Shown here in pieces: positions 1 through 57,715 of a DNA stretch of 57,715 bases (the stretch's first letter is position 1; every line of letters begins with the position of its first letter). The notes below the pieces were generated by a model. The model saw only the letters and a program-made list of their open reading frames with translations. It had not been told where the DNA came from and did not search any database. Source of the stretch: Alphaproteobacteria bacterium (GTDB lineage: Bacteria; Pseudomonadota; Alphaproteobacteria; Micropepsales; Micropepsaceae); NCBI GenBank assembly GCA_003139615.1, contig PLJH01000109.1, positions 1 to 57,715 of the forward strand, written 5' to 3'. The position numbers and the translations under genes were made by a program.

Positions 1-139
1 GTTTCAGGGAAGATGCTCTAGGAATTAGCGCTCGTGTCAAAGTAACTCTCTGGAGGAAGGGTCGAAATACCTGCCGCAGAAGGCGTCGGCAAAAGCGGAT
101 TCCGGATGACGTCCGGCCATCTCATGATAGTCTTTGCGA

Positions 140-739
140 ATGGGTACATGGGACACATGTACGCAAGAACCGAGCGCTCTTCTCAGGTGGATCGAATGCC
201 ACCCGGGAACAGCAGGATACATTCAAGCGGTCGGGACTGTGCTTGCCGTTATAGGTGCTTTGTGTGCACCTCGCGTTGCGGCGTGGCTCGAAGAGCGACG
301 GCTTGACGCCGACCAAAAGAGGCGCACCAATCTCCTGTTGGAAACGCTTGTAGTGCCGACGATGGAAGTTGGAAACCGAGCGGAACGGATCGAAGCAGCG
401 ATCGATGAGCAGAGAGCACATCCGCCAAGCGAAGAGATTTGGGACAGTTGGTTTGATGCTACGATTTATCTGAAACCACCCTTGCGGTTCGAGTTCCTTC
501 ATCAAAGTTTGGAAGGCGTCGATGCCGATCGCGTTGCACCCTTCCGCGCAGTCGCTTACGCGATTGTCCTGTACAATAGCGCGAGAAGCATGGTTAAGGA
601 CGACGGCCGACCGGATGCCTCAGAAAATTGGCGTTACCAATGCGGCGCCCTAACCTTGGCGATCAGCGAGGTGATAAAGTCTGTACATAGTGCGCAAGTG
701 GTCTCCATGACTGTCGTTGAAGCTATGCCCCCGGCGTAA
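140..739 (+). CDS. hypothetical membrane-anchored protein
   Basis: Unrecognised protein of about 199 residues. An N-terminal hydrophobic stretch (about residues 25-45, reading AVGTVLAVIGALCAPRVAAW) looks like one membrane helix. It is followed by a charged, helical segment (EERR..DADQKRR) and a mixed soluble domain rich in Glu, Arg and Ala. This one-helix plus cytoplasmic-domain layout is common in small accessory proteins of unknown role. I chose the ATG at 140; a TTG two codons upstream (134) is equally possible, and neither has a clear ribosome binding site. It is not in an operon: the next gene is on the other strand and 266 bases away. No function is proposed. Confidence 0.55.
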   Translation: MGTWDTCTQEPSALLRWIECHPGTAGYIQAVGTVLAVIGALCAPRVAAWLEERRLDADQKRRTNLLLETLVVPTMEVGNRAERIEAAIDEQRAHPPSEEIWDSWFDATIYLKPPLRFEFLHQSLEGVDADRVAPFRAVAYAIVLYNSARSMVKDDGRPDASENWRYQCGALTLAISEVIKSVHSAQVVSMTVVEAMPPA

Positions 740-762
740 ACGCGTTTTCTTCGAAATCGCGC

Positions 763-855
763 TCATTCCAATCCGTTCAGATCTTCGTCACGCTGGCAGA
801 AGTAATTGTCGAAATGCTCGATGAACTGCGGCTCGTTGCCGGCGAATTCCACCAT
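763..855 (-). other. possible 30-residue ORF or gene remnant in the 740-1005 gap
   Basis: The gap from 740 to 1005 holds no convincing gene. On the minus strand an ATG-started frame of 30 codons (MVEFAGNEPQF... to ..DEDLNGLE) has protein-like composition and stays open upstream of the ATG, so it may be the tail of a decayed gene. In many alphaproteobacteria the tat genes follow scpB at this point. I see no TatA-like sequence here. Confidence 0.15.
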
Positions 856-1005
856 CGCACAGCCAGCGGTCCCATCAAAGATCGAGGTACGAGGGCATAG
901 CTAGGTCGACGGCATACTTTGTTCACAAAGCGCCATCCGCCGCCGCGGCCGGATAGCCGGGTCTTCGCCCGGCCATCGTGGGCGGCGCGCTCCCGCGGCC
1001 CACCC

Positions 1006-1758
1006 CTACCCCAACTCCCCCGCATCATGCGGATCGGCGCCGCCCGTCGAGGGTGCGTCTTCTTCGCCTTCGTAGGGGTCTTCGTCGGGGGCGAGTTGGT
1101 CGCTGGGGTTCGGCACGTCGAAGCCCGAGGGCGGGATGGCGTCGAGGAAGCCGGCCGCCTTCAACTCATCGGTACCCGGAAGATGGTTCACATTCTCGAG
1201 CCCGAAATGGACGAGAAACGCTTCGGTCGTGCCATAGGTCACGGGGCGGCCCGGCGTCCGCTTGCGGCCGCGGATTTTCACCCAGCCGACTTCCATCAGC
1301 GCGTCGATCGTGCCCTTGGAAAGCATCACGCCGCGAATGTCTTCGATCTCGGCGCGCGTCACCGGCTGGTGATAGGCGACGATGGCGAGCGTCTCGATTG
1401 CGGCGCGCGACAGGCGCTTCTGCTCCGGTTGCTCCTTGCGCAGCAGGAAGGCGAGATCCGGCGCGGTGCGGAATTGCCATTTTTCTGCGATGCAGACAAG
1501 GTTTACGCCGCGGTTCTCATAGATAGATTGAAGCTCGGGAAGGATCGCATCGAGGTTCGCGCCATCCGGCAGAGATGTTGCCAGCATCTTCTTGTCCAGC
1601 GGCTGCGAGGCCGCGAACAGAATCGCTTCCGCCATGCGCAGATGCTCGGCGTTGAGCGCTGACGGGTCGCCCGCGCCCTGCTCTTCGTGCGTCACGTGCT
1701 CGCTTTCGATCACTTCTTCCACTTCGGCCACTTCCACCAATCTCACAACGCGATTCAT
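1006..1758 (-). CDS. scpB: segregation and condensation protein B (ScpB)
   Basis: ScpB is the paired winged-helix subunit of the Smc-ScpAB condensin, acting on the nucleoid in chromosome compaction and segregation. The core (about residues 38-205) carries the family sequence LRMAEAILFAASQPL, then AIETLAIVAYHQPVTRAEIE and the second winged helix with GRKRTPGRPVTYGTT. The 250-residue length is normal, ending in a long acidic, disordered tail (DEDPYEGEED). The ATG at 1758 overlaps the stop of scpA by four bases, which implies translational coupling in an scpA-scpB unit. The assignment is firm. Confidence 0.95.
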   Translation of the reverse strand: MNRVVRLVEVAEVEEVIESEHVTHEEQGAGDPSALNAEHLRMAEAILFAASQPLDKKMLATSLPDGANLDAILPELQSIYENRGVNLVCIAEKWQFRTAPDLAFLLRKEQPEQKRLSRAAIETLAIVAYHQPVTRAEIEDIRGVMLSKGTIDALMEVGWVKIRGRKRTPGRPVTYGTTEAFLVHFGLENVNHLPGTDELKAAGFLDAIPPSGFDVPNPSDQLAPDEDPYEGEEDAPSTGGADPHDAGELG

Positions 1759-2564
1759 GATACGGCCTCCAGAACAGGCGCACGATCCTTCACATAGATG
1801 TCGTCAAAGGGTTTCATCTGGCGAATCTCGACCTTGCCGTCGCGCGCCAGTTCTAGGCACGCGAGAAGCGTGCTCGCAAGGGCAGAACGGCGGCGCGCGC
1901 CGCCCGACCATTCGAAGGGCAAAAGACTGGTTAATATACTCCAATTGCCGATGCGGCCCAGCATGCGTTCGAGTCGCGCCCGCGCCTCCTCGATCTGCAA
2001 CACGGGCGGCAGGACGGGGCGATAGGATTGGCCGCCCGCCTTCTTCACCCGCTGCGTCGCATAGGCCGTCAGCAGGTCGTAAAGCGAGTCGGTGTGCGAG
2101 GTGAGCTTGATGACCTTCACAGGCTCCGGCGCGCCGCGCTGGAAAACTTCGCGGCCCAGCCGGTCCCGCGCCATGAGCCGGGCGGCCGCCTCGCGCATCG
2201 CCTGCAGCCGCTGCAGGCGCCAGCGCAACAGGGTAGCCAGTTCGTCGGCAGAAGGTTCGCCCTCGGTCGCAGGCGGCTGCGGCAGGATCAGCCGCGATTT
2301 GAGATAGGCGAGCCATGCCGCCATCACGAGATAATCGGCCGCGAGCTCCAGATTGCGCCCGCGCGCGGATTCGATGAATTCGAGATACTGGTCCGCCAGC
2401 TTCAGGACGGAAATCTTCGCGATATCGACCTTCTGGCTGCGGGCCAGCGCGAGCAGGAGATCGAGCGGGCCTTCGAAGCCATCGACGGTGACGACCAACG
2501 CCTCATCGAGCGTTGCCGGCGCCGCGACTTCCATGTCCTCGAATACGTCGTCGATCTCGCTCAA
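1755..2564 (-). CDS. scpA: segregation and condensation protein A (ScpA)
   Basis: Kleisin subunit that bridges the Smc heads and binds ScpB. The N-terminal kleisin motif is clear (VDGFEGPLDLLLALARSQKV, then DIAKISVLKLADQYLEF), as is the C-terminal winged helix with VTSLLPFEW-like and LACLELARDGKVEIRQ sequence. I chose the TTG at 2564, whose TTGA overlaps the nagZ stop codon as in the other coupled junctions here, giving 269 residues. An in-frame ATG at 2534 would give 259. The open frame runs on upstream, but that part is only the shadow of nagZ. Confidence 0.92.
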   Translation of the reverse strand: MSEIDDVFEDMEVAAPATLDEALVVTVDGFEGPLDLLLALARSQKVDIAKISVLKLADQYLEFIESARGRNLELAADYLVMAAWLAYLKSRLILPQPPATEGEPSADELATLLRWRLQRLQAMREAAARLMARDRLGREVFQRGAPEPVKVIKLTSHTDSLYDLLTAYATQRVKKAGGQSYRPVLPPVLQIEEARARLERMLGRIGNWSILTSLLPFEWSGGARRRSALASTLLACLELARDGKVEIRQMKPFDDIYVKDRAPVLEAVS

Positions 2565-3592
2565 GCTACTTCTATCCTTGGAAGGTTTGGCCCTAAAAGT
2601 TCCGCCAGGCGCGCCTCGCCCGCTTCGACATCGAACGGTTCCGGCGAGCTCAGATGCGCCAACGCAGATTGAGCCCGTTTGAGGTGAATGTCGTCCAGCG
2701 GTTTCACTTCGGCCGCGATATCCACCATTTCTTCCATGCCGCCGTTGCAGTGTAGCACCACGTCGCAGCCCGCAAACTGGGCGGCGTGGGCCCGCGCCCC
2801 AAGCGAGCCTTCCAGCGCCTGCATGGAGAGGTCGTCGGACAGCAAAAGGCCGGCAAATTCGAGTTCCCCGCGAATGATGCCGCGAATCACCCGGGCGCTG
2901 GTGGTGGCCGGATGGTCGGGATCGATCGCCTCGTAAACCACATGCGCCGTCATCGCGAGCGGGCAATGGTTCAGGCTGCGGAACGGCACGAAATCCGTGG
3001 CGCGCAATTCGTCGGCCGGCGTCGATACGCGAGGCAACGCCATATGCGAATCGGCCGTCGCGCGGCCATGTCCGGGAATGTGCTTCATCACGGGGAGCAC
3101 GCCCCCTTCGATCATGCCTTCGATCACCGCGCGGCCGAGATCGATAATGGTCGTCGCATTGTGCGCAAACGCGCGATCGCCGATCACGTCATGCGCGCCT
3201 TCCACAGGCAAATCCAACACCGGCGTGCAATCGACATTGATGCCGAGTTCGCACAGATCATGCGCGATCAGCCGCGCCTGGAGATACGCCGCTTCGTGCG
3301 CGGTCTCCGGCGCATCGTTGTGAAGCGCGCCGAATGCGGCAGCCGGCACCCGCGCCTTCCAGTGCGGCGGCTTGAGGCGCGCGACGCGGCCGCCTTCCTG
3401 ATCGATCAGCACGGGCGCCGACGCATCGCCGATGCTTTCGCGCAATGCATTCACCAGCGCGCGCACCTGATCGGGATCGGCGATGTTGCGGCCGAACAGG
3501 ATGAATCCCCAGGGCTGCGCATCGGCGAAGAACGCGCGCTCGTCCGCGCCCAATGCCTGCCCGGCACAGCCATAGATTGCCCGTGTGCGCAT
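2561..3592 (-). CDS. nagZ: beta-N-acetylhexosaminidase NagZ
   Basis: Glycoside hydrolase family 3 enzyme of peptidoglycan recycling. In the cytoplasm it removes N-acetylglucosamine from GlcNAc-anhydroMurNAc peptides. The family signature KHIPGHGRATADSH lies at residues 170-183 with the catalytic His on its flexible loop, IDQEGGRVARL is near residue 63, and LLLSDDLSM near residue 250 holds the nucleophilic Asp. The 343-residue length is typical and there is no signal peptide. It is placed between a SPOR-domain gene and scpA, the usual alphaproteobacterial order. NagZ products signal to AmpR-type beta-lactamase control in other bacteria; no ampR is in this window. Confidence 0.96.
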   Translation of the reverse strand: MRTRAIYGCAGQALGADERAFFADAQPWGFILFGRNIADPDQVRALVNALRESIGDASAPVLIDQEGGRVARLKPPHWKARVPAAAFGALHNDAPETAHEAAYLQARLIAHDLCELGINVDCTPVLDLPVEGAHDVIGDRAFAHNATTIIDLGRAVIEGMIEGGVLPVMKHIPGHGRATADSHMALPRVSTPADELRATDFVPFRSLNHCPLAMTAHVVYEAIDPDHPATTSARVIRGIIRGELEFAGLLLSDDLSMQALEGSLGARAHAAQFAGCDVVLHCNGGMEEMVDIAAEVKPLDDIHLKRAQSALAHLSSPEPFDVEAGEARLAELLGPNLPRIEVA

Positions 3593-3616
3593 GGCTGTTT
3601 CTGTCCCCGCGACGTC

Positions 3617-4558
3617 CTATTTGGCCAGGAAGCAGCTTCCCCCGTCGGCCTTCAGCTTGTCGCAAAGCGCGTTTGCGGACGTCTTGTCCCCGAATGATCC
3701 CACGCGGAGCCGATACCAGGTGCCCTTGTCGCCCAGATCGACTTTCTTGATGTCCGATTCATAGCCGCCCACGACCGGATGCTTCGCCTGATAGGCGTGC
3801 CAGGCGGCGGTCGCTTCGTCTTCCGATTTGTACGCGCCGATCTGCAACAGATACCCGCCGCCGGAGGTCGCGGCCGCGGGTTTCGTCTCCGTCGTTTCGG
3901 CGGGTGGAGGTGTCGGCGCGTCGGTGGCCGGTATCTTCGTGATATGCGGCTTCGGCGCAGGCGCTGCGGCCGACAACGACGCGGGCGGCTTCGTTGCGAC
4001 GCGATTTTCGGTCAGCGCGGGCGTCTCAATTGGCGCGGCAACGGGCGCGGGCTTCGCCGGCGCAGTTTGCACGAGCTTGGTGGGCGCGGGCGTCGGTGTG
4101 GCCGCAACTTTCGGCGCGGTTTCAACCGGCGGAGTCGACGGGCGGATGACCGGCGCAAGCGACGGCGAAATCGCGGGTGCAGCGTTCTGGGCAGCCTTGC
4201 CCGCCGGCGTCGGCGCGGGCGGCACGGAGTCGGAATCGCTCGCATCGTCTGCCGGCGCGGGCGACTGATAGATCTTGAGGCCGGTGTACGGCGTTTGCGT
4301 TCCGCCCGGATTGGCAGGGGCTGTCTTCACCGGTCCCGTCTCGGCCTGGATCACGCGCGGCGCGTCGGAGCGTCCTCTGGCGACGCCTTGTGTGTAGGCG
4401 AGCCACACCACGCCCGCGAACATCGCGAACACGAGCAAACCGATGACGATCAGAAGCGGAAGGCGTGAGCCCTCTTCCTCGTGCTCATCGTCCACGGCTC
4501 CGTCGAAGACGCGAACGTCGTCCGACGGCTCACAGGCGCCACGCTCGAAACTGGGCAT
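3617..4558 (-). CDS. SPOR-domain inner-membrane protein
   Basis: Bitopic envelope protein of 313 residues. It has an acidic cytoplasmic N-terminus, one membrane helix (about residues 34-54, PLLIVIGLLVFAMFAGVVWL), a long Pro/Ala/Thr-rich periplasmic linker of about 170 residues, and a C-terminal SPOR domain (about 232-313, YLLQIGAYKSEDEATAAW to GGSCFLAK). SPOR domains bind denuded septal glycan strands, so a division-site role is likely. It is the equivalent of the SPOR gene that precedes nagZ in many alphaproteobacteria. There it is usually preceded by argS, which is missing here. Confidence 0.9.
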   Translation of the reverse strand: MPSFERGACEPSDDVRVFDGAVDDEHEEEGSRLPLLIVIGLLVFAMFAGVVWLAYTQGVARGRSDAPRVIQAETGPVKTAPANPGGTQTPYTGLKIYQSPAPADDASDSDSVPPAPTPAGKAAQNAAPAISPSLAPVIRPSTPPVETAPKVAATPTPAPTKLVQTAPAKPAPVAAPIETPALTENRVATKPPASLSAAAPAPKPHITKIPATDAPTPPPAETTETKPAAATSGGGYLLQIGAYKSEDEATAAWHAYQAKHPVVGGYESDIKKVDLGDKGTWYRLRVGSFGDKTSANALCDKLKADGGSCFLAK

Positions 4559-4635
4559 CAGGAAGCTGCTCCCGGCGAATCTGGAATGGACTTTCTAGCA
4601 CCCGAACGGGGGCGAATCACGGAAAAGCGCGGGTC

Positions 4636-5880
4636 TTACAGCGAGATTTCCGTGTGGAACACCCGTTTGTGCTCCTGCAGGGCGTAACGGTCGGTCATGC
4701 CTGCGATGTAATCCCGCACCACGCTTGCGGTTAAGGCGTCGCCGGGCCGGCCACAGGCGGCGGCCCAGTCGGGCGGCAAAAGCGCCGGATCGCCGCTGAA
4801 GGCCCCAAAAAGATCGGTCACCGCGCCTTGCGCCGCCTTCATCGAAGCGACGACCCGCGGATGCCGGTACATGTGTGCGAACAGGAATTCCTTGAGCGCG
4901 ACGATTTCGCGGGCCATCGGCGCCGTGAAGGCTGCGAGCGCATCGGGCTGCGCGCGGACGTCAGCGACGCTCGCGGGATGCGCCCGTGCGATGCGGCGCT
5001 GCGTTTCTCCGATCAGGTCGCCGATCAACGTTCCAATCAGCCGCCGCACGATTTCCCCGATCAGCCGGCCCAGTTCGATATCGCCATATTGCCTGCGCGT
5101 GGCGATGACATGTGGGCCGACCAACGGCGCATCGACCAGATCGTCGAGCGCGAACAGGTTTGCGCGCAAGCCGTCGTCGATGTCGTGATTCACATAAGCG
5201 ATATCGTCGGCCAGCGCTGCGACTTGCGCTTCCAGGCCGGGCCAGGTTGCGAGATCGAGCGGCCAGCGGGCATTGAACGACACGATGGGTCCCGGCAGCG
5301 ACGCGGCCACGCCCGCTTTCGACAAAGGTCCGTTGTGTTTGACGAGGCCTTCCAGCGTTTCCCAGGTGAGATTGAGCCCGTCGAAATCCGGATAGCGGTG
5401 CTCGAGTTTCGTCACGAGGCGGAGCGTATGCGCGTTGTGATCGAAGCCGCCGAATTCGCGCGTGGCCGCGTTCAACGCCTCTTCGCCGGCATGGCCGAAC
5501 GGCGTGTGGCCCATGTCATGGGCGAGCGCGAGCACTTCAGCGAGATCTTCGTCGAGCGCCAGCACGCGCGCGACGGACCGCGCGATCTGTGCCACCTCCA
5601 GCGAATGGGTCAGCCGCGTGCGGTAATAATCGCCTTCGGACTGCACGAAGACCTGCGTCTTGTGCTTGAGGCGCCGAAACGCCGTGGAATGGATGATCCG
5701 GTCGCGGTCGCGCTGATAGCAGGTCCGCGTGGCGCTTTCGGGTTCCGGGTGGAACCGGCCGCGACTTGTGGCCGGAATGGTCGCATAGGCCGCAAGGGCT
5801 TTCGGGGCCTCGAACAAGGGCCCGATCAGGCGGCCTGCCAGCGATTGCTTAACGTCCAAGGTCTTTGCTCCGGGCCCCAC
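4636..5880 (-). CDS. dgt: deoxyguanosinetriphosphate triphosphohydrolase-like protein
   Basis: HD-domain dNTP triphosphohydrolase, which removes the triphosphate from dNTPs (dGTP in the classical enzyme). The metal-binding set is visible: RTRLTHSLEVAQIA (His near residue 92), the HD pair in AHDMGHTPFGHAGEEAL (residues 121-122), and a later Asp in ADDIAYVNHDIDDGLR. The length of about 410 residues matches the bacterial Dgt-like type 2 family. The frame opens with GTG at 5880; a TTG at 5859 has a GGAG eight bases upstream and may be the true start. It is divergent from erpA across 58 bases. Confidence 0.93.
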   Translation of the reverse strand: MGPGAKTLDVKQSLAGRLIGPLFEAPKALAAYATIPATSRGRFHPEPESATRTCYQRDRDRIIHSTAFRRLKHKTQVFVQSEGDYYRTRLTHSLEVAQIARSVARVLALDEDLAEVLALAHDMGHTPFGHAGEEALNAATREFGGFDHNAHTLRLVTKLEHRYPDFDGLNLTWETLEGLVKHNGPLSKAGVAASLPGPIVSFNARWPLDLATWPGLEAQVAALADDIAYVNHDIDDGLRANLFALDDLVDAPLVGPHVIATRRQYGDIELGRLIGEIVRRLIGTLIGDLIGETQRRIARAHPASVADVRAQPDALAAFTAPMAREIVALKEFLFAHMYRHPRVVASMKAAQGAVTDLFGAFSGDPALLPPDWAAACGRPGDALTASVVRDYIAGMTDRYALQEHKRVFHTEISL

Positions 5881-5899
5881 TAGGACTACATAAGGGGGC

Positions 5900-5913
5900 G
5901 ACTAGATATAGTC
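5900..5913. promoter_or_regulatory. short palindrome in the dgt-erpA divergent promoter region
   Basis: The 14 bases GACTAGATATAGTC have perfect 5-base arms (GACTA/TAGTC) around GATA, midway between the divergent dgt and erpA starts. This is a plausible operator or -10 overlap. No named regulator (IscR, RirA) can be assigned from the sequence. Confidence 0.3.
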
Positions 5914-5938
5914 GGACATTGCCCAAAGCAGGAAAGAA

Positions 5939-6280
5939 ATGAGCACCGAAGTCTTTATGCCGGTTACCGTCTCGGCCCGCGCGGCCAAGCAGATCGGTAA
6001 GATTCTGCAGGCGGAGGCTGCGCCCATGATGCTGCGCGTGGCGGTGACCGGCGGCGGCTGCTCGGGCTTCCAATACAATTTCGCGCTGGACGATGCCCGG
6101 ACCGACGACGACCTCGTCATCGAAAAAGACGGCGTGACGGTGCTGGTCGACCCCATGTCGCTCGATTTCCTCAAAGGCGCCGAGATCGACTACGTCGACG
6201 ATTTGATCGGCGCCGCGTTCAAAATCCACAACCCCAACGCCACCTCCTCCTGCGGCTGCGGCACGTCGTTTTCGATTTAG
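5939..6280 (+). CDS. erpA: iron-sulfur cluster insertion protein ErpA
   Basis: A-type carrier of the HesB/IscA family that delivers Fe-S clusters to apo-enzymes in the cytoplasm. The three ligand cysteines are present: Cys41 in GGGCSGFQY, and Cys105 and Cys107 in the C-terminal SSCGCGTSF. The 113-residue length is right. A good ribosome binding site (GCAGGAAAG) precedes the ATG. It is placed directly upstream of xthA with an eight-base gap, so the two are likely co-transcribed. ErpA and other A-type carriers are hard to separate; erpA fits the dgt/xthA context best. Confidence 0.93.
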   Translation: MSTEVFMPVTVSARAAKQIGKILQAEAAPMMLRVAVTGGGCSGFQYNFALDDARTDDDLVIEKDGVTVLVDPMSLDFLKGAEIDYVDDLIGAAFKIHNPNATSSCGCGTSFSI

Positions 6281-6288
6281 CGGCGCGC

Positions 6289-7071
6289 ATGAAAATCGCC
6301 ACGTGGAATGTGAACTCGGTGAAGGCGCGGCTGGAGACGGTCGTGCAATGGCTGAAGGAAGCCGAGCCGGATGTCGTGTGCTTTCAGGAGATCAAGAGCA
6401 CCGACGAAACCTTTCCGGCGGAGGCTTTCGAGGCGCTGGGTTACAATTGCGCCGTACACGGACAAAAAACCTATAATGGCGTGGCGATCCTGTCGAAACG
6501 CCCGATGGAAGACGTGACGCCGCGCCTGCCCGGCGGCGACGGCGACGATCATGCGCGCTATATCGAGGCGGTGGTGCCGGGCGATCACGGCGTGGTGCGC
6601 GTCGCCTCCATCTATGCGCCGAACGGCAACCCCATCGGCACCGACAAGTTCAAATACAAGCTCGCCTGGCTCGAGCGGCTCGAAAAGCATGCGCGCGAAT
6701 TGCTCGCGCTCGAAGAGCCGCTCGTGCTGATGGGCGACATCAACGTGATCCCCACGCCCGACGATTGCTACGATCCGAAAGCGTGGATGAACGACGCGCT
6801 GTTCCAGCCGGAATCGCGCGCGGCGTTGCGGCGCATCGAATTTCTCGGCCTCACCGATGCGTTCCGCGCCTGCAGTGCCGAGCCGCAACAATACACCTTC
6901 TGGGATTACCAGGCGGGCGCCTGGCAAAAGGATCACGGCATCCGCATCGATCACATCCTGCTCTCGCCGCAAGCGGCGGATCGTTTGAAAACCTGTGTGA
7001 TCGACAAGCATGTGCGCGGACGGGAGAAGCCGTCGGATCACGTACCGGTGTGGTGCGAGTTGGCGGTATAA
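6289..7071 (+). CDS. xthA: exodeoxyribonuclease III
   Basis: AP endonuclease and 3'-5' exonuclease of base excision repair, of the EEP nuclease fold. Visible catalytic groups include Asn7 in WNVNS, the metal-binding Glu34 in CFQEIKS, the LMGDINVIP motif with Asp and Asn, and the C-terminal SDHVPVW with the catalytic His. The 260-residue length is normal. It follows erpA by eight bases and ends just before the REP hairpin at 7074, which could act as its transcript end. Confidence 0.95.
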   Translation: MKIATWNVNSVKARLETVVQWLKEAEPDVVCFQEIKSTDETFPAEAFEALGYNCAVHGQKTYNGVAILSKRPMEDVTPRLPGGDGDDHARYIEAVVPGDHGVVRVASIYAPNGNPIGTDKFKYKLAWLERLEKHARELLALEEPLVLMGDINVIPTPDDCYDPKAWMNDALFQPESRAALRRIEFLGLTDAFRACSAEPQQYTFWDYQAGAWQKDHGIRIDHILLSPQAADRLKTCVIDKHVRGREKPSDHVPVWCELAV

Positions 7072-7073
7072 AC

Positions 7074-7100
7074 GGAGCGCGGGCATCCTGCCCGCATCAA
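7074..7100 (+). repeat. REP hairpin, copy 1
   Basis: Single copy of the palindromic motif built on GCGGGCATCCTGCCCGC (arms GCGGGCA/TGCCCGC with a small loop) within GGAGCGCGGGCATCCTGCCC followed by GCATCAA. It is identical to the copy at 7755-7781. It covers the stop codon (7097-7099) of the adjacent transposase gene and lies three bases after the xthA stop. Confidence 0.85.
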
Positions 7101-7693
7101 CCCCGATCACAGAGACGTGGCACCGAAGAAAACGGCCAATCCGCGGCTTGCGCGACCAATCCCGCCTTCACGGGATTGTCCTCGATATAGCGGATTGTGT
7201 TCCAATGGTGGCGCTCGTCTCGAATATAGCGATCGAAATAGTCCGGCGCCCAGACAGAACCTTCCGTTCCTGGGCGCGCGTTGATGGCGTCTGCTGAATA
7301 TGATTTCCAAGAATGCACAATATCGCCCAACCGATTTCCTGCAATCTGCTCGATCATTGCGTGAACGTGGTTTGGCATCACGACCCATGCGATCAGGCGA
7401 TAACGCACCCCATCGAAATATTCGAGCGTTGCCCGAACGATAGATGCATTTTCCGGACGTTTGAGAAGGCAACTGCCTCGCCCCTCGTCGATGATGCGAT
7501 CGAGACGATTGCGCCTGTCTTCCTCGCTGACGGACGCGGCTGCAGCCTTCTCGTAAAGAGTTCGCGGTAAGCTGTCGGCCAATCGAAATGTCACGGCCTG
7601 CACCAACGCGCCGCCATCGAAATGCGGCAGGTATCCTCGATCGTGCCAGCCTTTGTGCGGGCGGGTAACTCGCGCGCTATCGTATTCGCTCAT
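7097..7693 (-). CDS. REP-associated tyrosine transposase (RAYT)
   Basis: Single-domain Y1 transposase of the IS200/IS605-related TnpA_REP family, 198 residues. The HUH-type metal pair is His109 and His111 in VVMPNHVHAMIE. A catalytic Tyr lies in WAPDYFDRYIRD (Tyr152), and the family tail YIEDNPVKAGLV...WPFSS follows. RAYT proteins bind and cleave REP hairpins, and matching REP hairpins sit at both ends of this gene (7074-7100 and 7755-7815). The copy looks intact, with no accessory TnpB. RAYTs usually are domesticated, vertically inherited and not mobile by themselves. Confidence 0.93.
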   Translation of the reverse strand: MSEYDSARVTRPHKGWHDRGYLPHFDGGALVQAVTFRLADSLPRTLYEKAAAASVSEEDRRNRLDRIIDEGRGSCLLKRPENASIVRATLEYFDGVRYRLIAWVVMPNHVHAMIEQIAGNRLGDIVHSWKSYSADAINARPGTEGSVWAPDYFDRYIRDERHHWNTIRYIEDNPVKAGLVAQAADWPFSSVPRLCDRG

Positions 7694-7754
7694 CTGACGA
7701 GCTTAAGTTCCGGTCGTATCGAGACTTTGGCAATTTAGTCAGAATTCGTGTCAC

Positions 7755-7815
7755 GGAGCGCGGGCATCCTGCCCGCATCAAAAAAAGAAAAGTGCGGGCA
7801 GGATGCCCGCGCTCC
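7755..7815. repeat. inverted REP pair (REPIN)
   Basis: Two REP units in inverted orientation. GGAGCGCGGGCATCCTGCCC plus GCATCAA begins at 7755, and its exact reverse complement, starting TGCGGGCAGG and ending GCGCTCC, occupies 7793-7815; the spacer is A-rich (AAAAAAGAAAAG). This is the classical REPIN layout, 62 bases upstream of the RAYT start and two bases after the stop of the phosphatase gene. Confidence 0.85.
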
Positions 7816-7817
7816 GA

Positions 7818-8561
7818 TTAAATAATGTGGTCTTTTCCGTCTTCGCGCGAGAAGATCGCTTCGAGGCTCGTCAAATTCATGCCGTGTTTTAAATAATTGT
7901 ACGGCGTGAGGTTCACCGCCTTGATCAGGATCCGCGCGATCTCCGGTGCGCCGCCCTCGCCCGGCACCATGTCGAAATCGAGCACGTTGATGCAGCCGGT
8001 GTCCTGCTCGAAGGCGTTGGTGGCGGCGAGGCCGGCGCCTGTGGCCCAGCTCAGGAGCAGCCGGTTGATACCTTCGTGGGCGACCACGAGAATCTGTTTC
8101 CAGTCGGGTTCGCCGAGAATTTTTTTGATCGCGCCGACGGCTCGCGCCTGCGCGCCCGCAAACGCTTCGCCGCCTTCCATCATGGTCGCGCCGGGTTCGC
8201 CGGCCTTCGCGAAATAGAACGACATCGTCGCGATCAATTCCTTGCGGCTCTTGACCGACATGTGGCCGCCATGGATTTCCGCGAGTTCCGGTTCGGTTTC
8301 GAGCGCCGGCGCGGATGCCAGGCACGACAGCACGATCTCCGCCGTCTCGCGCGCGCGCGGATAGCCCGAGCAGATCGCACGATCGAACGCGACATGGCTG
8401 AAGGCGCGGCCCGCCGCGGACGCTTCTTCGCGCCCCTTCGGCGACAGCACCACATCGCGCGTCGAACGCGAGCGCACGATCTCCGGCGACAGATAATCCA
8501 CATTGCCGTGACGCATCAGATAGATGCGACGGCGCCCGGTCGTGCCGGCAAGCATGCTCAC
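7818..8561 (-). CDS. histidine phosphatase family protein
   Basis: Cytoplasmic phosphatase of the phosphoglycerate-mutase-like superfamily, which uses a phospho-His intermediate. The signature YLMRHG has Arg17 and the catalytic His18. A second Arg lies in YPRARETAEIV, an acid in AEIHGGH, and the second active-site His162 in VVAHEGINRLL. The 247 residues match small-molecule phosphatases of this family, but the substrate cannot be deduced. It is placed three bases downstream of the CoA-transferase gene on the same strand, so probably co-transcribed with it. Confidence 0.88.
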   Translation of the reverse strand: MSMLAGTTGRRRIYLMRHGNVDYLSPEIVRSRSTRDVVLSPKGREEASAAGRAFSHVAFDRAICSGYPRARETAEIVLSCLASAPALETEPELAEIHGGHMSVKSRKELIATMSFYFAKAGEPGATMMEGGEAFAGAQARAVGAIKKILGEPDWKQILVVAHEGINRLLLSWATGAGLAATNAFEQDTGCINVLDFDMVPGEGGAPEIARILIKAVNLTPYNYLKHGMNLTSLEAIFSREDGKDHII

Positions 8562-8564
8562 GCC

Positions 8565-9683
8565 TCAGACCGCGCCGGCAGCTTCGAGCTTTTTGATCTC
8601 GTCCCGGCTGAAACCCCAGCGCGACAGCGCGCGCTCGGCGTTCGCTTCTTCCGGCGGCCCCTGGATTTCCGGCTCCGTACGGCTGAAGCGCGGCGCGGGC
8701 GCGGGCTGCACCACGCCTGCCACTTCGACGAACGTCTTGCGCGCGACATTGTGCGGATGCTTCGGCGCCTCGGCGAGCGACAGCACGGGCGCGTAGCACA
8801 CATCGCTGCCCAGCATGATCGCGTCCCATTCGTCGCGGGTCTTGGTTTTGATCGTCGCAGCAAGCTTCGTCTTCAGCGACGGCCAGCCGCCATGCTTGAG
8901 CTGTTCCTCGAAGGCGGGATCGTCGATGCCGGTCTTCTCGAGCAACTCGCGATAGAATTGCGGTTCGATCGAGCCCAGCGCGATATGCTTGCCGTCCCTG
9001 GTTTCGTAGGTGTCGTAGAAATGCGCACCGGAATCGAGCAGGTTTTGCCCGCGCTCGTCGGACCAGTTGCCGCCTGCGATCATGCCGTAGAACATCGACA
9101 TCAGCGATGCCGCACCATCCGTCATCGCGGTGTCGACCACCTGCCCTTTGCCGGATTTCTGCGCTTCGAGAATTCCGCACACGACGCCGAACGCGAGATA
9201 GAGCGCGCCACCGCCGAAATCGCCCACGAGATTGAGAGGCGGAACAGGCTTGCCGCCTGCATTGCCGATCGCGTGCAGCGCGCCTGTGAGCGCGATGTAG
9301 TTGATGTCATGGCCGGCCGCGAGCGCGAGCGGACCCGTCTGTCCCCAGCCCGTCATGCGGCCATAGACGATCTTCGGATTGCGCTTGAGGCACACATCGG
9401 GCCCAAGCCCCAACCGCTCCATCACGCCCGGACGAAAGCCTTCGATGACGGCATCGGCCTGCCCGATCAGCTTGAGCGCGGTTTCGACCGCCTCGGGCTT
9501 CTTGAGATCGAGCATCACGGCCGGCCGGCCGCGATAGGTGATCTCCGTCTTGCCGGGAATGCGCCCACCCTTGCGGTCGATGCGGATCACTTCCGCGCCC
9601 ATGTCGGACAACAGCATGGCCGCAAACGGCCCCGGCCCGATGCCCGCGAATTCGACGATTTTGATGCCTTTCAAGGGGCCCAT
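8565..9683 (-). CDS. CaiB/BaiF CoA-transferase family protein, alpha-methylacyl-CoA racemase-like
   Basis: Type III CoA-transferase fold enzyme of 372 residues. It begins with the family start [20 protein letters not shown], followed by GAEVIRIDR and [14 protein letters not shown]. His125 and Asp126 in [13 protein letters not shown] and Asp155 in LVGDFGGGA match the catalytic His/Asp arrangement of alpha-methylacyl-CoA racemases. These epimerise 2-methylacyl-CoAs in branched-chain lipid breakdown. Racemase versus CoA transfer cannot be settled from sequence alone, but the racemase subgroup is favoured. The adjacent genes are a phosphatase (downstream) and an SDR (upstream, 72 bases away). Confidence 0.87.
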
Positions 9684-9755
9684 GACCTGCTCCGTCCAAT
9701 AGCGTCGGGAAATGTCTTAGCGGGGGCCGGAGCGGGCGTAAACAGAGGCGATTTC

Positions 9756-10511
9756 TTACAGGGATTGCGCGTCGTCAGCCGTCAGGACCGAGCCCGTGAT
9801 CGCGCGTGAGGCATCGGATGCGAGCAGCAGCAGCAAGCCGTCGAGGTCTTCCGGCTGTTGCAGCCTGCGCCGCGTAAACGACTTGATCTGTTCCTTGCCT
9901 TTTTCCGAATTGAACCACGTGTCGTTCAACTCGGTTTCGATATAGCCGGGACAGATCGCATTCACCGTGATGTCGTATCGCACCCATTCGCGCGCGAGGC
10001 ATTGCGTCATCATCGCCACCCCCGCCTTTGCGATGCAATAGGCCGTCATGCCCGGCAACACGCGAAAGCTTCCGATGGATGCGATGTTGACGATGCGGCC
10101 GCGCTGTTTGCGGGCGATCATCCGCCGCCCCATTTCGCGCGCGAGCAGAAAGGGCGCGCGCAGATCGGTGGCGATGATCCTGTCGAAATCCGCAACCGCG
10201 AGATCGAGCGAAGGCCCCGGCACATTCATGCCCGCATTGTTGACGAGAATATCTATCGGCCCCAACGCTGCTTCCGCTTCGTCGAGCGCGGGTGCGATGC
10301 GCGCTTCATCCGTTACGTCGAGCGCGACAGCTGTGCATCGCCCGCCGTGCTGTTCGATCTCTGCGCGCACTTCCTGCAGCTTGTCGACGCGCCGCGCGGA
10401 TATGGCAACCGCAGCGCCCGCGCCCGCCAGCACCTTCGCAAAATGCCGCCCCAACCCGCTGCTCGCACCGGTGACGAAGGCGGTTCGGCCTTTCAGATCG
10501 AATTCGGGCAT
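9756..10511 (-). CDS. SDR family NAD(P)-dependent oxidoreductase
   Basis: Classical short-chain dehydrogenase of 251 residues. It shows the cofactor motif TGASSGLG at residues 14-21, NNAG at 91-94, and the catalytic Ser145, Tyr158 and Lys162 (TAYCIAKAG). It ends with PGYIETELN and a C-terminal region with TGSVL. The ring-type substrate is unknown. The start is the ATG at 10511 (MPEFDLKGRTAF); the frame stays open for 120 codons further upstream, but that part is antisense to the GLUG gene leader and not coding. Confidence 0.9.
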   Translation of the reverse strand: MPEFDLKGRTAFVTGASSGLGRHFAKVLAGAGAAVAISARRVDKLQEVRAEIEQHGGRCTAVALDVTDEARIAPALDEAEAALGPIDILVNNAGMNVPGPSLDLAVADFDRIIATDLRAPFLLAREMGRRMIARKQRGRIVNIASIGSFRVLPGMTAYCIAKAGVAMMTQCLAREWVRYDITVNAICPGYIETELNDTWFNSEKGKEQIKSFTRRRLQQPEDLDGLLLLLASDASRAITGSVLTADDAQSL

Positions 10512-10588
10512 CGGGAATCTCGAACGGCTGCCGTTGCTTAGTATAGGTTTTGCAATCTGCGAGCCAGCAAAGCACAACCATCGCCCGC

Positions 10589-10635
10589 GAGCGCAGTGTG
10601 AAGCGGCCCTTTGGGCCAATGAGGATGTGACGATG
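10589..10635 (+). repeat. duplicated 47-base leader, copy A, with hairpin
   Basis: This segment and 14215-14261 are the same 47 bases with three A/G differences, each ending on the start codon of a GLUG-repeat gene. Both contain the hairpin GGCCC-TTT-GGGCC (here 10605-10617) 16 to 28 bases before the ATG. The conservation outside the coding region suggests a shared translation or mRNA-stability control as well as simple duplication. Confidence 0.8.
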
Positions 10636-12087
10636 CTCTTCCTGCGAAAGGCTATCGTTCCCGCTGCGCTCGCCACGGTTTTGTATCCGCTTATGGCAAC
10701 CTCCCCCGCGGACGCGGCAGTGGTGATTTCGTCCGGCGTGACGTTCGAAATCAGTTGCAACAGTGGCGTCTGCACACCCACCGCAGACAACGCCTTGCTG
10801 AACGTGAAGCAGCTCGAATCGATGTTGGCGTCCGGCGACGTGACGGTGAACTCATCGCCGAATACGGGAGGAAACGACATCGACGTCGATCATGCGATCA
10901 CCTGGGCCAGTTCGAGCACCTTGACGCTGAATTCGTATGGCAACATCACGATCGACAAACCGATCAGCGTCACCGGTTCCGGCGGATTGACCCTCGCTTA
11001 TAACAGTGTGGGAGATATCCTGTTCATCTACGCGCCCGGCTACATTACGTTCCTGAACTTGGCCAGCCCTTTGTCCATCAACGGCGATGCCTACACCCTG
11101 GTCGGCAATATTTCGACGTTGGCAAGCGATATTGCCGCCAATCCGAGCGGCAATTTCGCGCTTGCCAACAGCTACAATGCGACGCCGGACGGGACATACG
11201 CGTCATCGCCCGTTCCGACCACGTTCTCCGGATATTTCAACGGATTGGGAAACACGATCTCGCATCTGGCGGCGAGGCTGACGACGCCGCAGACATTCGG
11301 GCTTTTCGAGAATCTCGAATATCCGGGAATCATACAGAACATCAATCTCGACAAGGAAACGATCACGGGCAGCGGCGCCGGCACAAATGCGGGCGGACTG
11401 GTCGGCGCGAATTCCGGGCAAATCGTGGAAGTCAGCGCGAATGTAAACTTGATCAACCTCGCGGTGGCCGGCGGACTGGTCGCCACAAACATCGGCGACA
11501 TGATGTATTGCTACACGTCAGGTAAGGTGGATACCGGCAAGACCAGCGCGGCGCAGGCCGGCGGCCTGATAGGCGCAAACGTCGTGTCGGGATTTTCCGT
11601 GGGATTCATGTCCCTCTGCTACTCGACTGCTACGGTGATCGTCGGCAAGAACTCCTACGGAGGGGGACTGGTCGGCTACGAGCAGGGGTTTGTCGGCGGG
11701 ACCTACGCGACAGGCGCGGTGACGGGCGGGCAGGGATCGTATGTCGGCGGGCTCGTTGGATATGCCTACCTCAATACCGAAGATTCCCAGGTCATCGAAT
11801 CCTATTCGACGGGAGCGGTCACGGCGACGGCAGGCACGGCAGGCGGATTGATTGGCGATGCGGACGGAGGGATCAGCTCGACCTATTGGGACACCACGAC
11901 GAGCGGGATCGGCAGCCTTTCCCAAGGCGCGGGGACTCCCTCCAGCGAGTCCGGGATTACGGGTCTGAGCACGACGCAAATGCAGTCCGGGGTGCCGAGT
12001 GGCTTGTTCAACAAATTTTGGGCCGAGAGCCCGAGCATCAACGGCGGACTGCCCTATCTGGTCGCACTGCCGCCCAACAGCCTCTGA
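10633..12087 (+). CDS. secreted GLUG-repeat protein, paralogue A
   Basis: Predicted exported adhesin-like protein of 484 residues. A signal peptide (RKAIVPAALATVLYPLMATS, then PADAA/VVIS) is followed by a beta-rich Ser/Thr/Gly/Asn domain. A run of GLUG motifs comes next (AGGLVGANSGQI, AGGLIGAN, YGGGLVGYEQG, VGGLVGYAY, GGLIGDADG) with intervening CYTSG, CYSTA, SYSTG pieces, and the terminal STYWDTTTSG and ITGLSTTQMQSG. GLUG motifs occur in large surface adhesins; this one lacks a TPS, autotransporter or anchoring domain. It is a clear tandem paralogue of the gene at 14259, with near-identical leader sequence. The function is unknown; surface or biofilm contact is an inference. Confidence 0.8.
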   Translation: MLFLRKAIVPAALATVLYPLMATSPADAAVVISSGVTFEISCNSGVCTPTADNALLNVKQLESMLASGDVTVNSSPNTGGNDIDVDHAITWASSSTLTLNSYGNITIDKPISVTGSGGLTLAYNSVGDILFIYAPGYITFLNLASPLSINGDAYTLVGNISTLASDIAANPSGNFALANSYNATPDGTYASSPVPTTFSGYFNGLGNTISHLAARLTTPQTFGLFENLEYPGIIQNINLDKETITGSGAGTNAGGLVGANSGQIVEVSANVNLINLAVAGGLVATNIGDMMYCYTSGKVDTGKTSAAQAGGLIGANVVSGFSVGFMSLCYSTATVIVGKNSYGGGLVGYEQGFVGGTYATGAVTGGQGSYVGGLVGYAYLNTEDSQVIESYSTGAVTATAGTAGGLIGDADGGISSTYWDTTTSGIGSLSQGAGTPSSESGITGLSTTQMQSGVPSGLFNKFWAESPSINGGLPYLVALPPNSL

Positions 12088-12174
12088 GCGCGGGCAAGGT
12101 GCAGCATCCGGTTTTGCGTGCAGTCGTCCGGAATATGCCGCGGCGTGTTCGAAGATAAGATGGAGGGGCTTGAT

Positions 12175-12354
12175 ATGATCGCATTGCGATATGCTTCGGC
12201 TACGACCGCGATTGCGGCAACGCTGTTTGCTTCGGCGGCTTCGCCCGCGGACGCGGCAGTGGTGATTTCCGATATTCTGGCGCAACCGCCCCAAAAAAAT
12301 CGCCTGACGTGTCGTGAATGCTCTGGCGATGGCGTGCGATATATTCCAATGTGA
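12175..12354 (+). pseudogene. truncated third GLUG-family copy (signal peptide only)
   Basis: A strong ribosome binding site (GGAGGGG, seven bases before the ATG) and a signal peptide like those of the two full paralogues (ATLFASAASPADAAVVIS). The run CCCGCGGACGCGGCAGTGGT and the six bases after it are identical to copy A. Homology stops a few bases later, and the frame ends after about 27 unrelated residues. This is the 5' end of a third copy cut off by a rearrangement; a 59-residue secreted peptide could still be made. Confidence 0.7.
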
Positions 12355-12398
12355 TGTGTGCATAGCGACGGCGCAGCGCTCGCCGCGACCGGAATAGG

Positions 12399-12722
12399 AT
12401 GATGCCGGCCACGTTTGCTAGAATTGTTGGTGCAGTGATGTTGGGGGTAGCCCTATCAGCCCAAGCGCCGACGTATGACCCCAACATCGTGCCTGTCTTC
12501 ATTAATGCATCGGGCGGTGCACAGATCGGCTGCTTTGGGGTGCCGATAACCGATAGAATTGCGTTTGCGAAGCGGCTTGCCGAATTCAAGCGGTATAACC
12601 CTCACATCCTTGTCACAGTTGTTGCGGAGAACGACGCTCCATCTGCTACCGTTGTGAATTTTCGAACGCTGATCAGTCAATCAGGCGTAGAAATTACGAA
12701 TCGCGGAACGCTGTGCCCCTAA
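12399..12722 (+). CDS. small secreted hypothetical protein
   Basis: A 107-residue protein with an N-terminal export-type segment (ARIVGAVMLGVALSAQA). A short domain follows (ITDRIAFAKRLAEFKRYNPH, then ILVTVVAENDAPSATVVNF). The alternation of helix and strand vaguely recalls the periplasmic domain of ExbD/TolR, where a pseudo-repeat beginning with a helix and an (I/V)xVxV strand is seen. There is no proton-channel Asp helix, so I do not call it ExbD. Two adjacent ATGs (12399, 12402) are possible. It lies inside the disrupted island between the GLUG paralogues, next to an IS fragment. Confidence 0.5.
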   Translation: MMPATFARIVGAVMLGVALSAQAPTYDPNIVPVFINASGGAQIGCFGVPITDRIAFAKRLAEFKRYNPHILVTVVAENDAPSATVVNFRTLISQSGVEITNRGTLCP

Positions 12723-12901
12723 TTCCAATTTCGGCCACTGCATTTTGAAAACCGGCCACCGAGGGGCAAAGTCGGCCAGTACCGGGGATTGAGGTAGGCA
12801 TCCAGTCCGCCGCAAGGCGGGCACACCGGAGCGTCTTCGGTTTCGAGCCAGCCGACCTTGCAAAAGGCCGTCTCGGCTTCCTTGTCCATCATCCGCAGCA
12901 C
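12719..12901 (-). mobile_element. IS1595-family transposase, N-terminal fragment
   Basis: About 60 codons on the minus strand read MMDKEAETAFCKVGWLETED, then APVCPPCGGLDAY. This matches the N-terminus and first zinc-ribbon half (AxAAF..xRW.xTDGxPVCPxCG) of IS1595-type transposases. The second cysteine pair is degraded (FSKCSG), and the catalytic DDE/N-like domain is absent. It is a dead remnant. Its 5' end abuts the headless DUF6471 gene on the other strand, so the junction near 12900 marks a past insertion or deletion. Confidence 0.65.
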
Positions 12902-13138
12902 GTTGACGAGACGAAGGAGCCGTCATGGGAGGACCGGGCGTCCCGGTTTATCAAGGCGGAATTGAAGCGGGCGGATGTGACCTATGAGGAACTGGCCGTC
13001 CGACTGGAAAAGCACGGCCAGAACGAGATCAAGGCGTCCATAACGGCAGAGCTGGAACGGGGTACATTTTCGGCAGTCTTTTTCCTCACAACCCTAGCGG
13101 CCCTAGGATTGGACAAGATACCGTTGGAGGATGTCTGA
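12902..13138 (+). pseudogene. DUF6471 domain gene lacking a start codon
   Basis: The frame reads SWEDRASRFIKAELKRADVT, then YEELAVRLEKHG and RGTFSAVFFLTTLAALGLD, ending at TGA 13136-13138. This is a near full-length DUF6471 domain (about 70 residues, often a small DNA-binding-like protein). No ATG, GTG or TTG lies upstream in frame before the sequence passes into the antisense of the IS1595 fragment. The only in-frame GTG (the V of ADVT) would cut the domain. I infer that its 5' end was lost at the IS junction. Confidence 0.6.
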
Positions 13139-13154
13139 CGGACGGGGACTGATA

Positions 13155-14018
13155 ATGTGGAAGCGTGCCGTCGTGTGGGCGTTGCCGCTACCGATCTTCG
13201 TGACGGTTTTGATTGGCGCAGCGGTCATTCGGATTCCGGTGCCACCCCAAGATTATCAAAACTGCCTCCAAGCCGCCCAGCAGTCCGGCAATAAAGAAAC
13301 AGGTTGTCGCCGATATGAAACCATCTGGCAGCGCGGGCTTAGCGATCCGGTCGCGTACTACACGCTTTGGCTCACACTGTTTACTGGCGCTCTTGCAATC
13401 GTCTCCGGCTTTCAGTTGTGGTTCTTGCGGCGCGCCGACGAAACTGCCCGCGTCTCTGCCGATGCCGCCAAGCTGGCCGCAGATGCTGCTAACAAAAGTG
13501 CAAATGCCGCTCTCGCAGTCGAAATGCCTTTGGTTTTCTTGGATCAAATCGATCTTGTCACCCCACAGCCGCCGTTGGGGCCAGACCCTAGACAAACTGT
13601 CCAAGGCATCCCGCCAGCTCTCACGACCATAAAGATGGTCTTCAAAAACTACGGGCGCACTCCTGCTCGTGTAGTGAGCGTGCATTTTCACCACCGCGTG
13701 ATACGCGAACTGCCGCCAGACCCGCGTTATACGCTGGGGGAAGAAATGAGAACCGGGCTAGTCATTGACGCATCTGGCGGGACCTACCTGTATGAGCCAT
13801 TCCGCATCATAAATCTGTCCGATGCTGACCGCGACGCTATAGCTGATCGAAAAACTCATCTTTGGGTATGGGGGGCACTGACCTATCGCGATTATCTCGG
13901 GAAGGGCCATTTCGCCAGATTCTGCTTGCGTTGGTTTCCCGTCGATCCCGGCGTTACGTCCGATACTGCAAGCGGGTTCGTTGAAGACGGTCCAGAGAGC
14001 TACATTGGAAACGAATAA
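13155..14018 (+). CDS. hypothetical membrane protein with coiled-coil segment
   Basis: Unrecognised protein of 287 residues. It has an N-terminal helix (VVWALPLPIFVTVLIGAAVI), a loop with two Cys, a second helix (YTLWLTLFTGALAIVSGFQL), an Ala-rich predicted coiled coil (TARVSADAAKLAADAANKSA), and a C-terminal beta-rich domain ending LRWFPVDPG. This layout is recurrent in soil alphaproteobacterial proteins of unknown role. I prefer the ATG at 13155, which has GGGGA upstream; an ATG at 13131 overlapping the DUF6471 stop is the alternative. It belongs to the island between the GLUG paralogues. Confidence 0.6.
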   Translation: MWKRAVVWALPLPIFVTVLIGAAVIRIPVPPQDYQNCLQAAQQSGNKETGCRRYETIWQRGLSDPVAYYTLWLTLFTGALAIVSGFQLWFLRRADETARVSADAAKLAADAANKSANAALAVEMPLVFLDQIDLVTPQPPLGPDPRQTVQGIPPALTTIKMVFKNYGRTPARVVSVHFHHRVIRELPPDPRYTLGEEMRTGLVIDASGGTYLYEPFRIINLSDADRDAIADRKTHLWVWGALTYRDYLGKGHFARFCLRWFPVDPGVTSDTASGFVEDGPESYIGNE

Positions 14019-14051
14019 TGCGGCGAGTGCGCCCACGCGCGCACTGGCGCT

Positions 14052-14080
14052 ACTCCAAATCCACCTCACTCATTTGGAGT
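14052..14080. terminator. 9-base inverted repeat after the 13155-14018 gene
   Basis: Perfect arms ACTCCAAAT and ATTTGGAGT with an 11-base loop, 33 bases after the stop codon. No T-run follows, so termination is only one option; it may be a processing or insertion-scar hairpin. The rest of 14019-14214 shows no gene. Confidence 0.35.
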
Positions 14081-14214
14081 TGCCCCGGAACGCCGCCAAG
14101 GCTGGGGTTGCCGGACGTGGATTCGCAAAACGCCCATCTCAAGCGTCCCTTCTCGCTTCGAACCCTTTGTTTAGCCTGAAGATGCACGAAGCATTTCCGT
14201 GCTATGTCGCTTGT

Positions 14215-14261
14215 GAGCGCGGTGTGAAGCGGCCCTTTGGGCCGATGAGGGTGTGACGATG
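14215..14261 (+). repeat. duplicated 47-base leader, copy B, with hairpin
   Basis: Second copy of the leader at 10589-10635: the same GGCCC-TTT-GGGCC hairpin and the same TGTGACGATG run onto the start codon, with three A/G substitutions. It places the start of paralogue B at 14259 and not at the GTG six bases upstream. Confidence 0.8.
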
Positions 14262-15722
14262 ATCTCCCTGCGAAACGCTGTTGTTCCCGCGGCACTCGCC
14301 GCGGTTTTGTGTCCGCTTATGGCAACCTCGCCTGCGAAGGCAGCAGTGGTGATTTCGTCCGGCGCGACATCGAACATCACCTGTACGAGCGGGGTTTGCA
14401 CACCCTCAGCCGAAGGCTCCGTGCTGAACGTGACGCAGCTTGAGACCATGCTGGCATCGGGCAATGTCACGGTGAATACGAAGCCGAATGAGCCGCATGG
14501 CAACATCAATGTCCATCATGCGATTACGTGGGCCAGTTCGAGCACCTTGACGCTCAATGCCGCCACCACTCGCGATTCCGAAGCAAACATCACCATCGAC
14601 GACCCGATCGGCGTCAGCGGCTCCGGCGGCCTGGCGCTCGTTATGGATACGAGGGTCGATTTGTTCTTCGGCCCCCGCGGAAATATCACATTCCTGAGCC
14701 TGACGAGCCCATTCACCGTGAACGGCCAAGCCTACACCCTGGTCGACAATATCGCGACATTGGCCAGCGGTATTGCCGCCAACCCAAGCGGATTTTTTGC
14801 TCTTGCCGGCAGCTACGATGCGACGCCGGACGGTATTTATTCATCCTCGCCGATCCCCACCACCTATACGGGGACATTTCTCGGATTGGGAAACACGATT
14901 TCCCACCTGACTGCGCAATTGAACACACCGCAGACCTTCGGGATGTTTGAACATCTCGGGCTGGGCGGATTTATCCTGAATCTCAAACTCGACAAGGTTT
15001 CACTCGCCGGCAGCGGCGTCGGTACGAATGCGGGCGCATTGGTGGGCACGAACAACGGTCAGATTTATCGGGATACCGCGAACGTAAGGATCACCGATGT
15101 GGTGATAGCCGGTGGTTTGGCCGCCGTAAATAATCTGGACATCGCCAACTGCTACACGTCGGGCAAGATCGACACCGCCCGGACCGGTGAAGCACGAGCT
15201 GGCGGCCTTGTCGGATCAAACGGAGTGACGGGATCGGAATTGGGCAGCGTCGGCGAAAGTTATTCGACCGTTTCCGTGATTGTGGGACGGAATTCCTATG
15301 GAGGCGGATTGGTCGGCTATCAACCTGGCGGCACCCTGTACTCTTCTTATGCGACGGGCTCCATCACAGGCGGCAAAGGGTCTTATGTCGGCGGCTTGCT
15401 CGGTTACACGACACAGTCAAACGAGGACCAGGAAATCACTCAGTCCTATTCAACAGGGGCGGTCACGGTCGGAGCAGGCGGCGCGGCAGGAGGATTGGTT
15501 GGCTATGGCGGCGTCGTCATGTCATCGACTTATTGGGACACGACGACCAGCGGTATCAGCGACCTTTCGCAAGGCGCCGGAACGCCGGCCAACGAACCGG
15601 GTATTACCGGGCTAAGCACAACGCAGCTTCAATCGGGACTGCCGAGCGGATTCAATGATAGCTTTTGGGCCGAAAGCCCGACCATCAACGGCGGATTGCC
15701 CTATCTGCTGCCGCCGCAATAG
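14259..15722 (+). CDS. secreted GLUG-repeat protein, paralogue B
   Basis: Tandem paralogue of the 10633 gene, 487 residues with the same order. A signal peptide (VVPAALAAVLCPLMATSPAK) leads to the mature start AAVVISSGATSNITC. Then come ITWASSSTLTLNA, a beta-helix-like region, GLUG motifs (NAGALVGTNNGQI, AGGLVGSNG, YGGGLVGYQPG, VGGLLGYTT, AGGLVGYGG), and the conserved tail STYWDTTTSG...ITGLSTTQLQSG...FWAESPTINGGLPYL. Variation is spread over the whole protein, so the duplication is not recent, and the reading frame is intact in both copies. The function is unknown. Confidence 0.8.
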   Translation: MISLRNAVVPAALAAVLCPLMATSPAKAAVVISSGATSNITCTSGVCTPSAEGSVLNVTQLETMLASGNVTVNTKPNEPHGNINVHHAITWASSSTLTLNAATTRDSEANITIDDPIGVSGSGGLALVMDTRVDLFFGPRGNITFLSLTSPFTVNGQAYTLVDNIATLASGIAANPSGFFALAGSYDATPDGIYSSSPIPTTYTGTFLGLGNTISHLTAQLNTPQTFGMFEHLGLGGFILNLKLDKVSLAGSGVGTNAGALVGTNNGQIYRDTANVRITDVVIAGGLAAVNNLDIANCYTSGKIDTARTGEARAGGLVGSNGVTGSELGSVGESYSTVSVIVGRNSYGGGLVGYQPGGTLYSSYATGSITGGKGSYVGGLLGYTTQSNEDQEITQSYSTGAVTVGAGGAAGGLVGYGGVVMSSTYWDTTTSGISDLSQGAGTPANEPGITGLSTTQLQSGLPSGFNDSFWAESPTINGGLPYLLPPQ

Positions 15723-15944
15723 CCTCTGAGCGCCCGTTCCGGGTTGGATACCTCGCTAGACCGACAGGGTTGACAGTGAGACTGTGTTAGGTTTAAGGTC
15801 TTCTAGAACGTATCGTGAACATAGAGATGGCGCACCACGCCCGCCCTGCCGATGAAACGCGTGTTCAAAGTTTCAACCGTTGTCTGCCCGACAAAGGGGT
15901 GGACGCGGCAAACGACGGCCTGCCGGCGCCCCGGAAAATACGGC

Positions 15945-16003
15945 GCGGATAACAGGCGAGAACAGGCGAAATATCAGGCGGAATATCAGGCGAAGAACAG
16001 GAC
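15945..16003 (+). repeat. phased CAGGCG iteron-like repeats in the 15723-16177 gap
   Basis: The 455-base gap between paralogue B and the DsbA-like gene has no credible gene. It contains CAGGCG at 15953, 15963, 15975 and 15987, then CAGGAC at 15998, so 10-12 bases apart, in the context A(A/T)(A/T)CAGGCGA. The spacing is close to one helical turn. A frame through it (15852-16055) is low-complexity and rejected as coding. Confidence 0.6.
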
Positions 16004-16177
16004 CCATTCTGCTGTTATGCCGACGCGAAAGCCACGGTTTGACTGGTTTTTTTGAGCGGAAAACAGGTGCGATTTTTTTGCGGCGAAACTCGAATCGTTT
16101 GTTCAGGCCTTTCCGGCCACGATCGGTGCATATCCGTCGAGGTTTCGTCGGAAGCGAAATCGTCCTATTTTCGCGTC

Positions 16178-16822
16178 ATGCAGATCGACATCGTCTCCGA
16201 TACCGTGTGTCCGTGGTGCTTCATCGGCAAGCGCAAGCTGGAGCGCGCGCTGGTTCAGCGGCCCGACATTTCCTTCGATGTGCGGTGGCGCGCGTTCCGC
16301 CTCGATCCCACGGTTCCGCGCGAAGGCGTCGACCGCAAGGCGTATATGAGAGCCAAGTTCGGCGACAATCCGCGCTCTGCCGCCATGGGCGACGCGTTGC
16401 GCACGGCAGGCGCGAGCGAGAATATCGCCTTCGATTTCGACCGCATCGAGAAACGTCCCGACACGATCGATTCCCACCGCCTGATCCGCTGGTCGGCATC
16501 GACCCGCAAGCAGAACGACATCGTGGAGCGATTGTTCGCGGCCTATTTCGAGCAAGGTCGCGATATCGGCGACCCGAACGTGCTGAAGGAGATCGCGGCG
16601 GAAGCCGGCATGGATGCAGATCTGGTCGGCGATCTGCTCGCAGGCGACGACGACCGCCAGACGATCGAGCACGAAGACGTGCTCGCCCACCGCATGGGCA
16701 TCTCCGGCGTGCCGACCTTCATCTTCGAAAACAAATACATGATCTCCGGCGCCCAAGACTCCAACAAGATCTTGCGGGTCATCGACAAGGTGGTGGAAGA
16801 AGCGGCTCCGGCTCCCAGCTAA
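16178..16822 (+). CDS. DsbA family oxidoreductase (FrnE-like)
   Basis: Thioredoxin-fold protein of 214 residues with the redox pair CPWC at residues 11-14 (VSDTVCPWCFIGKRKLERAL). It has the family cis-Pro segment GISGVPTFIFENKYMISGAQ near residue 180 and a helical insertion in between. This is the FrnE/2-hydroxychromene-isomerase-like cytoplasmic branch of DsbA, linked in other bacteria to disulfide handling or polyketide steps. There is no signal peptide: the ATG at 16178 starts just before the first strand, and the upstream open frame is in the repeat region. The partner is unknown. Confidence 0.88.
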   Translation: MQIDIVSDTVCPWCFIGKRKLERALVQRPDISFDVRWRAFRLDPTVPREGVDRKAYMRAKFGDNPRSAAMGDALRTAGASENIAFDFDRIEKRPDTIDSHRLIRWSASTRKQNDIVERLFAAYFEQGRDIGDPNVLKEIAAEAGMDADLVGDLLAGDDDRQTIEHEDVLAHRMGISGVPTFIFENKYMISGAQDSNKILRVIDKVVEEAAPAPS

Positions 16823-16856
16823 TTCAATCCGGCGTGATCCAGGAAGCACGTCAACC

Positions 16857-17354
16857 ATGGGAAAGAACAAGATGAGAATTGCACCCAGCATTATACTAGC
16901 CGCCTTCGCGATAATGATGGCTGTGCCTGCCTCGGCGCAGGTTTTCATCTCCAGTATTACTGCCGCGGTTCCCGATCCGAACGGCAAGGTGCCGGCGTTC
17001 AACGCGGTTCCCGGAGCAGGTATTGAAACATGGAGCAATGGCGTGGCGCAGGCGGTGCTCACCGGCGGTCAGAGCTACAATTACTGTGCCTCTGCGGCCG
17101 CCGCGACCGCCAGCGGCAGAGCTTCGCTTTCGTTCAAGATCGACCGCGGCACTGAGGTGATCCAATCGGCCACGATCGTGAAACCGAAGGACTTTAGAGT
17201 CGGCAGCAACGGAGTCTGGTATTTTTGCTCGGGCTATCTGTCGCTCCCCGACAGTCCGGGTGCCGCAAAGCTCACCGCCATCATGGTTTACACGCCAACC
17301 GGCACGACGGAATCGCAAAAGGTGGAACTGAGCGTACCGGTGCTGCTGCAGTAG
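16857..17354 (+). CDS. secreted hypothetical protein
   Basis: A 165-residue protein with a clear Sec signal peptide (SIILAAFAIMMAVPASA, cleavage expected before QVFIS). The mature part is a small beta-rich domain with two cysteines in YNYCASAA and WYFCSGYL that may pair. I do not recognise a family. The gene follows the DsbA-like gene by 34 bases on the same strand, so the two may share a transcript, but the DsbA-like protein is cytoplasmic and an enzyme-substrate link is not implied. Confidence 0.7.
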   Translation: MGKNKMRIAPSIILAAFAIMMAVPASAQVFISSITAAVPDPNGKVPAFNAVPGAGIETWSNGVAQAVLTGGQSYNYCASAAAATASGRASLSFKIDRGTEVIQSATIVKPKDFRVGSNGVWYFCSGYLSLPDSPGAAKLTAIMVYTPTGTTESQKVELSVPVLLQ

Positions 17355-17385
17355 CGCTCGCGAAACGGAAGACGGAAACCGGGAG

Positions 17386-18756
17386 TCAAGCCGCGTCGGC
17401 GACGACGCGGTTGCGGCCGTCGCGTTTGGCGCGGTAGAGGGCCTGGTCGGCACGGTGGAGAAGCTTGTCCGCGGTGTCGTCGGCATTTTCGGATGCCGCG
17501 ATGCCGATGCTGATCGTGATGTTGAGTTTGTGGGGCGCGCGGCTGATCGTGAACGGGTTCGTTTCGACGCTGGAGCGCAGGCGCTCCGCGACCGCATAGG
17601 CAAACTGGATATCCGTGTCGGGCATCACGACGACGAACTCTTCCCCGCCGTAACGGCAGGCGAGATCGATGCCGCGCACATTCGCGCCGATGCGGCCTGC
17701 GAATTCGCGCAGCACCTCGTCGCCGATGTCGTGGCCGTGGAGATCGTTGACCGATTTGAAATGATCGATATCGAAGATCAGGAACGCAAGCGGCTTGCCG
17801 GATTTCTGCGCGCCTGAGATCAGCGTATCGAGATGCCGGCTCATATAGCGGCGATTGTGCAGGCCCGTGAGCTGATCGGTGATCGCCATCTCCAGGCTCA
17901 GCTGCACATTGTGGCGCAGGCGGTCCGCATAGCGCTTCTTGCGCAATTGCGTGCGCACGCGCGCAATCAGCTCGTTCTTGTCGACAGGGCGGGTCAGATA
18001 ATCGTTCACGCCCATTTCGAGCGCCTGGGTCAGCTTGCGGCGATCGCCGTCGCTCACCAGCACGAGAATGGGAACGTTGCGGCCTTCGGGCAGCGAGCGC
18101 AGCTGCGAGCACAGCCGCAGCCCATCGAACCCGCGCAGGCCCAGGCTCACCACGATCAAGTCGAAATCGCCACCGCGCACGCGCACGAGCGCTTCCTCGA
18201 AGGAATCGACCGCGAAAATCTCGTTGGCCGGCTGGAGTGCCGCGGAAAACCATGCGACCGATTCCGGACGGTCTTCGATGATCAGGATACGACCCGGGGG
18301 CGCGGTTTCGGCGAGCGTCGATGCAGGATCGACGAGGCCCATATTCTGGCCCGTCGTTTCGCGCATCCGCAATTCGTCGGTCATCATCTTGAGCCGCACG
18401 AGACTGCGTACGCGGGCGAACAGCGCGGAATCATCGACAGGCTTGGTCAGGAAATCGTCGGCGCCCGCTTCAAGGCCGGCCACGCGATCGGCCGACTGGT
18501 CGAGCGCGGTCACCATCACGACGGGCACATGCGCGGTCTTGGGATTGTGCTTGATGCGACGGCAGACTTCGAAGCCGTCCATGCCCGGCATCATCACGTC
18601 GAGCAGCACGATGTCGGGATCGCACTCTTCGATCTTGCCAAGCGCTTCCATGCCGTTGAATGCGGTGACGACCTCGAAATACTCGGCCGTCAGCTTCGCT
18701 TCGAGCAGCTTGACGTTGGACAGGATGTCATCGACGACGAGAACCCGCGCGGTCAT
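17386..18756 (-). CDS. pleD: PleD, response regulator diguanylate cyclase
   Basis: Makes c-di-GMP from two GTP to drive the swarmer-to-stalked type transition and polar development. It has three domains: REC1 (1-118, phosphoacceptor Asp53), an adaptor REC2 (about 155-270, where the Asp position is Ser204, as expected for a non-phosphorylated adaptor) and GGDEF (290-450) with the active GGEEF motif at 370-374. The inhibitory I-site RxxD is RGID at 361-364. The 456 residues fit Caulobacter PleD. It is encoded five bases after divK on the same strand, the conserved alphaproteobacterial divK-pleD order. Confidence 0.96.
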   Translation of the reverse strand: MTARVLVVDDILSNVKLLEAKLTAEYFEVVTAFNGMEALGKIEECDPDIVLLDVMMPGMDGFEVCRRIKHNPKTAHVPVVMVTALDQSADRVAGLEAGADDFLTKPVDDSALFARVRSLVRLKMMTDELRMRETTGQNMGLVDPASTLAETAPPGRILIIEDRPESVAWFSAALQPANEIFAVDSFEEALVRVRGGDFDLIVVSLGLRGFDGLRLCSQLRSLPEGRNVPILVLVSDGDRRKLTQALEMGVNDYLTRPVDKNELIARVRTQLRKKRYADRLRHNVQLSLEMAITDQLTGLHNRRYMSRHLDTLISGAQKSGKPLAFLIFDIDHFKSVNDLHGHDIGDEVLREFAGRIGANVRGIDLACRYGGEEFVVVMPDTDIQFAYAVAERLRSSVETNPFTISRAPHKLNITISIGIAASENADDTADKLLHRADQALYRAKRDGRNRVVADAA

Positions 18757-18761
18757 GGCTG

Positions 18762-19136
18762 CTAGCCGATGAAACGGCGCACGGTATCGAGAAAGCTCGT
18801 CACGGAAATGGGCTTCGAGATATAGGCTTCGCAGCCACCCTGGCGAATCACTTCCTCGTCGCCCTTCATGGCGAAGGCCGTAACCGCGACGACGGGAATC
18901 CCTTTCAGCGAATCATCTTCCTTGAGCCATTTGGTGACTTCGAGGCCGGAGACTTCCGGCAGCTGGATATCCATGAGAATCAGGTCCGGGCGGTGTTCGC
19001 GCGCGATATCGAGCGCTTCCATGCCGTCCTTGGTTTGCAGGATATTGTAGCCGTGTGCGTCGAGAAGGTCGTGGAAGAGCTTCATGTTGAGCTCGTTATC
19101 CTCCACGATCAGGACTGTTTTCGCCTTAACGTCCAT
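18762..19136 (-). CDS. divK: DivK, single-domain response regulator
   Basis: Cell-cycle response regulator that relays phosphate state between DivJ/PleC and DivL-CckA, controlling CtrA. It is one receiver domain of 124 residues: [20 protein letters not shown] with the acidic pair, Asp56 in [13 protein letters not shown], Thr in [13 protein letters not shown] and Lys in YISKPISV. I use the ATG at 19136; an in-frame GTG at 19151 would add five residues. It heads the divK-pleD operon, and a CtrA-like half-conserved site lies about 105 bases upstream. Confidence 0.96.
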
Positions 19137-19238
19137 TGTGTTGGTCTCCACGGCCCGGCCATACCCAATCTCGCGCAGCCTGCCGGCAGCAAAACGCTGA
19201 AGGCGGCCTTTGCGTTGGGTAGTATTAGGCGCGATGTC

Positions 19239-19253
19239 TTAACGCTCCCTTGA
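19239..19253 (-). promoter_or_regulatory. possible CtrA-type box upstream of divK
   Basis: TTAACGCTCCCTTGA matches TTAA-N7-TTAA except for one base (TTGA), with exact seven-base spacing. It lies about 105 bases upstream of the divK start. CtrA control of divK is established in Caulobacter; here it is an inference from one imperfect site. The rest of the 19137-19391 gap shows no gene. Confidence 0.4.
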
Positions 19254-19391
19254 CGATATGGGTGAGGGACCCCCTTTCTTGCAGGGCCGATCGCCTTGAA
19301 AATGAAGGGAAAACGGCGCGGAACGGGGAACTCGTCCCGATTCGGGCCGGCCATTTGAGCCGGCGACTAAAACGGAGGAAAAGACGTCACA

Positions 19392-19673
19392 ATGCGCGGG
19401 TCATTTACACAGGAAGCAGCCGAGACGTTGGCCCTCAAGGCGCTTGCGTGGCTGGCGGCTATGCCGGACGACATCGACCGGTTCCTGAATGTCACCGGCG
19501 TCAAAGCGGGCGAATTGCGCGCGCGCGCCGACGAGCCGGAGTTTCTCGCGGGCGTCATGGATTTCCTGCTGGCCGACGACAAGCGTTTGACCGGCTTCTG
19601 CGACGCGGAGGGGCTCGATCCCAAGGATATTCATCTCGCGCGTCGCGCGCTGCCGGGTGCGCATGACGCGTGA
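19392..19673 (+). CDS. DUF3572 family protein
   Basis: Small helical protein (93 residues) of the alphaproteobacterial DUF3572 family. The family pattern is visible: QEAAETLALKALAWLAAMPD, DIDRFLNVTGV, then FLAGVMDFLLADDKRLTGFC. There is no signal or membrane segment and the function is unknown. Its stop overlaps the start of the following HAD-like gene by 11 bases, and the pair plus the ROK kinase and dinB form a tightly spaced plus-strand run. Confidence 0.85.
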   Translation: MRGSFTQEAAETLALKALAWLAAMPDDIDRFLNVTGVKAGELRARADEPEFLAGVMDFLLADDKRLTGFCDAEGLDPKDIHLARRALPGAHDA

Positions 19674-20322
19674 GCCCGAATATTACGCGGATGCCGCGAC
19701 CGTTCCGCTCGATCCCTCGCGGCCGCTTTTGATTGTCGATGCCGACGAGGTGCTCTTGCGGTTCGCGGAAGGGTTCGACCGCTTCCTGCAGGCGCGTGGG
19801 CTCTATCTCGATCTCGTGAGCTATCGGTTGCACGGCAATGTGAAACGGCGCGAGGACCAGACGCCGGTGCTCGATATCGAAGTAACGGGCCTGCTCGACG
19901 AATTCCGCAGCGACCTCGATTCGCTCGAAGCCGTGGACGATGCCGTGGACGTGATCGGCGCGTTGCGGGCGGAGCTCGATGCCGTCGTGTTGTCGAACGT
20001 CAATCAGGCGCAAGCGCTTCCGAGATTGCGCAATTTCGCGGCGCTCGGATTCCATATGCCGCTGGTGATCAATGGCGGCCCCAAAGGACCGGCGGTGAAG
20101 ACATTGGCGCGGCGCGGCGGCAAGCCCGCATTTTTCGTCGACGACATTCCGCAGCACCTAGCGTCCGTCGCAGAAGCCGCACCGGAAGTGTTCCGCATCC
20201 ACCTGATCGGCGACGAACGGCTGAAGGCGTTGCTTCCGCTCTCACCCCATGCCCATCTTCGCGCCGACAATTGGCGCGAGGCGGATGTCTTCATCCGCGA
20301 GAAACTCGCGAACAGGGACTAA
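19663..20322 (+). CDS. HAD-superfamily-like hydrolase
   Basis: A 219-residue cytoplasmic protein with HAD-type features: the first motif LLIVDADEVLL (DxD-like), motif II VVLSNVNQA, motif III Lys in GPKGPAVKTLARR, and motif IV FFVDDIPQHLASV with paired Asp. The substrate is unknown. The catalytic DxD is Asp-Ala-Asp followed by Glu, which fits a phosphatase. The start is ATG at 19663 (GTG at 19657 is possible), inside the end of the DUF3572 gene. Only two bases separate its stop from the ROK kinase start, so the two are probably co-translated. Confidence 0.75.
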   Translation: MTREPEYYADAATVPLDPSRPLLIVDADEVLLRFAEGFDRFLQARGLYLDLVSYRLHGNVKRREDQTPVLDIEVTGLLDEFRSDLDSLEAVDDAVDVIGALRAELDAVVLSNVNQAQALPRLRNFAALGFHMPLVINGGPKGPAVKTLARRGGKPAFFVDDIPQHLASVAEAAPEVFRIHLIGDERLKALLPLSPHAHLRADNWREADVFIREKLANRD

Positions 20323-20324
20323 TC

Positions 20325-21248
20325 ATGCGGATCGGCATCGACCTCGGCGGCACCAAAATCGAGATCGTGGCGTTGGGCGACAACGGCGCAGTCATACTGC
20401 GCGAGCGCGCACCCACGCCGAAGACGGGCTACGACGATACGATCCGCGCCATGCGCGATCTCGTTGTTGCGGCGCGGACGCGGCTGCCCGGAAACGCGAG
20501 CGTGGGCGTGGCAATCCCGGGAACGATCAGCGCGCGCACCGGCCTCGTGAAGAACGCGAACTCGACCAACCTGATCGGCCATCCGCTCGACAAAGACCTG
20601 GCAGCCGCCATCGGGCAGCCGGTGCGCGTGGCTAACGATGCGAATTGTTTTGCGCTCTCCGAAGCTGCCGATGGTGCTGCCGCGGGCGCCGAGATCGTGT
20701 TCGGCATTATCGCGGGCACGGGCGTAGGCGGCGGCGTGTGTGTCGGCGGTCGTGTGCTGACGGGCGCCCATGCCATTGCGGGCGAATGGGGCCACAATCC
20801 CCTGCCCTCGCCGAGGCCCGACGAACTTCCAGGGCCTGTCTGCTATTGCGGCAAGATCGGCTGCATCGAAAGCTGGTGCTGTGGGCCTGCGCTGATGGCG
20901 CAGTTCGAGCGGCGCACCGGGCGCAAACTCTCGGGTACCGAGATCGCCGAAGCGGCGGCTGCAGGCGACGCGGACGCAGGCGCGACGATGGAACTGTTTT
21001 TCGATCGCTTCGCGCGCGCGATTGCGACACTCGTCAACATTCTAGATCCCGATGCGATCGTGTTCGGTGGCGGACTTTCCAAGATCGAAGCGCTCTACAC
21101 GGAATTGCCGGCGCGCGTGGAGCACTATGCCTTCACGCCCGAAAGCCCCACGCGCATTGTCCGAAACATGCATGGGGACTCGAGCGGCGTACGGGGCGCG
21201 GCGTGGCTGTGGCGCGAAGACGAGACCGCCCTTAGCCTCGGCGGATGA
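20325..21248 (+). CDS. ROK family sugar kinase (fructokinase-like)
   Basis: Cytoplasmic ATP-dependent hexose kinase of the ROK family, 307 residues. It has IGIDLGGTKIEIVAL at the N-terminus, catalytic Asp in ANDANCFALSEA, GTGVGGGV, and the ROK zinc module GAHAIAGEWGHN with CYCGKIGCIESW. The GEWGHN/CxCGxxGCxE zinc site is standard for the fructokinase/glucokinase branch; the actual sugar cannot be read off. The start is the ATG at 20325. It overlaps dinB by four bases (ATGA). Confidence 0.9.
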   Translation: MRIGIDLGGTKIEIVALGDNGAVILRERAPTPKTGYDDTIRAMRDLVVAARTRLPGNASVGVAIPGTISARTGLVKNANSTNLIGHPLDKDLAAAIGQPVRVANDANCFALSEAADGAAAGAEIVFGIIAGTGVGGGVCVGGRVLTGAHAIAGEWGHNPLPSPRPDELPGPVCYCGKIGCIESWCCGPALMAQFERRTGRKLSGTEIAEAAAAGDADAGATMELFFDRFARAIATLVNILDPDAIVFGGGLSKIEALYTELPARVEHYAFTPESPTRIVRNMHGDSSGVRGAAWLWREDETALSLGG

Positions 21249-22516
21249 GCGCCTTCTGCCGTGACTGCCTTGCCGATGTCGCCGCAGGTGCGACACGTTG
21301 CAAGGCTTGCGGAAGCCGCAGGATCGCAGCACACGTCGAACTCGACGCACTGAGCATCGCCCATATCGATTGCGACGCCTTTTATGCCTCCATCGAAAAG
21401 CGCGACAATCCCGATCTGCTCGATAAACCCGTGATCATCGGCGGCGGCACGCGCGGCGTGGTCTCGACGGCCTGCTATGTCGCGCGAACGTTCGGCGTCA
21501 AATCCGCCATGCCGATGTTCCAGGCGCGGAAGCTGTGCCCGGATGCGGTGATCGTCCGACCCAACATGAAAAAATATGCGGAAGCGGCCCGCGCTGTGCG
21601 CGCGCTCATGCGCGAGTTGACGCCGCTTGTCGAACCGCTGTCGCTCGACGAAGCCTATCTCGATCTCTCCGGCACCGAGCGCCTGCACGGCCTCACGCCC
21701 GCGAAGACCATGGCGAAACTTGCCAAGCGGATCGAAAACGACATCGGCATCACGGCCTCGATCGGGCTCAGCCACAACAAATTCCTCGCCAAGCTCGCCT
21801 CCGAACTGGACAAGCCGCGCGGCTTCGCCGTCATCGGCAAGGCGGAAGCGAAGGCGTTTCTGCGCGACAAGCCCGTCGGCTTCATCCGCGGCGCGGGCAA
21901 GGCGCTGCAGGCGCGGCTCGCGAAGGACGGGATCACCCGCATCGGGCAACTACAGGATATGGACATCCGGAAACTTGCCCAGAAATACGGCAACACGGGT
22001 CTTTGGCTTCATCGCCTCGCGCAGGCTGAAGATGCCCGCAACGTCGATCCCTCCGGCGAAATGAAAACGATATCCTCCGAGACGACTTTCGACCGCGACA
22101 TCGCGCGGCTTTCCGATCTCGAGAGCATCCTGTGGAACCAGGCCGAGCGCGTTTCGACCCGCGCCAAGGCCTACGATCTCGGCGGACGCACCATTGTGCT
22201 CAAGCTCAAAACGGCAAATTTCAAAATCCGCACGCGCAGCGTGTCGCTGGAGTCGCCTACGCAACTCGCCGACCGCATTTTCCGCACCGCGCGCGCCTCG
22301 CTCGCGCATGAGGCCGATGGAACGTCCTATCGCTTGCTGGGCGTGGGTCTGAACAATCTGTGCGCGGCATCGGAATGCGATCCCGCCGATCTCGTCGACA
22401 AAGGCGCCGACAAGCGCGCCGCAACCGAACGTGCGATCGACAAGGTGCGCGCCAAATTCGGCGAGGAAGCGGTCAACAAAGGCCGCAGCTTCGAACGACC
22501 TTCGCGGCGGCGCTGA
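21245..22516 (+). CDS. dinB: DNA polymerase IV (DinB) with N-terminal zinc ribbon
   Basis: Y-family translesion polymerase of 423 residues. The palm motif IDCDAFYASIEKRDNPDL near residue 40, YVARTFGVKSAMP, and SLDEAYLDLSGTERL with the catalytic acids are all intact. An IGLSHNKFLAKLAS region and a little-finger domain follow. An N-terminal extension of about 30 residues carries two Cys pairs (CRDC, CKAC), probably a zinc ribbon seen in many alphaproteobacterial DinBs. It lacks an obvious C-terminal clamp peptide match. It is the last gene of the DUF3572-HAD-ROK-dinB run. Confidence 0.95.
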   Translation: MSAFCRDCLADVAAGATRCKACGSRRIAAHVELDALSIAHIDCDAFYASIEKRDNPDLLDKPVIIGGGTRGVVSTACYVARTFGVKSAMPMFQARKLCPDAVIVRPNMKKYAEAARAVRALMRELTPLVEPLSLDEAYLDLSGTERLHGLTPAKTMAKLAKRIENDIGITASIGLSHNKFLAKLASELDKPRGFAVIGKAEAKAFLRDKPVGFIRGAGKALQARLAKDGITRIGQLQDMDIRKLAQKYGNTGLWLHRLAQAEDARNVDPSGEMKTISSETTFDRDIARLSDLESILWNQAERVSTRAKAYDLGGRTIVLKLKTANFKIRTRSVSLESPTQLADRIFRTARASLAHEADGTSYRLLGVGLNNLCAASECDPADLVDKGADKRAATERAIDKVRAKFGEEAVNKGRSFERPSRRR

Positions 22517-22525
22517 TCGCCGCTA

Positions 22526-22554
22526 TTGACGACGCCGCGTATCCTCGCGTAGAG
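22526..22554 (+). promoter_or_regulatory. candidate promoter for the leader ORF
   Basis: TTGACG at 22526-22531 and GTAGAG at 22549-22554 are 17 bases apart, ten bases after the dinB stop. A start seven bases after the -10 would fall at about 22561, directly at the ATG of the leader ORF, giving a near-leaderless mRNA. The -10 is a weak match. Confidence 0.4.
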
Positions 22555-22561
22555 AGCTCCC

Positions 22562-22636
22562 ATGAACCGCGCAACCTTCAGCTTGAGCCGACGCCGCCGC
22601 ATCTTCGATGGGGCGGAAGGATTGCGCGTGCGCTGA
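22562..22636 (+). CDS. Arg-rich leader peptide, putative attenuator
   Basis: A 24-codon frame, MNRATFSLSRRRRIFDGAEG plus LRVR and a TGA, with four consecutive Arg codons (CGA CGC CGC CGC). It sits between dinB and a GNAT gene, with a promoter-like element just ahead and a factor-independent terminator 26 bases behind. Hairpin options are visible: CCGCC/GGCGG around 22594-22616, CGTGC/GCACG at 22626-22646, and the terminator. The CCGCCG of the Arg codons can also pair with CGGCGG in the 3' arm of the terminator, a layout typical of amino-acid attenuators. The function is inferred, not known. Confidence 0.45.
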   Translation: MNRATFSLSRRRRIFDGAEGLRVR

Positions 22637-22662
22637 AGCCAGCACGAAATGCGCAAATGACC

Positions 22663-22693
22663 GGCCCCGTCGAGAAATCGGCGGGGTTTTTGT
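22663..22693 (+). terminator. factor-independent terminator
   Basis: GCCCCG, a 12-base loop region with internal pairing, CGGGGT and then a run of T (TTTTTGTTT). It lies between the leader ORF and the GNAT gene start at 22709, so it must be read through for the GNAT gene to be expressed from upstream. It could alternatively be the terminator of the dinB run. Confidence 0.75.
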
Positions 22694-22708
22694 TTGTGGA
22701 GAATGACG

Positions 22709-23452
22709 ATGGAAAGTTTGGATGCCGTTCGGGAGACCGAGGAACACCTGATGAATGCGTGGCCCAGCCTGCGCACGCTCGCCTGCAACGGCTGGGTGTT
22801 CCGACAGGCCGGCGGCTACACCAAACGCGCCAACTCCGCGAATGCGCTGGACGTCCGCGGGCCTTTCGAGCCCACGCTTGTAAGCGCGCGCAAATTCTAT
22901 GAATCTTTCGAGTGTCCCACGATCTTTCGGCTGACCCCGCTTGCAGGGCCGGAGCCCGATCGCATTCTGGCGAGTCTTGGCTTCGAAGTCGTCGACGAGA
23001 CGCTGGTGATGAAATCGGTGATTTCGGACGGCGCGGAACCGGACGCTGGGTTTTCGATCAGCACGTCCTGCACGCAAGACTGGGAAGCGGGCTACGCGGC
23101 CGCGCATGGGCAGGATTCCGCGCAACGACTGGGGCATCGCGCAATCCTCAAATCCATTGCGCCCTTGCAAACGGCTTTTGCGACGATCCACGACGAAGGC
23201 CGGCCCGTCGCGTTCGGTCTCGGCGTGATCGAGCGCGGCCGTCTCGGATTGTTCGATATCGTCACCTCGCCATCCGTCAGACGCCGCGGATCGGCGCGGC
23301 GTCTGGTGGGAGGATTGCTCCACTGGGGACTCTTGCAAGGAGCAGAAACCGCATGGCTCAGCGTGATCCACGCCAACACAAATGCCATTGCGCTCTATCG
23401 CCGGTTCGGATTCTGCGAGAGCTATCGCTACCACTACCGCGTGGCTCCGTGA
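22709..23452 (+). CDS. GNAT family N-acetyltransferase
   Basis: Acetyl-CoA-dependent N-acyltransferase of 247 residues. The C-terminal GNAT core has LGLFDIVTSPSVRRRGSARR (strand beta-4 and the R/Q-x-x-G-x-G/A loop), LLHWGLLQGAETAWLSV and NAIALYRRFGFCESYRYHYR. The N-terminal half (NGWVFRQAGGYTKRANSANA) is the second, degenerate GNAT-like lobe found in this subfamily. I chose the ATG at 22709, eight bases behind GGAG. The substrate is unknown. Its transcript is preceded by the Arg-rich leader and terminator. Confidence 0.85.
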   Translation: MESLDAVRETEEHLMNAWPSLRTLACNGWVFRQAGGYTKRANSANALDVRGPFEPTLVSARKFYESFECPTIFRLTPLAGPEPDRILASLGFEVVDETLVMKSVISDGAEPDAGFSISTSCTQDWEAGYAAAHGQDSAQRLGHRAILKSIAPLQTAFATIHDEGRPVAFGLGVIERGRLGLFDIVTSPSVRRRGSARRLVGGLLHWGLLQGAETAWLSVIHANTNAIALYRRFGFCESYRYHYRVAP

Positions 23453-23469
23453 CAGCGAAGCGCGCCACC

Positions 23470-24417
23470 TCACTGCTCGACATTTCGAGCCCGATCCTCT
23501 TGCTCGTTTGGGGCGCGTGGAATCAGGAAATCCTCCAATCGCGGCGCGACGTGCCAGCCGAGATCGGGGCGGCCGAACCGGCGTTCGACGAACGCGATAT
23601 CGGGTCCATAGATCTCTTGCAACTCGAGAATCTCCTCGTGGTGCACGCGGGGGAACCCGGTTTCACCGAGGCCATTCCTGTGCAGAGTCTCGCGCGTTTC
23701 GGGATCGTCGGCGTCGACCGTCAGCGTGTTGTCCGATATCGCCAGTTTGAGGCCCCCGTGAATCATCCTTTCGGCCCCTTCCACGTCGACCAGCGGAATA
23801 TCCAGAAAGTCGGTCACCCTCTCGAGCGTCGAGACGGGATCGACGAGAACGTCGTCCGTAAACAGCACGAGCATTTTGTCCGTGCCGAAAACCCGCTCCC
23901 ACGGCCAATAATGTCGTTCGTAAAACCCCATTTCGACGACCCCGTAACGAAAGTCGAAATCAAGGAGGCGTTTCTGAAGATCGAGAATGCGATCCCGGGC
24001 CGCGATGCGCCCCTGCTTGAAATGGTGCATGAACGCGGAAACGGCCCGATGCACGGGGTGGCGCAGCAACAAGATCAACCTGACGTCTGCTCCCAGAGCA
24101 TCGCGGACTGCAAGGGCAGTATGCAGTTGCAGTTGCCGCGGCCCCGACCCGAAAAAATTCCTGCTGCGATCGCGCGCCCAGAAATATCCCGGCGTTGCCT
24201 CGCCGACATAGCGCGCGCTTCCGGCTTCGAGAAAATTCTCGGCATAAACCTCCAAGTCGCGACGCGCGTCCTGCTTGCCGAAGAACGACAATTCCTTTGT
24301 CTTGGAAAGAAAGATATCGGGATGACGGCGCAACCGCTCATACAGCCACGTCGTGCCGCACTTTTGTGCTCCGATCACAAGCAGATTCGGCAATCGAAGG
24401 GTATTGCGCGGGCTCAT
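23470..24417 (-). CDS. sulfotransferase
   Basis: PAPS-dependent sulfotransferase of 315 residues. The 5'-phosphosulfate loop is LLVIGAQKCGTTWLYERLRR near residues 12-31, and the 3'-phosphate segment is LILLLRHPVHRAVSAF with the conserved Arg and Ser. A catalytic-type acid/His region and a C-terminal YGPDIAFVERRFGRPD complete the heparan-type bacterial fold. The acceptor is unknown; secreted glycans or lipids are usual in this family. The gene is convergent with the GNAT gene and 22 bases from eipB. It is cytoplasmic, without a signal peptide. Confidence 0.88.
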   Translation of the reverse strand: MSPRNTLRLPNLLVIGAQKCGTTWLYERLRRHPDIFLSKTKELSFFGKQDARRDLEVYAENFLEAGSARYVGEATPGYFWARDRSRNFFGSGPRQLQLHTALAVRDALGADVRLILLLRHPVHRAVSAFMHHFKQGRIAARDRILDLQKRLLDFDFRYGVVEMGFYERHYWPWERVFGTDKMLVLFTDDVLVDPVSTLERVTDFLDIPLVDVEGAERMIHGGLKLAISDNTLTVDADDPETRETLHRNGLGETGFPRVHHEEILELQEIYGPDIAFVERRFGRPDLGWHVAPRLEDFLIPRAPNEQEDRARNVEQ

Positions 24418-24439
24418 GTCTCGGATGGCAAACGTTTTC

Positions 24440-25231
24440 TCAGCATGTCGCGGGGAGCGGCTCGACCTGCGCCAATGTCGCTTTTAAGGTATAATTCGAA
24501 TAGATCAGCGACATGGAGCCGATGACGCCGTTGGCGTAGAGGCGCGAGGCGATTTGGTAGTCCGGGGTCTCGCTCTGCGCATCTTTCGGAAAGTAGCTCA
24601 CGAGAACCGGCCATACCGGAACGTTCTTCACAAGGCCAGTCTTGTCGACAGGGTGTTCGAATTGAGCATCCGGAACCTTGCGTCCGATCAACACGGTCGA
24701 AAGGTACAATGCAGATTTGTCGCCGCCCTGGAACACGAAGGACTTGCCCGAGGTTTTTCCGGTTGACGCCGCCTGAATGATCTCGATCGCCTGACTTGTC
24801 GGAAACGCCGTGCCTCTGGGCAGCGGAAATTGCATCGTTTGCGGTTCGGCCAGTTCGACCGCGCCGCTGCCATCGGCATCTTCCTTCGCACGTCCGCGCT
24901 GGCGCTCGACGAGTTTGCCGTCCACGGAATTTGTGATGTCGAAGCGCATCTCGTGCCCCGCCTTGCTTTCCCATGCGGTGACGAGGAAATCCTCGCGGGC
25001 GACCTTGCCGTCCGCGTCAGTCATGTCGGCCAGCAGCCGTTGCGTGGTCGTCCAACCGTCGCAGACATCGCGGAATTCGATCACGACGCGGCCATGCGCT
25101 GCGATAACGCCGCCGGCGGTTGTATGCGCGAGCGACAATTCATAGATTGCGCGGTTGGGCACGAGCGCGACGGCCCCCGCAGACGCGCTCCCCGCGACTG
25201 TCAGCAACAGCAGCGCGACCGCGCGCCTCAT
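24440..25231 (-). CDS. eipB: EipB, cell-envelope integrity protein (DUF1849)
   Basis: Periplasmic protein of the DUF1849/EipB family, needed for envelope integrity in Brucella and other alphaproteobacteria; it forms an unclosed beta-spiral. It is 263 residues with a signal peptide (VALLLLTVAGSASAGAVALV). Cys57 (RDVCDGWTT) and the C-terminal Cys263 form the expected conserved disulfide. The family start VPNRAIYELSLAHT and CDGWTTTQRLLADMTDADG are clear. The start is the ATG at 25231, overlapping the aguB stop by four bases. So it is translationally coupled to two polyamine-biosynthesis genes. Confidence 0.9.
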   Translation of the reverse strand: MRRAVALLLLTVAGSASAGAVALVPNRAIYELSLAHTTAGGVIAAHGRVVIEFRDVCDGWTTTQRLLADMTDADGKVAREDFLVTAWESKAGHEMRFDITNSVDGKLVERQRGRAKEDADGSGAVELAEPQTMQFPLPRGTAFPTSQAIEIIQAASTGKTSGKSFVFQGGDKSALYLSTVLIGRKVPDAQFEHPVDKTGLVKNVPVWPVLVSYFPKDAQSETPDYQIASRLYANGVIGSMSLIYSNYTLKATLAQVEPLPATC

Positions 25232-26103
25232 TCCGATGATCCGTCGTGACTGCGCAGCACGCCGTAGAGCTCCGGCCGGCGGTCGCGGAACAGTCCCCAC
25301 GACGCGCGCATCTTCGCAATTTCGTCGAGATCGAATCCGGCCGTCATGAGCCCTTCGTCTTTGCGGCCCATCTCCGCCACGAGTTCACCGGTCGGACCCG
25401 CAATGAAAGACGAGCCGTAAAAAGTGATCTCGCCCGCCTGCCCCTTTTCGGTGCCGATGCGGTTCGACGCGATCAACGGCATATAGTTCGCGCCCGCATG
25501 TCCCTGCATCACGCGCCGCCAATGGTCACGGCTGTCGACCGGCGGCGCGGGCGGCGGCTCCGTCCCGATCGCGGTAGGATAAAATAACGCCTCGGCCCCC
25601 AGCAGCGCCATCGCGCGCGCGGATTCGGGAAACCATTGGTCCCAGCAGATGCCCGCGCCGAATTTGCCGAAGCGAGTGTTCCAGACCTTGAAGCCGATGT
25701 CCCCCGGCGTGAAATAGAATTTCTCCTGATAGCCGGGCCCATCGGGAATATGCGATTTGCGATAAAGCCCGAGCACGCGTCCGTCCGCATCGACCATCGC
25801 CAGAGAATTGAAATGCGCGCGTCCTGCGCGCTCGAAGAAGCTGACCGGCAAGACCACGCCCAGCGATTTCGCGAGATCCGCCATTTCCGCGATCAGCGGA
25901 TTGCCTTCGAAGGGCGCGGCATGTGCGAAATGTTCGGCCAACTGGTCCTGGCAGAAATAGGGCGTCTCGAACAATTCCTGGATGAGGATCGCGTTGGCCC
26001 CCTTCGCCGCTGCCGCGCGCACCATGTCCTTCGCCTTGGCGATATTGGCGCGCTTGTCCCATGAGCAGGCGAATTGCGCGGCCGCGAAAACGATATTTCT
26101 CAT
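25228..26103 (-). CDS. aguB: N-carbamoylputrescine amidase
   Basis: Carbon-nitrogen hydrolase that converts N-carbamoylputrescine to putrescine, CO2 and ammonia. The nitrilase triad is visible: Glu43 in LIQELFETPYFCQ, Lys116 in YRKSHIPDGPGY, and Cys153 in GICWDQWFPE. The 291-residue length fits, and IASNRIGTEKG and FYGSSFIAGPTGE are also family sequences. The gene follows aguA with a four-base overlap and is followed by eipB. Together with aguA it completes the agmatine route to putrescine. Confidence 0.95.
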   Translation of the reverse strand: MRNIVFAAAQFACSWDKRANIAKAKDMVRAAAAKGANAILIQELFETPYFCQDQLAEHFAHAAPFEGNPLIAEMADLAKSLGVVLPVSFFERAGRAHFNSLAMVDADGRVLGLYRKSHIPDGPGYQEKFYFTPGDIGFKVWNTRFGKFGAGICWDQWFPESARAMALLGAEALFYPTAIGTEPPPAPPVDSRDHWRRVMQGHAGANYMPLIASNRIGTEKGQAGEITFYGSSFIAGPTGELVAEMGRKDEGLMTAGFDLDEIAKMRASWGLFRDRRPELYGVLRSHDGSSE

Positions 26104-27152
26104 GATTCAGCCGGCTCCTGCTGGGTGATGCAATGAATCCCGCCGCCGCCCTCCACGATGTCGAGTGCATCGACCTGCAAAATGTCGCGGCCGGGAAAGC
26201 ACGCCGCGATCACGCCGCGGGCGCGTTCGTCATGCGGATCGTCGAAGGACGGCATCACCACACCGCCGTTGGCGAGATAGAAATTGACATAGCTCGATTG
26301 CAGCAGGCGTCCGCGCCAATCAACCCGCGCCTTCTGTGGTTGAACGATCTCGACCACTTCGAGCTTCCGCCCCTGCGCATCGCGTGCATCTGTGAGCCGC
26401 CGAAGAGCTTCGATCGCCGGTTCAAAATCCGGATGCGACCGCGCCGAGGGAATACCTACGATCACGCGACCCGGTGCTGCAAAGCACGCGATGTTGTCGA
26501 CATGCCCGTCGGTCTCCTCGTCGGAGAATCCCTCGCCCAGCCAGATCACCCGGCTCGATCCCGTATAGAGCGCGAGGCGTTCCTCCACCTGCTGGCGATC
26601 GAGATTGGCGTTGCGGTTGGTATTGAGCAGGCATTGTTCGGTGGTGATCAGGGTTCCCTCGCCGTCCGAATGGATCGCACCGCCTTCGCACACGAGCGGC
26701 GCTGGATAGGCGCGCACATCGGCCGCCTTCAGCACGCGCGCCGCAAACGCAGCATCTTCCGTATACGGATGATATTTGTTGCCCCAGGCATTGAACTGCC
26801 ACATGACACCTGCCCGGGCGCCATCTCGTCCAGTGAGAAATGTAGGTCCGATATCGCGCGCCCAGGAATCGTCGAGCGGCGTGTCGAATATCTCGACTTT
26901 GCCGGCCGTCGCCAGCCGCGCTTCCGGCCCGTCGGGCGGACGCACCGCCATCATCACAGGCTCGAACGACGAAATCGCGCGTGCAACCCGCGCATAAGCC
27001 TGTTTAGCGCGCAACAGGCCCTCGGGGCCGCCCCAGATGTCCATGCGGCACGGCCAGCACATCCAGGTGCGCGCATGCGGAGCCCACTCCGCGGGCATCG
27101 CATAACCGTCACGCACGGGACATGGATCGTTGGCGTCGAGCCTTTTGGTCAT
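26100..27152 (-). CDS. aguA: agmatine deiminase
   Basis: Peptidylarginine-deiminase-type enzyme that converts agmatine to N-carbamoylputrescine plus ammonia. The 350 residues include PAEWAPHARTWMCWPCR, the WARDIGPTF acid motif, ETDGHVDN with the His/Asp pair, and the C-terminal GGGGIHCITQQ with the nucleophilic Cys341. It heads the minus-strand aguA-aguB-eipB unit. It is divergent from ridA across 90 bases, which carry no recognisable operator. Confidence 0.95.
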   Translation of the reverse strand: MTKRLDANDPCPVRDGYAMPAEWAPHARTWMCWPCRMDIWGGPEGLLRAKQAYARVARAISSFEPVMMAVRPPDGPEARLATAGKVEIFDTPLDDSWARDIGPTFLTGRDGARAGVMWQFNAWGNKYHPYTEDAAFAARVLKAADVRAYPAPLVCEGGAIHSDGEGTLITTEQCLLNTNRNANLDRQQVEERLALYTGSSRVIWLGEGFSDEETDGHVDNIACFAAPGRVIVGIPSARSHPDFEPAIEALRRLTDARDAQGRKLEVVEIVQPQKARVDWRGRLLQSSYVNFYLANGGVVMPSFDDPHDERARGVIAACFPGRDILQVDALDIVEGGGGIHCITQQEPAES

Positions 27153-27242
27153 GGTCCTCTATAGCGGTTCGCGCCGCGACGCGGGAGCCCCTCGCGCGGC
27201 CCGCGAAGGCCGATTAGGTTGGCGCACCCCAAGGAGAACATC

Positions 27243-27710
27243 ATGACCGGAAAGATCGACGCCCGTCTCAAGGAACTCGGCATCGTATTGCCTACCCCGC
27301 CCGCGCCCGTTGCGAGCTATGTGCCCTTCGTGATTTCGGGCAAGCAGGTTTTCATCTCCGGCCAGGTGACGATTGCGGCCGACGGCCTCAAATATGTGGG
27401 CACGGTCGGCAAGGAGATCACGCTGGACGACGCCAAGGCCGCGGCGCGGCTTTGCGCCATTAATGTGATCGCGCAGGTGAAGGCCGCCTGCGATGGCGAC
27501 CTCGACCGCGTCAAGCGCTGCGTGAAAGTGGGTGTGTTCGTGAACGCCGTGCCCGGCTTCGCCCAGCATCCCGAAATTGCCAATGGCGCCTCCGACCTGT
27601 TCGTCGAAGTGTTCGGCGATGCGGGCAAACACGCGCGCGCCGCGGTGGGCGCCGGCTCTCTGCCCCGCAATGTCGCAACCGAAGTCGAGGCGGTGTTCGA
27701 ACTCGCGTGA
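27243..27710 (+). CDS. RidA family protein
   Basis: YjgF/YER057c/UK114-type protein of 155 residues. Members of this family hydrolyse reactive enamine/imine intermediates released by PLP enzymes. The segments FVISGKQVFISGQVTIAADG, then RLCAINVIAQVKAACDGDLD and a terminal ARAAVGAGSLPRNVATEVEA are of the longer RidA subfamily (Rid4-7 like). The canonical catalytic Arg position should be checked before calling imine deaminase activity. The ATG at 27243 follows AAGGAG. GTGA overlap with the following gene couples their translation. Confidence 0.9.
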   Translation: MTGKIDARLKELGIVLPTPPAPVASYVPFVISGKQVFISGQVTIAADGLKYVGTVGKEITLDDAKAAARLCAINVIAQVKAACDGDLDRVKRCVKVGVFVNAVPGFAQHPEIANGASDLFVEVFGDAGKHARAAVGAGSLPRNVATEVEAVFELA

Positions 27711-28870
27711 CGAAGCCAGGTCTCACGGCGCGACTGGCCGGACCTGCGTCGAGCATCGGCGCGGAGGCGTGGAACGCCTGCGCCAATCCGGAAGGCTCGA
27801 ATGACCCGCATCCGTTCACGCGCTTCGAATTCTTTGCGGCCGCCGAGCGGTCCGGTTCGGCTGCGCCGCACGCGGGCTGGCAGGCCTGTCATCTCGTCGT
27901 CGAGCGCGGCGACCGCATCGAGGGGATCCTTCCGCTCTATCTGAAAGACCATTCGCAGGGTGAATATGTGTTCGACCATGGCTGGGCCGATGCGTTCGAG
28001 CGTGCGGGCGGCAATTATTATCCGAAGCTGCAGGCGTCCGTGCCTTTTACGCCCGTTATGGGGCGGCGCTTCCTGATCGCGGCGGGTGTCGACGAAGCCG
28101 AAGCGCGCGAGACGTTGATGGCTGCCGGCGCGTCGGCGGTGAAGGAACTCAAGGCATCGTCGCTGCACATCACCTTCATGACGGAAGATGAATGGAACGC
28201 GGCCGGCGCCGCGGGTTATCTGCAGCGCACCGACCAGCAATTCCACTGGGAAAATCGCGGATATGGAAGCTTCGACGAATTCCTCGGCGAGTTGTCATCG
28301 TCGAAGCGCAAGAATTTGCGCAAGGAGCGCCAGTCGGTACGCGATGCCGGGGTCGAATTCGAATGGCTTACCGGTTCGGACATCACCGAAGCGCATTGGG
28401 ACCAGTTCTTTGAATTCTATATGGACACGGGCGGGCGCAAATGGGGCCATCCCTATCTCACTCGCGATTTCTTCAGCCGCGCGGGCGCGAGCATGTCCGA
28501 GCAGATACTGCTGATCATCGCGAAACTGAACGGCCGCCCGATTGCGGGTGCGCTCAACTTTTCCGGCGGCGGCGTGCTCTATGGCCGCAATTGGGGCTGC
28601 ACGGAATTCGTGCCGTTCCTCCATTTCGAGACCTGCTACTATCAGGCGATCGACTTCGCCATTGCCAAAAAGTTCCGGAAAGTGGAAGCCGGCGCGCAAG
28701 GCGAACACAAGCTCCTGCGCGGCTATATGCCGACGCCGACTTACAGCGCGCATTACATCGCGCATCCCGGTTTGCGCCGCGCGGTCGCCGATTATCTTGC
28801 CCGCGAGCGCGAAGCGGTTGCCGAGCATATCGAAGTTCTCGCCGAGCATGGACCTTTCAAGAAGGGCTGA
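27707..28870 (+). CDS. COG3146 (DUF482) N-acyltransferase
   Basis: GNAT/FemAB-like predicted N-acyltransferase of 387 residues. Family sequences include HPFTRFEFFAAAERSGSAAP, HLVVERGDRIEGILPLYLK, EYVFDHGWADAFERAGG and YYPKLQASVPFTPVMGRRF. The C-terminal fold has GALNFSGGGVLYGRNWGCTE, KKFRKVEAGAQGEHKLLRGY and ptyTSAHYI. It starts at GTG 27707, which overlaps the RidA stop (GTGA). The substrate is unknown; the family is broad in alphaproteobacteria and cytoplasmic. Confidence 0.88.
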   Translation: MTKPGLTARLAGPASSIGAEAWNACANPEGSNDPHPFTRFEFFAAAERSGSAAPHAGWQACHLVVERGDRIEGILPLYLKDHSQGEYVFDHGWADAFERAGGNYYPKLQASVPFTPVMGRRFLIAAGVDEAEARETLMAAGASAVKELKASSLHITFMTEDEWNAAGAAGYLQRTDQQFHWENRGYGSFDEFLGELSSSKRKNLRKERQSVRDAGVEFEWLTGSDITEAHWDQFFEFYMDTGGRKWGHPYLTRDFFSRAGASMSEQILLIIAKLNGRPIAGALNFSGGGVLYGRNWGCTEFVPFLHFETCYYQAIDFAIAKKFRKVEAGAQGEHKLLRGYMPTPTYSAHYIAHPGLRRAVADYLAREREAVAEHIEVLAEHGPFKKG

Positions 28871-28931
28871 AATCTGCCCTTGCGCCGGAGCGGCGCATCT
28901 TTACGCTCTTGGCCGAAACGGAGCAGACGCC

Positions 28932-29348
28932 ATGGCCTACAACCCCAACAATATTTTCGCACGAATCCTGCGCGGTGAGCTGCCCAAGGTCGCCGTTTAC
29001 GAGGACGATCTGACGCTCGCACTGATGGACATCATGCCGTCCACGGAGGGCCACACGCTCGTCATCACCAAGGAGCCGGCCGAGGGTATTCTCGATCTGT
29101 CGCCGGATGGTGCGGCCGCGTTGATCAAGACGACGCAAAAGGTCGCGAAAGCCGTGAAGAGCGGGTTGGAGTGTCCGGGCGTGATGCTGGTTCAGCTCAA
29201 CGGCGAAGCAGCCGGCCAGAGCATTCCGCATATCCATTTCCACATTTTGCCGCGCGCGGGGGGGCTCGACCTCAAGCTGCACGGCCGCGCGATGGTCGAC
29301 GCCAAGACCCTCGAACCCATCGCCGCAAAAATCAGGGCCGCATTATGA
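28932..29348 (+). CDS. HIT family protein
   Basis: Histidine-triad nucleotide-binding hydrolase of the HINT/Hit-like class, 138 residues. The triad HIHFH lies at 100-104 (GQSIPHIHFHILPR), preceded by FARILRGELPKVAVYEDD. It probably hydrolyses AMP-linked amidates or dinucleoside phosphates. The ATG at 28932 is 61 bases after the acyltransferase stop. It shares an ATGA with the next gene. Confidence 0.92.
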   Translation: MAYNPNNIFARILRGELPKVAVYEDDLTLALMDIMPSTEGHTLVITKEPAEGILDLSPDGAAALIKTTQKVAKAVKSGLECPGVMLVQLNGEAAGQSIPHIHFHILPRAGGLDLKLHGRAMVDAKTLEPIAAKIRAAL

Positions 29349-29635
29349 TCGTCGAACACGCCATCCTCAACATCCGCAAAGGCCAGTCGCGCGAATTCGA
29401 AGCCGCGCTGGAAAAAGCCCGCCCGCTGATCGAGGCGACGCAAGGCTTTCAGCGCATGGAGGTTCGCCCCTGTGTCGAGACGAGCGACCGCTATTTGCTG
29501 CTGGTCTGGTGGAGTTCGGTCGAGGCCCACACGGTGGGCTTCCGCCAATCGCCCCGCTTCGAGGAGTGGCGCGCGGCGCTACACCAGTTCTACGAGCCCT
29601 TCCCGACCGTTCAGCATTACGGCGCGCCGCTTTGA
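29345..29635 (+). CDS. antibiotic biosynthesis monooxygenase (ABM)-domain protein
   Basis: Small 96-residue ferredoxin-like dimeric fold protein of the ABM family: VEHAILNIRKGQSREFEAAL, then FQRMEVRPCVETSDRYLLLV and WWSSVEAHTVGFRQSPRF, EEWRAALHQFY. Such domains act as cofactor-free quinol oxygenases or heme/quinone-related small enzymes, but many have no assigned role. The start ATG at 29345 overlaps the HIT stop (ATGA), so the two are translationally coupled. Confidence 0.8.
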   Translation: MIVEHAILNIRKGQSREFEAALEKARPLIEATQGFQRMEVRPCVETSDRYLLLVWWSSVEAHTVGFRQSPRFEEWRAALHQFYEPFPTVQHYGAPL

Positions 29636-29732
29636 TTCGGAACCTCGCCTCCCCGAGAGATTTGAACCTGGCGGCCCTTGTCGCGGGACCATCCACGCAT
29701 TAATTCTAGGCTCGGGTTCTGGACGTTGGCCG

Positions 29733-29975
29733 ATGATCTACCTGCTCGCCTTTTTCTGCTCGCCGCTGGCTCTGCTGTTCGAAGGCAAGCCGATCTCCGC
29801 GCTGTTCAATTTCATCCTGTACATCCTGTCGATCGTCTGCTGGGCCACAATCATTTTCTTCCATGCCGGTTTCCTGCTCTGGATCGTCTGCGTGCTGCAT
29901 GCGGTTTTAGCGATCAACAACGCGCGCGAGGAACGCAGAGCCCGCCGTATCATCGCAGCGTCGAAAAGCGAATAA
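29733..29975 (+). CDS. small two-helix membrane protein (YqaE/Pmp3-like)
   Basis: An 80-residue membrane protein. It has two hydrophobic stretches (MIYLLAFFCSPLALLF and FNFILYILSIVCWATIIFFH, continuing to AGFLLWIVCVLHAVLAI) and a charged C-terminus (REERRARRII). It resembles the YqaE/Pmp3 stress-related family (LLAFFCSPLALLFEGKPISA), which helps keep membrane potential in yeast and is widespread in bacteria. This is a weak match. The upstream 97 bases contain no gene. Confidence 0.6.
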   Translation: MIYLLAFFCSPLALLFEGKPISALFNFILYILSIVCWATIIFFHAGFLLWIVCVLHAVLAINNAREERRARRIIAASKSE

Positions 29976-30119
29976 TCATCGACCAAGGTGAAGCTTGAGC
30001 GCGCGCCGGAGCATTTCTGTGCGCCGGGCGCGTAAGATTCCTGTTCGGGCATCGCATTTTCGGCTATGATCCCAGGCTCCCGGATCAGGAACCTCACGGG
30101 CAATCGGGGCAAGCCTGCG

Positions 30120-30953
30120 ATGACCGAGTTCACGAAACGTGCGTTTCTGGCCGCAACCGCCTGCACCTGTTGTGCGAGCGCGGTTGGCCGGTCGTTTGCC
30201 GCGACATCGCCAGCAAGCGTCGGAACATTCGGCGGCGAAGGTTTGCCGACCCTGCTCGAACTCGGCACCGATCCGATGACCCGTATCGGCGAGACCGTCT
30301 GGGTGGCGCGGATCGCGCCGCAATTATGGCTGCACACAACGACGGCGACGATCGAAGGCGGCTATGTGTTTCCGGCGAACGGATTGATCGTCGAGCGCCC
30401 GCGCGGCAGCCTCCTGATCGACACAGGATATTCACCCGACCAGTCCGAACTCCTGCTGCAATGGTCGAATATCAACCTCGCCTCGCCGATCTCGTCGGCT
30501 ATCGCCACGCATTTCCACCGCGACCGCACGGGAGGCATCGACGGGCTGAAGGCGCATCGCATTCGCACGCTGGCCTCGCCGCTCACCTGCGCGCTTGCGA
30601 AGGAGCATGCGCTGCCCCTGCCTGAGCCGATCAAGGGTTTTGGCGACACGCCATACCGCTTCGCCGCCGATTGCGAGCTGTTCTTCCCGGGAGCCGGACA
30701 CACACACGACAACATCGTCGCCTGGCTCCCGAAGCATCGGGTTTTGTTCGGCGGTTGCTTCCTGAAATCGGTGACAAGCGACGATCTCGGCAATGTGGCT
30801 GATGCCGATATTCCGGACTGGTCTGCCAGCGTGCGCCGCGCCCACGCGCAATATCCGCTCGCGAAAATATCGATCCCCGGCCATGGCTCGATCGCAGGCG
30901 ATCCCGTTGCGCAGACGCTCACGCTATTGGCAAAGACGAACGAGCAGAACTAA
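30120..30953 (+). CDS. subclass B1-type metallo-beta-lactamase
   Basis: Two-zinc hydrolase of the metallo-beta-lactamase superfamily with all B1 ligands: His131, His133 and Asp135 (ATHFHRDRTGG), His194 (GAGHTHDN), Cys213 (GGCFLKS) and His255 (PGHG). The carboxylate-binding Lys216 and the Asn225 of GNVADADIPDW are also B1 features. A B2/B3 enzyme would not have the Cys with this GGCxxKS context. It is 277 residues with an N-terminal export region (KRAFLAATACTCCASAVG) and a long loop before the core. It is convergent with clpA and shares a CTAA stop region. Beta-lactam hydrolysis is likely but untested. Confidence 0.88.
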   Translation: MTEFTKRAFLAATACTCCASAVGRSFAATSPASVGTFGGEGLPTLLELGTDPMTRIGETVWVARIAPQLWLHTTTATIEGGYVFPANGLIVERPRGSLLIDTGYSPDQSELLLQWSNINLASPISSAIATHFHRDRTGGIDGLKAHRIRTLASPLTCALAKEHALPLPEPIKGFGDTPYRFAADCELFFPGAGHTHDNIVAWLPKHRVLFGGCFLKSVTSDDLGNVADADIPDWSASVRRAHAQYPLAKISIPGHGSIAGDPVAQTLTLLAKTNEQN

Positions 30954-33277
30954 ACGCTCTCTTCGGCCTTGGGCTTTTTCGGCGGCGGCAGCGCCTTGGG
31001 GCGTAGATCGTCTTCGGTGATGAATTCGAAGACGAGCTTGTCCGTCTCGCGGTCGAGGAGGACGCGAACAGTGCCCCCCCCCTTGAGTTTGCCGAACAGG
31101 ATTTCGTCGGCGAGCGGTTTCTTGATGTTGTCCTGGATCACGCGCGCCAGCGGGCGGGCGCCAAAGGAATCGTCGTAACCCTTCTGGCCGAGCCAACGTG
31201 TCGCTTCCGGCGTGAGGTCGAAGGTCACGTCGCGGTCGGTCAGCTGCGCTTCCAGCTCCAGCACGAACTTCTCGACCACGCGGTCGATCGTGTCGCGGCC
31301 GAGCGGCGCAAACGCGATTGTCGCATCGAGACGGTTGCGGAATTCAGGCGTGAAAAGGCGTTTGATCGCTTCCTCGTCCTCGCCTTCCCGCTTGCCGCGG
31401 CCGAAGCCGATGGATTCCCTGGCTGCGTCCGACGCGCCTGCATTGGTCGTCATGATCAGCACGACATTGCGGAAATCGATCTTCTTGCCGTTGTGATCGG
31501 TGAGCTTGCCGTGATCCATCACCTGCAGAAGGATATTGAACAGATCGGCATGAGCCTTTTCGATTTCGTCCAGCAGCAGCACGCAATGGGGATGCTGATC
31601 GACACCATCCGTCAGCAAACCGCCCTGGTCGAAGCCGACATAGCCCGGCGGCGCACCGATGAGGCGCGACACGGTATGCCGCTCCATATATTCGCTCATG
31701 TCGAAGCGCAGGAGTTCGACGCCCATGATCGACGCAAGCTGCTTCGCCACTTCCGTCTTGCCGACACCCGTGGGCCCCGAGAACAGGTAACAGCCGATGG
31801 GCTTTTCCGGCTGGCGCAGGCCCGCGCGCGACAGCTTGATCGCCGACGACAGCGCATGAATGGCGGCGTTCTGGCCGAACACCACGCGTTGCAGATCGGA
31901 TTCCAAAGTGCGCAACGCTTCGGCATCGTCCTTCGAGACGGATTTTGGTGGGATGCGCGCCATCTTGGCGATCACCTCTTCCACCTCTTTGACCCCGATC
32001 ACTTTCTTGCGGCGCGATTCCGGCAGAAGCATCTGTGACGCGCCCACCTCGTCGATCACGTCGATGGCTTTGTCCGGCAGCTTGCGGTCGTTGATGTATT
32101 TTGCCGCCAGTTCGACAGCCGCCTTGATCGCATCGGCCGTGTAGCGGACTTTGTGGAACTCTTCGTAATAAGGCTTCAGGCCTTTGAGAATCTTGATCGT
32201 GTCCGGCACGTTCGGCTCGGCCACGTCGATCTTCTGGAACCGGCGGACGAGCGCGCGGTCCTTCTCGAAATATTGCCGATATTCCTTGTAGGTCGTCGAA
32301 CCCATGCAACGCAGCGTGCCGGCCTGCAACGCGGGCTTGAGCAGGTTCGACGCATCCATCGCGCCGCCGCTGGTGGCACCGGCGCCGATCACGGTGTGGA
32401 TCTCGTCGATGAACAGGATCGCGCCCTTGATCGCTTCGAGTTCCTTCACGACCGATTTGAGGCGTTCCTCGAAATCGCCGCGATAGCGCGTGCCCGCGAT
32501 CAGCGCGCCCATGTCGAGCGAATAAATGATGCTGTCCTTGAGGACTTCCGGAACTTCGTTCTTGACGATCTTGCGCGCGAGCCCTTCGGCAATGGCCGTC
32601 TTGCCCACGCCGGGATCGCCCACGAACAGCGGATTGTTCTTCTGGCGGCGGCAAAGGATCTGGATCGTGCGTTCGACTTCGGCTTCGCGGCCGATCAGCG
32701 GATCGATTTTTCCCGTCTTCGCCTTCTCGTTCAGATTGACGCAATAGGCTTCGAGCGCTTCGGTCCCCTGTTTGACGACTTTTTCGCCTTCTTCTTCCTC
32801 TTCGGCACCGCGCACGGGCTTTTGCTGCGTCATGCCCGGGCGCTTGGCGATGCCGTGGCTGATATAGCTCACCGCATCGAGCCGCGTCATGTTCTGCTCT
32901 TGCAGGAAGTAGACCGCGTGGCTTTCGCGCTCGGTGAACAATGCCACGAGCACATTCGCGCCCGTCACTTCGTCGCGGCCGGAATTCTGGACGTGGAGCA
33001 CGGCCCGCTGCACGACGCGCTGGAAGCCCGTCGTGGGCTTGGCGTCTTCGCCGTCTTCGATCACCAGCGTGATCAATTCTTCATCGACATATTTGACGAG
33101 GGATTGGCGGAGTGCATCGACGTCGACATTGCAGGCCTTCATCACCTGGCCGGCGTCGGGATCGTCGAGCAAAGCGAGCAGCAGGTGCTCCAAAGTCGCG
33201 TATTCGTGATGCCTGTCGCTCGCGAGTTTGATGGCGCGATGAAGAGCTTGTTCCAGGCTCCGCGACAAAGATGGCAT
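30950..33277 (-). CDS. clpA: ATP-dependent Clp protease ATP-binding subunit ClpA
   Basis: AAA+ unfoldase that feeds substrates into ClpP. It is 775 residues: an N-domain (1-150, [20 protein letters not shown]), D1 with Walker A GDPGVGKT near residue 220, D2 with GPTGVGKT and [17 protein letters not shown] in D1, [20 protein letters not shown], and a ClpA/B C-terminus. The loop for ClpP contact is in the D2 small part. The ATG at 33277 follows clpS by seven bases. The clpS-clpA order is standard. Confidence 0.97.
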
Positions 33278-33284
33278 CGAATCG

Positions 33285-33662
33285 CTACTCCTTCTCCATG
33301 GTACACTGCAGAGGATGTTGATGGCGGCGGGCGAATTCAATGACCTGCGCCACTTTTGTCTCCGCAACCTCGAACGTAAACACGCCGCAAATCCCCACAC
33401 CGTGACGATGGACATGGAGCATGATCTCGACCGCCTGATCGCGGTTCTTGTTGAAGAACCGCTCGAGGATCAGCACCACGAACTCCATCGGCGTGTAATC
33501 GTCGTTCAACAGCAGCACTTTGTACAGGCTGGGCTTCTTGGTTTTCGGCCGCGTCTTGGTCGCAATGCCGCTGCCGGTTCCGGTGCCCTGGCCGTTGCCT
33601 GCGCCGTTTCCGGTCCCATTTCCCTGGCCTGACTGGCCGTTGCCGTCTTTCTTGTCGCTCAT
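33285..33662 (-). CDS. clpS: ClpS, N-end-rule adaptor
   Basis: Delivers N-degron proteins to ClpA. The adaptor core starts at about residue 46 with [20 protein letters not shown], and [20 protein letters not shown] ends it. The 125-residue length is longer than ClpS1 because of an N-terminal run of about 30 residues almost only Gly, Asn, Gln, Thr and Ser (residues 8-32), low-complexity and probably disordered. The order is clpS then clpA on the same strand. Confidence 0.96.
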
Positions 33663-33840
33663 TGCCGCTTTGGGCCGCCAAATCGAACGGTACCGCCGGT
33701 TCGCCGGCGCATCTGCAACAGCTTAACGGAAGTCCACCCCAGTTTGGCAATCGTGGATTGCCGCAAGGTTTACGAATGTAGGGATGGGCGCCGCAATTTC
33801 AAAATCCGGCAATTCGCGCATTAAGCGCCGCTTGAAAGCG

Positions 33841-33870
33841 AAAGGGCCTGGAGCAAGCTCCAGGCCCTTC
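33841..33870 (-). terminator. strong inverted repeat downstream of the phasin gene
   Basis: AAAGGGCCTGGAGC - AA - GCTCCAGGCCCTTC: near-perfect 12-base arms with a two-base loop, 60 bases after the phasin stop on the minus strand. The 3' tail (TTTCGCTTTC on the minus strand) is only partly T-rich. It probably ends the phasin transcript. Confidence 0.65.
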
Positions 33871-33929
33871 CAAGACCGTCCCGCGAGCGAGGGGGGAGGG
33901 GATGCTCGCGAGACGAATAATTGCGCCAA

Positions 33930-34391
33930 TCAGGCGGCGCGCGAACTCTGAACGATCTCGACCCACGCCTGGACGCGGCTCTGCAGCGGCTCGATCGCTT
34001 CCTTGCTCGTGGAGGCGAAGATTTCGCTGAGCTTCGTCATCTGGCCGACATATGCGTCAAACGCCGTCTTCGCGAAATCGGTCTGCAGCTCGAACACTTC
34101 GTGAGCCGACTTCGAACCGAGAACCGCCTTCACCGCCGCGATCGAACCTTCGACCGACTGCTTGGAGAAGGAGTAGATTTCGTTGTGGAGCGTTTCCGCG
34201 CCCTTGCCTGCCGCATTGGCGGACTTCATGTAGGCTTCGACCGTCCCTTTGCTGTAGCCAAGCAGATGGTCGTAATTCTTTACGGCTTTCTCAAAACCGG
34301 CCTTCAGAGCTTCCGAGCCGTTCTTCATTGCCGTTTCGATACCTTCAGCGCCGTTGATTTTCTCGCCGGCCGCTTTTGCCTTCGTAGCCAT
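33930..34391 (-). CDS. phasin family protein
   Basis: Granule-associated protein of the phasin_2 family, 153 residues, coating PHB granules and controlling their size and number. Family pattern: AEGIETAMKNGSEALKAGFE, then AVKNYDHLLGYSKGTVEAYM, FELQTDFAKTAFDAYVGQM and a terminal AWVEIVQSSRAA. No membrane or signal sequence. RBS GAAAGGAAC precedes the ATG. Its upstream 312 bases carry TGCAGTGCA-type boxes typical of phasin control (see the next entry). Confidence 0.93.
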   Translation of the reverse strand: MATKAKAAGEKINGAEGIETAMKNGSEALKAGFEKAVKNYDHLLGYSKGTVEAYMKSANAAGKGAETLHNEIYSFSKQSVEGSIAAVKAVLGSKSAHEVFELQTDFAKTAFDAYVGQMTKLSEIFASTSKEAIEPLQSRVQAWVEIVQSSRAA

Positions 34392-34460
34392 GGTGATAGT
34401 TCCTTTCGCTTCGAACGCACCGCGTGCCCGGGTCCCTAGCTAACTGGCCAATCGCCCTAT

Positions 34461-34526
34461 TGCAGTGCAACATGACTTATATGCGGTGCAGCGTATTGGT
34501 TGTCAAGGGCAAAATGCTGCACTGCA
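34461..34526. promoter_or_regulatory. putative PhaR-type operator boxes in the phasin promoter region
   Basis: TGCAGTGCA at 34461-34469 and TGCACTGCA at 34518-34526 are reverse complements, each forming TGCA-rich palindromic sites, with GGTGCAGC between them. They are 70 and 127 bases upstream of the phasin start. PhaR, the repressor that senses PHB, binds TGC-rich palindromes of this type before phasin genes in other alphaproteobacteria. The remaining 34392-34703 gap holds the promoters of the phasin and carboxypeptidase genes. Confidence 0.5.
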
Positions 34527-34703
34527 CCATGGAACATTTATAGGCACTTTTCCGAGGTGTCCGGACGCCCCTTTTTGGCATCAGTTAACCACTCGTAAAC
34601 GCCCGTAAGACAAAGTGGATTTGCTTTTCTGCTTGCGGCAAAGGCCACAATTTGGTCTCATTGTTGCAAGGGCGGAACGCGTAACGAGTTATAGGGGTCT
34701 TGG

Positions 34704-36392
34704 ATGTCAGCACGACCGCGTGCTTTGAATGGCGCGATCGCCTGGGTGGCATTTGCCGTCCTGAGTCTGCTTGCCCCCTGCCTGGTTTCCCAGCCGGCGG
34801 CCGCTTCGATTCGGCACCACCACTGGGTTGGCGGGAGTACGGGGGTCGGTGCGACCGACCCCGACAAGGACGCGGCCCTGGTCGTCGATGGCGCCACGGG
34901 CAAGACCCTGTACGAGCGCAACGCCGACGCCCTGCGCCATCCCGCCTCCCTGACCAAGATGATGACCCTCTACCTGCTGTTCGAACAGCTGAAGAGCGGT
35001 CAGATGACCCTGGCGACGCCCATCACGGTGTCCGAACACGCAGCCAGCCAGCACCCGACCAAGCTTCACGTTCGTCCGGGCAACAGTGTTCCGACCGAGA
35101 CCGCGATCAAGGCGATCATTGTGCTTTCGGCCAACGATATCGCCGTGGCCGTCGCGGAAGCGATCGGCGGCACCGAAGCCCATTTCGCGGAATTGATGAC
35201 GGCCAAGGCCCACGAGCTTGGCATGACGCACACGTTCTACCACAACGCATCGGGCCTGCCCGACGAACAGCAGATCACCACAGCGCGCGATCTTGCGATT
35301 CTGGCGCACCATCTCGCCTACGATTTTCCGCAATATTTCCCCTACTTCGCGACGCCGTCTTTTGCGTATCGCACCGCCTATTACAACACGCATGACAATC
35401 TGATCGGCAACTATGAAGGCGCCGACGGAATCAAGACGGGCTACACACAAGCCTCCGGATTCAATCTCGTGTCGTCCGTCGTGCGCGGCGGCACGCATGT
35501 CGTCGGTGTGGTGATGGGCGGGCGTACCGCGCATCGGCGCGACGGCGAAATGATTCGCCTGCTCAACGACACCTTCGCGCAGATCGATCAAAATCCGCGT
35601 CTGGTCGCGCGCGCCACGATCCCGTGGCAGACCGTCGCCGAGAACACCCGCTCCGGCCCCGTGATCGCAGGCTTCCAGATTGGCGGCGCGGGCGTTCAGC
35701 CCCAGCCGGCTCCGCCACCGCGCGCAACCAATGCGCCGGCAGATCCGGATGACGAAGATGCCGCCGAAAGCCGTCCAGATCCCGATGACAACCAGGCCCC
35801 ACCCGCTCCCAACACCAACGTGATTGCGGCGGTGCCTGTGCCTTTCCCGCATCTGCCGGCTGCCGTTCCGGCGACAGCGCCTCCGCCGATGGTGCAGCAC
35901 ATCGCTCCTGTTGCGCCGCCTGCACTGCGGGTCGCGAGCAACATCCACGTGACGCCGACCCCGCGGCCTGCTTCACCGATCATCCTTGTGTCGTATCAGC
36001 CGCAGAACCGCCCACTTGTGACGCCGCGTGCCCGTGCCGAAGCGCTCGGCGAAGGCGACATCGGTGACGTGATCGAACATGTCGCGCGTTCGCCAGCGAA
36101 AATCGCTGCCGCCAGCCCGCCGCCTGCCATTTCCGGCGATAAGGATTGGGCGATCCAGATCGGCGCGTTTGTCGACATGGCGTCCGCGAAAGCCCAACTC
36201 GCATCCTATGCCGAGCATTCGATGGATGTTCTGGGGCAGGCCCAGCGCGTCGTCGTGCCGTTCAAATCGGCCGAAGGACAGACTTTGTTCCGCGCTCGCT
36301 TCGGGCCTTTCGTCGAGCGCGAAGCGCGCGAAGTGTGCGAACGCCTGACCGAACGCGGCCAGACCTGCTTCGCAGCGGTAGCCCAGCGCTAA
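34704..36392 (+). CDS. D-alanyl-D-alanine carboxypeptidase with C-terminal SPOR domain
   Basis: Peptidase S11 / class C penicillin-binding protein of 562 residues. A signal peptide (AVLSLLAPCLVSQPAAAS) is followed by the S-x-x-K motif SLTK at 82-85 (nucleophile Ser82), SxN as SAND at 141-143 and KTG at 243-245 (GIKTGYTQ). A Pro-rich linker (about 320-470) leads to a SPOR domain (about 480-562, WAIQIGAFVDMASAKAQL). It trims the terminal D-Ala of stem peptides, and the SPOR domain probably sends it to septal glycan. Its stop overlaps that of the convergent J-domain gene. Confidence 0.93.
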   Translation: MSARPRALNGAIAWVAFAVLSLLAPCLVSQPAAASIRHHHWVGGSTGVGATDPDKDAALVVDGATGKTLYERNADALRHPASLTKMMTLYLLFEQLKSGQMTLATPITVSEHAASQHPTKLHVRPGNSVPTETAIKAIIVLSANDIAVAVAEAIGGTEAHFAELMTAKAHELGMTHTFYHNASGLPDEQQITTARDLAILAHHLAYDFPQYFPYFATPSFAYRTAYYNTHDNLIGNYEGADGIKTGYTQASGFNLVSSVVRGGTHVVGVVMGGRTAHRRDGEMIRLLNDTFAQIDQNPRLVARATIPWQTVAENTRSGPVIAGFQIGGAGVQPQPAPPPRATNAPADPDDEDAAESRPDPDDNQAPPAPNTNVIAAVPVPFPHLPAAVPATAPPPMVQHIAPVAPPALRVASNIHVTPTPRPASPIILVSYQPQNRPLVTPRARAEALGEGDIGDVIEHVARSPAKIAAASPPPAISGDKDWAIQIGAFVDMASAKAQLASYAEHSMDVLGQAQRVVVPFKSAEGQTLFRARFGPFVEREAREVCERLTERGQTCFAAVAQR

Positions 36393-36844
36393 TTTCCGAG
36401 GAGCACGTCTTTCGCTTCATTGATTCGCGCGGCGGCTTCGCTTGAGCCGCCCACATCGGGGTGATTTTTCAGGATCAACTCGCGATGGGCGGCGAGGATC
36501 ATGCGTTCGTCCGCACCCGGCTGAAGCCCCAACACCGCGAATGCTTCGTTGCGCGTCATGCCGGAATCGGGGCGACGGGAGTCTTTTCTCGGAGCTTTCG
36601 CCTTGCGCACCTTGGAGAAAAACCAAAACGGCCGGCGCGCGAACAGGACGAAGGCAAGGACGGTAACCGCAATTGCGGGAACAATCCTCTCGGTTATCGC
36701 TAGGCCCAGCGCCGTGAGGAGCAGCGACCCGAAGGCGAAGTAACGCAGACTTCGCGCGAGCATTTTGGGATCCGCGCCGAGGAATTCCCGCAGCACGATC
36801 AGCAACAGGAGCAGCGCGATCGCGCCGAGGATCACGTCGATCAT
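36389..36844 (-). CDS. membrane-anchored J-domain protein
   Basis: A 151-residue protein with two N-terminal hydrophobic stretches (GAIALLLLLIVLREFLGA and FGSLLLTALGLAI / AVTVLAFVLFA), a basic linker, and a C-terminal J-domain with the HPD motif at 128-130 (LILKNHPDVGGSSEAAARIN). The J-domain stimulates DnaK ATPase, so it probably recruits DnaK to the inner membrane. The domain resembles the Tim14/DjlA-like short alphaproteobacterial DnaJ-type proteins. It is convergent with the carboxypeptidase and 34 bases downstream of mipZ. Confidence 0.88.
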   Translation of the reverse strand: MIDVILGAIALLLLLIVLREFLGADPKMLARSLRYFAFGSLLLTALGLAITERIVPAIAVTVLAFVLFARRPFWFFSKVRKAKAPRKDSRRPDSGMTRNEAFAVLGLQPGADERMILAAHRELILKNHPDVGGSSEAAARINEAKDVLLGN

Positions 36845-36878
36845 TCACATCTCTCAAGGGAGCGCGCGCGCAAGCTGT

Positions 36879-37712
36879 TCATGCCACCGCGGCCTTGGCG
36901 CCGAGTCCGGGCAGTTTCAACGTCTGAAGCAATTCGCGAACTTCCTGGCGCGCGGCGACATGGGACATCGTCAACGAAATCTCGAGGCCCGGTTGAGGCA
37001 GATCGAGCATGGTCAGACCCATGGGAAATAACTCGCGGAAGATCACGCGTTCGCCGAAGCCCGGCGCCACGCGAAAACCGATGCGTTGGGCGAGCGCGTC
37101 CAGTGCCGTTGTCAGCCGCTTTTTGTTGCGCCCCTGCGTCGATGCTATGCGATTGCGCATCACCACCCAATCGAGCGCGGGCTTGCGCGCAAGCAAACGC
37201 TTCTTGCGGCAATCCCACACGAAATCGCTGTAAAGGCTGGGCGTCTTGATCTCGAACGTGATGGGGTCGATGCGGGCGAGCAGATCGAAATCGACGAAGC
37301 TGTCATTGAGCGGCGTGACCAGCGTATCGGCAGATGCGTGCCCAAGCCGCGACAATTGCGTATCGGCGCCCGGCGTGTCGATCACGATGAAATCGAATTT
37401 CGTTTCGGCCTCACCGAGAAGCGCGGTCAGCCGCTTGTTTTCTTCTTCGGCCGCCGCATCGAGCGATTTCAGCGGCGAGCGAGGGAACGGAAGCACGTCG
37501 GGCATGGCGAGCGTGTTCGCACTTTTGTCGCGCCAGATCCCGCGATTTTCCAGATGGCGAGAAAAGCTCCGCTGCCGCGTGTCCAGATCGACGGCGCCGA
37601 CGCGCTTGCCCGCGCGCGCCAGCGCCACGGCCACATGCATGGCGGCGGTGGTCTTTCCCGAACCGCCCTTTTCATTCCCGAAGACGACGATGTGCGCCCG
37701 CTGATCCGTCAT
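36879..37712 (-). CDS. mipZ: MipZ, division-plane positioning ATPase
   Basis: ParA-like P-loop ATPase that forms a bipolar gradient and blocks FtsZ polymerisation away from midcell. The deviant Walker A GNEKGGSGKTT lies near residues 12-22. DLDTRQRSFSRHLENRG, IVIDTPGAD and the MipZ-specific TPLNDSFVDFDLLA with a long C-terminal half confirm it. 277 residues; the start is the ATG at 37712. The family is restricted to alphaproteobacteria that lack MinCD, and no min gene is visible here. Confidence 0.96.
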   Translation of the reverse strand: MTDQRAHIVVFGNEKGGSGKTTAAMHVAVALARAGKRVGAVDLDTRQRSFSRHLENRGIWRDKSANTLAMPDVLPFPRSPLKSLDAAAEEENKRLTALLGEAETKFDFIVIDTPGADTQLSRLGHASADTLVTPLNDSFVDFDLLARIDPITFEIKTPSLYSDFVWDCRKKRLLARKPALDWVVMRNRIASTQGRNKKRLTTALDALAQRIGFRVAPGFGERVIFRELFPMGLTMLDLPQPGLEISLTMSHVAARQEVRELLQTLKLPGLGAKAAVA

Positions 37713-37954
37713 AATTCCATGTCTAGTACCAAGGATTTGATTTTTCACCGTTCCTCTTGTCGCCGGCGGGCCACAAAAGGGGGTATCTCGCGCGGTTTCA
37801 GCGGCCGACGGGCAGTAGCTTATCGGCAACTATTATTAAATCACACTATTAGCGACATATGCTCGACGGCGCGAGCCGCGTTGCCAAAAAGGTCGGTTGA
37901 TAAGCGGTGCCAAGTCTCATCAACTGAAACTCATCAATTCGCCGGGGCGCAGTC

Positions 37955-38728
37955 ATGGCAACTCGACCGAATGCACATGCGGTCATTGTGTTTTTTGTTG
38001 CTGCGGTCGTGCTTTCGATTTCACTGGAAGTGCGCGATATCGCCCGGTGGTCCGGCTATCCAATCCCGCGATTCCAGATCCCCTTTGGCGGCGCGATCCT
38101 CGACAATCTGCTTGCGATATTGCTCGTCGTCGGCTCGACAATTGTTCTGTCCGCCAAGTCGCGATGGAATCTCGCGACCAATCTCGGGCTTCGCTGGAAT
38201 GGCTGGAAAGGCCCCGCGCTTGCGCTTTTGGCCACGGTGCCGTGCTGGTTGGGGCTGGCCTCGCAAGGCAATCTCGCGGGCGATATCGATCCGGTCGGCC
38301 TGCTGCTTCTTGCGGTACTCTTCCCCTTTGCGGAAGAAGTCGTCTTTCGTGGCTTCGGCTTCATCTTCGCAAATCTCCGGTTGGGTTGGCCGTTCCTTCT
38401 CGCGGCGCTCGTTCAGGCTGCAGCATTTGGAATGGTGCATTGGTTCGACGCGGGCGGCGGCGGAGGCATCGCGTTTCAGATCTTTCTGATCACGTTCTTC
38501 GGCGGCGTGGTGTTTGCATTCCTGGACGCGCTGGGCGGTTTTACCATCTGGAACGGATGGGTCTTCCACGCCTCTCTGAATGCTGCGTGGATGGTGTTCG
38601 CGGTGTCCGATACCGCCGCAACCGGATGGGTGGGAAATTTGCTGCGTTTGGCCAGTGCAGCATTAGCGCTCGCGCTTCTATCTCTGGTCGCGTGGCATGA
38701 AAGAAGCCGGGACATCGGCGGAAGCTAA
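37955..38728 (+). CDS. CPBP family intramembrane metalloprotease
   Basis: Polytopic membrane protein of 257 residues with about eight hydrophobic segments. Glu127, Glu128 and Arg132 lie in [12 protein letters not shown], the CAAX-protease/abi motif 1, and His162 of [10 protein letters not shown] is motif 2. The third motif is [14 protein letters not shown] members cleave prenylated or other membrane substrates or protect against bacteriocins; the role here is unknown. The 242-base gap before it contains the mipZ promoter and no other gene. The stop overlaps the putA stop. Confidence 0.85.
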
Positions 38729-41700
38729 ATCCCGTCCTGTTCGCTGGAGAGGAGTGCCGCGTTTCCGCCCGCGGCTGTCGTGTTGACCGTGTAAGTACGT
38801 TCGAGCGCGAAACGCTGCAGATAGTGAGGACCGCCGGCTTTCGGACCCGTGCCCGACAGGCCTTCGCCGCCGAAAGGCTGCACACCCACCACCGCGCCGA
38901 TCTGGTTGCGGTTCACATAGATGTTTCCGGCGTGGATGCGCGCGCGCACGAAATCCGCAGTTTCCTCGATGCGGCTATGCACGCCGAGGGTCAGGCCATA
39001 GCCCGTCGCATTGATCGCGTCGCAAACCTCGCCCAGCTTGTCGGAGGCATACCGCACCACATGAAGAACGGGTCCGAACACTTCGCGCTGCAACGCGCCA
39101 ATCGATGCGATCTCGAACACATGCGGCGGAAAGAACACCCCATTGGCGAGGTCGGGCGAGACGGCAAGCTTGCGCAACAGTTTCGCCTCGCGGGTCATGC
39201 GCGTGACATGCGCTTCGAGATTGGCGCGCGCCTCTTCGTCGATCACCGGACCGATATCGGTGTCGAGACGCATCGGATCGCCGAGTTTGATCTCGTCCAT
39301 TGCGCCGAGGATGAGTTCCAGCATCTTGTCGGCGACATCGTCCTGGAGGAACAGCACGCGCAGGGCTGAGCAGCGCTGGCCCGCACTATCGAAGGCGGAT
39401 GCGATCACGTCGCGCGTGACCTGCTCGGGCAACGCGGTCGAATCGACGATCATCGCATTCTGGCCACCGGTCTCCGCGATCAGGGTTGCAAGCGGGCCGT
39501 TGCGTTGGGCCAGCGCGCGATTGATGGAGGTTGCCGCTTCCGTCGAACCTGTGAATGCGACACCCGAAAGCCGCGCATCGCCGAACAACGCATTGCCGAT
39601 GCGCGGACCATCGCCCGGAAGCAGGTGGAGGATATTTGCGGGCACACCCGCTTCATGCATCAACCTGACGGCCGCAGCCGCGATGAGAGGCGTTTGCTCG
39701 GCAGGCTTGGCCAGCACCGCGTTGCCTGCCGCGAGCGCGCCGGCCACCTGCCCCGTGAAGATGGCGAGCGGAAAATTCCAGGGCGAGATGCAGGCGAAGA
39801 CGCCGCGGCCATGCAGCGAGAGTTCGTTCTCTTCGCCGGTCGGTCCGGGCAAGACGGTGGGCTTGTCGAACAAGGTACGCGCCCGCTCGGCATAATAGCG
39901 CAGGAAATCCACCGCCTCGCGCACTTCGCCCAAAGCATTGGGCAGCGTCTTGCCCGCTTCGCGCACCGCGAGCATCATCAGATGTGCCCGGTTTTTCTCA
40001 AACAGATCGGCGGCGCGTTCGAGGATGGTGGCGCGCGCAGAGCCGCCCAGGCGATCCCAGCTTTCGTAAGCCGCGTGTCCCCGCGCAAGCGCATCGGTCG
40101 CATCTGCCGCGCTCGCCTCGACCACTTCGCCGACTGTGCGGCAGCGATCCGACGGATCGCGCACGGCCGCACCTGTTCCCTTGCGCTCCTCGCCGCCCAC
40201 GATGGGCGCCGCGCGTTGAGGCGTACGCAGCGATGTTTCCATCTCGGCGATCATCGGCGCACTGATCATGGGATCGCTCCACAAGAAGCCGCTGGAATTT
40301 TTCCGTCCCGGCAGAAGATCGACGGGCTTGCGGATGATCGCGCTGCGGCGGGGATGTTGGGCCGCCAGCTGTGCGACCGGATCGGCGATGATCTCGTCAA
40401 TGGGCGCTTCGTCGTCGGCGAGGCGATTGACGAAAGACGTGTTGGCGCCGTTTTCCAGAAGCCGCCGCACAAGATAGGCCAACAGATCCTCATGCGTGCC
40501 GACTGGCGCATAGATGCGCGTACCCGCGCCGCCATATTCCGGCTTCTTCACATCGCGGTAGAGTTCATAAAGCGCCTCACCCATGCCGTGCAGTCGCTGG
40601 TATTCGAAATCGGCGCGCCCGCCCGCGAACACCTGGATAGCGGAGAGCGTATGCGCATTGTGGGTCGCGAATTGCGGGAATATCTCGTTGCGCCGCGCCA
40701 GCAACGCGCGGGCACAGGCGAGATAGGACGTATCGGTGCCGGATTTCCGCGTGAAGACCGGATAATCTACGAGCCCCAGCTCCTGCGCGCGTTTGATCTC
40801 GGAATCCCAATAAGCGCCCTTCACGAGCCGCACGGGAATGCGCCGGTTCTGCCGCCGCGCAAGTTCGCCGAGCCAATTGATCACGGGAAGCGCACGTTTC
40901 TGATAGGCCTGCACGGCAAGTCCAAGCCCGTCCCAGCCGCGCAAGGGCTCCGCCTCGCCCATCGCTTCGAACACGTCGAGCATCAGATCGAGGCGCTCGG
41001 CTTCCTCCGCATCGACCGTGAGGCCCAGATTGGCCTTGCGCGCTTCGGCGCCCAGCGCCACAAGCGAAGGCAATAGTTCCGCGAACACGCGTTCGCGCTT
41101 GACCCATTCGTAGCGCGGATGCAGCGCGGACAGCTTCACCGAGATGCTAGGTCGTTCGAACACCGGCGCTTCCATGTCGGGTTCGGCGCGGGCAAGCGCC
41201 GCGAGCGCATTGCGGTAGGATTCGAGATACCGCGCCGCATCGTGGCGCGTATAGGCTGCCTCGCCCAGCATGTCGAAGGAGAAGCGATAGCCCTGCTTGA
41301 TCCAGCCGCGCGCTTCCTTCAGCGCTTCGTCGATATTGCGGCCGAGCACGAACTGGCGGCCGAGGATGCGCATCGCAAGCGTGACCGCCTGGCGGATGAC
41401 GGGTTCGCCCGAGCGCGCGACGAGCTTTTTCCAGATGCCTTCGAAATCCCATTTGGACGCGCTGTCGAGCTTGACGATGCGGCCCGTCAGCATCAGCGCG
41501 AAGGTGGACGCGTTGACAAAGGTGGAATCCGATTTGTTGCGGTGACGCGCCCAGTCGCCGCTGCCGATCTTGTCGCGGATCAGTTTGTCGGCGGTCGCGG
41601 TGTCGGGGACGCGCAGCAGCGATTCCGCGAGGCACATCAGCACCACGCCTTCTTCGCTCGACAGGGCATATTCCTGGGTGAACGCATCGACGCCGCTGCG

Positions 41701-41874
41701 CTTGTCGCGCGTGGTGCGGATGCGTTGCACGAGTTCGCGGGCGAGGGCCTCGGTGCCGGCGCGTTCGCCGGGCGACAGGCGGGCCCGCTCGATGAGGCCC
41801 GCAGTTGCGGTCTCTTCGTCGGCAAGGAAGGCGTCGGAAATGGCCTGGCGGGAGGGATTCATGGGCAGCGTCAT
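38725..41874 (-). CDS. putA: bifunctional proline dehydrogenase / glutamate-gamma-semialdehyde dehydrogenase PutA
   Basis: Oxidises proline to glutamate in two steps at the membrane. It is 1049 residues. The PRODH barrel (about 110-460) has [30 protein letters not shown] and YQRLHGMGE; the aldehyde dehydrogenase domain (about 530-1020) has [25 protein letters not shown] and the active Cys in [10 protein letters not shown]. It has no N-terminal ribbon-helix-helix domain, so it cannot act as its own repressor and belongs to the short PutA type A class. The ATG at 41874 is chosen; upstream frame is antisense to panC. Confidence 0.96.
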
Positions 41875-42036
41875 GACCGGAATCGCGCGCAATTTCCAGT
41901 GGGTCGTGGCTTGGTTTGCGCCGATTTCGGGAAATGTCAGGGGGTCTGCGGATTGTGCTGCAAAATTACTCGGCAAGGGGCTTGGAAATGCCTGATCGCA
42001 ATGCCAATTCCAACAGATCCGCTTTAGTGTCCCGCC

Positions 42037-42885
42037 ATGCCTATGCCTCCCGTCGTCGAGACCATCGCAGACCTCCGCGCCCGCGTTGCGGGCTGGCGCA
42101 AGGACGAATCCGCCCGGATCGGCCTCGTGCCGACCATGGGCGCGCTGCACGAGGGCCATCTCTCGCTGGTGCGCGAGATGAAGGCGCGGACGGATCGCGT
42201 GGTGGTCAGCATCTTCGTGAATCCGGCCCAGTTCGCACCGCACGAGGATTTCGACCGCTATCCCCGCAACATGGAAGACGATCTCGCCAAGCTCGCGACG
42301 ACCAGGGCCGATCTTGTCTTCGCACCCGGCGTGGCCGAGATGTATCCGCACGGCTTCGCAACCGGGATCGAAGTGGCCGGGCCCTCTGCCGGTCTCGAAA
42401 CCGATTTCCGGCCGCATTTCTTTGGGGGTGTGGCGACCGTAGTGGCCAAGCTCCTCATCGCGGCCCTGCCCGACATCGCGATCTTCGGCGAGAAGGATTA
42501 CCAGCAGCTCCTCGTGATCAGGCGCCTGACCGTCGATCTCGGCCTGCCGATCGAGATCATCGGCGGCGCCATCGTACGCGAACCCGACGGCCTCGCAATG
42601 TCGTCGCGCAACGCCTATCTCAAACCCGATGAGCGGCGCATCGCGGGAAAGCTCAATCTCGTGCTGAAGGGTGTGGCTTCGCGCGCGCGCAGCGGCCACG
42701 CGATCCCGGCTACCGAAGCCGCCGGCAAGACCGCGCTCCTTGAAGCCGGATTCAATTCGGTTGACTACGTTGCGATCCGCGATGCGGAAACGCTCGAGAA
42801 AATCGAAACGCTCTTCCGGCCCGCACGCATTCTCGCTGCCGCCAAGGTCGGCGCGACGAGGTTGATCGACAATTTTGCAGTTTGA
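42037..42885 (+). CDS. panC: pantothenate synthetase
   Basis: Condenses pantoate and beta-alanine with ATP to pantothenate, in coenzyme A synthesis. The HIGH-like nucleotide motif is PTMGALHEGHLSLVREMK at residues 31-48. FVNPAQFAPHEDFDRYPR, FFGGVATVVAKLL, FGEKDYQQLLVIRRLTVDL and AMSSRNAYLKPDE are all family sequences; 282 residues is normal. No panB is adjacent in this window. It is divergent from putA. Confidence 0.97.
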   Translation: MPMPPVVETIADLRARVAGWRKDESARIGLVPTMGALHEGHLSLVREMKARTDRVVVSIFVNPAQFAPHEDFDRYPRNMEDDLAKLATTRADLVFAPGVAEMYPHGFATGIEVAGPSAGLETDFRPHFFGGVATVVAKLLIAALPDIAIFGEKDYQQLLVIRRLTVDLGLPIEIIGGAIVREPDGLAMSSRNAYLKPDERRIAGKLNLVLKGVASRARSGHAIPATEAAGKTALLEAGFNSVDYVAIRDAETLEKIETLFRPARILAAAKVGATRLIDNFAV

Positions 42886-42926
42886 CGGCGCCAACCCGCA
42901 GGCGCGGACCCGCTACGACTCTGCTG

Positions 42927-44282
42927 TCACGGGACGCCTTCCGGCTTGATGTCCGTGAACAGCGCGAAGGGATGCACGCGCAAATAGGCCGACAGTAGCG
43001 GCTGCATGGCACCCGGCACGGGCTTGCGCCGGTCTATCCAGGCCTGCACTTCGCCCCGATCGCTCTCGATCCCGGCCGCAATCTGATCCGTCGCGAGATT
43101 TTGTTGCGCGATTTGCTGGGCCAACCCGACACCCCACCGGTCGGGTTCCTTCGTGTCTTCCAATTTGAAGGTGCGTTCGCCGACGTCGCGCATCCACGCC
43201 GTCACGCGATCCGACAGATATCCCGCCGTGATGCCCAAGAAAGAAATCAGATAGGGGCTCATGTTGGAATTGCCCTGACCGGCGGGGCTTTGCGAAAGTG
43301 CGAGAACCCCGGCCGAGGCAAAGAAATAAAGCGATAGCGCCACCGCCGCCCCCAGCCCGATGCGGAACAGCATTTCGCTGGGCTTCTTGATCTCGCCGAA
43401 AAGGATCATTTCGCGCGCCAGGTAAATCAGGCTGCCCAGCATTCCCATGAATATCGAGAGCATCAGCACAAGCATGGTATTCGGTACGAGAACGACATCG
43501 AACAAACGGGACCCGACCAACCATTTGAACGCCCGGAAATCCTCGACGACGCTCCGATAGGACGCATTTTTCAGCCTGTCCGGAAGCTGGGGGTTTTCCA
43601 GTTGCGGGACTAATTTCTTTTCCGTGACCTCGTCGGCTTGATCTCGCGATTCAGCGTCGTCGTATAATTCCTTGGCGAGCGTAAAGTCCTGCATCGGCGC
43701 CGAAAGCGCGCTCGACAACGCGGCAACGAAGCCGGGGTTCGAACGCTGCGCGCCTGCTTCGGGCGGCGCCGGCTTCTCTTTGGTCTTTGCCTCTTCGATG
43801 AACGCATCGACGCTTTGGTCGAGGCCGTACCAGTCCTGCAGATTGCCGGTGAGTTTTGGAAGACTCCCGCTCGCCGCGGGGTCGTATGGGTATCTGGCCT
43901 CCACGCTGCGGATGATGCTTTGAACTCCGCTGCGCAAATTCAGCATCTTGGACTCTTGATCGATCATCATCTCCCGGTGCGTCGCGCGCTCGGCTCGCAG
44001 GGCGTTCAGCTGGCCGGTCAGCGAAGCACTCTGCCCATCGATCGAATCGAGCGTCGCGATGTCGAGGCGCACCGACCCGATCGTCGCAGGCGTCTGGAGA
44101 TCGGTATTGGTTTGAACTGATCCCTGCAAGGAAAGCGCGGAAATGAGGAATAGGACGCCGAGGAACACGACGGCAAAACTCACAAGCAATACGACGCCCT
44201 CGACAAATCGCGCCGAAAGCCCCGGCAGTCTTTCCAGGAACGGCCTCGCCGATTTCACCGGGCTGTTTGCAATATCGGACAT
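42927..44282 (-). CDS. hypothetical polytopic membrane protein with coiled coil
   Basis: Unrecognised 451-residue inner-membrane protein. It has one N-terminal helix (about 22-46, VEGVVLLVSFAVVFLGVLFL), a large loop (about 50-255) with a predicted coiled coil (SLTGQLNALRAERATHREMM), three further helices (about 265-293 LFDVVLVPNTMLVLMLSIFM, 307-328 FRIGLGAAVALSLYFFASAG, and a short one SPYLISFLGITAGYLSD), and a basic C-terminus. No catalytic motif is seen. Convergent with panC and without an operon partner; it ends 41 bases from panC. Function unknown. Confidence 0.6.
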   Translation of the reverse strand: MSDIANSPVKSARPFLERLPGLSARFVEGVVLLVSFAVVFLGVLFLISALSLQGSVQTNTDLQTPATIGSVRLDIATLDSIDGQSASLTGQLNALRAERATHREMMIDQESKMLNLRSGVQSIIRSVEARYPYDPAASGSLPKLTGNLQDWYGLDQSVDAFIEEAKTKEKPAPPEAGAQRSNPGFVAALSSALSAPMQDFTLAKELYDDAESRDQADEVTEKKLVPQLENPQLPDRLKNASYRSVVEDFRAFKWLVGSRLFDVVLVPNTMLVLMLSIFMGMLGSLIYLAREMILFGEIKKPSEMLFRIGLGAAVALSLYFFASAGVLALSQSPAGQGNSNMSPYLISFLGITAGYLSDRVTAWMRDVGERTFKLEDTKEPDRWGVGLAQQIAQQNLATDQIAAGIESDRGEVQAWIDRRKPVPGAMQPLLSAYLRVHPFALFTDIKPEGVP

Positions 44283-44421
44283 TGTCACCCCTCTCACACC
44301 CTGGCGGCAAGTCTATGTGTCTATCGTGCCAAACACAAATTTGAGAAAGTGCAATACAATGGAGCATATGGATTGAGTGCGTCCAAAAGCTCGCCAGGTG
44401 TGAATTGCGGCAAGCGGCGCT

Positions 44422-44853
44422 CTACAGCAACCCCAACTCCGCCAGTTCTATCTTCAACGCTTGCGGCAAGCCCTTGCCGCCTTTGAGATCGCGCACATCG
44501 GGTGGGGCTGCTTCGGGATCGAGATAGCGCCAGCCCTGGAACGGCCGATGCGAGCGGCGCAATGTGGGAACGAGCTTGGGTTCATAGACGAGCCCGCAAT
44601 GGGGCACGCCTTCGCGGATGAGCGAGCGCAGTTCGAGCAGTTTTTGGCGCGCGGCGATCTGACCCTTGATCACCCAATAGAGCGAGCCGCCTTCGAGCAG
44701 CTCTTCCACGCGCTTTGGCGTCTGCCGCGTCACATGCATCAGTTCGAGCTTCTTGCCCTTTTTCTTGAGGTCCGTGAGGCGGCGCTTCTGCCATTGGGCG
44801 AGATCGTCGAGCGTCTCCACGCCGACGCAAAGCTTGATCAGATGCAATGTCAT
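44422..44853 (-). CDS. DUF1489 family protein
   Basis: Conserved alphaproteobacterial protein of 143 residues: HLIKLCVGVETLDDLAQWQK, then LMHVTRQTPKRVEELLEGGS, LYWVIKGQIAARQKLL and the closing YLDPEAAPPDVRDLKGGKG. No membrane or signal sequence. Function unknown. The start is five bases behind the stop of methylcrotonyl-CoA carboxylase alpha, so it is read as the last gene of that operon. Confidence 0.88.
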   Translation of the reverse strand: MTLHLIKLCVGVETLDDLAQWQKRRLTDLKKKGKKLELMHVTRQTPKRVEELLEGGSLYWVIKGQIAARQKLLELRSLIREGVPHCGLVYEPKLVPTLRRSHRPFQGWRYLDPEAAPPDVRDLKGGKGLPQALKIELAELGLL

Positions 44854-44858
44854 GACAG

Positions 44859-46817
44859 TCAGGCAGCCTTTTCCATTTCGAACCGCACGACCGTCGCGCC
44901 GTCGGTGACCTGGTCGCCGGGCGCAACGTCAACCGACGCCACTTTGGCGTCGGCCGGTGCGGATAGCGTGTGCTCCATTTTCATTGCTTCGAGAACCGCG
45001 AGCGGCTGCCCTTGCTTCACAGCGTCGCCCGGCTTCACCAGCACCTGCACGATCTTGCCCGGCATGGGAGTCGACACGCGATCCGTCGCTGCGCCGACTG
45101 CATCTGCGGCAGCAAACGGGTCATAGAGCGAGAGCATCCAGGTCTCGCCCCCCTCCATTACCGCGATCGCGCCCGACGACAGCCGCGCGGCGCTCGCTGC
45201 GTGCGCGCGCGTATCGAATTCGCGGCCATCTATGCTCACGCTCACTCCGCCGCCGCGACGATGGGCGATTTTCGCTGCCACCTTCTTTTCGACCACGAGG
45301 AATTCGATTGTTTCAGTGGAAGCTCCCGCAAGGCGGAATCCGTCATGCGCATCCCAGGGATCGCCGCCACGGTGCAACGCGGCACGCTCCTCTACGATAA
45401 ACGACGCGGCGCGGGCCAGAATGTGCGGCGGCGGTCCGGTCCGTATCGGCATCAGCTGCGCGCTGTGGCGCTCGATAAATCCCGTGTCGATCTCGCCTGC
45501 GACGAAATCCGGCTCGCGCAGGGCACGCACGAGAAAACCTGCGTTGGTGTGTACGCCGGCGACTTCCGTGTTCGCCAACGCAGCGGCAAGCTTCGCTGCC
45601 GCGCCTTCGCGCGCCTCGCCCCAGGCGATCACCTTTGCGATCATCGGGTCATAAAAAATCGTCACCTCGTCGCCTTCGCGCACGCCGGCATCCACGCGAA
45701 TGCCATTGCGCTGCTCCGGCAGCCGTAAAATCTCGAGCTTGCCGACCGAAGGCAGGAATCCCTTGTCGGGGTCTTCGGCATAAAGCCGCGCCTCGATGGC
45801 GTGACCGCGCGCGCGAATGTCCTCCTGCCGTTTCGGCAGCGCCTCGCCCGCCGCGACGCGCAGTTGCCATTCGACCAGATCGAGTCCCGTGATCGCTTCG
45901 GTCACCGGATGCTCCACCTGCAGCCGCGTGTTCATTTCCATGAACCAGAAGCGGTCGTCTCGCAGGCCCTCTGATGCATCGGCGATGAATTCCACCGTGC
46001 CCGCGCCGACATAGCCGACGGCCTTTGCGGCTTTCACCGCCGCCTCGCCCATCTTTGCCCGCATGGCGGCGGTCATACCGGGCGCGGGCGCTTCTTCGAC
46101 TACCTTCTGATGGCGGCGCTGCAGCGAGCAGTCGCGTTCGAACAGATGAACCGCGTTACCTTTCGTGTCGCCGAACACCTGCATCTCGATGTGGCGCGGC
46201 CGCGAGACATATTTCTCGATCAGCACGCGGTCGTCGCCGAAGGCCGATTTGGCTTCGCGCTTGGCGCCGTCCAGCGCCGCAGCAAATTCGCCGGCCGCAT
46301 CGACCTTCCGCATGCCCTTGCCGCCACCGCCGGCGACCGCCTTGATCAGCACGGGAAAACCGATTTTCGTAGCCTCTGCGGCCAGCAAAGCTGGCGACTG
46401 ATCTTCGCCCAGATATCCCGGCACCACCGGCACGCCCGCCTTCGCCATCAATGCCTTGGCGCGGTCCTTCAAGCCCATCGCGCGAATGGCTTTGGGGGGC
46501 GGTCCCACAAACACGATCTTGGCGGCCGCGCAGGCTTCGGCGAACGCGGCGTTTTCCGAAAGGAAGCCGTAACCCGGATGGATCGCTTCGGCGCCGCTTT
46601 CTTTCGCGGCGGCCAGGATCGCATCGACATTCAAATAGCTTTCGCGCGGCGCGGCAGGACCGATACGATGGGCTTCATCCGCTGCAGCGACATGCGCGGC
46701 GGTCGCATCCGCGTCCGAATAAACTGCGATGGTGCGCAGACCCATGCACTTCGCCGTCCACATGACGCGGACGGCGATCTCGCCCCGATTGGCGATGAGC
46801 AGGGAACGGAACATCAT
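44859..46817 (-). CDS. methylcrotonyl-CoA carboxylase biotin-containing (alpha) subunit
   Basis: Carboxylates 3-methylcrotonyl-CoA in leucine breakdown together with the beta subunit at 47487. 652 residues: biotin carboxylase (about 1-450; VFVGPPPKAIRAMGLKDRAK, GGGGKGMRKV, RDCSLQRRHQKVVEEAP, MNTRLQVEHPVTEAITGLDL), a BT-like middle, and BCCP at the end with biotin-Lys613 in EAMKMEH. Propionyl-, acyl- and methylcrotonyl-CoA carboxylase alpha chains are alike; the MCC call rests on the neighbouring beta chain and isovaleryl-CoA dehydrogenase. Start ATG 46817, a second ATG one codon on. Confidence 0.9.
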   Translation of the reverse strand: MMFRSLLIANRGEIAVRVMWTAKCMGLRTIAVYSDADATAAHVAAADEAHRIGPAAPRESYLNVDAILAAAKESGAEAIHPGYGFLSENAAFAEACAAAKIVFVGPPPKAIRAMGLKDRAKALMAKAGVPVVPGYLGEDQSPALLAAEATKIGFPVLIKAVAGGGGKGMRKVDAAGEFAAALDGAKREAKSAFGDDRVLIEKYVSRPRHIEMQVFGDTKGNAVHLFERDCSLQRRHQKVVEEAPAPGMTAAMRAKMGEAAVKAAKAVGYVGAGTVEFIADASEGLRDDRFWFMEMNTRLQVEHPVTEAITGLDLVEWQLRVAAGEALPKRQEDIRARGHAIEARLYAEDPDKGFLPSVGKLEILRLPEQRNGIRVDAGVREGDEVTIFYDPMIAKVIAWGEAREGAAAKLAAALANTEVAGVHTNAGFLVRALREPDFVAGEIDTGFIERHSAQLMPIRTGPPPHILARAASFIVEERAALHRGGDPWDAHDGFRLAGASTETIEFLVVEKKVAAKIAHRRGGGVSVSIDGREFDTRAHAASAARLSSGAIAVMEGGETWMLSLYDPFAAADAVGAATDRVSTPMPGKIVQVLVKPGDAVKQGQPLAVLEAMKMEHTLSAPADAKVASVDVAPGDQVTDGATVVRFEMEKAA

Positions 46818-46824
46818 GGCGCGC

Positions 46825-46974
46825 TCACATCCCCAGCAATGTTTTCCAACCGAACAGCAACACGCCGATGATCCCGCCCAAGATGAAAATCGCGATCAGG
46901 CAGCCTGCGCAGCCGAAGCCGCGCACGAAAGGCGGAGGATTGAAATAGATACGGGTCTCGGGAAGCTGATCCAT
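46825..46974 (-). CDS. small membrane protein, 49 residues
   Basis: An ATG-started frame of 49 codons too short for normal gene calling: MDQLPETRIYFNPPPFVRGF, then a GCAGC double-Cys turn and a helix LIAIFILGGIIGVLLFGWK. It looks like a real one-pass membrane protein, ending eight bases before the carboxylase alpha start on the same strand. It may be translationally coupled to that gene. Role unknown; the Cys pair could bind metal or form a disulfide. Confidence 0.6.
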   Translation of the reverse strand: MDQLPETRIYFNPPPFVRGFGCAGCLIAIFILGGIIGVLLFGWKTLLGM

Positions 46975-47060
46975 GGGCGCAAACGTGTGTTATCGCGCCC
47001 ATGCTTAGGCGGTTTTTGCACGCCGACCAAGTCTCAGAAAAAGCGAGGCCCTTATGCCGC

Positions 47061-47420
47061 CTAATGGCCTCCGCCACCGCCCGGAAGAACGCGCTTCTTG
47101 ATGAAGAAGAAAATCGCGATGACGACCAGATAACCCAGGAAGAGCGCGATGGCGTCGCGCCAATAGGGCAGTTCGAGCATACCCGGCGGCAGGTGAAAGG
47201 GCTGGCGATTGTCCAGGACCGGCAGCATCACTTCAGCGATCAGATGAACAACGGTCGCACCCAGCGCCACTGGAAGCAGTCTCCTCCAGCTGGGGAGCAG
47301 ATATGCCGCGACCAGCGCGATGATGATGCCCAGAATAGCATTGACCTGAGCGAAACCGTCCCGGAAGCCGGTTCGCAGGAAGTCTATGATTTCATTCAGA
47401 TAAAATTGAAAATCGTGCAT
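47061..47420 (-). CDS. hypothetical membrane protein, about 119 residues
   Basis: Protein with three hydrophobic segments (VNAILGIIIALVAAYLLPSW, LLPVALGATVVHLIAEVMLP, and DAIALFLGYLVVIAIFFFIK) and a Gly/His-rich tail. Not recognised. It lies between the carboxylase beta and alpha genes on the same strand, with the 49-residue gene next to it, so the two small proteins are embedded in the carboxylase operon. An inverted repeat lies 17 bases upstream of its start. Confidence 0.6.
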   Translation of the reverse strand: MHDFQFYLNEIIDFLRTGFRDGFAQVNAILGIIIALVAAYLLPSWRRLLPVALGATVVHLIAEVMLPVLDNRQPFHLPPGMLELPYWRDAIALFLGYLVVIAIFFFIKKRVLPGGGGGH

Positions 47421-47437
47421 GACATCCCCCTTGAAGC

Positions 47438-47466
47438 GTTAAGCGTCCTGGTTAACAACGCTTAAC
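47438..47466. promoter_or_regulatory. inverted repeat upstream of the 119-residue membrane gene
   Basis: Perfect 8-base arms GTTAAGCG (47438-47445) and CGCTTAAC (47459-47466) with a 13-base middle that contains a third palindrome GTTAAC (47451-47456). It lies between the carboxylase beta stop (47487) and the start of the membrane gene (47420). Probably an operator or an internal promoter element. TTAA pairs are also spaced seven to nine bases, as in CtrA sites, but not exactly. Confidence 0.5.
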
Positions 47467-47486
47467 TTAGATTGCGTTTCCCTGGC

Positions 47487-49094
47487 TCACATCCGGAAGA
47501 CGCCGAACCGGGTCTCACCTATCTCGGCATTGAGACAGGCCGACAGTGCGAGCGCCACCACCCGGCGGGTGTCGGCCGGCGCAATGATGCCGTCGTCCCA
47601 CAGGCGCGCGGTCGCAAAATAGGGATTGCCCTCTTCCTCATAGCGCGCGCGGATCGGCGCCTTGAACGCATCTTCCTCGTCCTTGCTCCAGCTTTCGCCG
47701 CGCGCCTCCATGCCGTCCCGCTTTACCGTGGCAAGCACGCTGGCCGCCTGTTCCCCGCCCATCACCGAGATGCGGGAGTTCGGCCAGGAGAACAGGAATC
47801 GCGGGCTATAGGCACGGCCGCACATGCCGTAATTTCCGGCGCCGTAAGAGCCGCCGATAATCACGGTGATCTTGGGCACGTTGGCGCAGGCGACAGCCGT
47901 CACCATCTTGGCGCCGTCCTTCGCGATTCCGCCCGACTCATATTTGCGCCCGACCATGAAGCCCGAAATATTCTGCAGGAACAGGAGCGGCACGCGGCGC
48001 TGGCAGCACAGTTCGATAAAATGCGCGGCCTTCAGCGCAGACTCCGAGAACAGAATGCCGTTGTTGGCGACGATGCCGATCGGCATGCCCTCGATATGCG
48101 CAAAGCCGGTGACGATGGTCGTGCCGTAGAGCTTCTTGAACTCGTCGAACTCCGATCCGTCGACAAGACGCGCAATCACTTCGCGCACATCATATTGCAC
48201 TGTCAGCGACGGCGGCACGATGCCGTCGAGTTCGGACGGATCGAACGCAGGCGGACGCGGCGTCGCGAGTGGAATATTGGGCGTCTTCTTCACATTCAGG
48301 CCTGCAACGATGCGTCGCGCGACCGCCAGCGCATGCGCGTCGTCATTCGCGAGATAGTCGGCAACGCCTGAAGTGCGCGCATGCACGTCCGCGCCGCCGA
48401 GATCTTCCGCCGTCACCACTTCGCCGGTTGCAGCTTTCACCAGCGGCGGACCACCGAGAAAGATCGTGCCCTGCCCTTTGACGATAATGGTCTCGTCCGA
48501 CATGGCCGGCACGTAGGCACCGCCCGCGGTACACGACCCCATCACCGACGCGATTTGCGGAATGCCCTGTGCCGACATGTTCGCCTGGTTGAAGAAGATG
48601 CGGCCGAAATGTTCCTTGTCGGGGAAAATCTCCGCCTGATTCGGCAGATTGGCTCCCCCGGAGTCCACGAGATAGATGCAGGGCAGCCGGTTTTCGCGTG
48701 CAATCTCCTGCGCCCGCAGATGCTTTTTGACGGTCATCGGATAATAGGTGCCACCCTTGATCGTCGCGTCGTTGCACACGATCGCACATTCGCGGCCGGA
48801 GACGCGGCCGATGCCGGTAATGATGCCGGCGCCATGAATGTCGCCCTCATACATGCCGAACGCGGCCAAAGGCGAAAGCTCGAGAAACGGCGAACCCGGA
48901 TCGATCAGCCGCTCGACCCTCTCGCGAGGCAGGAGCTTTCCCCGCTCGGTATGTCGCTTGCGCGAGCGTTCGTCGCCACCAGGCTCGGCGATGCTCAAAC
49001 GCCTCTTGAGTTTTTCCACGAGCGCGGACATCGCAACCGCATTCGATTTGAACGCGGCATCGCGTGGATTGATCAGAGATTTGAGAGCGGTCAT
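47487..49094 (-). CDS. methylcrotonyl-CoA carboxylase carboxyltransferase (beta) subunit
   Basis: Carboxyltransferase partner of the biotin subunit in leucine degradation. 535 residues: crotonase-like CT fold with [96 protein letters not shown] and a long C-terminus. The set of motifs is that of acyl-CoA carboxylase beta chains; MCC is preferred over PCC from the leucine context. Its start overlaps the thiolase stop by four bases. Confidence 0.93.
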
Positions 49095-50272
49095 AGACGC
49101 TCGACTGCCACGGCGGTTGCCTCGCCACCGCCGATACAGAGTGAGGCGATGCCACGCTTGAGGCCGCGCTTCTCGAGCGCCGCGAGCAAGGTCACGATGA
49201 TGCGCGCGCCGCTGGCGCCGATGGGATGGCCTAGCGCGCAGGCCCCGCCGTTCACATTCACTTTCTCGTGCGGCAGTCCGAGATCGCGCATCGCGATCAT
49301 CGCCACGCAGGCGAACGCCTCGTTGATTTCAAACAGGTCCACATCGCCAACGCGCCAATCGGCCGCCTTCAGCACCTTCTGAATTGCACCGACCGGCGCG
49401 GTGGTGAACCAACGCGGCTCGCCGGCGTAGCTCGCCTGCGCCACGATGCGCGCAATGGGTTTCAACCCGCGCGCGGCCGCGATGTCACTGCGCGCCAGCA
49501 CCAAGGCCGCGGCGCCATCGGAAATCGACGAGGAATTGGCGGCTGTGACTGTCCCGTCTTTCGCGAAGGCGGGCTTCAAGGTTGGTATCTTGGCGGGGTC
49601 CGCTTTACGCGGCTGCTCGTCTAGCGCCACTTCAGTCTCGCCGCCCTTGCCCGGCACTTTCACCGACACGATCTCACCCGCGAACTCGCCGGATGTCTGC
49701 GCACGCTTGGCCCGCATCAGCGATTCGGTCGCGTAGGCATCCTGTTCGGCACGGGTGAACTGATAGTGCCGCGCGGCATCCTCGGCATAGGTTCCCATCA
49801 GCCGATGCTCATAGGCATCCTCAAGACCGTCGAGGAACATGTGGTCCTTGATTTCGCCGTGGCCTAGGCGATAGCCGCCGCGAGCCTTCGGCAGCAGGTA
49901 GGGCGCATTCGTCATCGACTCCATACCGCCGGCAACGACGATCTCGGCGCGTCCGAGCACGACCTGGTCGGCCCCGATCATCACCGCCTTCATGCCCGAG
50001 CCGCAGACCTTGCTGATTGTCGTACAGGGCACGTCGTCCGGCAGGCCGGCGAAGCGTGACGCCTGGCGCGCGGGCGCCTGGCCCAGTCCGGCCGGCAACA
50101 CACAGCCCATCAGGGCCTCGCCGATATCGGCCGGCCGGAGCCCGGCCCACGTAACCGCGGCCGAGATCGCCGCAGCGCCCAACTCGGGCGCGGTGCGACC
50201 GGCAAGGTCGCCCTGGAACCCGCCCATTGGGGTCCGCGCACCTGCCAGAATCACTGTTTCCGCCGCCGCCAT
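49091..50272 (-). CDS. acetyl-CoA C-acetyltransferase (thiolase)
   Basis: Thiolase of 393 residues acting on acetoacetyl-CoA: condensation or cleavage depending on supply. Active-site nucleophile Cys90 ([15 protein letters not shown]), base His349 ([11 protein letters not shown]) and Cys379 ([16 protein letters not shown]). Fits the AtoB/PhbA group. As the first gene of the carboxylase operon it could finish leucine breakdown (via acetoacetyl-CoA) or, in a PHB-making cell with phasin, supply PHB synthesis. The ATG at 50272 is chosen; the longer open frame is shadow. Confidence 0.92.
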
Positions 50273-50402
50273 CTCTGTCTCCTGCCGATCTTTTGGAAGT
50301 TGGTAAATGCAGCCTGTGCCGCGGCGGGACAAGGGGTGACCGCCGCGCATGCCTGAGTTATCATCAATCCGAATATCCGGCCATGGCCGGAGGGGATCGA
50401 CG

Positions 50403-51206
50403 ATGGGTAAGGTGATCATATCGGCCGCGCTGGGCATCGCGGCTGCGGCGGCTGTGATGGCTGCGCCCTATGCGGGCGTGCACATCACGTCGACTCAGAT
50501 GATGATGATGGCGGCGGCACTTTCGGTCGGCGCGGCGGTCGCTGTTCTGACGCGAACGGTGGCCGACAAGGCGATCGGCAAATCCAGAAAAGATCTTCTG
50601 CTCTCCTCGCAGCTCAAGGAAGCCGGCCAGCTCATCGCACGCTTTCCGCATGGCGGCGATATGCTTTCCCTCTCGATCAAGCCGGACACGCTGATTGACA
50701 GGCTTGAAGTGGTGGACAATCCCGGCAAGTGCATCACGCGCGACATTATGGTCGCGCTGAAGAATTCCGGTTCGACGAAATTCAATCCGGTCGAGTTGAA
50801 GCGGCTGTTCATGGCGCTGAAGGATCAGCCCGGCTTCATCCATCTCGTGCTGCTCGACAGCCACGGCGAATTCGTGGGCTACATTCCGGGCTTTTATGCC
50901 AAACGGGAATTCACCGGCCCGAACGCCGAAGTGCAGATCGCCAAATATGTCGACGACGTGTTCGCCGACGACAACAACAGCGTCAATCTCCGTCAGATCG
51001 AAGGTGCGGGGAAATCCGACATCATCAGCGACGAAGCAAAAATTTCCGAAGCGATCGTGAAGATGGCCGGCGGATTCCGCCGCCTCATTGTGCTGCGCCG
51101 CGGCTATCACCGCCGCCCCATCGGCCTCGTCAATTTCAGCGACCTGATGAGCGAGACGTTGAGCGAACAAACCAAACCGTCTCTGCGTTCCATGCTTGGG
51201 CGATAG
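50403..51206 (+). CDS. hypothetical membrane protein with CBS-like domain
   Basis: A 267-residue protein with two N-terminal helices (IISAALGIAAAAAVMAAPYA and MMMMAAALSVGAAVAVLT) followed by a cytoplasmic domain. In it, FIHLVLLDSHGEFVGYIPGF and a second unit FRRLIVLRRGYHRRPIGLVN plus FSDLM have the look of a CBS-pair (a helix, then rxxxVxdxxGxxxGxvxxxDlm), though diverged. RBS GGAGGGGATC precedes the ATG. Divergent from thiolase and convergent with vapC. Function unknown. Confidence 0.55.
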   Translation: MGKVIISAALGIAAAAAVMAAPYAGVHITSTQMMMMAAALSVGAAVAVLTRTVADKAIGKSRKDLLLSSQLKEAGQLIARFPHGGDMLSLSIKPDTLIDRLEVVDNPGKCITRDIMVALKNSGSTKFNPVELKRLFMALKDQPGFIHLVLLDSHGEFVGYIPGFYAKREFTGPNAEVQIAKYVDDVFADDNNSVNLRQIEGAGKSDIISDEAKISEAIVKMAGGFRRLIVLRRGYHRRPIGLVNFSDLMSETLSEQTKPSLRSMLGR

Positions 51207-51212
51207 CTCCGA

Positions 51213-51596
51213 TCATCTTATCAGTTGAATTTTCACGCCCAGATTTGTTTGCTGCCAGGTCCGGTCGGCCGTCACCGCCGGAAGGCCATCGCGTAATGCA
51301 AGCGCGAGACATGCCCTGTCGCCCAGAGAAAGACCTTGCGGACGCGTTGGCGCCGCGAAACTCGCAGTAGTATCGGCAAGCTCGCGGTCGAAATCGACGA
51401 TCTCCAGGGCGACAATTGCAAGCACCGCGCGAACATCGTCGATCGCTCCGCCGCGTGACAGCAGGTGCGCTTCCACTTCTGCGATGTTGACTGTTGAGAT
51501 GCGCGCATCGCCGATGAATGGAGCGACACGGTCGGCGCCTGTCTCTCCATTCAAATAGGCGAGCACCGCCGATGCGTCGAGAACGGCCCTAGCCAC
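51213..51596 (-). CDS. vapC: VapC-type PIN-domain toxin
   Basis: PIN-domain ribonuclease toxin, 127 residues. Acidic residues typical of the active site are Asp7 (VLDASAVLAYL), Glu40 (NIAEVEAHLL), Asp93 (SLGDRACLALAL) and Asp111 (AVTADRTW). VapC cleaves RNA when not bound to antitoxin. It starts inside the end of the upstream antitoxin gene (eight-base overlap), as in normal TA operons. Confidence 0.92.
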   Translation of the reverse strand: MARAVLDASAVLAYLNGETGADRVAPFIGDARISTVNIAEVEAHLLSRGGAIDDVRAVLAIVALEIVDFDRELADTTASFAAPTRPQGLSLGDRACLALALRDGLPAVTADRTWQQTNLGVKIQLIR

Positions 51597-52068
51597 GGCC
51601 TGCCTCGCGACGGCGTTGTTCGATCAGTTCGTCGACGAGGCTCACGCCCTCGGGGATCAATTTGCGGACCATGGCTTGCGCCTGTTGCATGGCAGTCCGC
51701 GGAGAGAGCAACTGAACCTCGCCCTCAGTCGCATGAACGAACACCGTGTCGCCCTCACGAAGTCCCGCCGATCGCATAGTCTCCTCGGAAAGGGCAAATT
51801 GCCCTCCCGCACCGATGCTGATTTTTAATGGCGAACCAGATTGTTGCGTCGCCGAAGTAACACCGAGCCTCGGTTTCGCTTGCCGTGTTCGGGTTCCACT
51901 GGTTCTTTCTGCATCAACGAGCACGTTCCGAACGTGCTGATAACGGATCCCCAAAAAATCCGCGATCTGGCTTCGGGAATAACCTGCCTTACCCAAAGTC
52001 CGAATCTTCTCAGATGTCGTCGAAAGGTCGGCGACAAGCTGCTCCATTTCAGGCTGCGCTATAGGCAT
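51589..52068 (-). CDS. AbrB/MazE-type antitoxin with N-terminal HTH
   Basis: Predicted antitoxin of 159 residues with two DNA-binding parts. The N-terminal helix-turn-helix (about 22-52, KIRTLGKAGYSRSQIADFLG, then IRYQHVRNVL) is like a Trp/Sigma70-type HTH. The C-terminal AbrB/SpoVT fold (about 82-130, LKISIGAGGQFALSEETMRS, LREGDTVFVHATEGEVQLL) is a VapB-type swapped hairpin. The VapC binding tail is at the end. The combination of HTH with AbrB is larger than common VapB (about 80 residues). Start: ATG at 52068; the longer frame to 52113 is possible. Confidence 0.82.
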   Translation of the reverse strand: MPIAQPEMEQLVADLSTTSEKIRTLGKAGYSRSQIADFLGIRYQHVRNVLVDAERTSGTRTRQAKPRLGVTSATQQSGSPLKISIGAGGQFALSEETMRSAGLREGDTVFVHATEGEVQLLSPRTAMQQAQAMVRKLIPEGVSLVDELIEQRRREAGRG

Positions 52069-52151
52069 GGGTCTCACCCCCTTATTACTTATAGGAGATT
52101 TGTAAGACATCACTCACACCCTGTCAATAGAAATTGGTTGGTTGTAACAAC

Positions 52152-53324
52152 CTATGAAGTTTCCTCAAAAAGCTCCCGGCCGATCAGCCAGCGGCGGATT
52201 TCGGCTGTACCTGCTCCGATGTCGTAGAGCTTGGCATCGCGCAGCAGGCGGCCGGTGGGAAAATCGTTGATATATCCGTTGCCGCCCAGACACTGGATTG
52301 CTTCGAGCGCCATCCACACACCTTTTTCCGCGGCATAGAGAATCGCACCCGCCGCATCCTTGCGCGTGGTCTGGCCGCGATCACAGGAGCGCGCGACCGC
52401 ATAGACATAAGCACGCGCGGCCGAGAGCGTCACATACATGTCCGCGATCTTGCCCTGCATGAGCTGGAACGAGCCAATCGGCGCGCCGAATTGTTTGCGG
52501 TCGTGCACATAGGGCACCACGACGTCCATGCAGGCCTGCATGATGCCGATGGAACCGGCGGCGAGGACAGTGCGCTCGTAATCGAGCCCGCTCATCAGGA
52601 TGCGTACACCCTCGCCTTCGCGTCCGAGGACATTTTCTTCGGGCACATGGCAATTGTCGAAGATCAGCTCGGACGTGTCCGAGCCGCGCATGCCAAGCTT
52701 GTCGAGCTTTTGCGCGGTCGAGAATCCCTTGAAGCTTTTCTCGATAAGGAACGCGGTGATGCCGCGGGGGCCCGCCTTCGTATCCGTCTTCGCATAAACG
52801 ACAAGCGTATCGGCCTGCGGACCGTTGGTGATCCACATCTTCGTGCCGTTGAGCACATAATGCGATCCGTGCTTCTCGGCACGCAGCCGCATCGAGACGA
52901 CGTCGGAGCCCGAACCGGATTCGCTCATTGCAAGCGCACCGACGTGTTCGCCGGAAATCAGCTTGGGCAGATAACGAAGTTTCTGTTCGGTCGTGCCGTT
53001 ACGGCGGATCTGGTTCACGCAAAGATTTGAGTGCGCGCCGTAGGATAGTCCGATTGCCGCCGAACCTCGGCTGATCTCTTCCATCGCGACGCAATGATCG
53101 AGATAGCCCAAGCCCGTACCGCCGAATTCCTCTTCGACCGTGATGCCGAGCAATCCGAGTTCGCCCATCTGCGGCCAGAGATGTCGCGGAAACACATTCG
53201 TCTTGTCGATCTCGTCGGCGAGCGGCGCGATCCTGTCGCCGACGAAGCTGCGCACGCTGTCGCGCAACATGTCGGCCGTATCGCCGAGATCGAAATCGAG
53301 AGTGGGATAGGCGTTCGGGATCAT
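52152..53324 (-). CDS. isovaleryl-CoA dehydrogenase
   Basis: FAD enzyme of leucine breakdown, oxidising isovaleryl-CoA to 3-methylcrotonyl-CoA. 390 residues: [54 protein letters not shown], and catalytic base Glu250 in [11 protein letters not shown], the IVD position, unlike the C-terminal Glu of most acyl-CoA dehydrogenases. [20 protein letters not shown] and [16 protein letters not shown] are the family end. It probably feeds the MCC genes. A GGTTG-TAA-CAACC palindrome at 52140-52152 borders its stop. Confidence 0.94.
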
Positions 53325-53423
53325 CCGGGTCTGAGGGGCAATGTGGCGTGGGTCTTATAGCGCGGAGCTTGGCTGGCTTGCCAAGGAGATCAGCGGCGGG
53401 GACCGTTGAACAATTCTCGCCCA

Positions 53424-53662
53424 TCACAGGCGTTTCTTCGCAAAAGCTCGCCCGGACCCGCTCTTGAGGTATTTCTCAAACGCCACGGCCTTGTCGGGGC
53501 TGGAGAAAGCAACATAGGTCTTGAGCGCCCATGGGCGATATTTCGATGTTTGCCGACTGAACCATCGTTGTGCGTTGCCGACCTTTCTCGAAGGTCGTCC
53601 GTCAGGCCGACATAAAATCGTTCTGGTTCAGCAATCGAGGTGAGTATGTAGACGTATTTCAT
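53424..53662 (-). pseudogene. frameshifted GIY-YIG endonuclease-like protein
   Basis: The first half reads MKYVYILTSIAEPERFYVGL, then TDDLRERSATHNDGS, the usual GIY-YIG start (YVYIL..YVGLT.DL..R...HN). In the same frame the rest is unlike the family, but one base away the sequence continues with SKYRPWALKTYVAFSSPDKA, VAFEKYLKSGSGRAFAKKRL and a stop at 53424-53426, exactly the second half of the family. So a one-base insertion or deletion near 53570 breaks the gene. Similar small GIY-YIG proteins are common in alphaproteobacteria. Confidence 0.8.
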
Positions 53663-53711
53663 GGCTTTTCGGTCCGCTGGCGGGCTTGCCGCGCCGAAGC
53701 TGCGGAAACTG

Positions 53712-53771
53712 GCCCGCCTTCGCCCTGCGGGCTTTGGCGTGGCAACCTACGCTGCTCCGCAGCGAAGGTTG
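53712..53771. repeat. double palindromic repeat next to tRNA-Leu
   Basis: Two hairpins side by side: GCCCGC/GCGGGC (53712-53732) and AACCTACGCTGC/GCAGCGAAGGTT with a TCC loop and one mismatch (53744-53770). The latter abuts the 3' end of the tRNA gene. The sequence (CCTTCGCCCTGCGGGCTTTG, GGCGTGGCAACCTACGC) looks like an interspersed palindromic repeat and lies between the broken GIY-YIG gene and the tRNA. Confidence 0.55.
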
Positions 53772-53853
53772 GTGCGGTCGAGAAGACTCGAACTTCCACG
53801 GGTTGCCCCACTAGCACCTCAAGCTAGCGCGTCTACCGTTCCGCCACGACCGC
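53770..53853 (-). tRNA. tRNA-Leu (anticodon GAG)
   Basis: Cloverleaf on the minus strand. Acceptor arm GCGGTCG/CGACCGC with an encoded CCA tail; anticodon arm CTAGC-TTGAGGT-GCTAG with GAG; a long type II variable arm GTGGGGCAACCCGT; and a T-arm with GTTCGAGTC. It reads CUC (and by wobble CUU) leucine codons. A palindromic repeat borders its 3' end. Confidence 0.95.
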
Positions 53854-53904
53854 ACGTGAGGGGCCGGGGTGTAGCAAAGGCGGGAATGCTTGGGAAGGGC
53901 AGCT

Positions 53905-54696
53905 TTAGATACCGTCGCCGTCGAGGCCGGTGTGAATGCCGCACTCGTCCTTGTCGAGCCCGGCCCAGCGACCGTCGCGATAGCTCTCGCCGGACTGGAC
54001 GCGGCGCGTACAGGGCATGCAGCCGATCGAGGGATACCCGTCATCGGCGAGTGGGTGGTGCGGCAGTTCGTGTTTGGTCGCGTAAGCATCGAGGTCGGCC
54101 AGGGTCCAATCGGCGAGCGGATTGAACCGGAAGCGCCCCTCGAAATATTCGACCGGCGCCATGACTGATCGCGCAATTGTTTGAAAGCGTTTGCGGCCTG
54201 TGATCTGCGCTTCAAAGCCTTCGAGCGAACGACGCAGCGGAACCACCTTGCGGAAGTTGCAGCAGGCATCCGTATCGCGCGACCACAATGCGCCTTCCGG
54301 ATCGAGCCGCGCGCGATCGCCCGGATGCGGGCCACTGGTGCGGATATCGGTCAGCCCCAGCAAATCCTGCAGCCGGTCGCGATAGCGCAAGGTCTCGCCG
54401 AACAATTTTCCGGTGTTGAGGAACAGGATCGGCGTCGTTGGATCGACCTGCGCCACCAAATGCAGCAGCACAGCCGATTCCGAACCGAAGGAGGAAACGA
54501 CGGCCGTTCGCCCGGCGAACTCTTCGGCCAAGGCCAGCTTCAGAATGCCAAGCGCATCGCGACCCTGGGCGGCTGTTTGGAGTTCGGTCAGCCTCGCGGC
54601 AATGCGTGGGTCGGTGACTCCGCCTCCGATGCGATCGAAGACCCGCGGTGCTATCCCGCGCTTGACGTCGAGAACCGTGACGGAGGCGGCACTCAT
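53905..54696 (-). CDS. cysH: phosphoadenylyl/adenylyl-sulfate reductase (APS type)
   Basis: Reduces APS (or PAPS) to sulfite in assimilatory sulfur metabolism. 263 residues: PP-loop-like VVSSFGSESAVLLHLVAQVD, LNTGKLFGETLRYRDRL, and two pairs of Cys, Cys145/146 (DACCNFRK) and Cys226/229 (GCMPC), that bind a [4Fe-4S] cluster, the mark of the APS-using (bacterial/plant) type. Catalytic Cys252 is in ECGIHTG. Overlaps the siroheme synthase gene by four bases. cysI is not adjacent, although it is often between the two. Confidence 0.94.
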   Translation of the reverse strand: MSAASVTVLDVKRGIAPRVFDRIGGGVTDPRIAARLTELQTAAQGRDALGILKLALAEEFAGRTAVVSSFGSESAVLLHLVAQVDPTTPILFLNTGKLFGETLRYRDRLQDLLGLTDIRTSGPHPGDRARLDPEGALWSRDTDACCNFRKVVPLRRSLEGFEAQITGRKRFQTIARSVMAPVEYFEGRFRFNPLADWTLADLDAYATKHELPHHPLADDGYPSIGCMPCTRRVQSGESYRDGRWAGLDKDECGIHTGLDGDGI

Positions 54697-55193
54697 GACA
54701 ACCAGTTCCGCTCGGCGACGAAATCGCGAAGCCGCTGCGATACTTCCTGGGGAGAGAGCCCTTCGGCACGCCATTGCGCGCGCCGATCGCTGATGGCTTC
54801 GAGCTGCCGGTTCCACTCGCTGCCGAGCTTTTTCGACAGCCATTCGCGGATGAGCCTGGCCAACCCTGGCGCGCGGCCTCCGGTAGAGATCGTCACCAGT
54901 ATATCGCCGCGCCGCACCGTGGCCGGCGCATGAAAATCGCAGAGTTCGCGGATGTCCTCGACATTGACGAAAACCCCAGCTTCACGGGCGCGCGCCGCCA
55001 ACACTGCAGCATCCGATTTGGAGATGCCGGCGATGTACAAAAGCTTGAGACCTGCCAGGGAAGCGCCCTGGACCGGGATTTCGATAGGCATCACGCCAGC
55101 CTCGGTCAGGGCTGCCCGGCGGCGTTCCAGCGCCTCGCCTACCCCTGCAAGCCCGACTTTGACAGCCGTCTCGTTGAATATGATGGCAAGCAA
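54693..55193 (-). CDS. precorrin-2 dehydrogenase / sirohydrochlorin ferrochelatase domain (CysG N-terminal part)
   Basis: Short CysG-N/Met8p-like protein of 166 residues, turning precorrin-2 into sirohydrochlorin (and, in some, inserting iron) for siroheme. The NAD-binding loop is degenerate (LAGVGEALERRRAALTEAG), with GVFVNVEDIRELCDFHAPAT, VRRGDILVTISTGGRAPGLA and RLIREWLSKKLGSEW as family segments. There is no C-terminal methyltransferase part. The TTG at 55193, nine bases behind GGAG, is chosen; no ATG is available upstream. Confidence 0.8.
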   Translation of the reverse strand: MLAIIFNETAVKVGLAGVGEALERRRAALTEAGVMPIEIPVQGASLAGLKLLYIAGISKSDAAVLAARAREAGVFVNVEDIRELCDFHAPATVRRGDILVTISTGGRAPGLARLIREWLSKKLGSEWNRQLEAISDRRAQWRAEGLSPQEVSQRLRDFVAERNWLS

Positions 55194-55307
55194 CGCCTAC
55201 TCCTGTGGCCGCCCAAATGGGTTCCACACAGAAGTACGCACTGATCTAATTAAATGCAAGAATGAGGTGGTAAATAGAAATTTGTACGCTACATGCGATG
55301 TGTTATA

Positions 55308-55544
55308 TTACTGATAACCGTGGAGCAACTCTGTAATGGAGACGCCGATCCGGTCGCCCTGTATGACAATCTCGCCTCTCGCCACAGGCTTGTCGTTGGC
55401 CAGGACCATCACAGGGTCATCCTGGACGGAATTCAGTTCGATCACCGCGCCGCGGCCCATGCGCAGAAGCTGGTGCATCGGAATGACCGAGCGGCCCAGA
55501 ACGACGGAGATTTCAACCTTGACGCTGTCGATGTTCGCGGACAT
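55308..55544 (-). CDS. stand-alone FliN-like SpoA-domain protein
   Basis: A 78-residue protein that is one FliN/SpoA (type III secretion / motor switch C-ring) domain: VKVEISVVLGRSVIPMHQLL, then MGRGAVIELNSVQDDPVMVL, ANDKPVARGEIVIQGDRIGV and SITELL. FliN normally sits with fliG/fliM in flagellar operons; none is nearby. 24-base divergent spacing from lipB. It may be a chromosomally separate fliN or a regulator-type relative. Confidence 0.85.
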   Translation of the reverse strand: MSANIDSVKVEISVVLGRSVIPMHQLLRMGRGAVIELNSVQDDPVMVLANDKPVARGEIVIQGDRIGVSITELLHGYQ

Positions 55545-55567
55545 GAGGCTCGCCTGAAGGTGACCGA

Positions 55568-56242
55568 ATGAGACCTTCCGCGAATATGCTTTCCGGGGAG
55601 TTAACGCCGCCGCTTCCCGAGTGGCAGGTGCGCCCCGGACTGCTGCCCTACCCCGAAGCCGTCGCGGCGATGGAAGCGCGTGCCACTGCGATCGCCGAGG
55701 GACGCGCGCCGGAACTGGTGTGGCTGGTCGAGCATCCGCCTATCTACACGGCGGGCACCAGCGCGAAAAACAGCGATCTGATCGATGCGCGTTTCCCTGT
55801 CTTCAAGACGGGCCGCGGCGGGCAATTCACCTATCACGGTCCCGGCCAACGCGTGGGTTACATGATGCTCGACCTCAAGCGGCGCAAGGCGGATGTGCGC
55901 GCCTATGTGCGCGATCTCGAGGAATGGCTGATCCGGACGCTGGCGCAATTCAAGGTGAAGGGCGAGCGGCGCGAGGGACGCGTGGGAATCTGGGTTGCGC
56001 GCGGCCACGGCCGCGAAGACAAGATAGCAGCCATCGGCGTGCGCGTGCGGCGCTGGGTGACGTTTCACGGCGTGTCGCTGAACGTCGAGCCCGATCTCGG
56101 CCACTTCACCGGCATCGTGCCCTGCGGCATCAGCGAGCACGGCGTCACCAGCCTCGCCGATCTCGGGCTGCCGATGACGATGGCGGATGTCGATGTCGCG
56201 ATGAAGGTCGCGTTCAAAGAAGTATTCGGCGACGTTCGATAA
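55568..56242 (+). CDS. lipB: octanoyltransferase LipB
   Basis: Transfers octanoyl from ACP to lipoyl domains, the first step of lipoate synthesis in the cytoplasm. 224 residues: [40 protein letters not shown] (residues 80-97), the catalytic Lys near residue 152 in [18 protein letters not shown], and Cys in [13 protein letters not shown]. Divergent from the FliN-like gene. Start is ATG 55568; a second in-frame ATG six codons downstream is possible. Confidence 0.95.
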
Positions 56243-56244
56243 TT

Positions 56245-56535
56245 TCACTCCGACGGCCGTCTGTGAAAACCCTTTTCCGTCGGCGGCTCGGCATTATGCA
56301 GCTCGACATTCTTGATCTTCGAGCCCGCGGGTCCGCGCATTGCGAGAGCCACGAAGGTTTCGACAGCCGGTGTCGGCCCTGAGACAAGCGCTTCCACCGT
56401 GCCGTCGGAACGATTGCGGATCCAGCCGTCGAGCGTGAGCTTGCCGGCTTCTTCGATACAATATTGGCGAAAGCCCACCGCCTGCACGAAGCCTTCGATG
56501 CGCAATCTGAGTGAAGTGATGTCGTCTCCCGTCAT
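56245..56535 (-). CDS. acylphosphatase
   Basis: Small 96-residue enzyme that hydrolyses acyl phosphates. Catalytic Arg23 and Asn41 are in EGFVQAVGFRQYCIEEAGKL and GWIRNRSDGTVEAL. No signal peptide. Its stop is two bases from the stop of the convergent lipB, and it starts 64 bases downstream of the pccA stop on the same strand, so it may belong to that transcript. Confidence 0.92.
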   Translation of the reverse strand: MTGDDITSLRLRIEGFVQAVGFRQYCIEEAGKLTLDGWIRNRSDGTVEALVSGPTPAVETFVALAMRGPAGSKIKNVELHNAEPPTEKGFHRRPSE

Positions 56536-56598
56536 CGGGATAGCTCCAGAACGCGCCGGATCATGGCGCGTTTTCAGCGGACGTGCAAAGAACGCCGG

Positions 56599-57715
56599 TC
56601 AGGCAAATTCGAGGATCACTTCGTCGAGCGCGAGGCTATCGCCTTTCTTGACGTTGATCTTCTTGATGATCCCATCGCGCTCGGCAACAAGCACGTTCTC
56701 CATCTTCATCGCTTCGACGACGGCCAGCGTTTCGCCCGACTTCACGTCCTGACCTTCCGCGACATTGATCGTAACGACCAGACCGGGCATCGGACACATC
56801 AACAGGCGCGATGTATCGGGTGGCGCTTTCTTCGGCATCAGCGCCGCAAGCGATGCGGCGACGCGGCTGCGCACGGCGGCAACCACCTGTGCCCCGCCAT
56901 GACTTAACCTGTAGCCACCCTGCAGCCGCTCGATCTGAACCGCACTGCGCTCCGAGCCCTCGGTGATATACATGATCGTCTCGCCGGGCTCCCAGTCGAT
57001 CCGCGCTTCATAGGTCTTGCCGGCAATGTGTGCGCGGAACCGGCCATCGTGAAAATACGCGTCGGTCACTTCGACTGCAGCGTCACCCAAAGTCACTTGA
57101 TATTCCGTGCCGCCGTGATGGGCGCCGTTCAGCGTTCCGGAAATGGAACTCGCCCGCTCGGTGCGCGCGAGTTTGGCGGCGACTGCCGCCGCCGTGAAGC
57201 GGCTGGTAAGCGTCTCGTCAAGCGGGCGGCCATGGAATCCGTCCGGAAATTCTTCGGCGATAAACGCCGTTGTCAGCCTGCCCTCGCGGAAACGCGCATT
57301 GTGCATGATGGCCGAGAGAAACCCGATATTGTGCGCGATGCCCTCGATATGGAATTGGTCGAGCGCGGTCGCCATCGCGTCGATCGCGGCGAGCCGCGTT
57401 GGCGCGTGCGTACACAATTTCGCGATCATCGGATCGTAGTAGATCGAGATTTCGCCGCCTTCGTACACACCCGTGTCGTTGCGCACGATGATGTCGCCAT
57501 GCTTACCCTCTGCTGGAGGCCGATAACGCACAAGACGTCCGGTTGACGGCAGAAACCCGCGATAGGGATCTTCGGCATAAATGCGCGTTTCGACGGCCCA
57601 ACCGTCGATCTTCACATCACTCTGTTTGATCGGCAATTTTTCGCCGGCGGCAGAGCGAAGCATCAATTCAACGATATCGAGTCCCGTGATCAGCTCGGTC
57701 ACCGGATGCTCGACC
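56599..57715 (-). CDS. pccA: propionyl-CoA carboxylase biotin-containing (alpha) subunit, partial at window end
   Basis: Carboxylates propionyl-CoA to methylmalonyl-CoA. The window shows the C-terminal 371 residues: the end of the biotin-carboxylase domain (VEHPVTELITGLDIVELMLR, AVETRIYAEDPYRGFLPSTG), the PCC-type BT domain, and a terminal BCCP with biotin Lys in VVEAMKMENVLVAERDG. The ATG-like start within the frame (57702) is internal; the gene runs off the right edge. It ends 64 bases before the acylphosphatase start on the same strand. Confidence 0.9.
   Translation of the reverse strand, partial: VEHPVTELITGLDIVELMLRSAAGEKLPIKQSDVKIDGWAVETRIYAEDPYRGFLPSTGRLVRYRPPAEGKHGDIIVRNDTGVYEGGEISIYYDPMIAKLCTHAPTRLAAIDAMATALDQFHIEGIAHNIGFLSAIMHNARFREGRLTTAFIAEEFPDGFHGRPLDETLTSRFTAAAVAAKLARTERASSISGTLNGAHHGGTEYQVTLGDAAVEVTDAYFHDGRFRAHIAGKTYEARIDWEPGETIMYITEGSERSAVQIERLQGGYRLSHGGAQVVAAVRSRVAASLAALMPKKAPPDTSRLLMCPMPGLVVTINVAEGQDVKSGETLAVVEAMKMENVLVAERDGIIKKINVKKGDSLALDEVILEFA

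Follow-up and report, generated by a model that had tools for sequence, protein, structure and literature searches.

The 192 bases between dinB and a GNAT acetyltransferase gene in a genome of the alphaproteobacterial family Micropepsaceae contain a short leader ORF and an intrinsic terminator, which probably act as a ribosome-mediated transcription attenuator that would sense arginine supply and control the acetyltransferase, a probable relative of N-acetylglutamate synthase (NAGS). Comparison with relatives and folding calculations back the leader, its arginine run, its missing Shine-Dalgarno motif, the terminator, the link to GNAT genes, the geometry of the unit and a stepwise change of its pairing partners. 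Judged from sequence comparison, the attenuator nature of the unit is well supported and arginine is the likely signal. An attenuator interpretation had been offered in a first-pass annotation made from the letters of the DNA, and its main points are supported by the recurrence of the unit, the arginine run, a terminator that does not belong to dinB and the resemblance of the GNAT to an arginine-pathway enzyme.

The window, by which we mean the whole stretch of 57,715 nucleotides analysed, carries dinB (DNA polymerase IV; Pfam IMS and IMS_C) at positions 21245–22516 of the forward strand, upstream of the proposed switch and outside it. The putative regulated gene follows on the same strand at 22709–23452, preceded by a GGAG Shine-Dalgarno motif at 22698–22701. 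Behind it comes a sulfotransferase gene (23470–24417, reverse strand), and together the two separate dinB from the EipB-like, CN_hydrolase and PAD_porph genes. From a reading of the sequence, some relatives have apparent EipB-like or CN_hydrolase genes close behind dinB, and the GNAT and sulfotransferase genes may therefore be later insertions. The CN_hydrolase and PAD_porph genes near the switch (25228–27152, reverse strand) are possibly an agmatine-to-putrescine pair, the proximity of which is probably coincidental.

In the proposed mechanism the RNA would begin at the leader ATG and the leaderless peptide would be translated behind RNA polymerase. When Arg-tRNA is ample, the ribosome would reach the stop codon and, in the family, cover the strand that partners the 5' arm of the terminator; the terminator would then form and the GNAT gene would stay off. 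When Arg-tRNA is scarce, the ribosome would pause at the arginine run, the leader strand 22604–22616 would pair with 22661–22674, and the terminator would be blocked, allowing the GNAT gene to be transcribed and its product to supply N-acetylglutamate for arginine synthesis. Promoter use, translation of the leader, arginine as the signal, NAGS activity and the kinetics are the parts of this scheme that we infer.

The leader ORF described in the first-pass annotation, with 24 codons and four tandem arginine codons, was confirmed at 22562–22636 of the forward strand (MNRATFSLSRRRRIFDGAEGLRVR). It runs from an ATG at 22562 to a TGA at 22634–22636, and its candidate sensor codons, CGA CGC CGC CGC, occupy 22589–22600. 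The candidate promoter (22526–22555), read from the sequence as TTGACG (22526) and TAGAGA (22550) with a spacing of 18, would place the RNA start at about 22562, that is, at the leader ATG. This promoter-like pair had been proposed earlier and stands in part: its −10 position matches the box of the relatives, and a strict sigma-70 scan of 22300–22900 returned no promoter. A TA.... hexamer lies 8–18 nt upstream of the leader ATG at 21 of 22 loci including the window, compared with 16% at control positions. Near −35, a [CT]T[TG]G box was found at 18 of the 22 loci, a count without a control comparison, and the window does not match it. None of the 22 leaders is preceded by a Shine-Dalgarno-like motif (control 13%), which is present before 20 of the 22 GNAT genes.

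Relatives of the GNAT led to 29 loci in the bacterial family, 21 of which carry the leader unit, consisting of a −10-like box, an ATG lacking a Shine-Dalgarno motif, a leader peptide with an arginine run and a terminator. A covariance model of these 21 loci (R1), from which the window was left out, matched the window at 22562–22693, from the ATG to the T run, with an E-value of 9.9e-4, the next hit being at 0.51. Against the whole source genome the same unit was again the top hit, at an E-value of only 0.08 and with the next at 0.18, while a profile restricted to the leader ORF, leaving out the terminator, had its top window hit at 22583–22617 (E 0.003). These modest R1 scores suggest that the window belongs to the leader family, and added weight comes from its position before the only strong GNAT match in the genome, the other match having an E-value of 2e-4.

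Searching 96 family genomes with R1 gave 23 strong hits (at least 72 bits) in 22 genomes, all before this GNAT. As 21 of the 23 are members of the model, which had been located by way of the GNAT, the independent content lies in the two others and in the absence of strong hits elsewhere. These two, L133 and L165 (90.6 and 82.9 bits), lie outside the training set and carry NRRR leaders, MMAAIASNRRRALLFKGG and MIANAQTNRRRRLSSRGG; with them, the arrangement of leader and terminator first noted in the window recurs at 23 other GNAT loci. One genome (G071) bears two leader-GNAT units, L165 (C48) and L019 (C31), with nearly identical leaders. This GNAT was near none of the 14 weaker hits (25–36 bits), all of which were inspected; most of the stretches displayed contain an ordinary terminator-like hairpin. 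Across 385 genomes of the class, R1 found nothing outside the family at an E-value of 1e-4, under filters strict enough to pass over the window itself as well. A DNA search of 40 relatives with the window stretch gave, apart from the window, a match of 39–49 bases in two of the 40 genomes. An identity as a known RNA family or tRNA was rejected, none having been matched: the best Rfam matches for 22400–22900 of the window were far under the gathering scores, and 16 loci of the 21 in the family gave no match at the gathering threshold.

The peptide is best conserved in its arginine run. The 21 family leaders are 16–23 amino acids long, mostly 18, and 19 of them have RRR at residues 9–11, the remaining two having RRC and RHR. 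All 21 aligned leaders have CGA as codon 9; this codon is scarce elsewhere, accounting for 27 of 551 arginine codons in the 21 GNAT genes and 13 of 208 in eight genes of the window. The arginine codons, whose absence from relatives would have spoken against the first-pass interpretation, are conserved there, and synonymous variation is seen at the tenth and eleventh codons, where 40 of 42 positions retain arginine and two do not. A translation-coupled attenuator with a different signal, in which a drug, translation stress or the nascent chain arrests the ribosome and the GNAT modifies a drug, a protein or another substrate, would have the same RNA anatomy, which is identical whatever causes the pause. 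All 22 leaders have N, S or A at residue 8 and GG stands at the end of 16 of the 22, which could be a constraint at the peptide level, and the available part of one report (PMC8632094) discusses a leader with a conserved Arg-Leu-Arg, located ahead of hflX, as an antibiotic-type one. However, residues 2–7 vary and arginine is kept at codons 10–11 despite the synonymous change; we consider such a different signal unlikely and arginine sensing the better reading.

The T-tailed terminator between the leader ORF and the GNAT gene, also reported in the first pass, was recovered by a terminator scan at 22663–22691 of the forward strand. Its stem (22663–22688) has 11 pairs capped by a GAAA loop and ends 20 nt upstream of the GNAT ATG at 22709, and the T run occupies 22687–22691. 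Among 60 GNAT loci scanned, with loops of up to 10 allowed since a narrower scan missed five leader loci, the terminator is present at the 21 leader loci and in the window and at none of the 38 others. A single terminator-like site is by itself unremarkable (0.8 expected in shuffles of the 601-bp region), and the 139-nt leader RNA folds better than its own shuffles (z −2.84, equalled by 2 of 200). By eye, a CCGGC-like motif recurs between the terminator and the GNAT start in family loci, where it could pair with a GCCGG in the terminator loop; it is missing after the window terminator.

The frequency of chance terminator-like sites would be in keeping with a passive arrangement, in which the terminator serves the upstream gene (dinB), the ORF is a chance product of GC-rich DNA and the GNAT gene is expressed by readthrough, and short arginine-containing ORFs are indeed also found before GNATs that lack the leader unit. 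A further point in its favour is the end of an amidase gene (Pfam), found no more than 900 nt ahead of the GNAT at 12 family loci out of 21, so that part of the conservation could reflect shared synteny. The unit is, however, also present at the nine loci without the amidase and in the window, and the terminator was rejected as a property of a conserved upstream amidase. It was likewise rejected as a dinB terminator. Relatives of dinB in the genus are 67–77% identical, and an R1 copy is absent from all 32 dinB loci examined, out of 49 genus relatives with a dinB match; the best R1 hit across them had an E-value of 0.9, which is chance level. The 330 nt after dinB in these relatives hold no leader unit (in L098 and L120 the frame runs on and the stretch begins late). 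The absence of a terminator copy at the dinB loci examined contradicts the alternative raised at the outset, that a dinB transcript merely ends at the terminator. The leader loci also agree in their start and phase, in the CGA codon and in the −10 box, which likewise argues against a passive arrangement, and we regard that arrangement as very improbable.

We turned to duplex and folding calculations to examine how an attenuator of this kind could operate. The first-pass annotation had paired the arginine-codon segment CCGCCG with the 3' arm of the terminator. This pairing is not the favoured one; the duplex calculation prefers 22604–22616, which lies within the leader ORF, with 22661–22674, which comprises the terminator 5' arm and the first loop base. 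In the window these predicted antiterminator strands form 13 pairs at −23.3 kcal/mol, and 1.5% of 200 shuffles are as good; for the 21 family members the leader/terminator duplex never exceeds 95% of shuffles (fractions as good 0.06–0.90). For the stepwise calculations the ribosome was assumed to cover the RNA to 15 nt beyond the start of the P site, and the RNA behind it was omitted. When the family RNAs were folded before the 3' arm is made, upstream pairing of the 5' arm averaged 0.91 with the first arginine codon (Arg1) in the A site and 0.22 with the ribosome at the stop codon, and the difference had the same direction in all 21 members and in the window. Dinucleotide shuffles (60 each) gave 0.62 and 0.47, respectively; an equally large difference between Arg1 and stop arose in 8% of shuffles on average and an equally high Arg1 value in 16%, and for L006, L009 and L019 over half of the shuffles equalled the Arg1 pairing.

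When folding is taken to full equilibrium, the family terminators prevail even if a ribosome sits on Arg1 (mean 0.97), their probability dropping by more than 0.1 in one of 21 members at Arg1 and in three of 21 for any arginine codon. Therefore, the family switch must be kinetic, depending on the order of synthesis. The window was predicted to switch at equilibrium, with terminator probabilities of 0.05 at Arg1, 0.01 at Arg2, 0.98 at Arg3 and 1.0 at the stop, a behaviour reproduced by one of 300 shuffles of nt 41–100. Covariance analysis of the hairpins, which the first pass had named as a check, gave partial support: one covarying pair was found in the terminator, and the signal is thin overall, at 1 of 13 pairs (RNAalifold, all 21 loci).

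The window copy departs from its relatives in several respects. Its leader has one extra codon before the arginine run and one base fewer after it, and it lacks a stop at the usual family position, so that the peptide reads on; L014 is another member with a displaced stop. The antiterminator was compared base by base between the window and the ten members that have UCCGANGGGG or a similar strand, leaving out the other eleven, which pair in other registers. A C-G pair of the ten members is U-A in the window, an A.C mismatch present in nine of them is A-U, and a U-A pair of nine is U-G; the central pairs are kept. As they come from a single lineage, these changes represent one event or a few. 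Because the stop is late, a ribosome at that position may have released 22604–22616, which would make the off state leakier, and in this model the window attenuator may be a leaky copy.

A stronger version of this idea is that the family unit is real and the window copy a decayed relic, constitutively on and no longer regulating, which has lost its stop and acquired a foreign GNAT. It would agree with the continuation of the ORF beyond its usual end, with the tendency of the naked window RNA to favour antitermination (terminator probability 0.18) and with the position of the window GNAT outside the leader clade described below. In contrast, both antiterminator partners have changed in step, the terminator stem retains its 11 pairs and the displaced stop is shared with L014. 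We consider decay improbable, somewhat more so than a signal other than arginine, and favour a working attenuator in the window.

The identity of the regulated gene bears on the nature of the signal. The top NCBIfam match of the window GNAT is the N-acetylglutamate synthase CG3035 family (NF049894.1, 4e-32, 111.6 bits), which is also the top match of both leader-clade proteins scanned; the curated cut-off of 280 bits is unmet by the window protein and by these two (95.5 and 102.8 bits). The window protein further matches Pfam Rv0428c_C over its length (PF24553, 8.8e-24), and its relatives in the family are about 28–37% identical to it. Weak matches to aminoglycoside, nourseothricin/streptothricin and RimI acetyltransferases would suit a GNAT that modifies drugs or proteins in response to some other signal; against this stands the top named match of all three scanned GNATs, an arginine-pathway enzyme. 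Classical ArgA was found above the cut-off in none of the 96 family genomes, a cut-off that is strict, as just one of 14 control genomes passed it. On the opposite side, ArgJ, which can be bifunctional, was above its cut-off in 86 of the 96, the source genome included.

One family genome (G053) has a GNAT of this type, lacking the leader, directly after argJ: 32 nt separate the two matches, and the GNAT frame opens with a TTG 2 nt past the argJ stop. This locus (L022, G053:C51) is a possible argJ-NAGS operon lacking a leader. Neither argJ nor argB was found in the flanks of about 1.5 kb around the other GNAT loci. Together, the GNAT matches, the argJ neighbour and the absence of a classical ArgA above the cut-off fit an arginine role without proving one, and the GNAT is a probable N-acetylglutamate synthase, which would catalyse the first step of arginine synthesis. 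Cg3035, the C-NAGS of Corynebacterium glutamicum, is a GNAT distantly related to that of the window and carries out this first step; it rescues an Escherichia coli argA deletion (PMC3827942). Cg3035 differs in that both ArgR repression and feedback inhibition are reported to be absent, and the available part of that report mentions no attenuator (PMC3827942).

A tree of 61 GNATs unites the 22 leader-bearing proteins of the family in a single clade (100/98). Outside this clade, the window GNAT groups with L035, L036, L037 and a Reyranella protein (L063), its nearest relatives (L035, 51%), and neither the terminator nor such a leader was found at these four loci. Read most simply, this topology suggests that the window lineage acquired a foreign GNAT behind a leader that it already had; movement of the leader to a new GNAT is a possible alternative history. 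A fuller account, which we advance tentatively and with less confidence than the attenuator itself, would be that a dedicated arginine attenuator governs entry into arginine synthesis through a NAGS-like GNAT, and that after the arrival of the foreign GNAT behind the resident leader, the leader and terminator changed together and so preserved the switch.

Amino-acid attenuators are textbook regulators, and the proposed unit would use the tandem-codon logic of the trp attenuator family. The mechanism would thus be a known one, the new elements being the amino acid and the regulated gene. We know of no sequence relation between the window leader and uORFC-8-2, a short ORF before cysS in Rhodobacterales. 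In the available portions of the respective reports, one parallel in architecture is with trpL/rnTrpL of Sinorhizobium meliloti, which shares a leaderless short ORF at the RNA start and an attenuator before the biosynthetic gene trpE but uses Trp codons, whereas here Arg codons precede a NAGS-like GNAT (PMC10117765, PMC7298713). uORFC-8-2 shares a conserved short ORF, tandem codons for a single amino acid and a terminator-like 3' end, and ribosome-mediated attenuation has been proposed for it; it differs in having Cys codons and regulating a tRNA synthetase (PMC8632094, as far as the accessible text goes). The orf34 leader of speF in Salmonella likewise senses arginine, through ribosome pausing at two consecutive Arg codons, but according to the accessible part of its description it serves polyamine synthesis, encodes another peptide and involves Rho, RNase G and the speF ribosome-binding site, in contrast to the intrinsic terminator here (PMC6386406). 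A search of the open-access literature found no Arg-codon attenuator before an arginine-synthesis gene.

If this interpretation is true, arginine would join the amino acids sensed by attenuators, and the unit would offer a regulatory clue that a poorly characterised GNAT family makes N-acetylglutamate outside the Corynebacterineae. In the window lineage, the leader would have retained its logic even though it is followed by a gene from a different branch.
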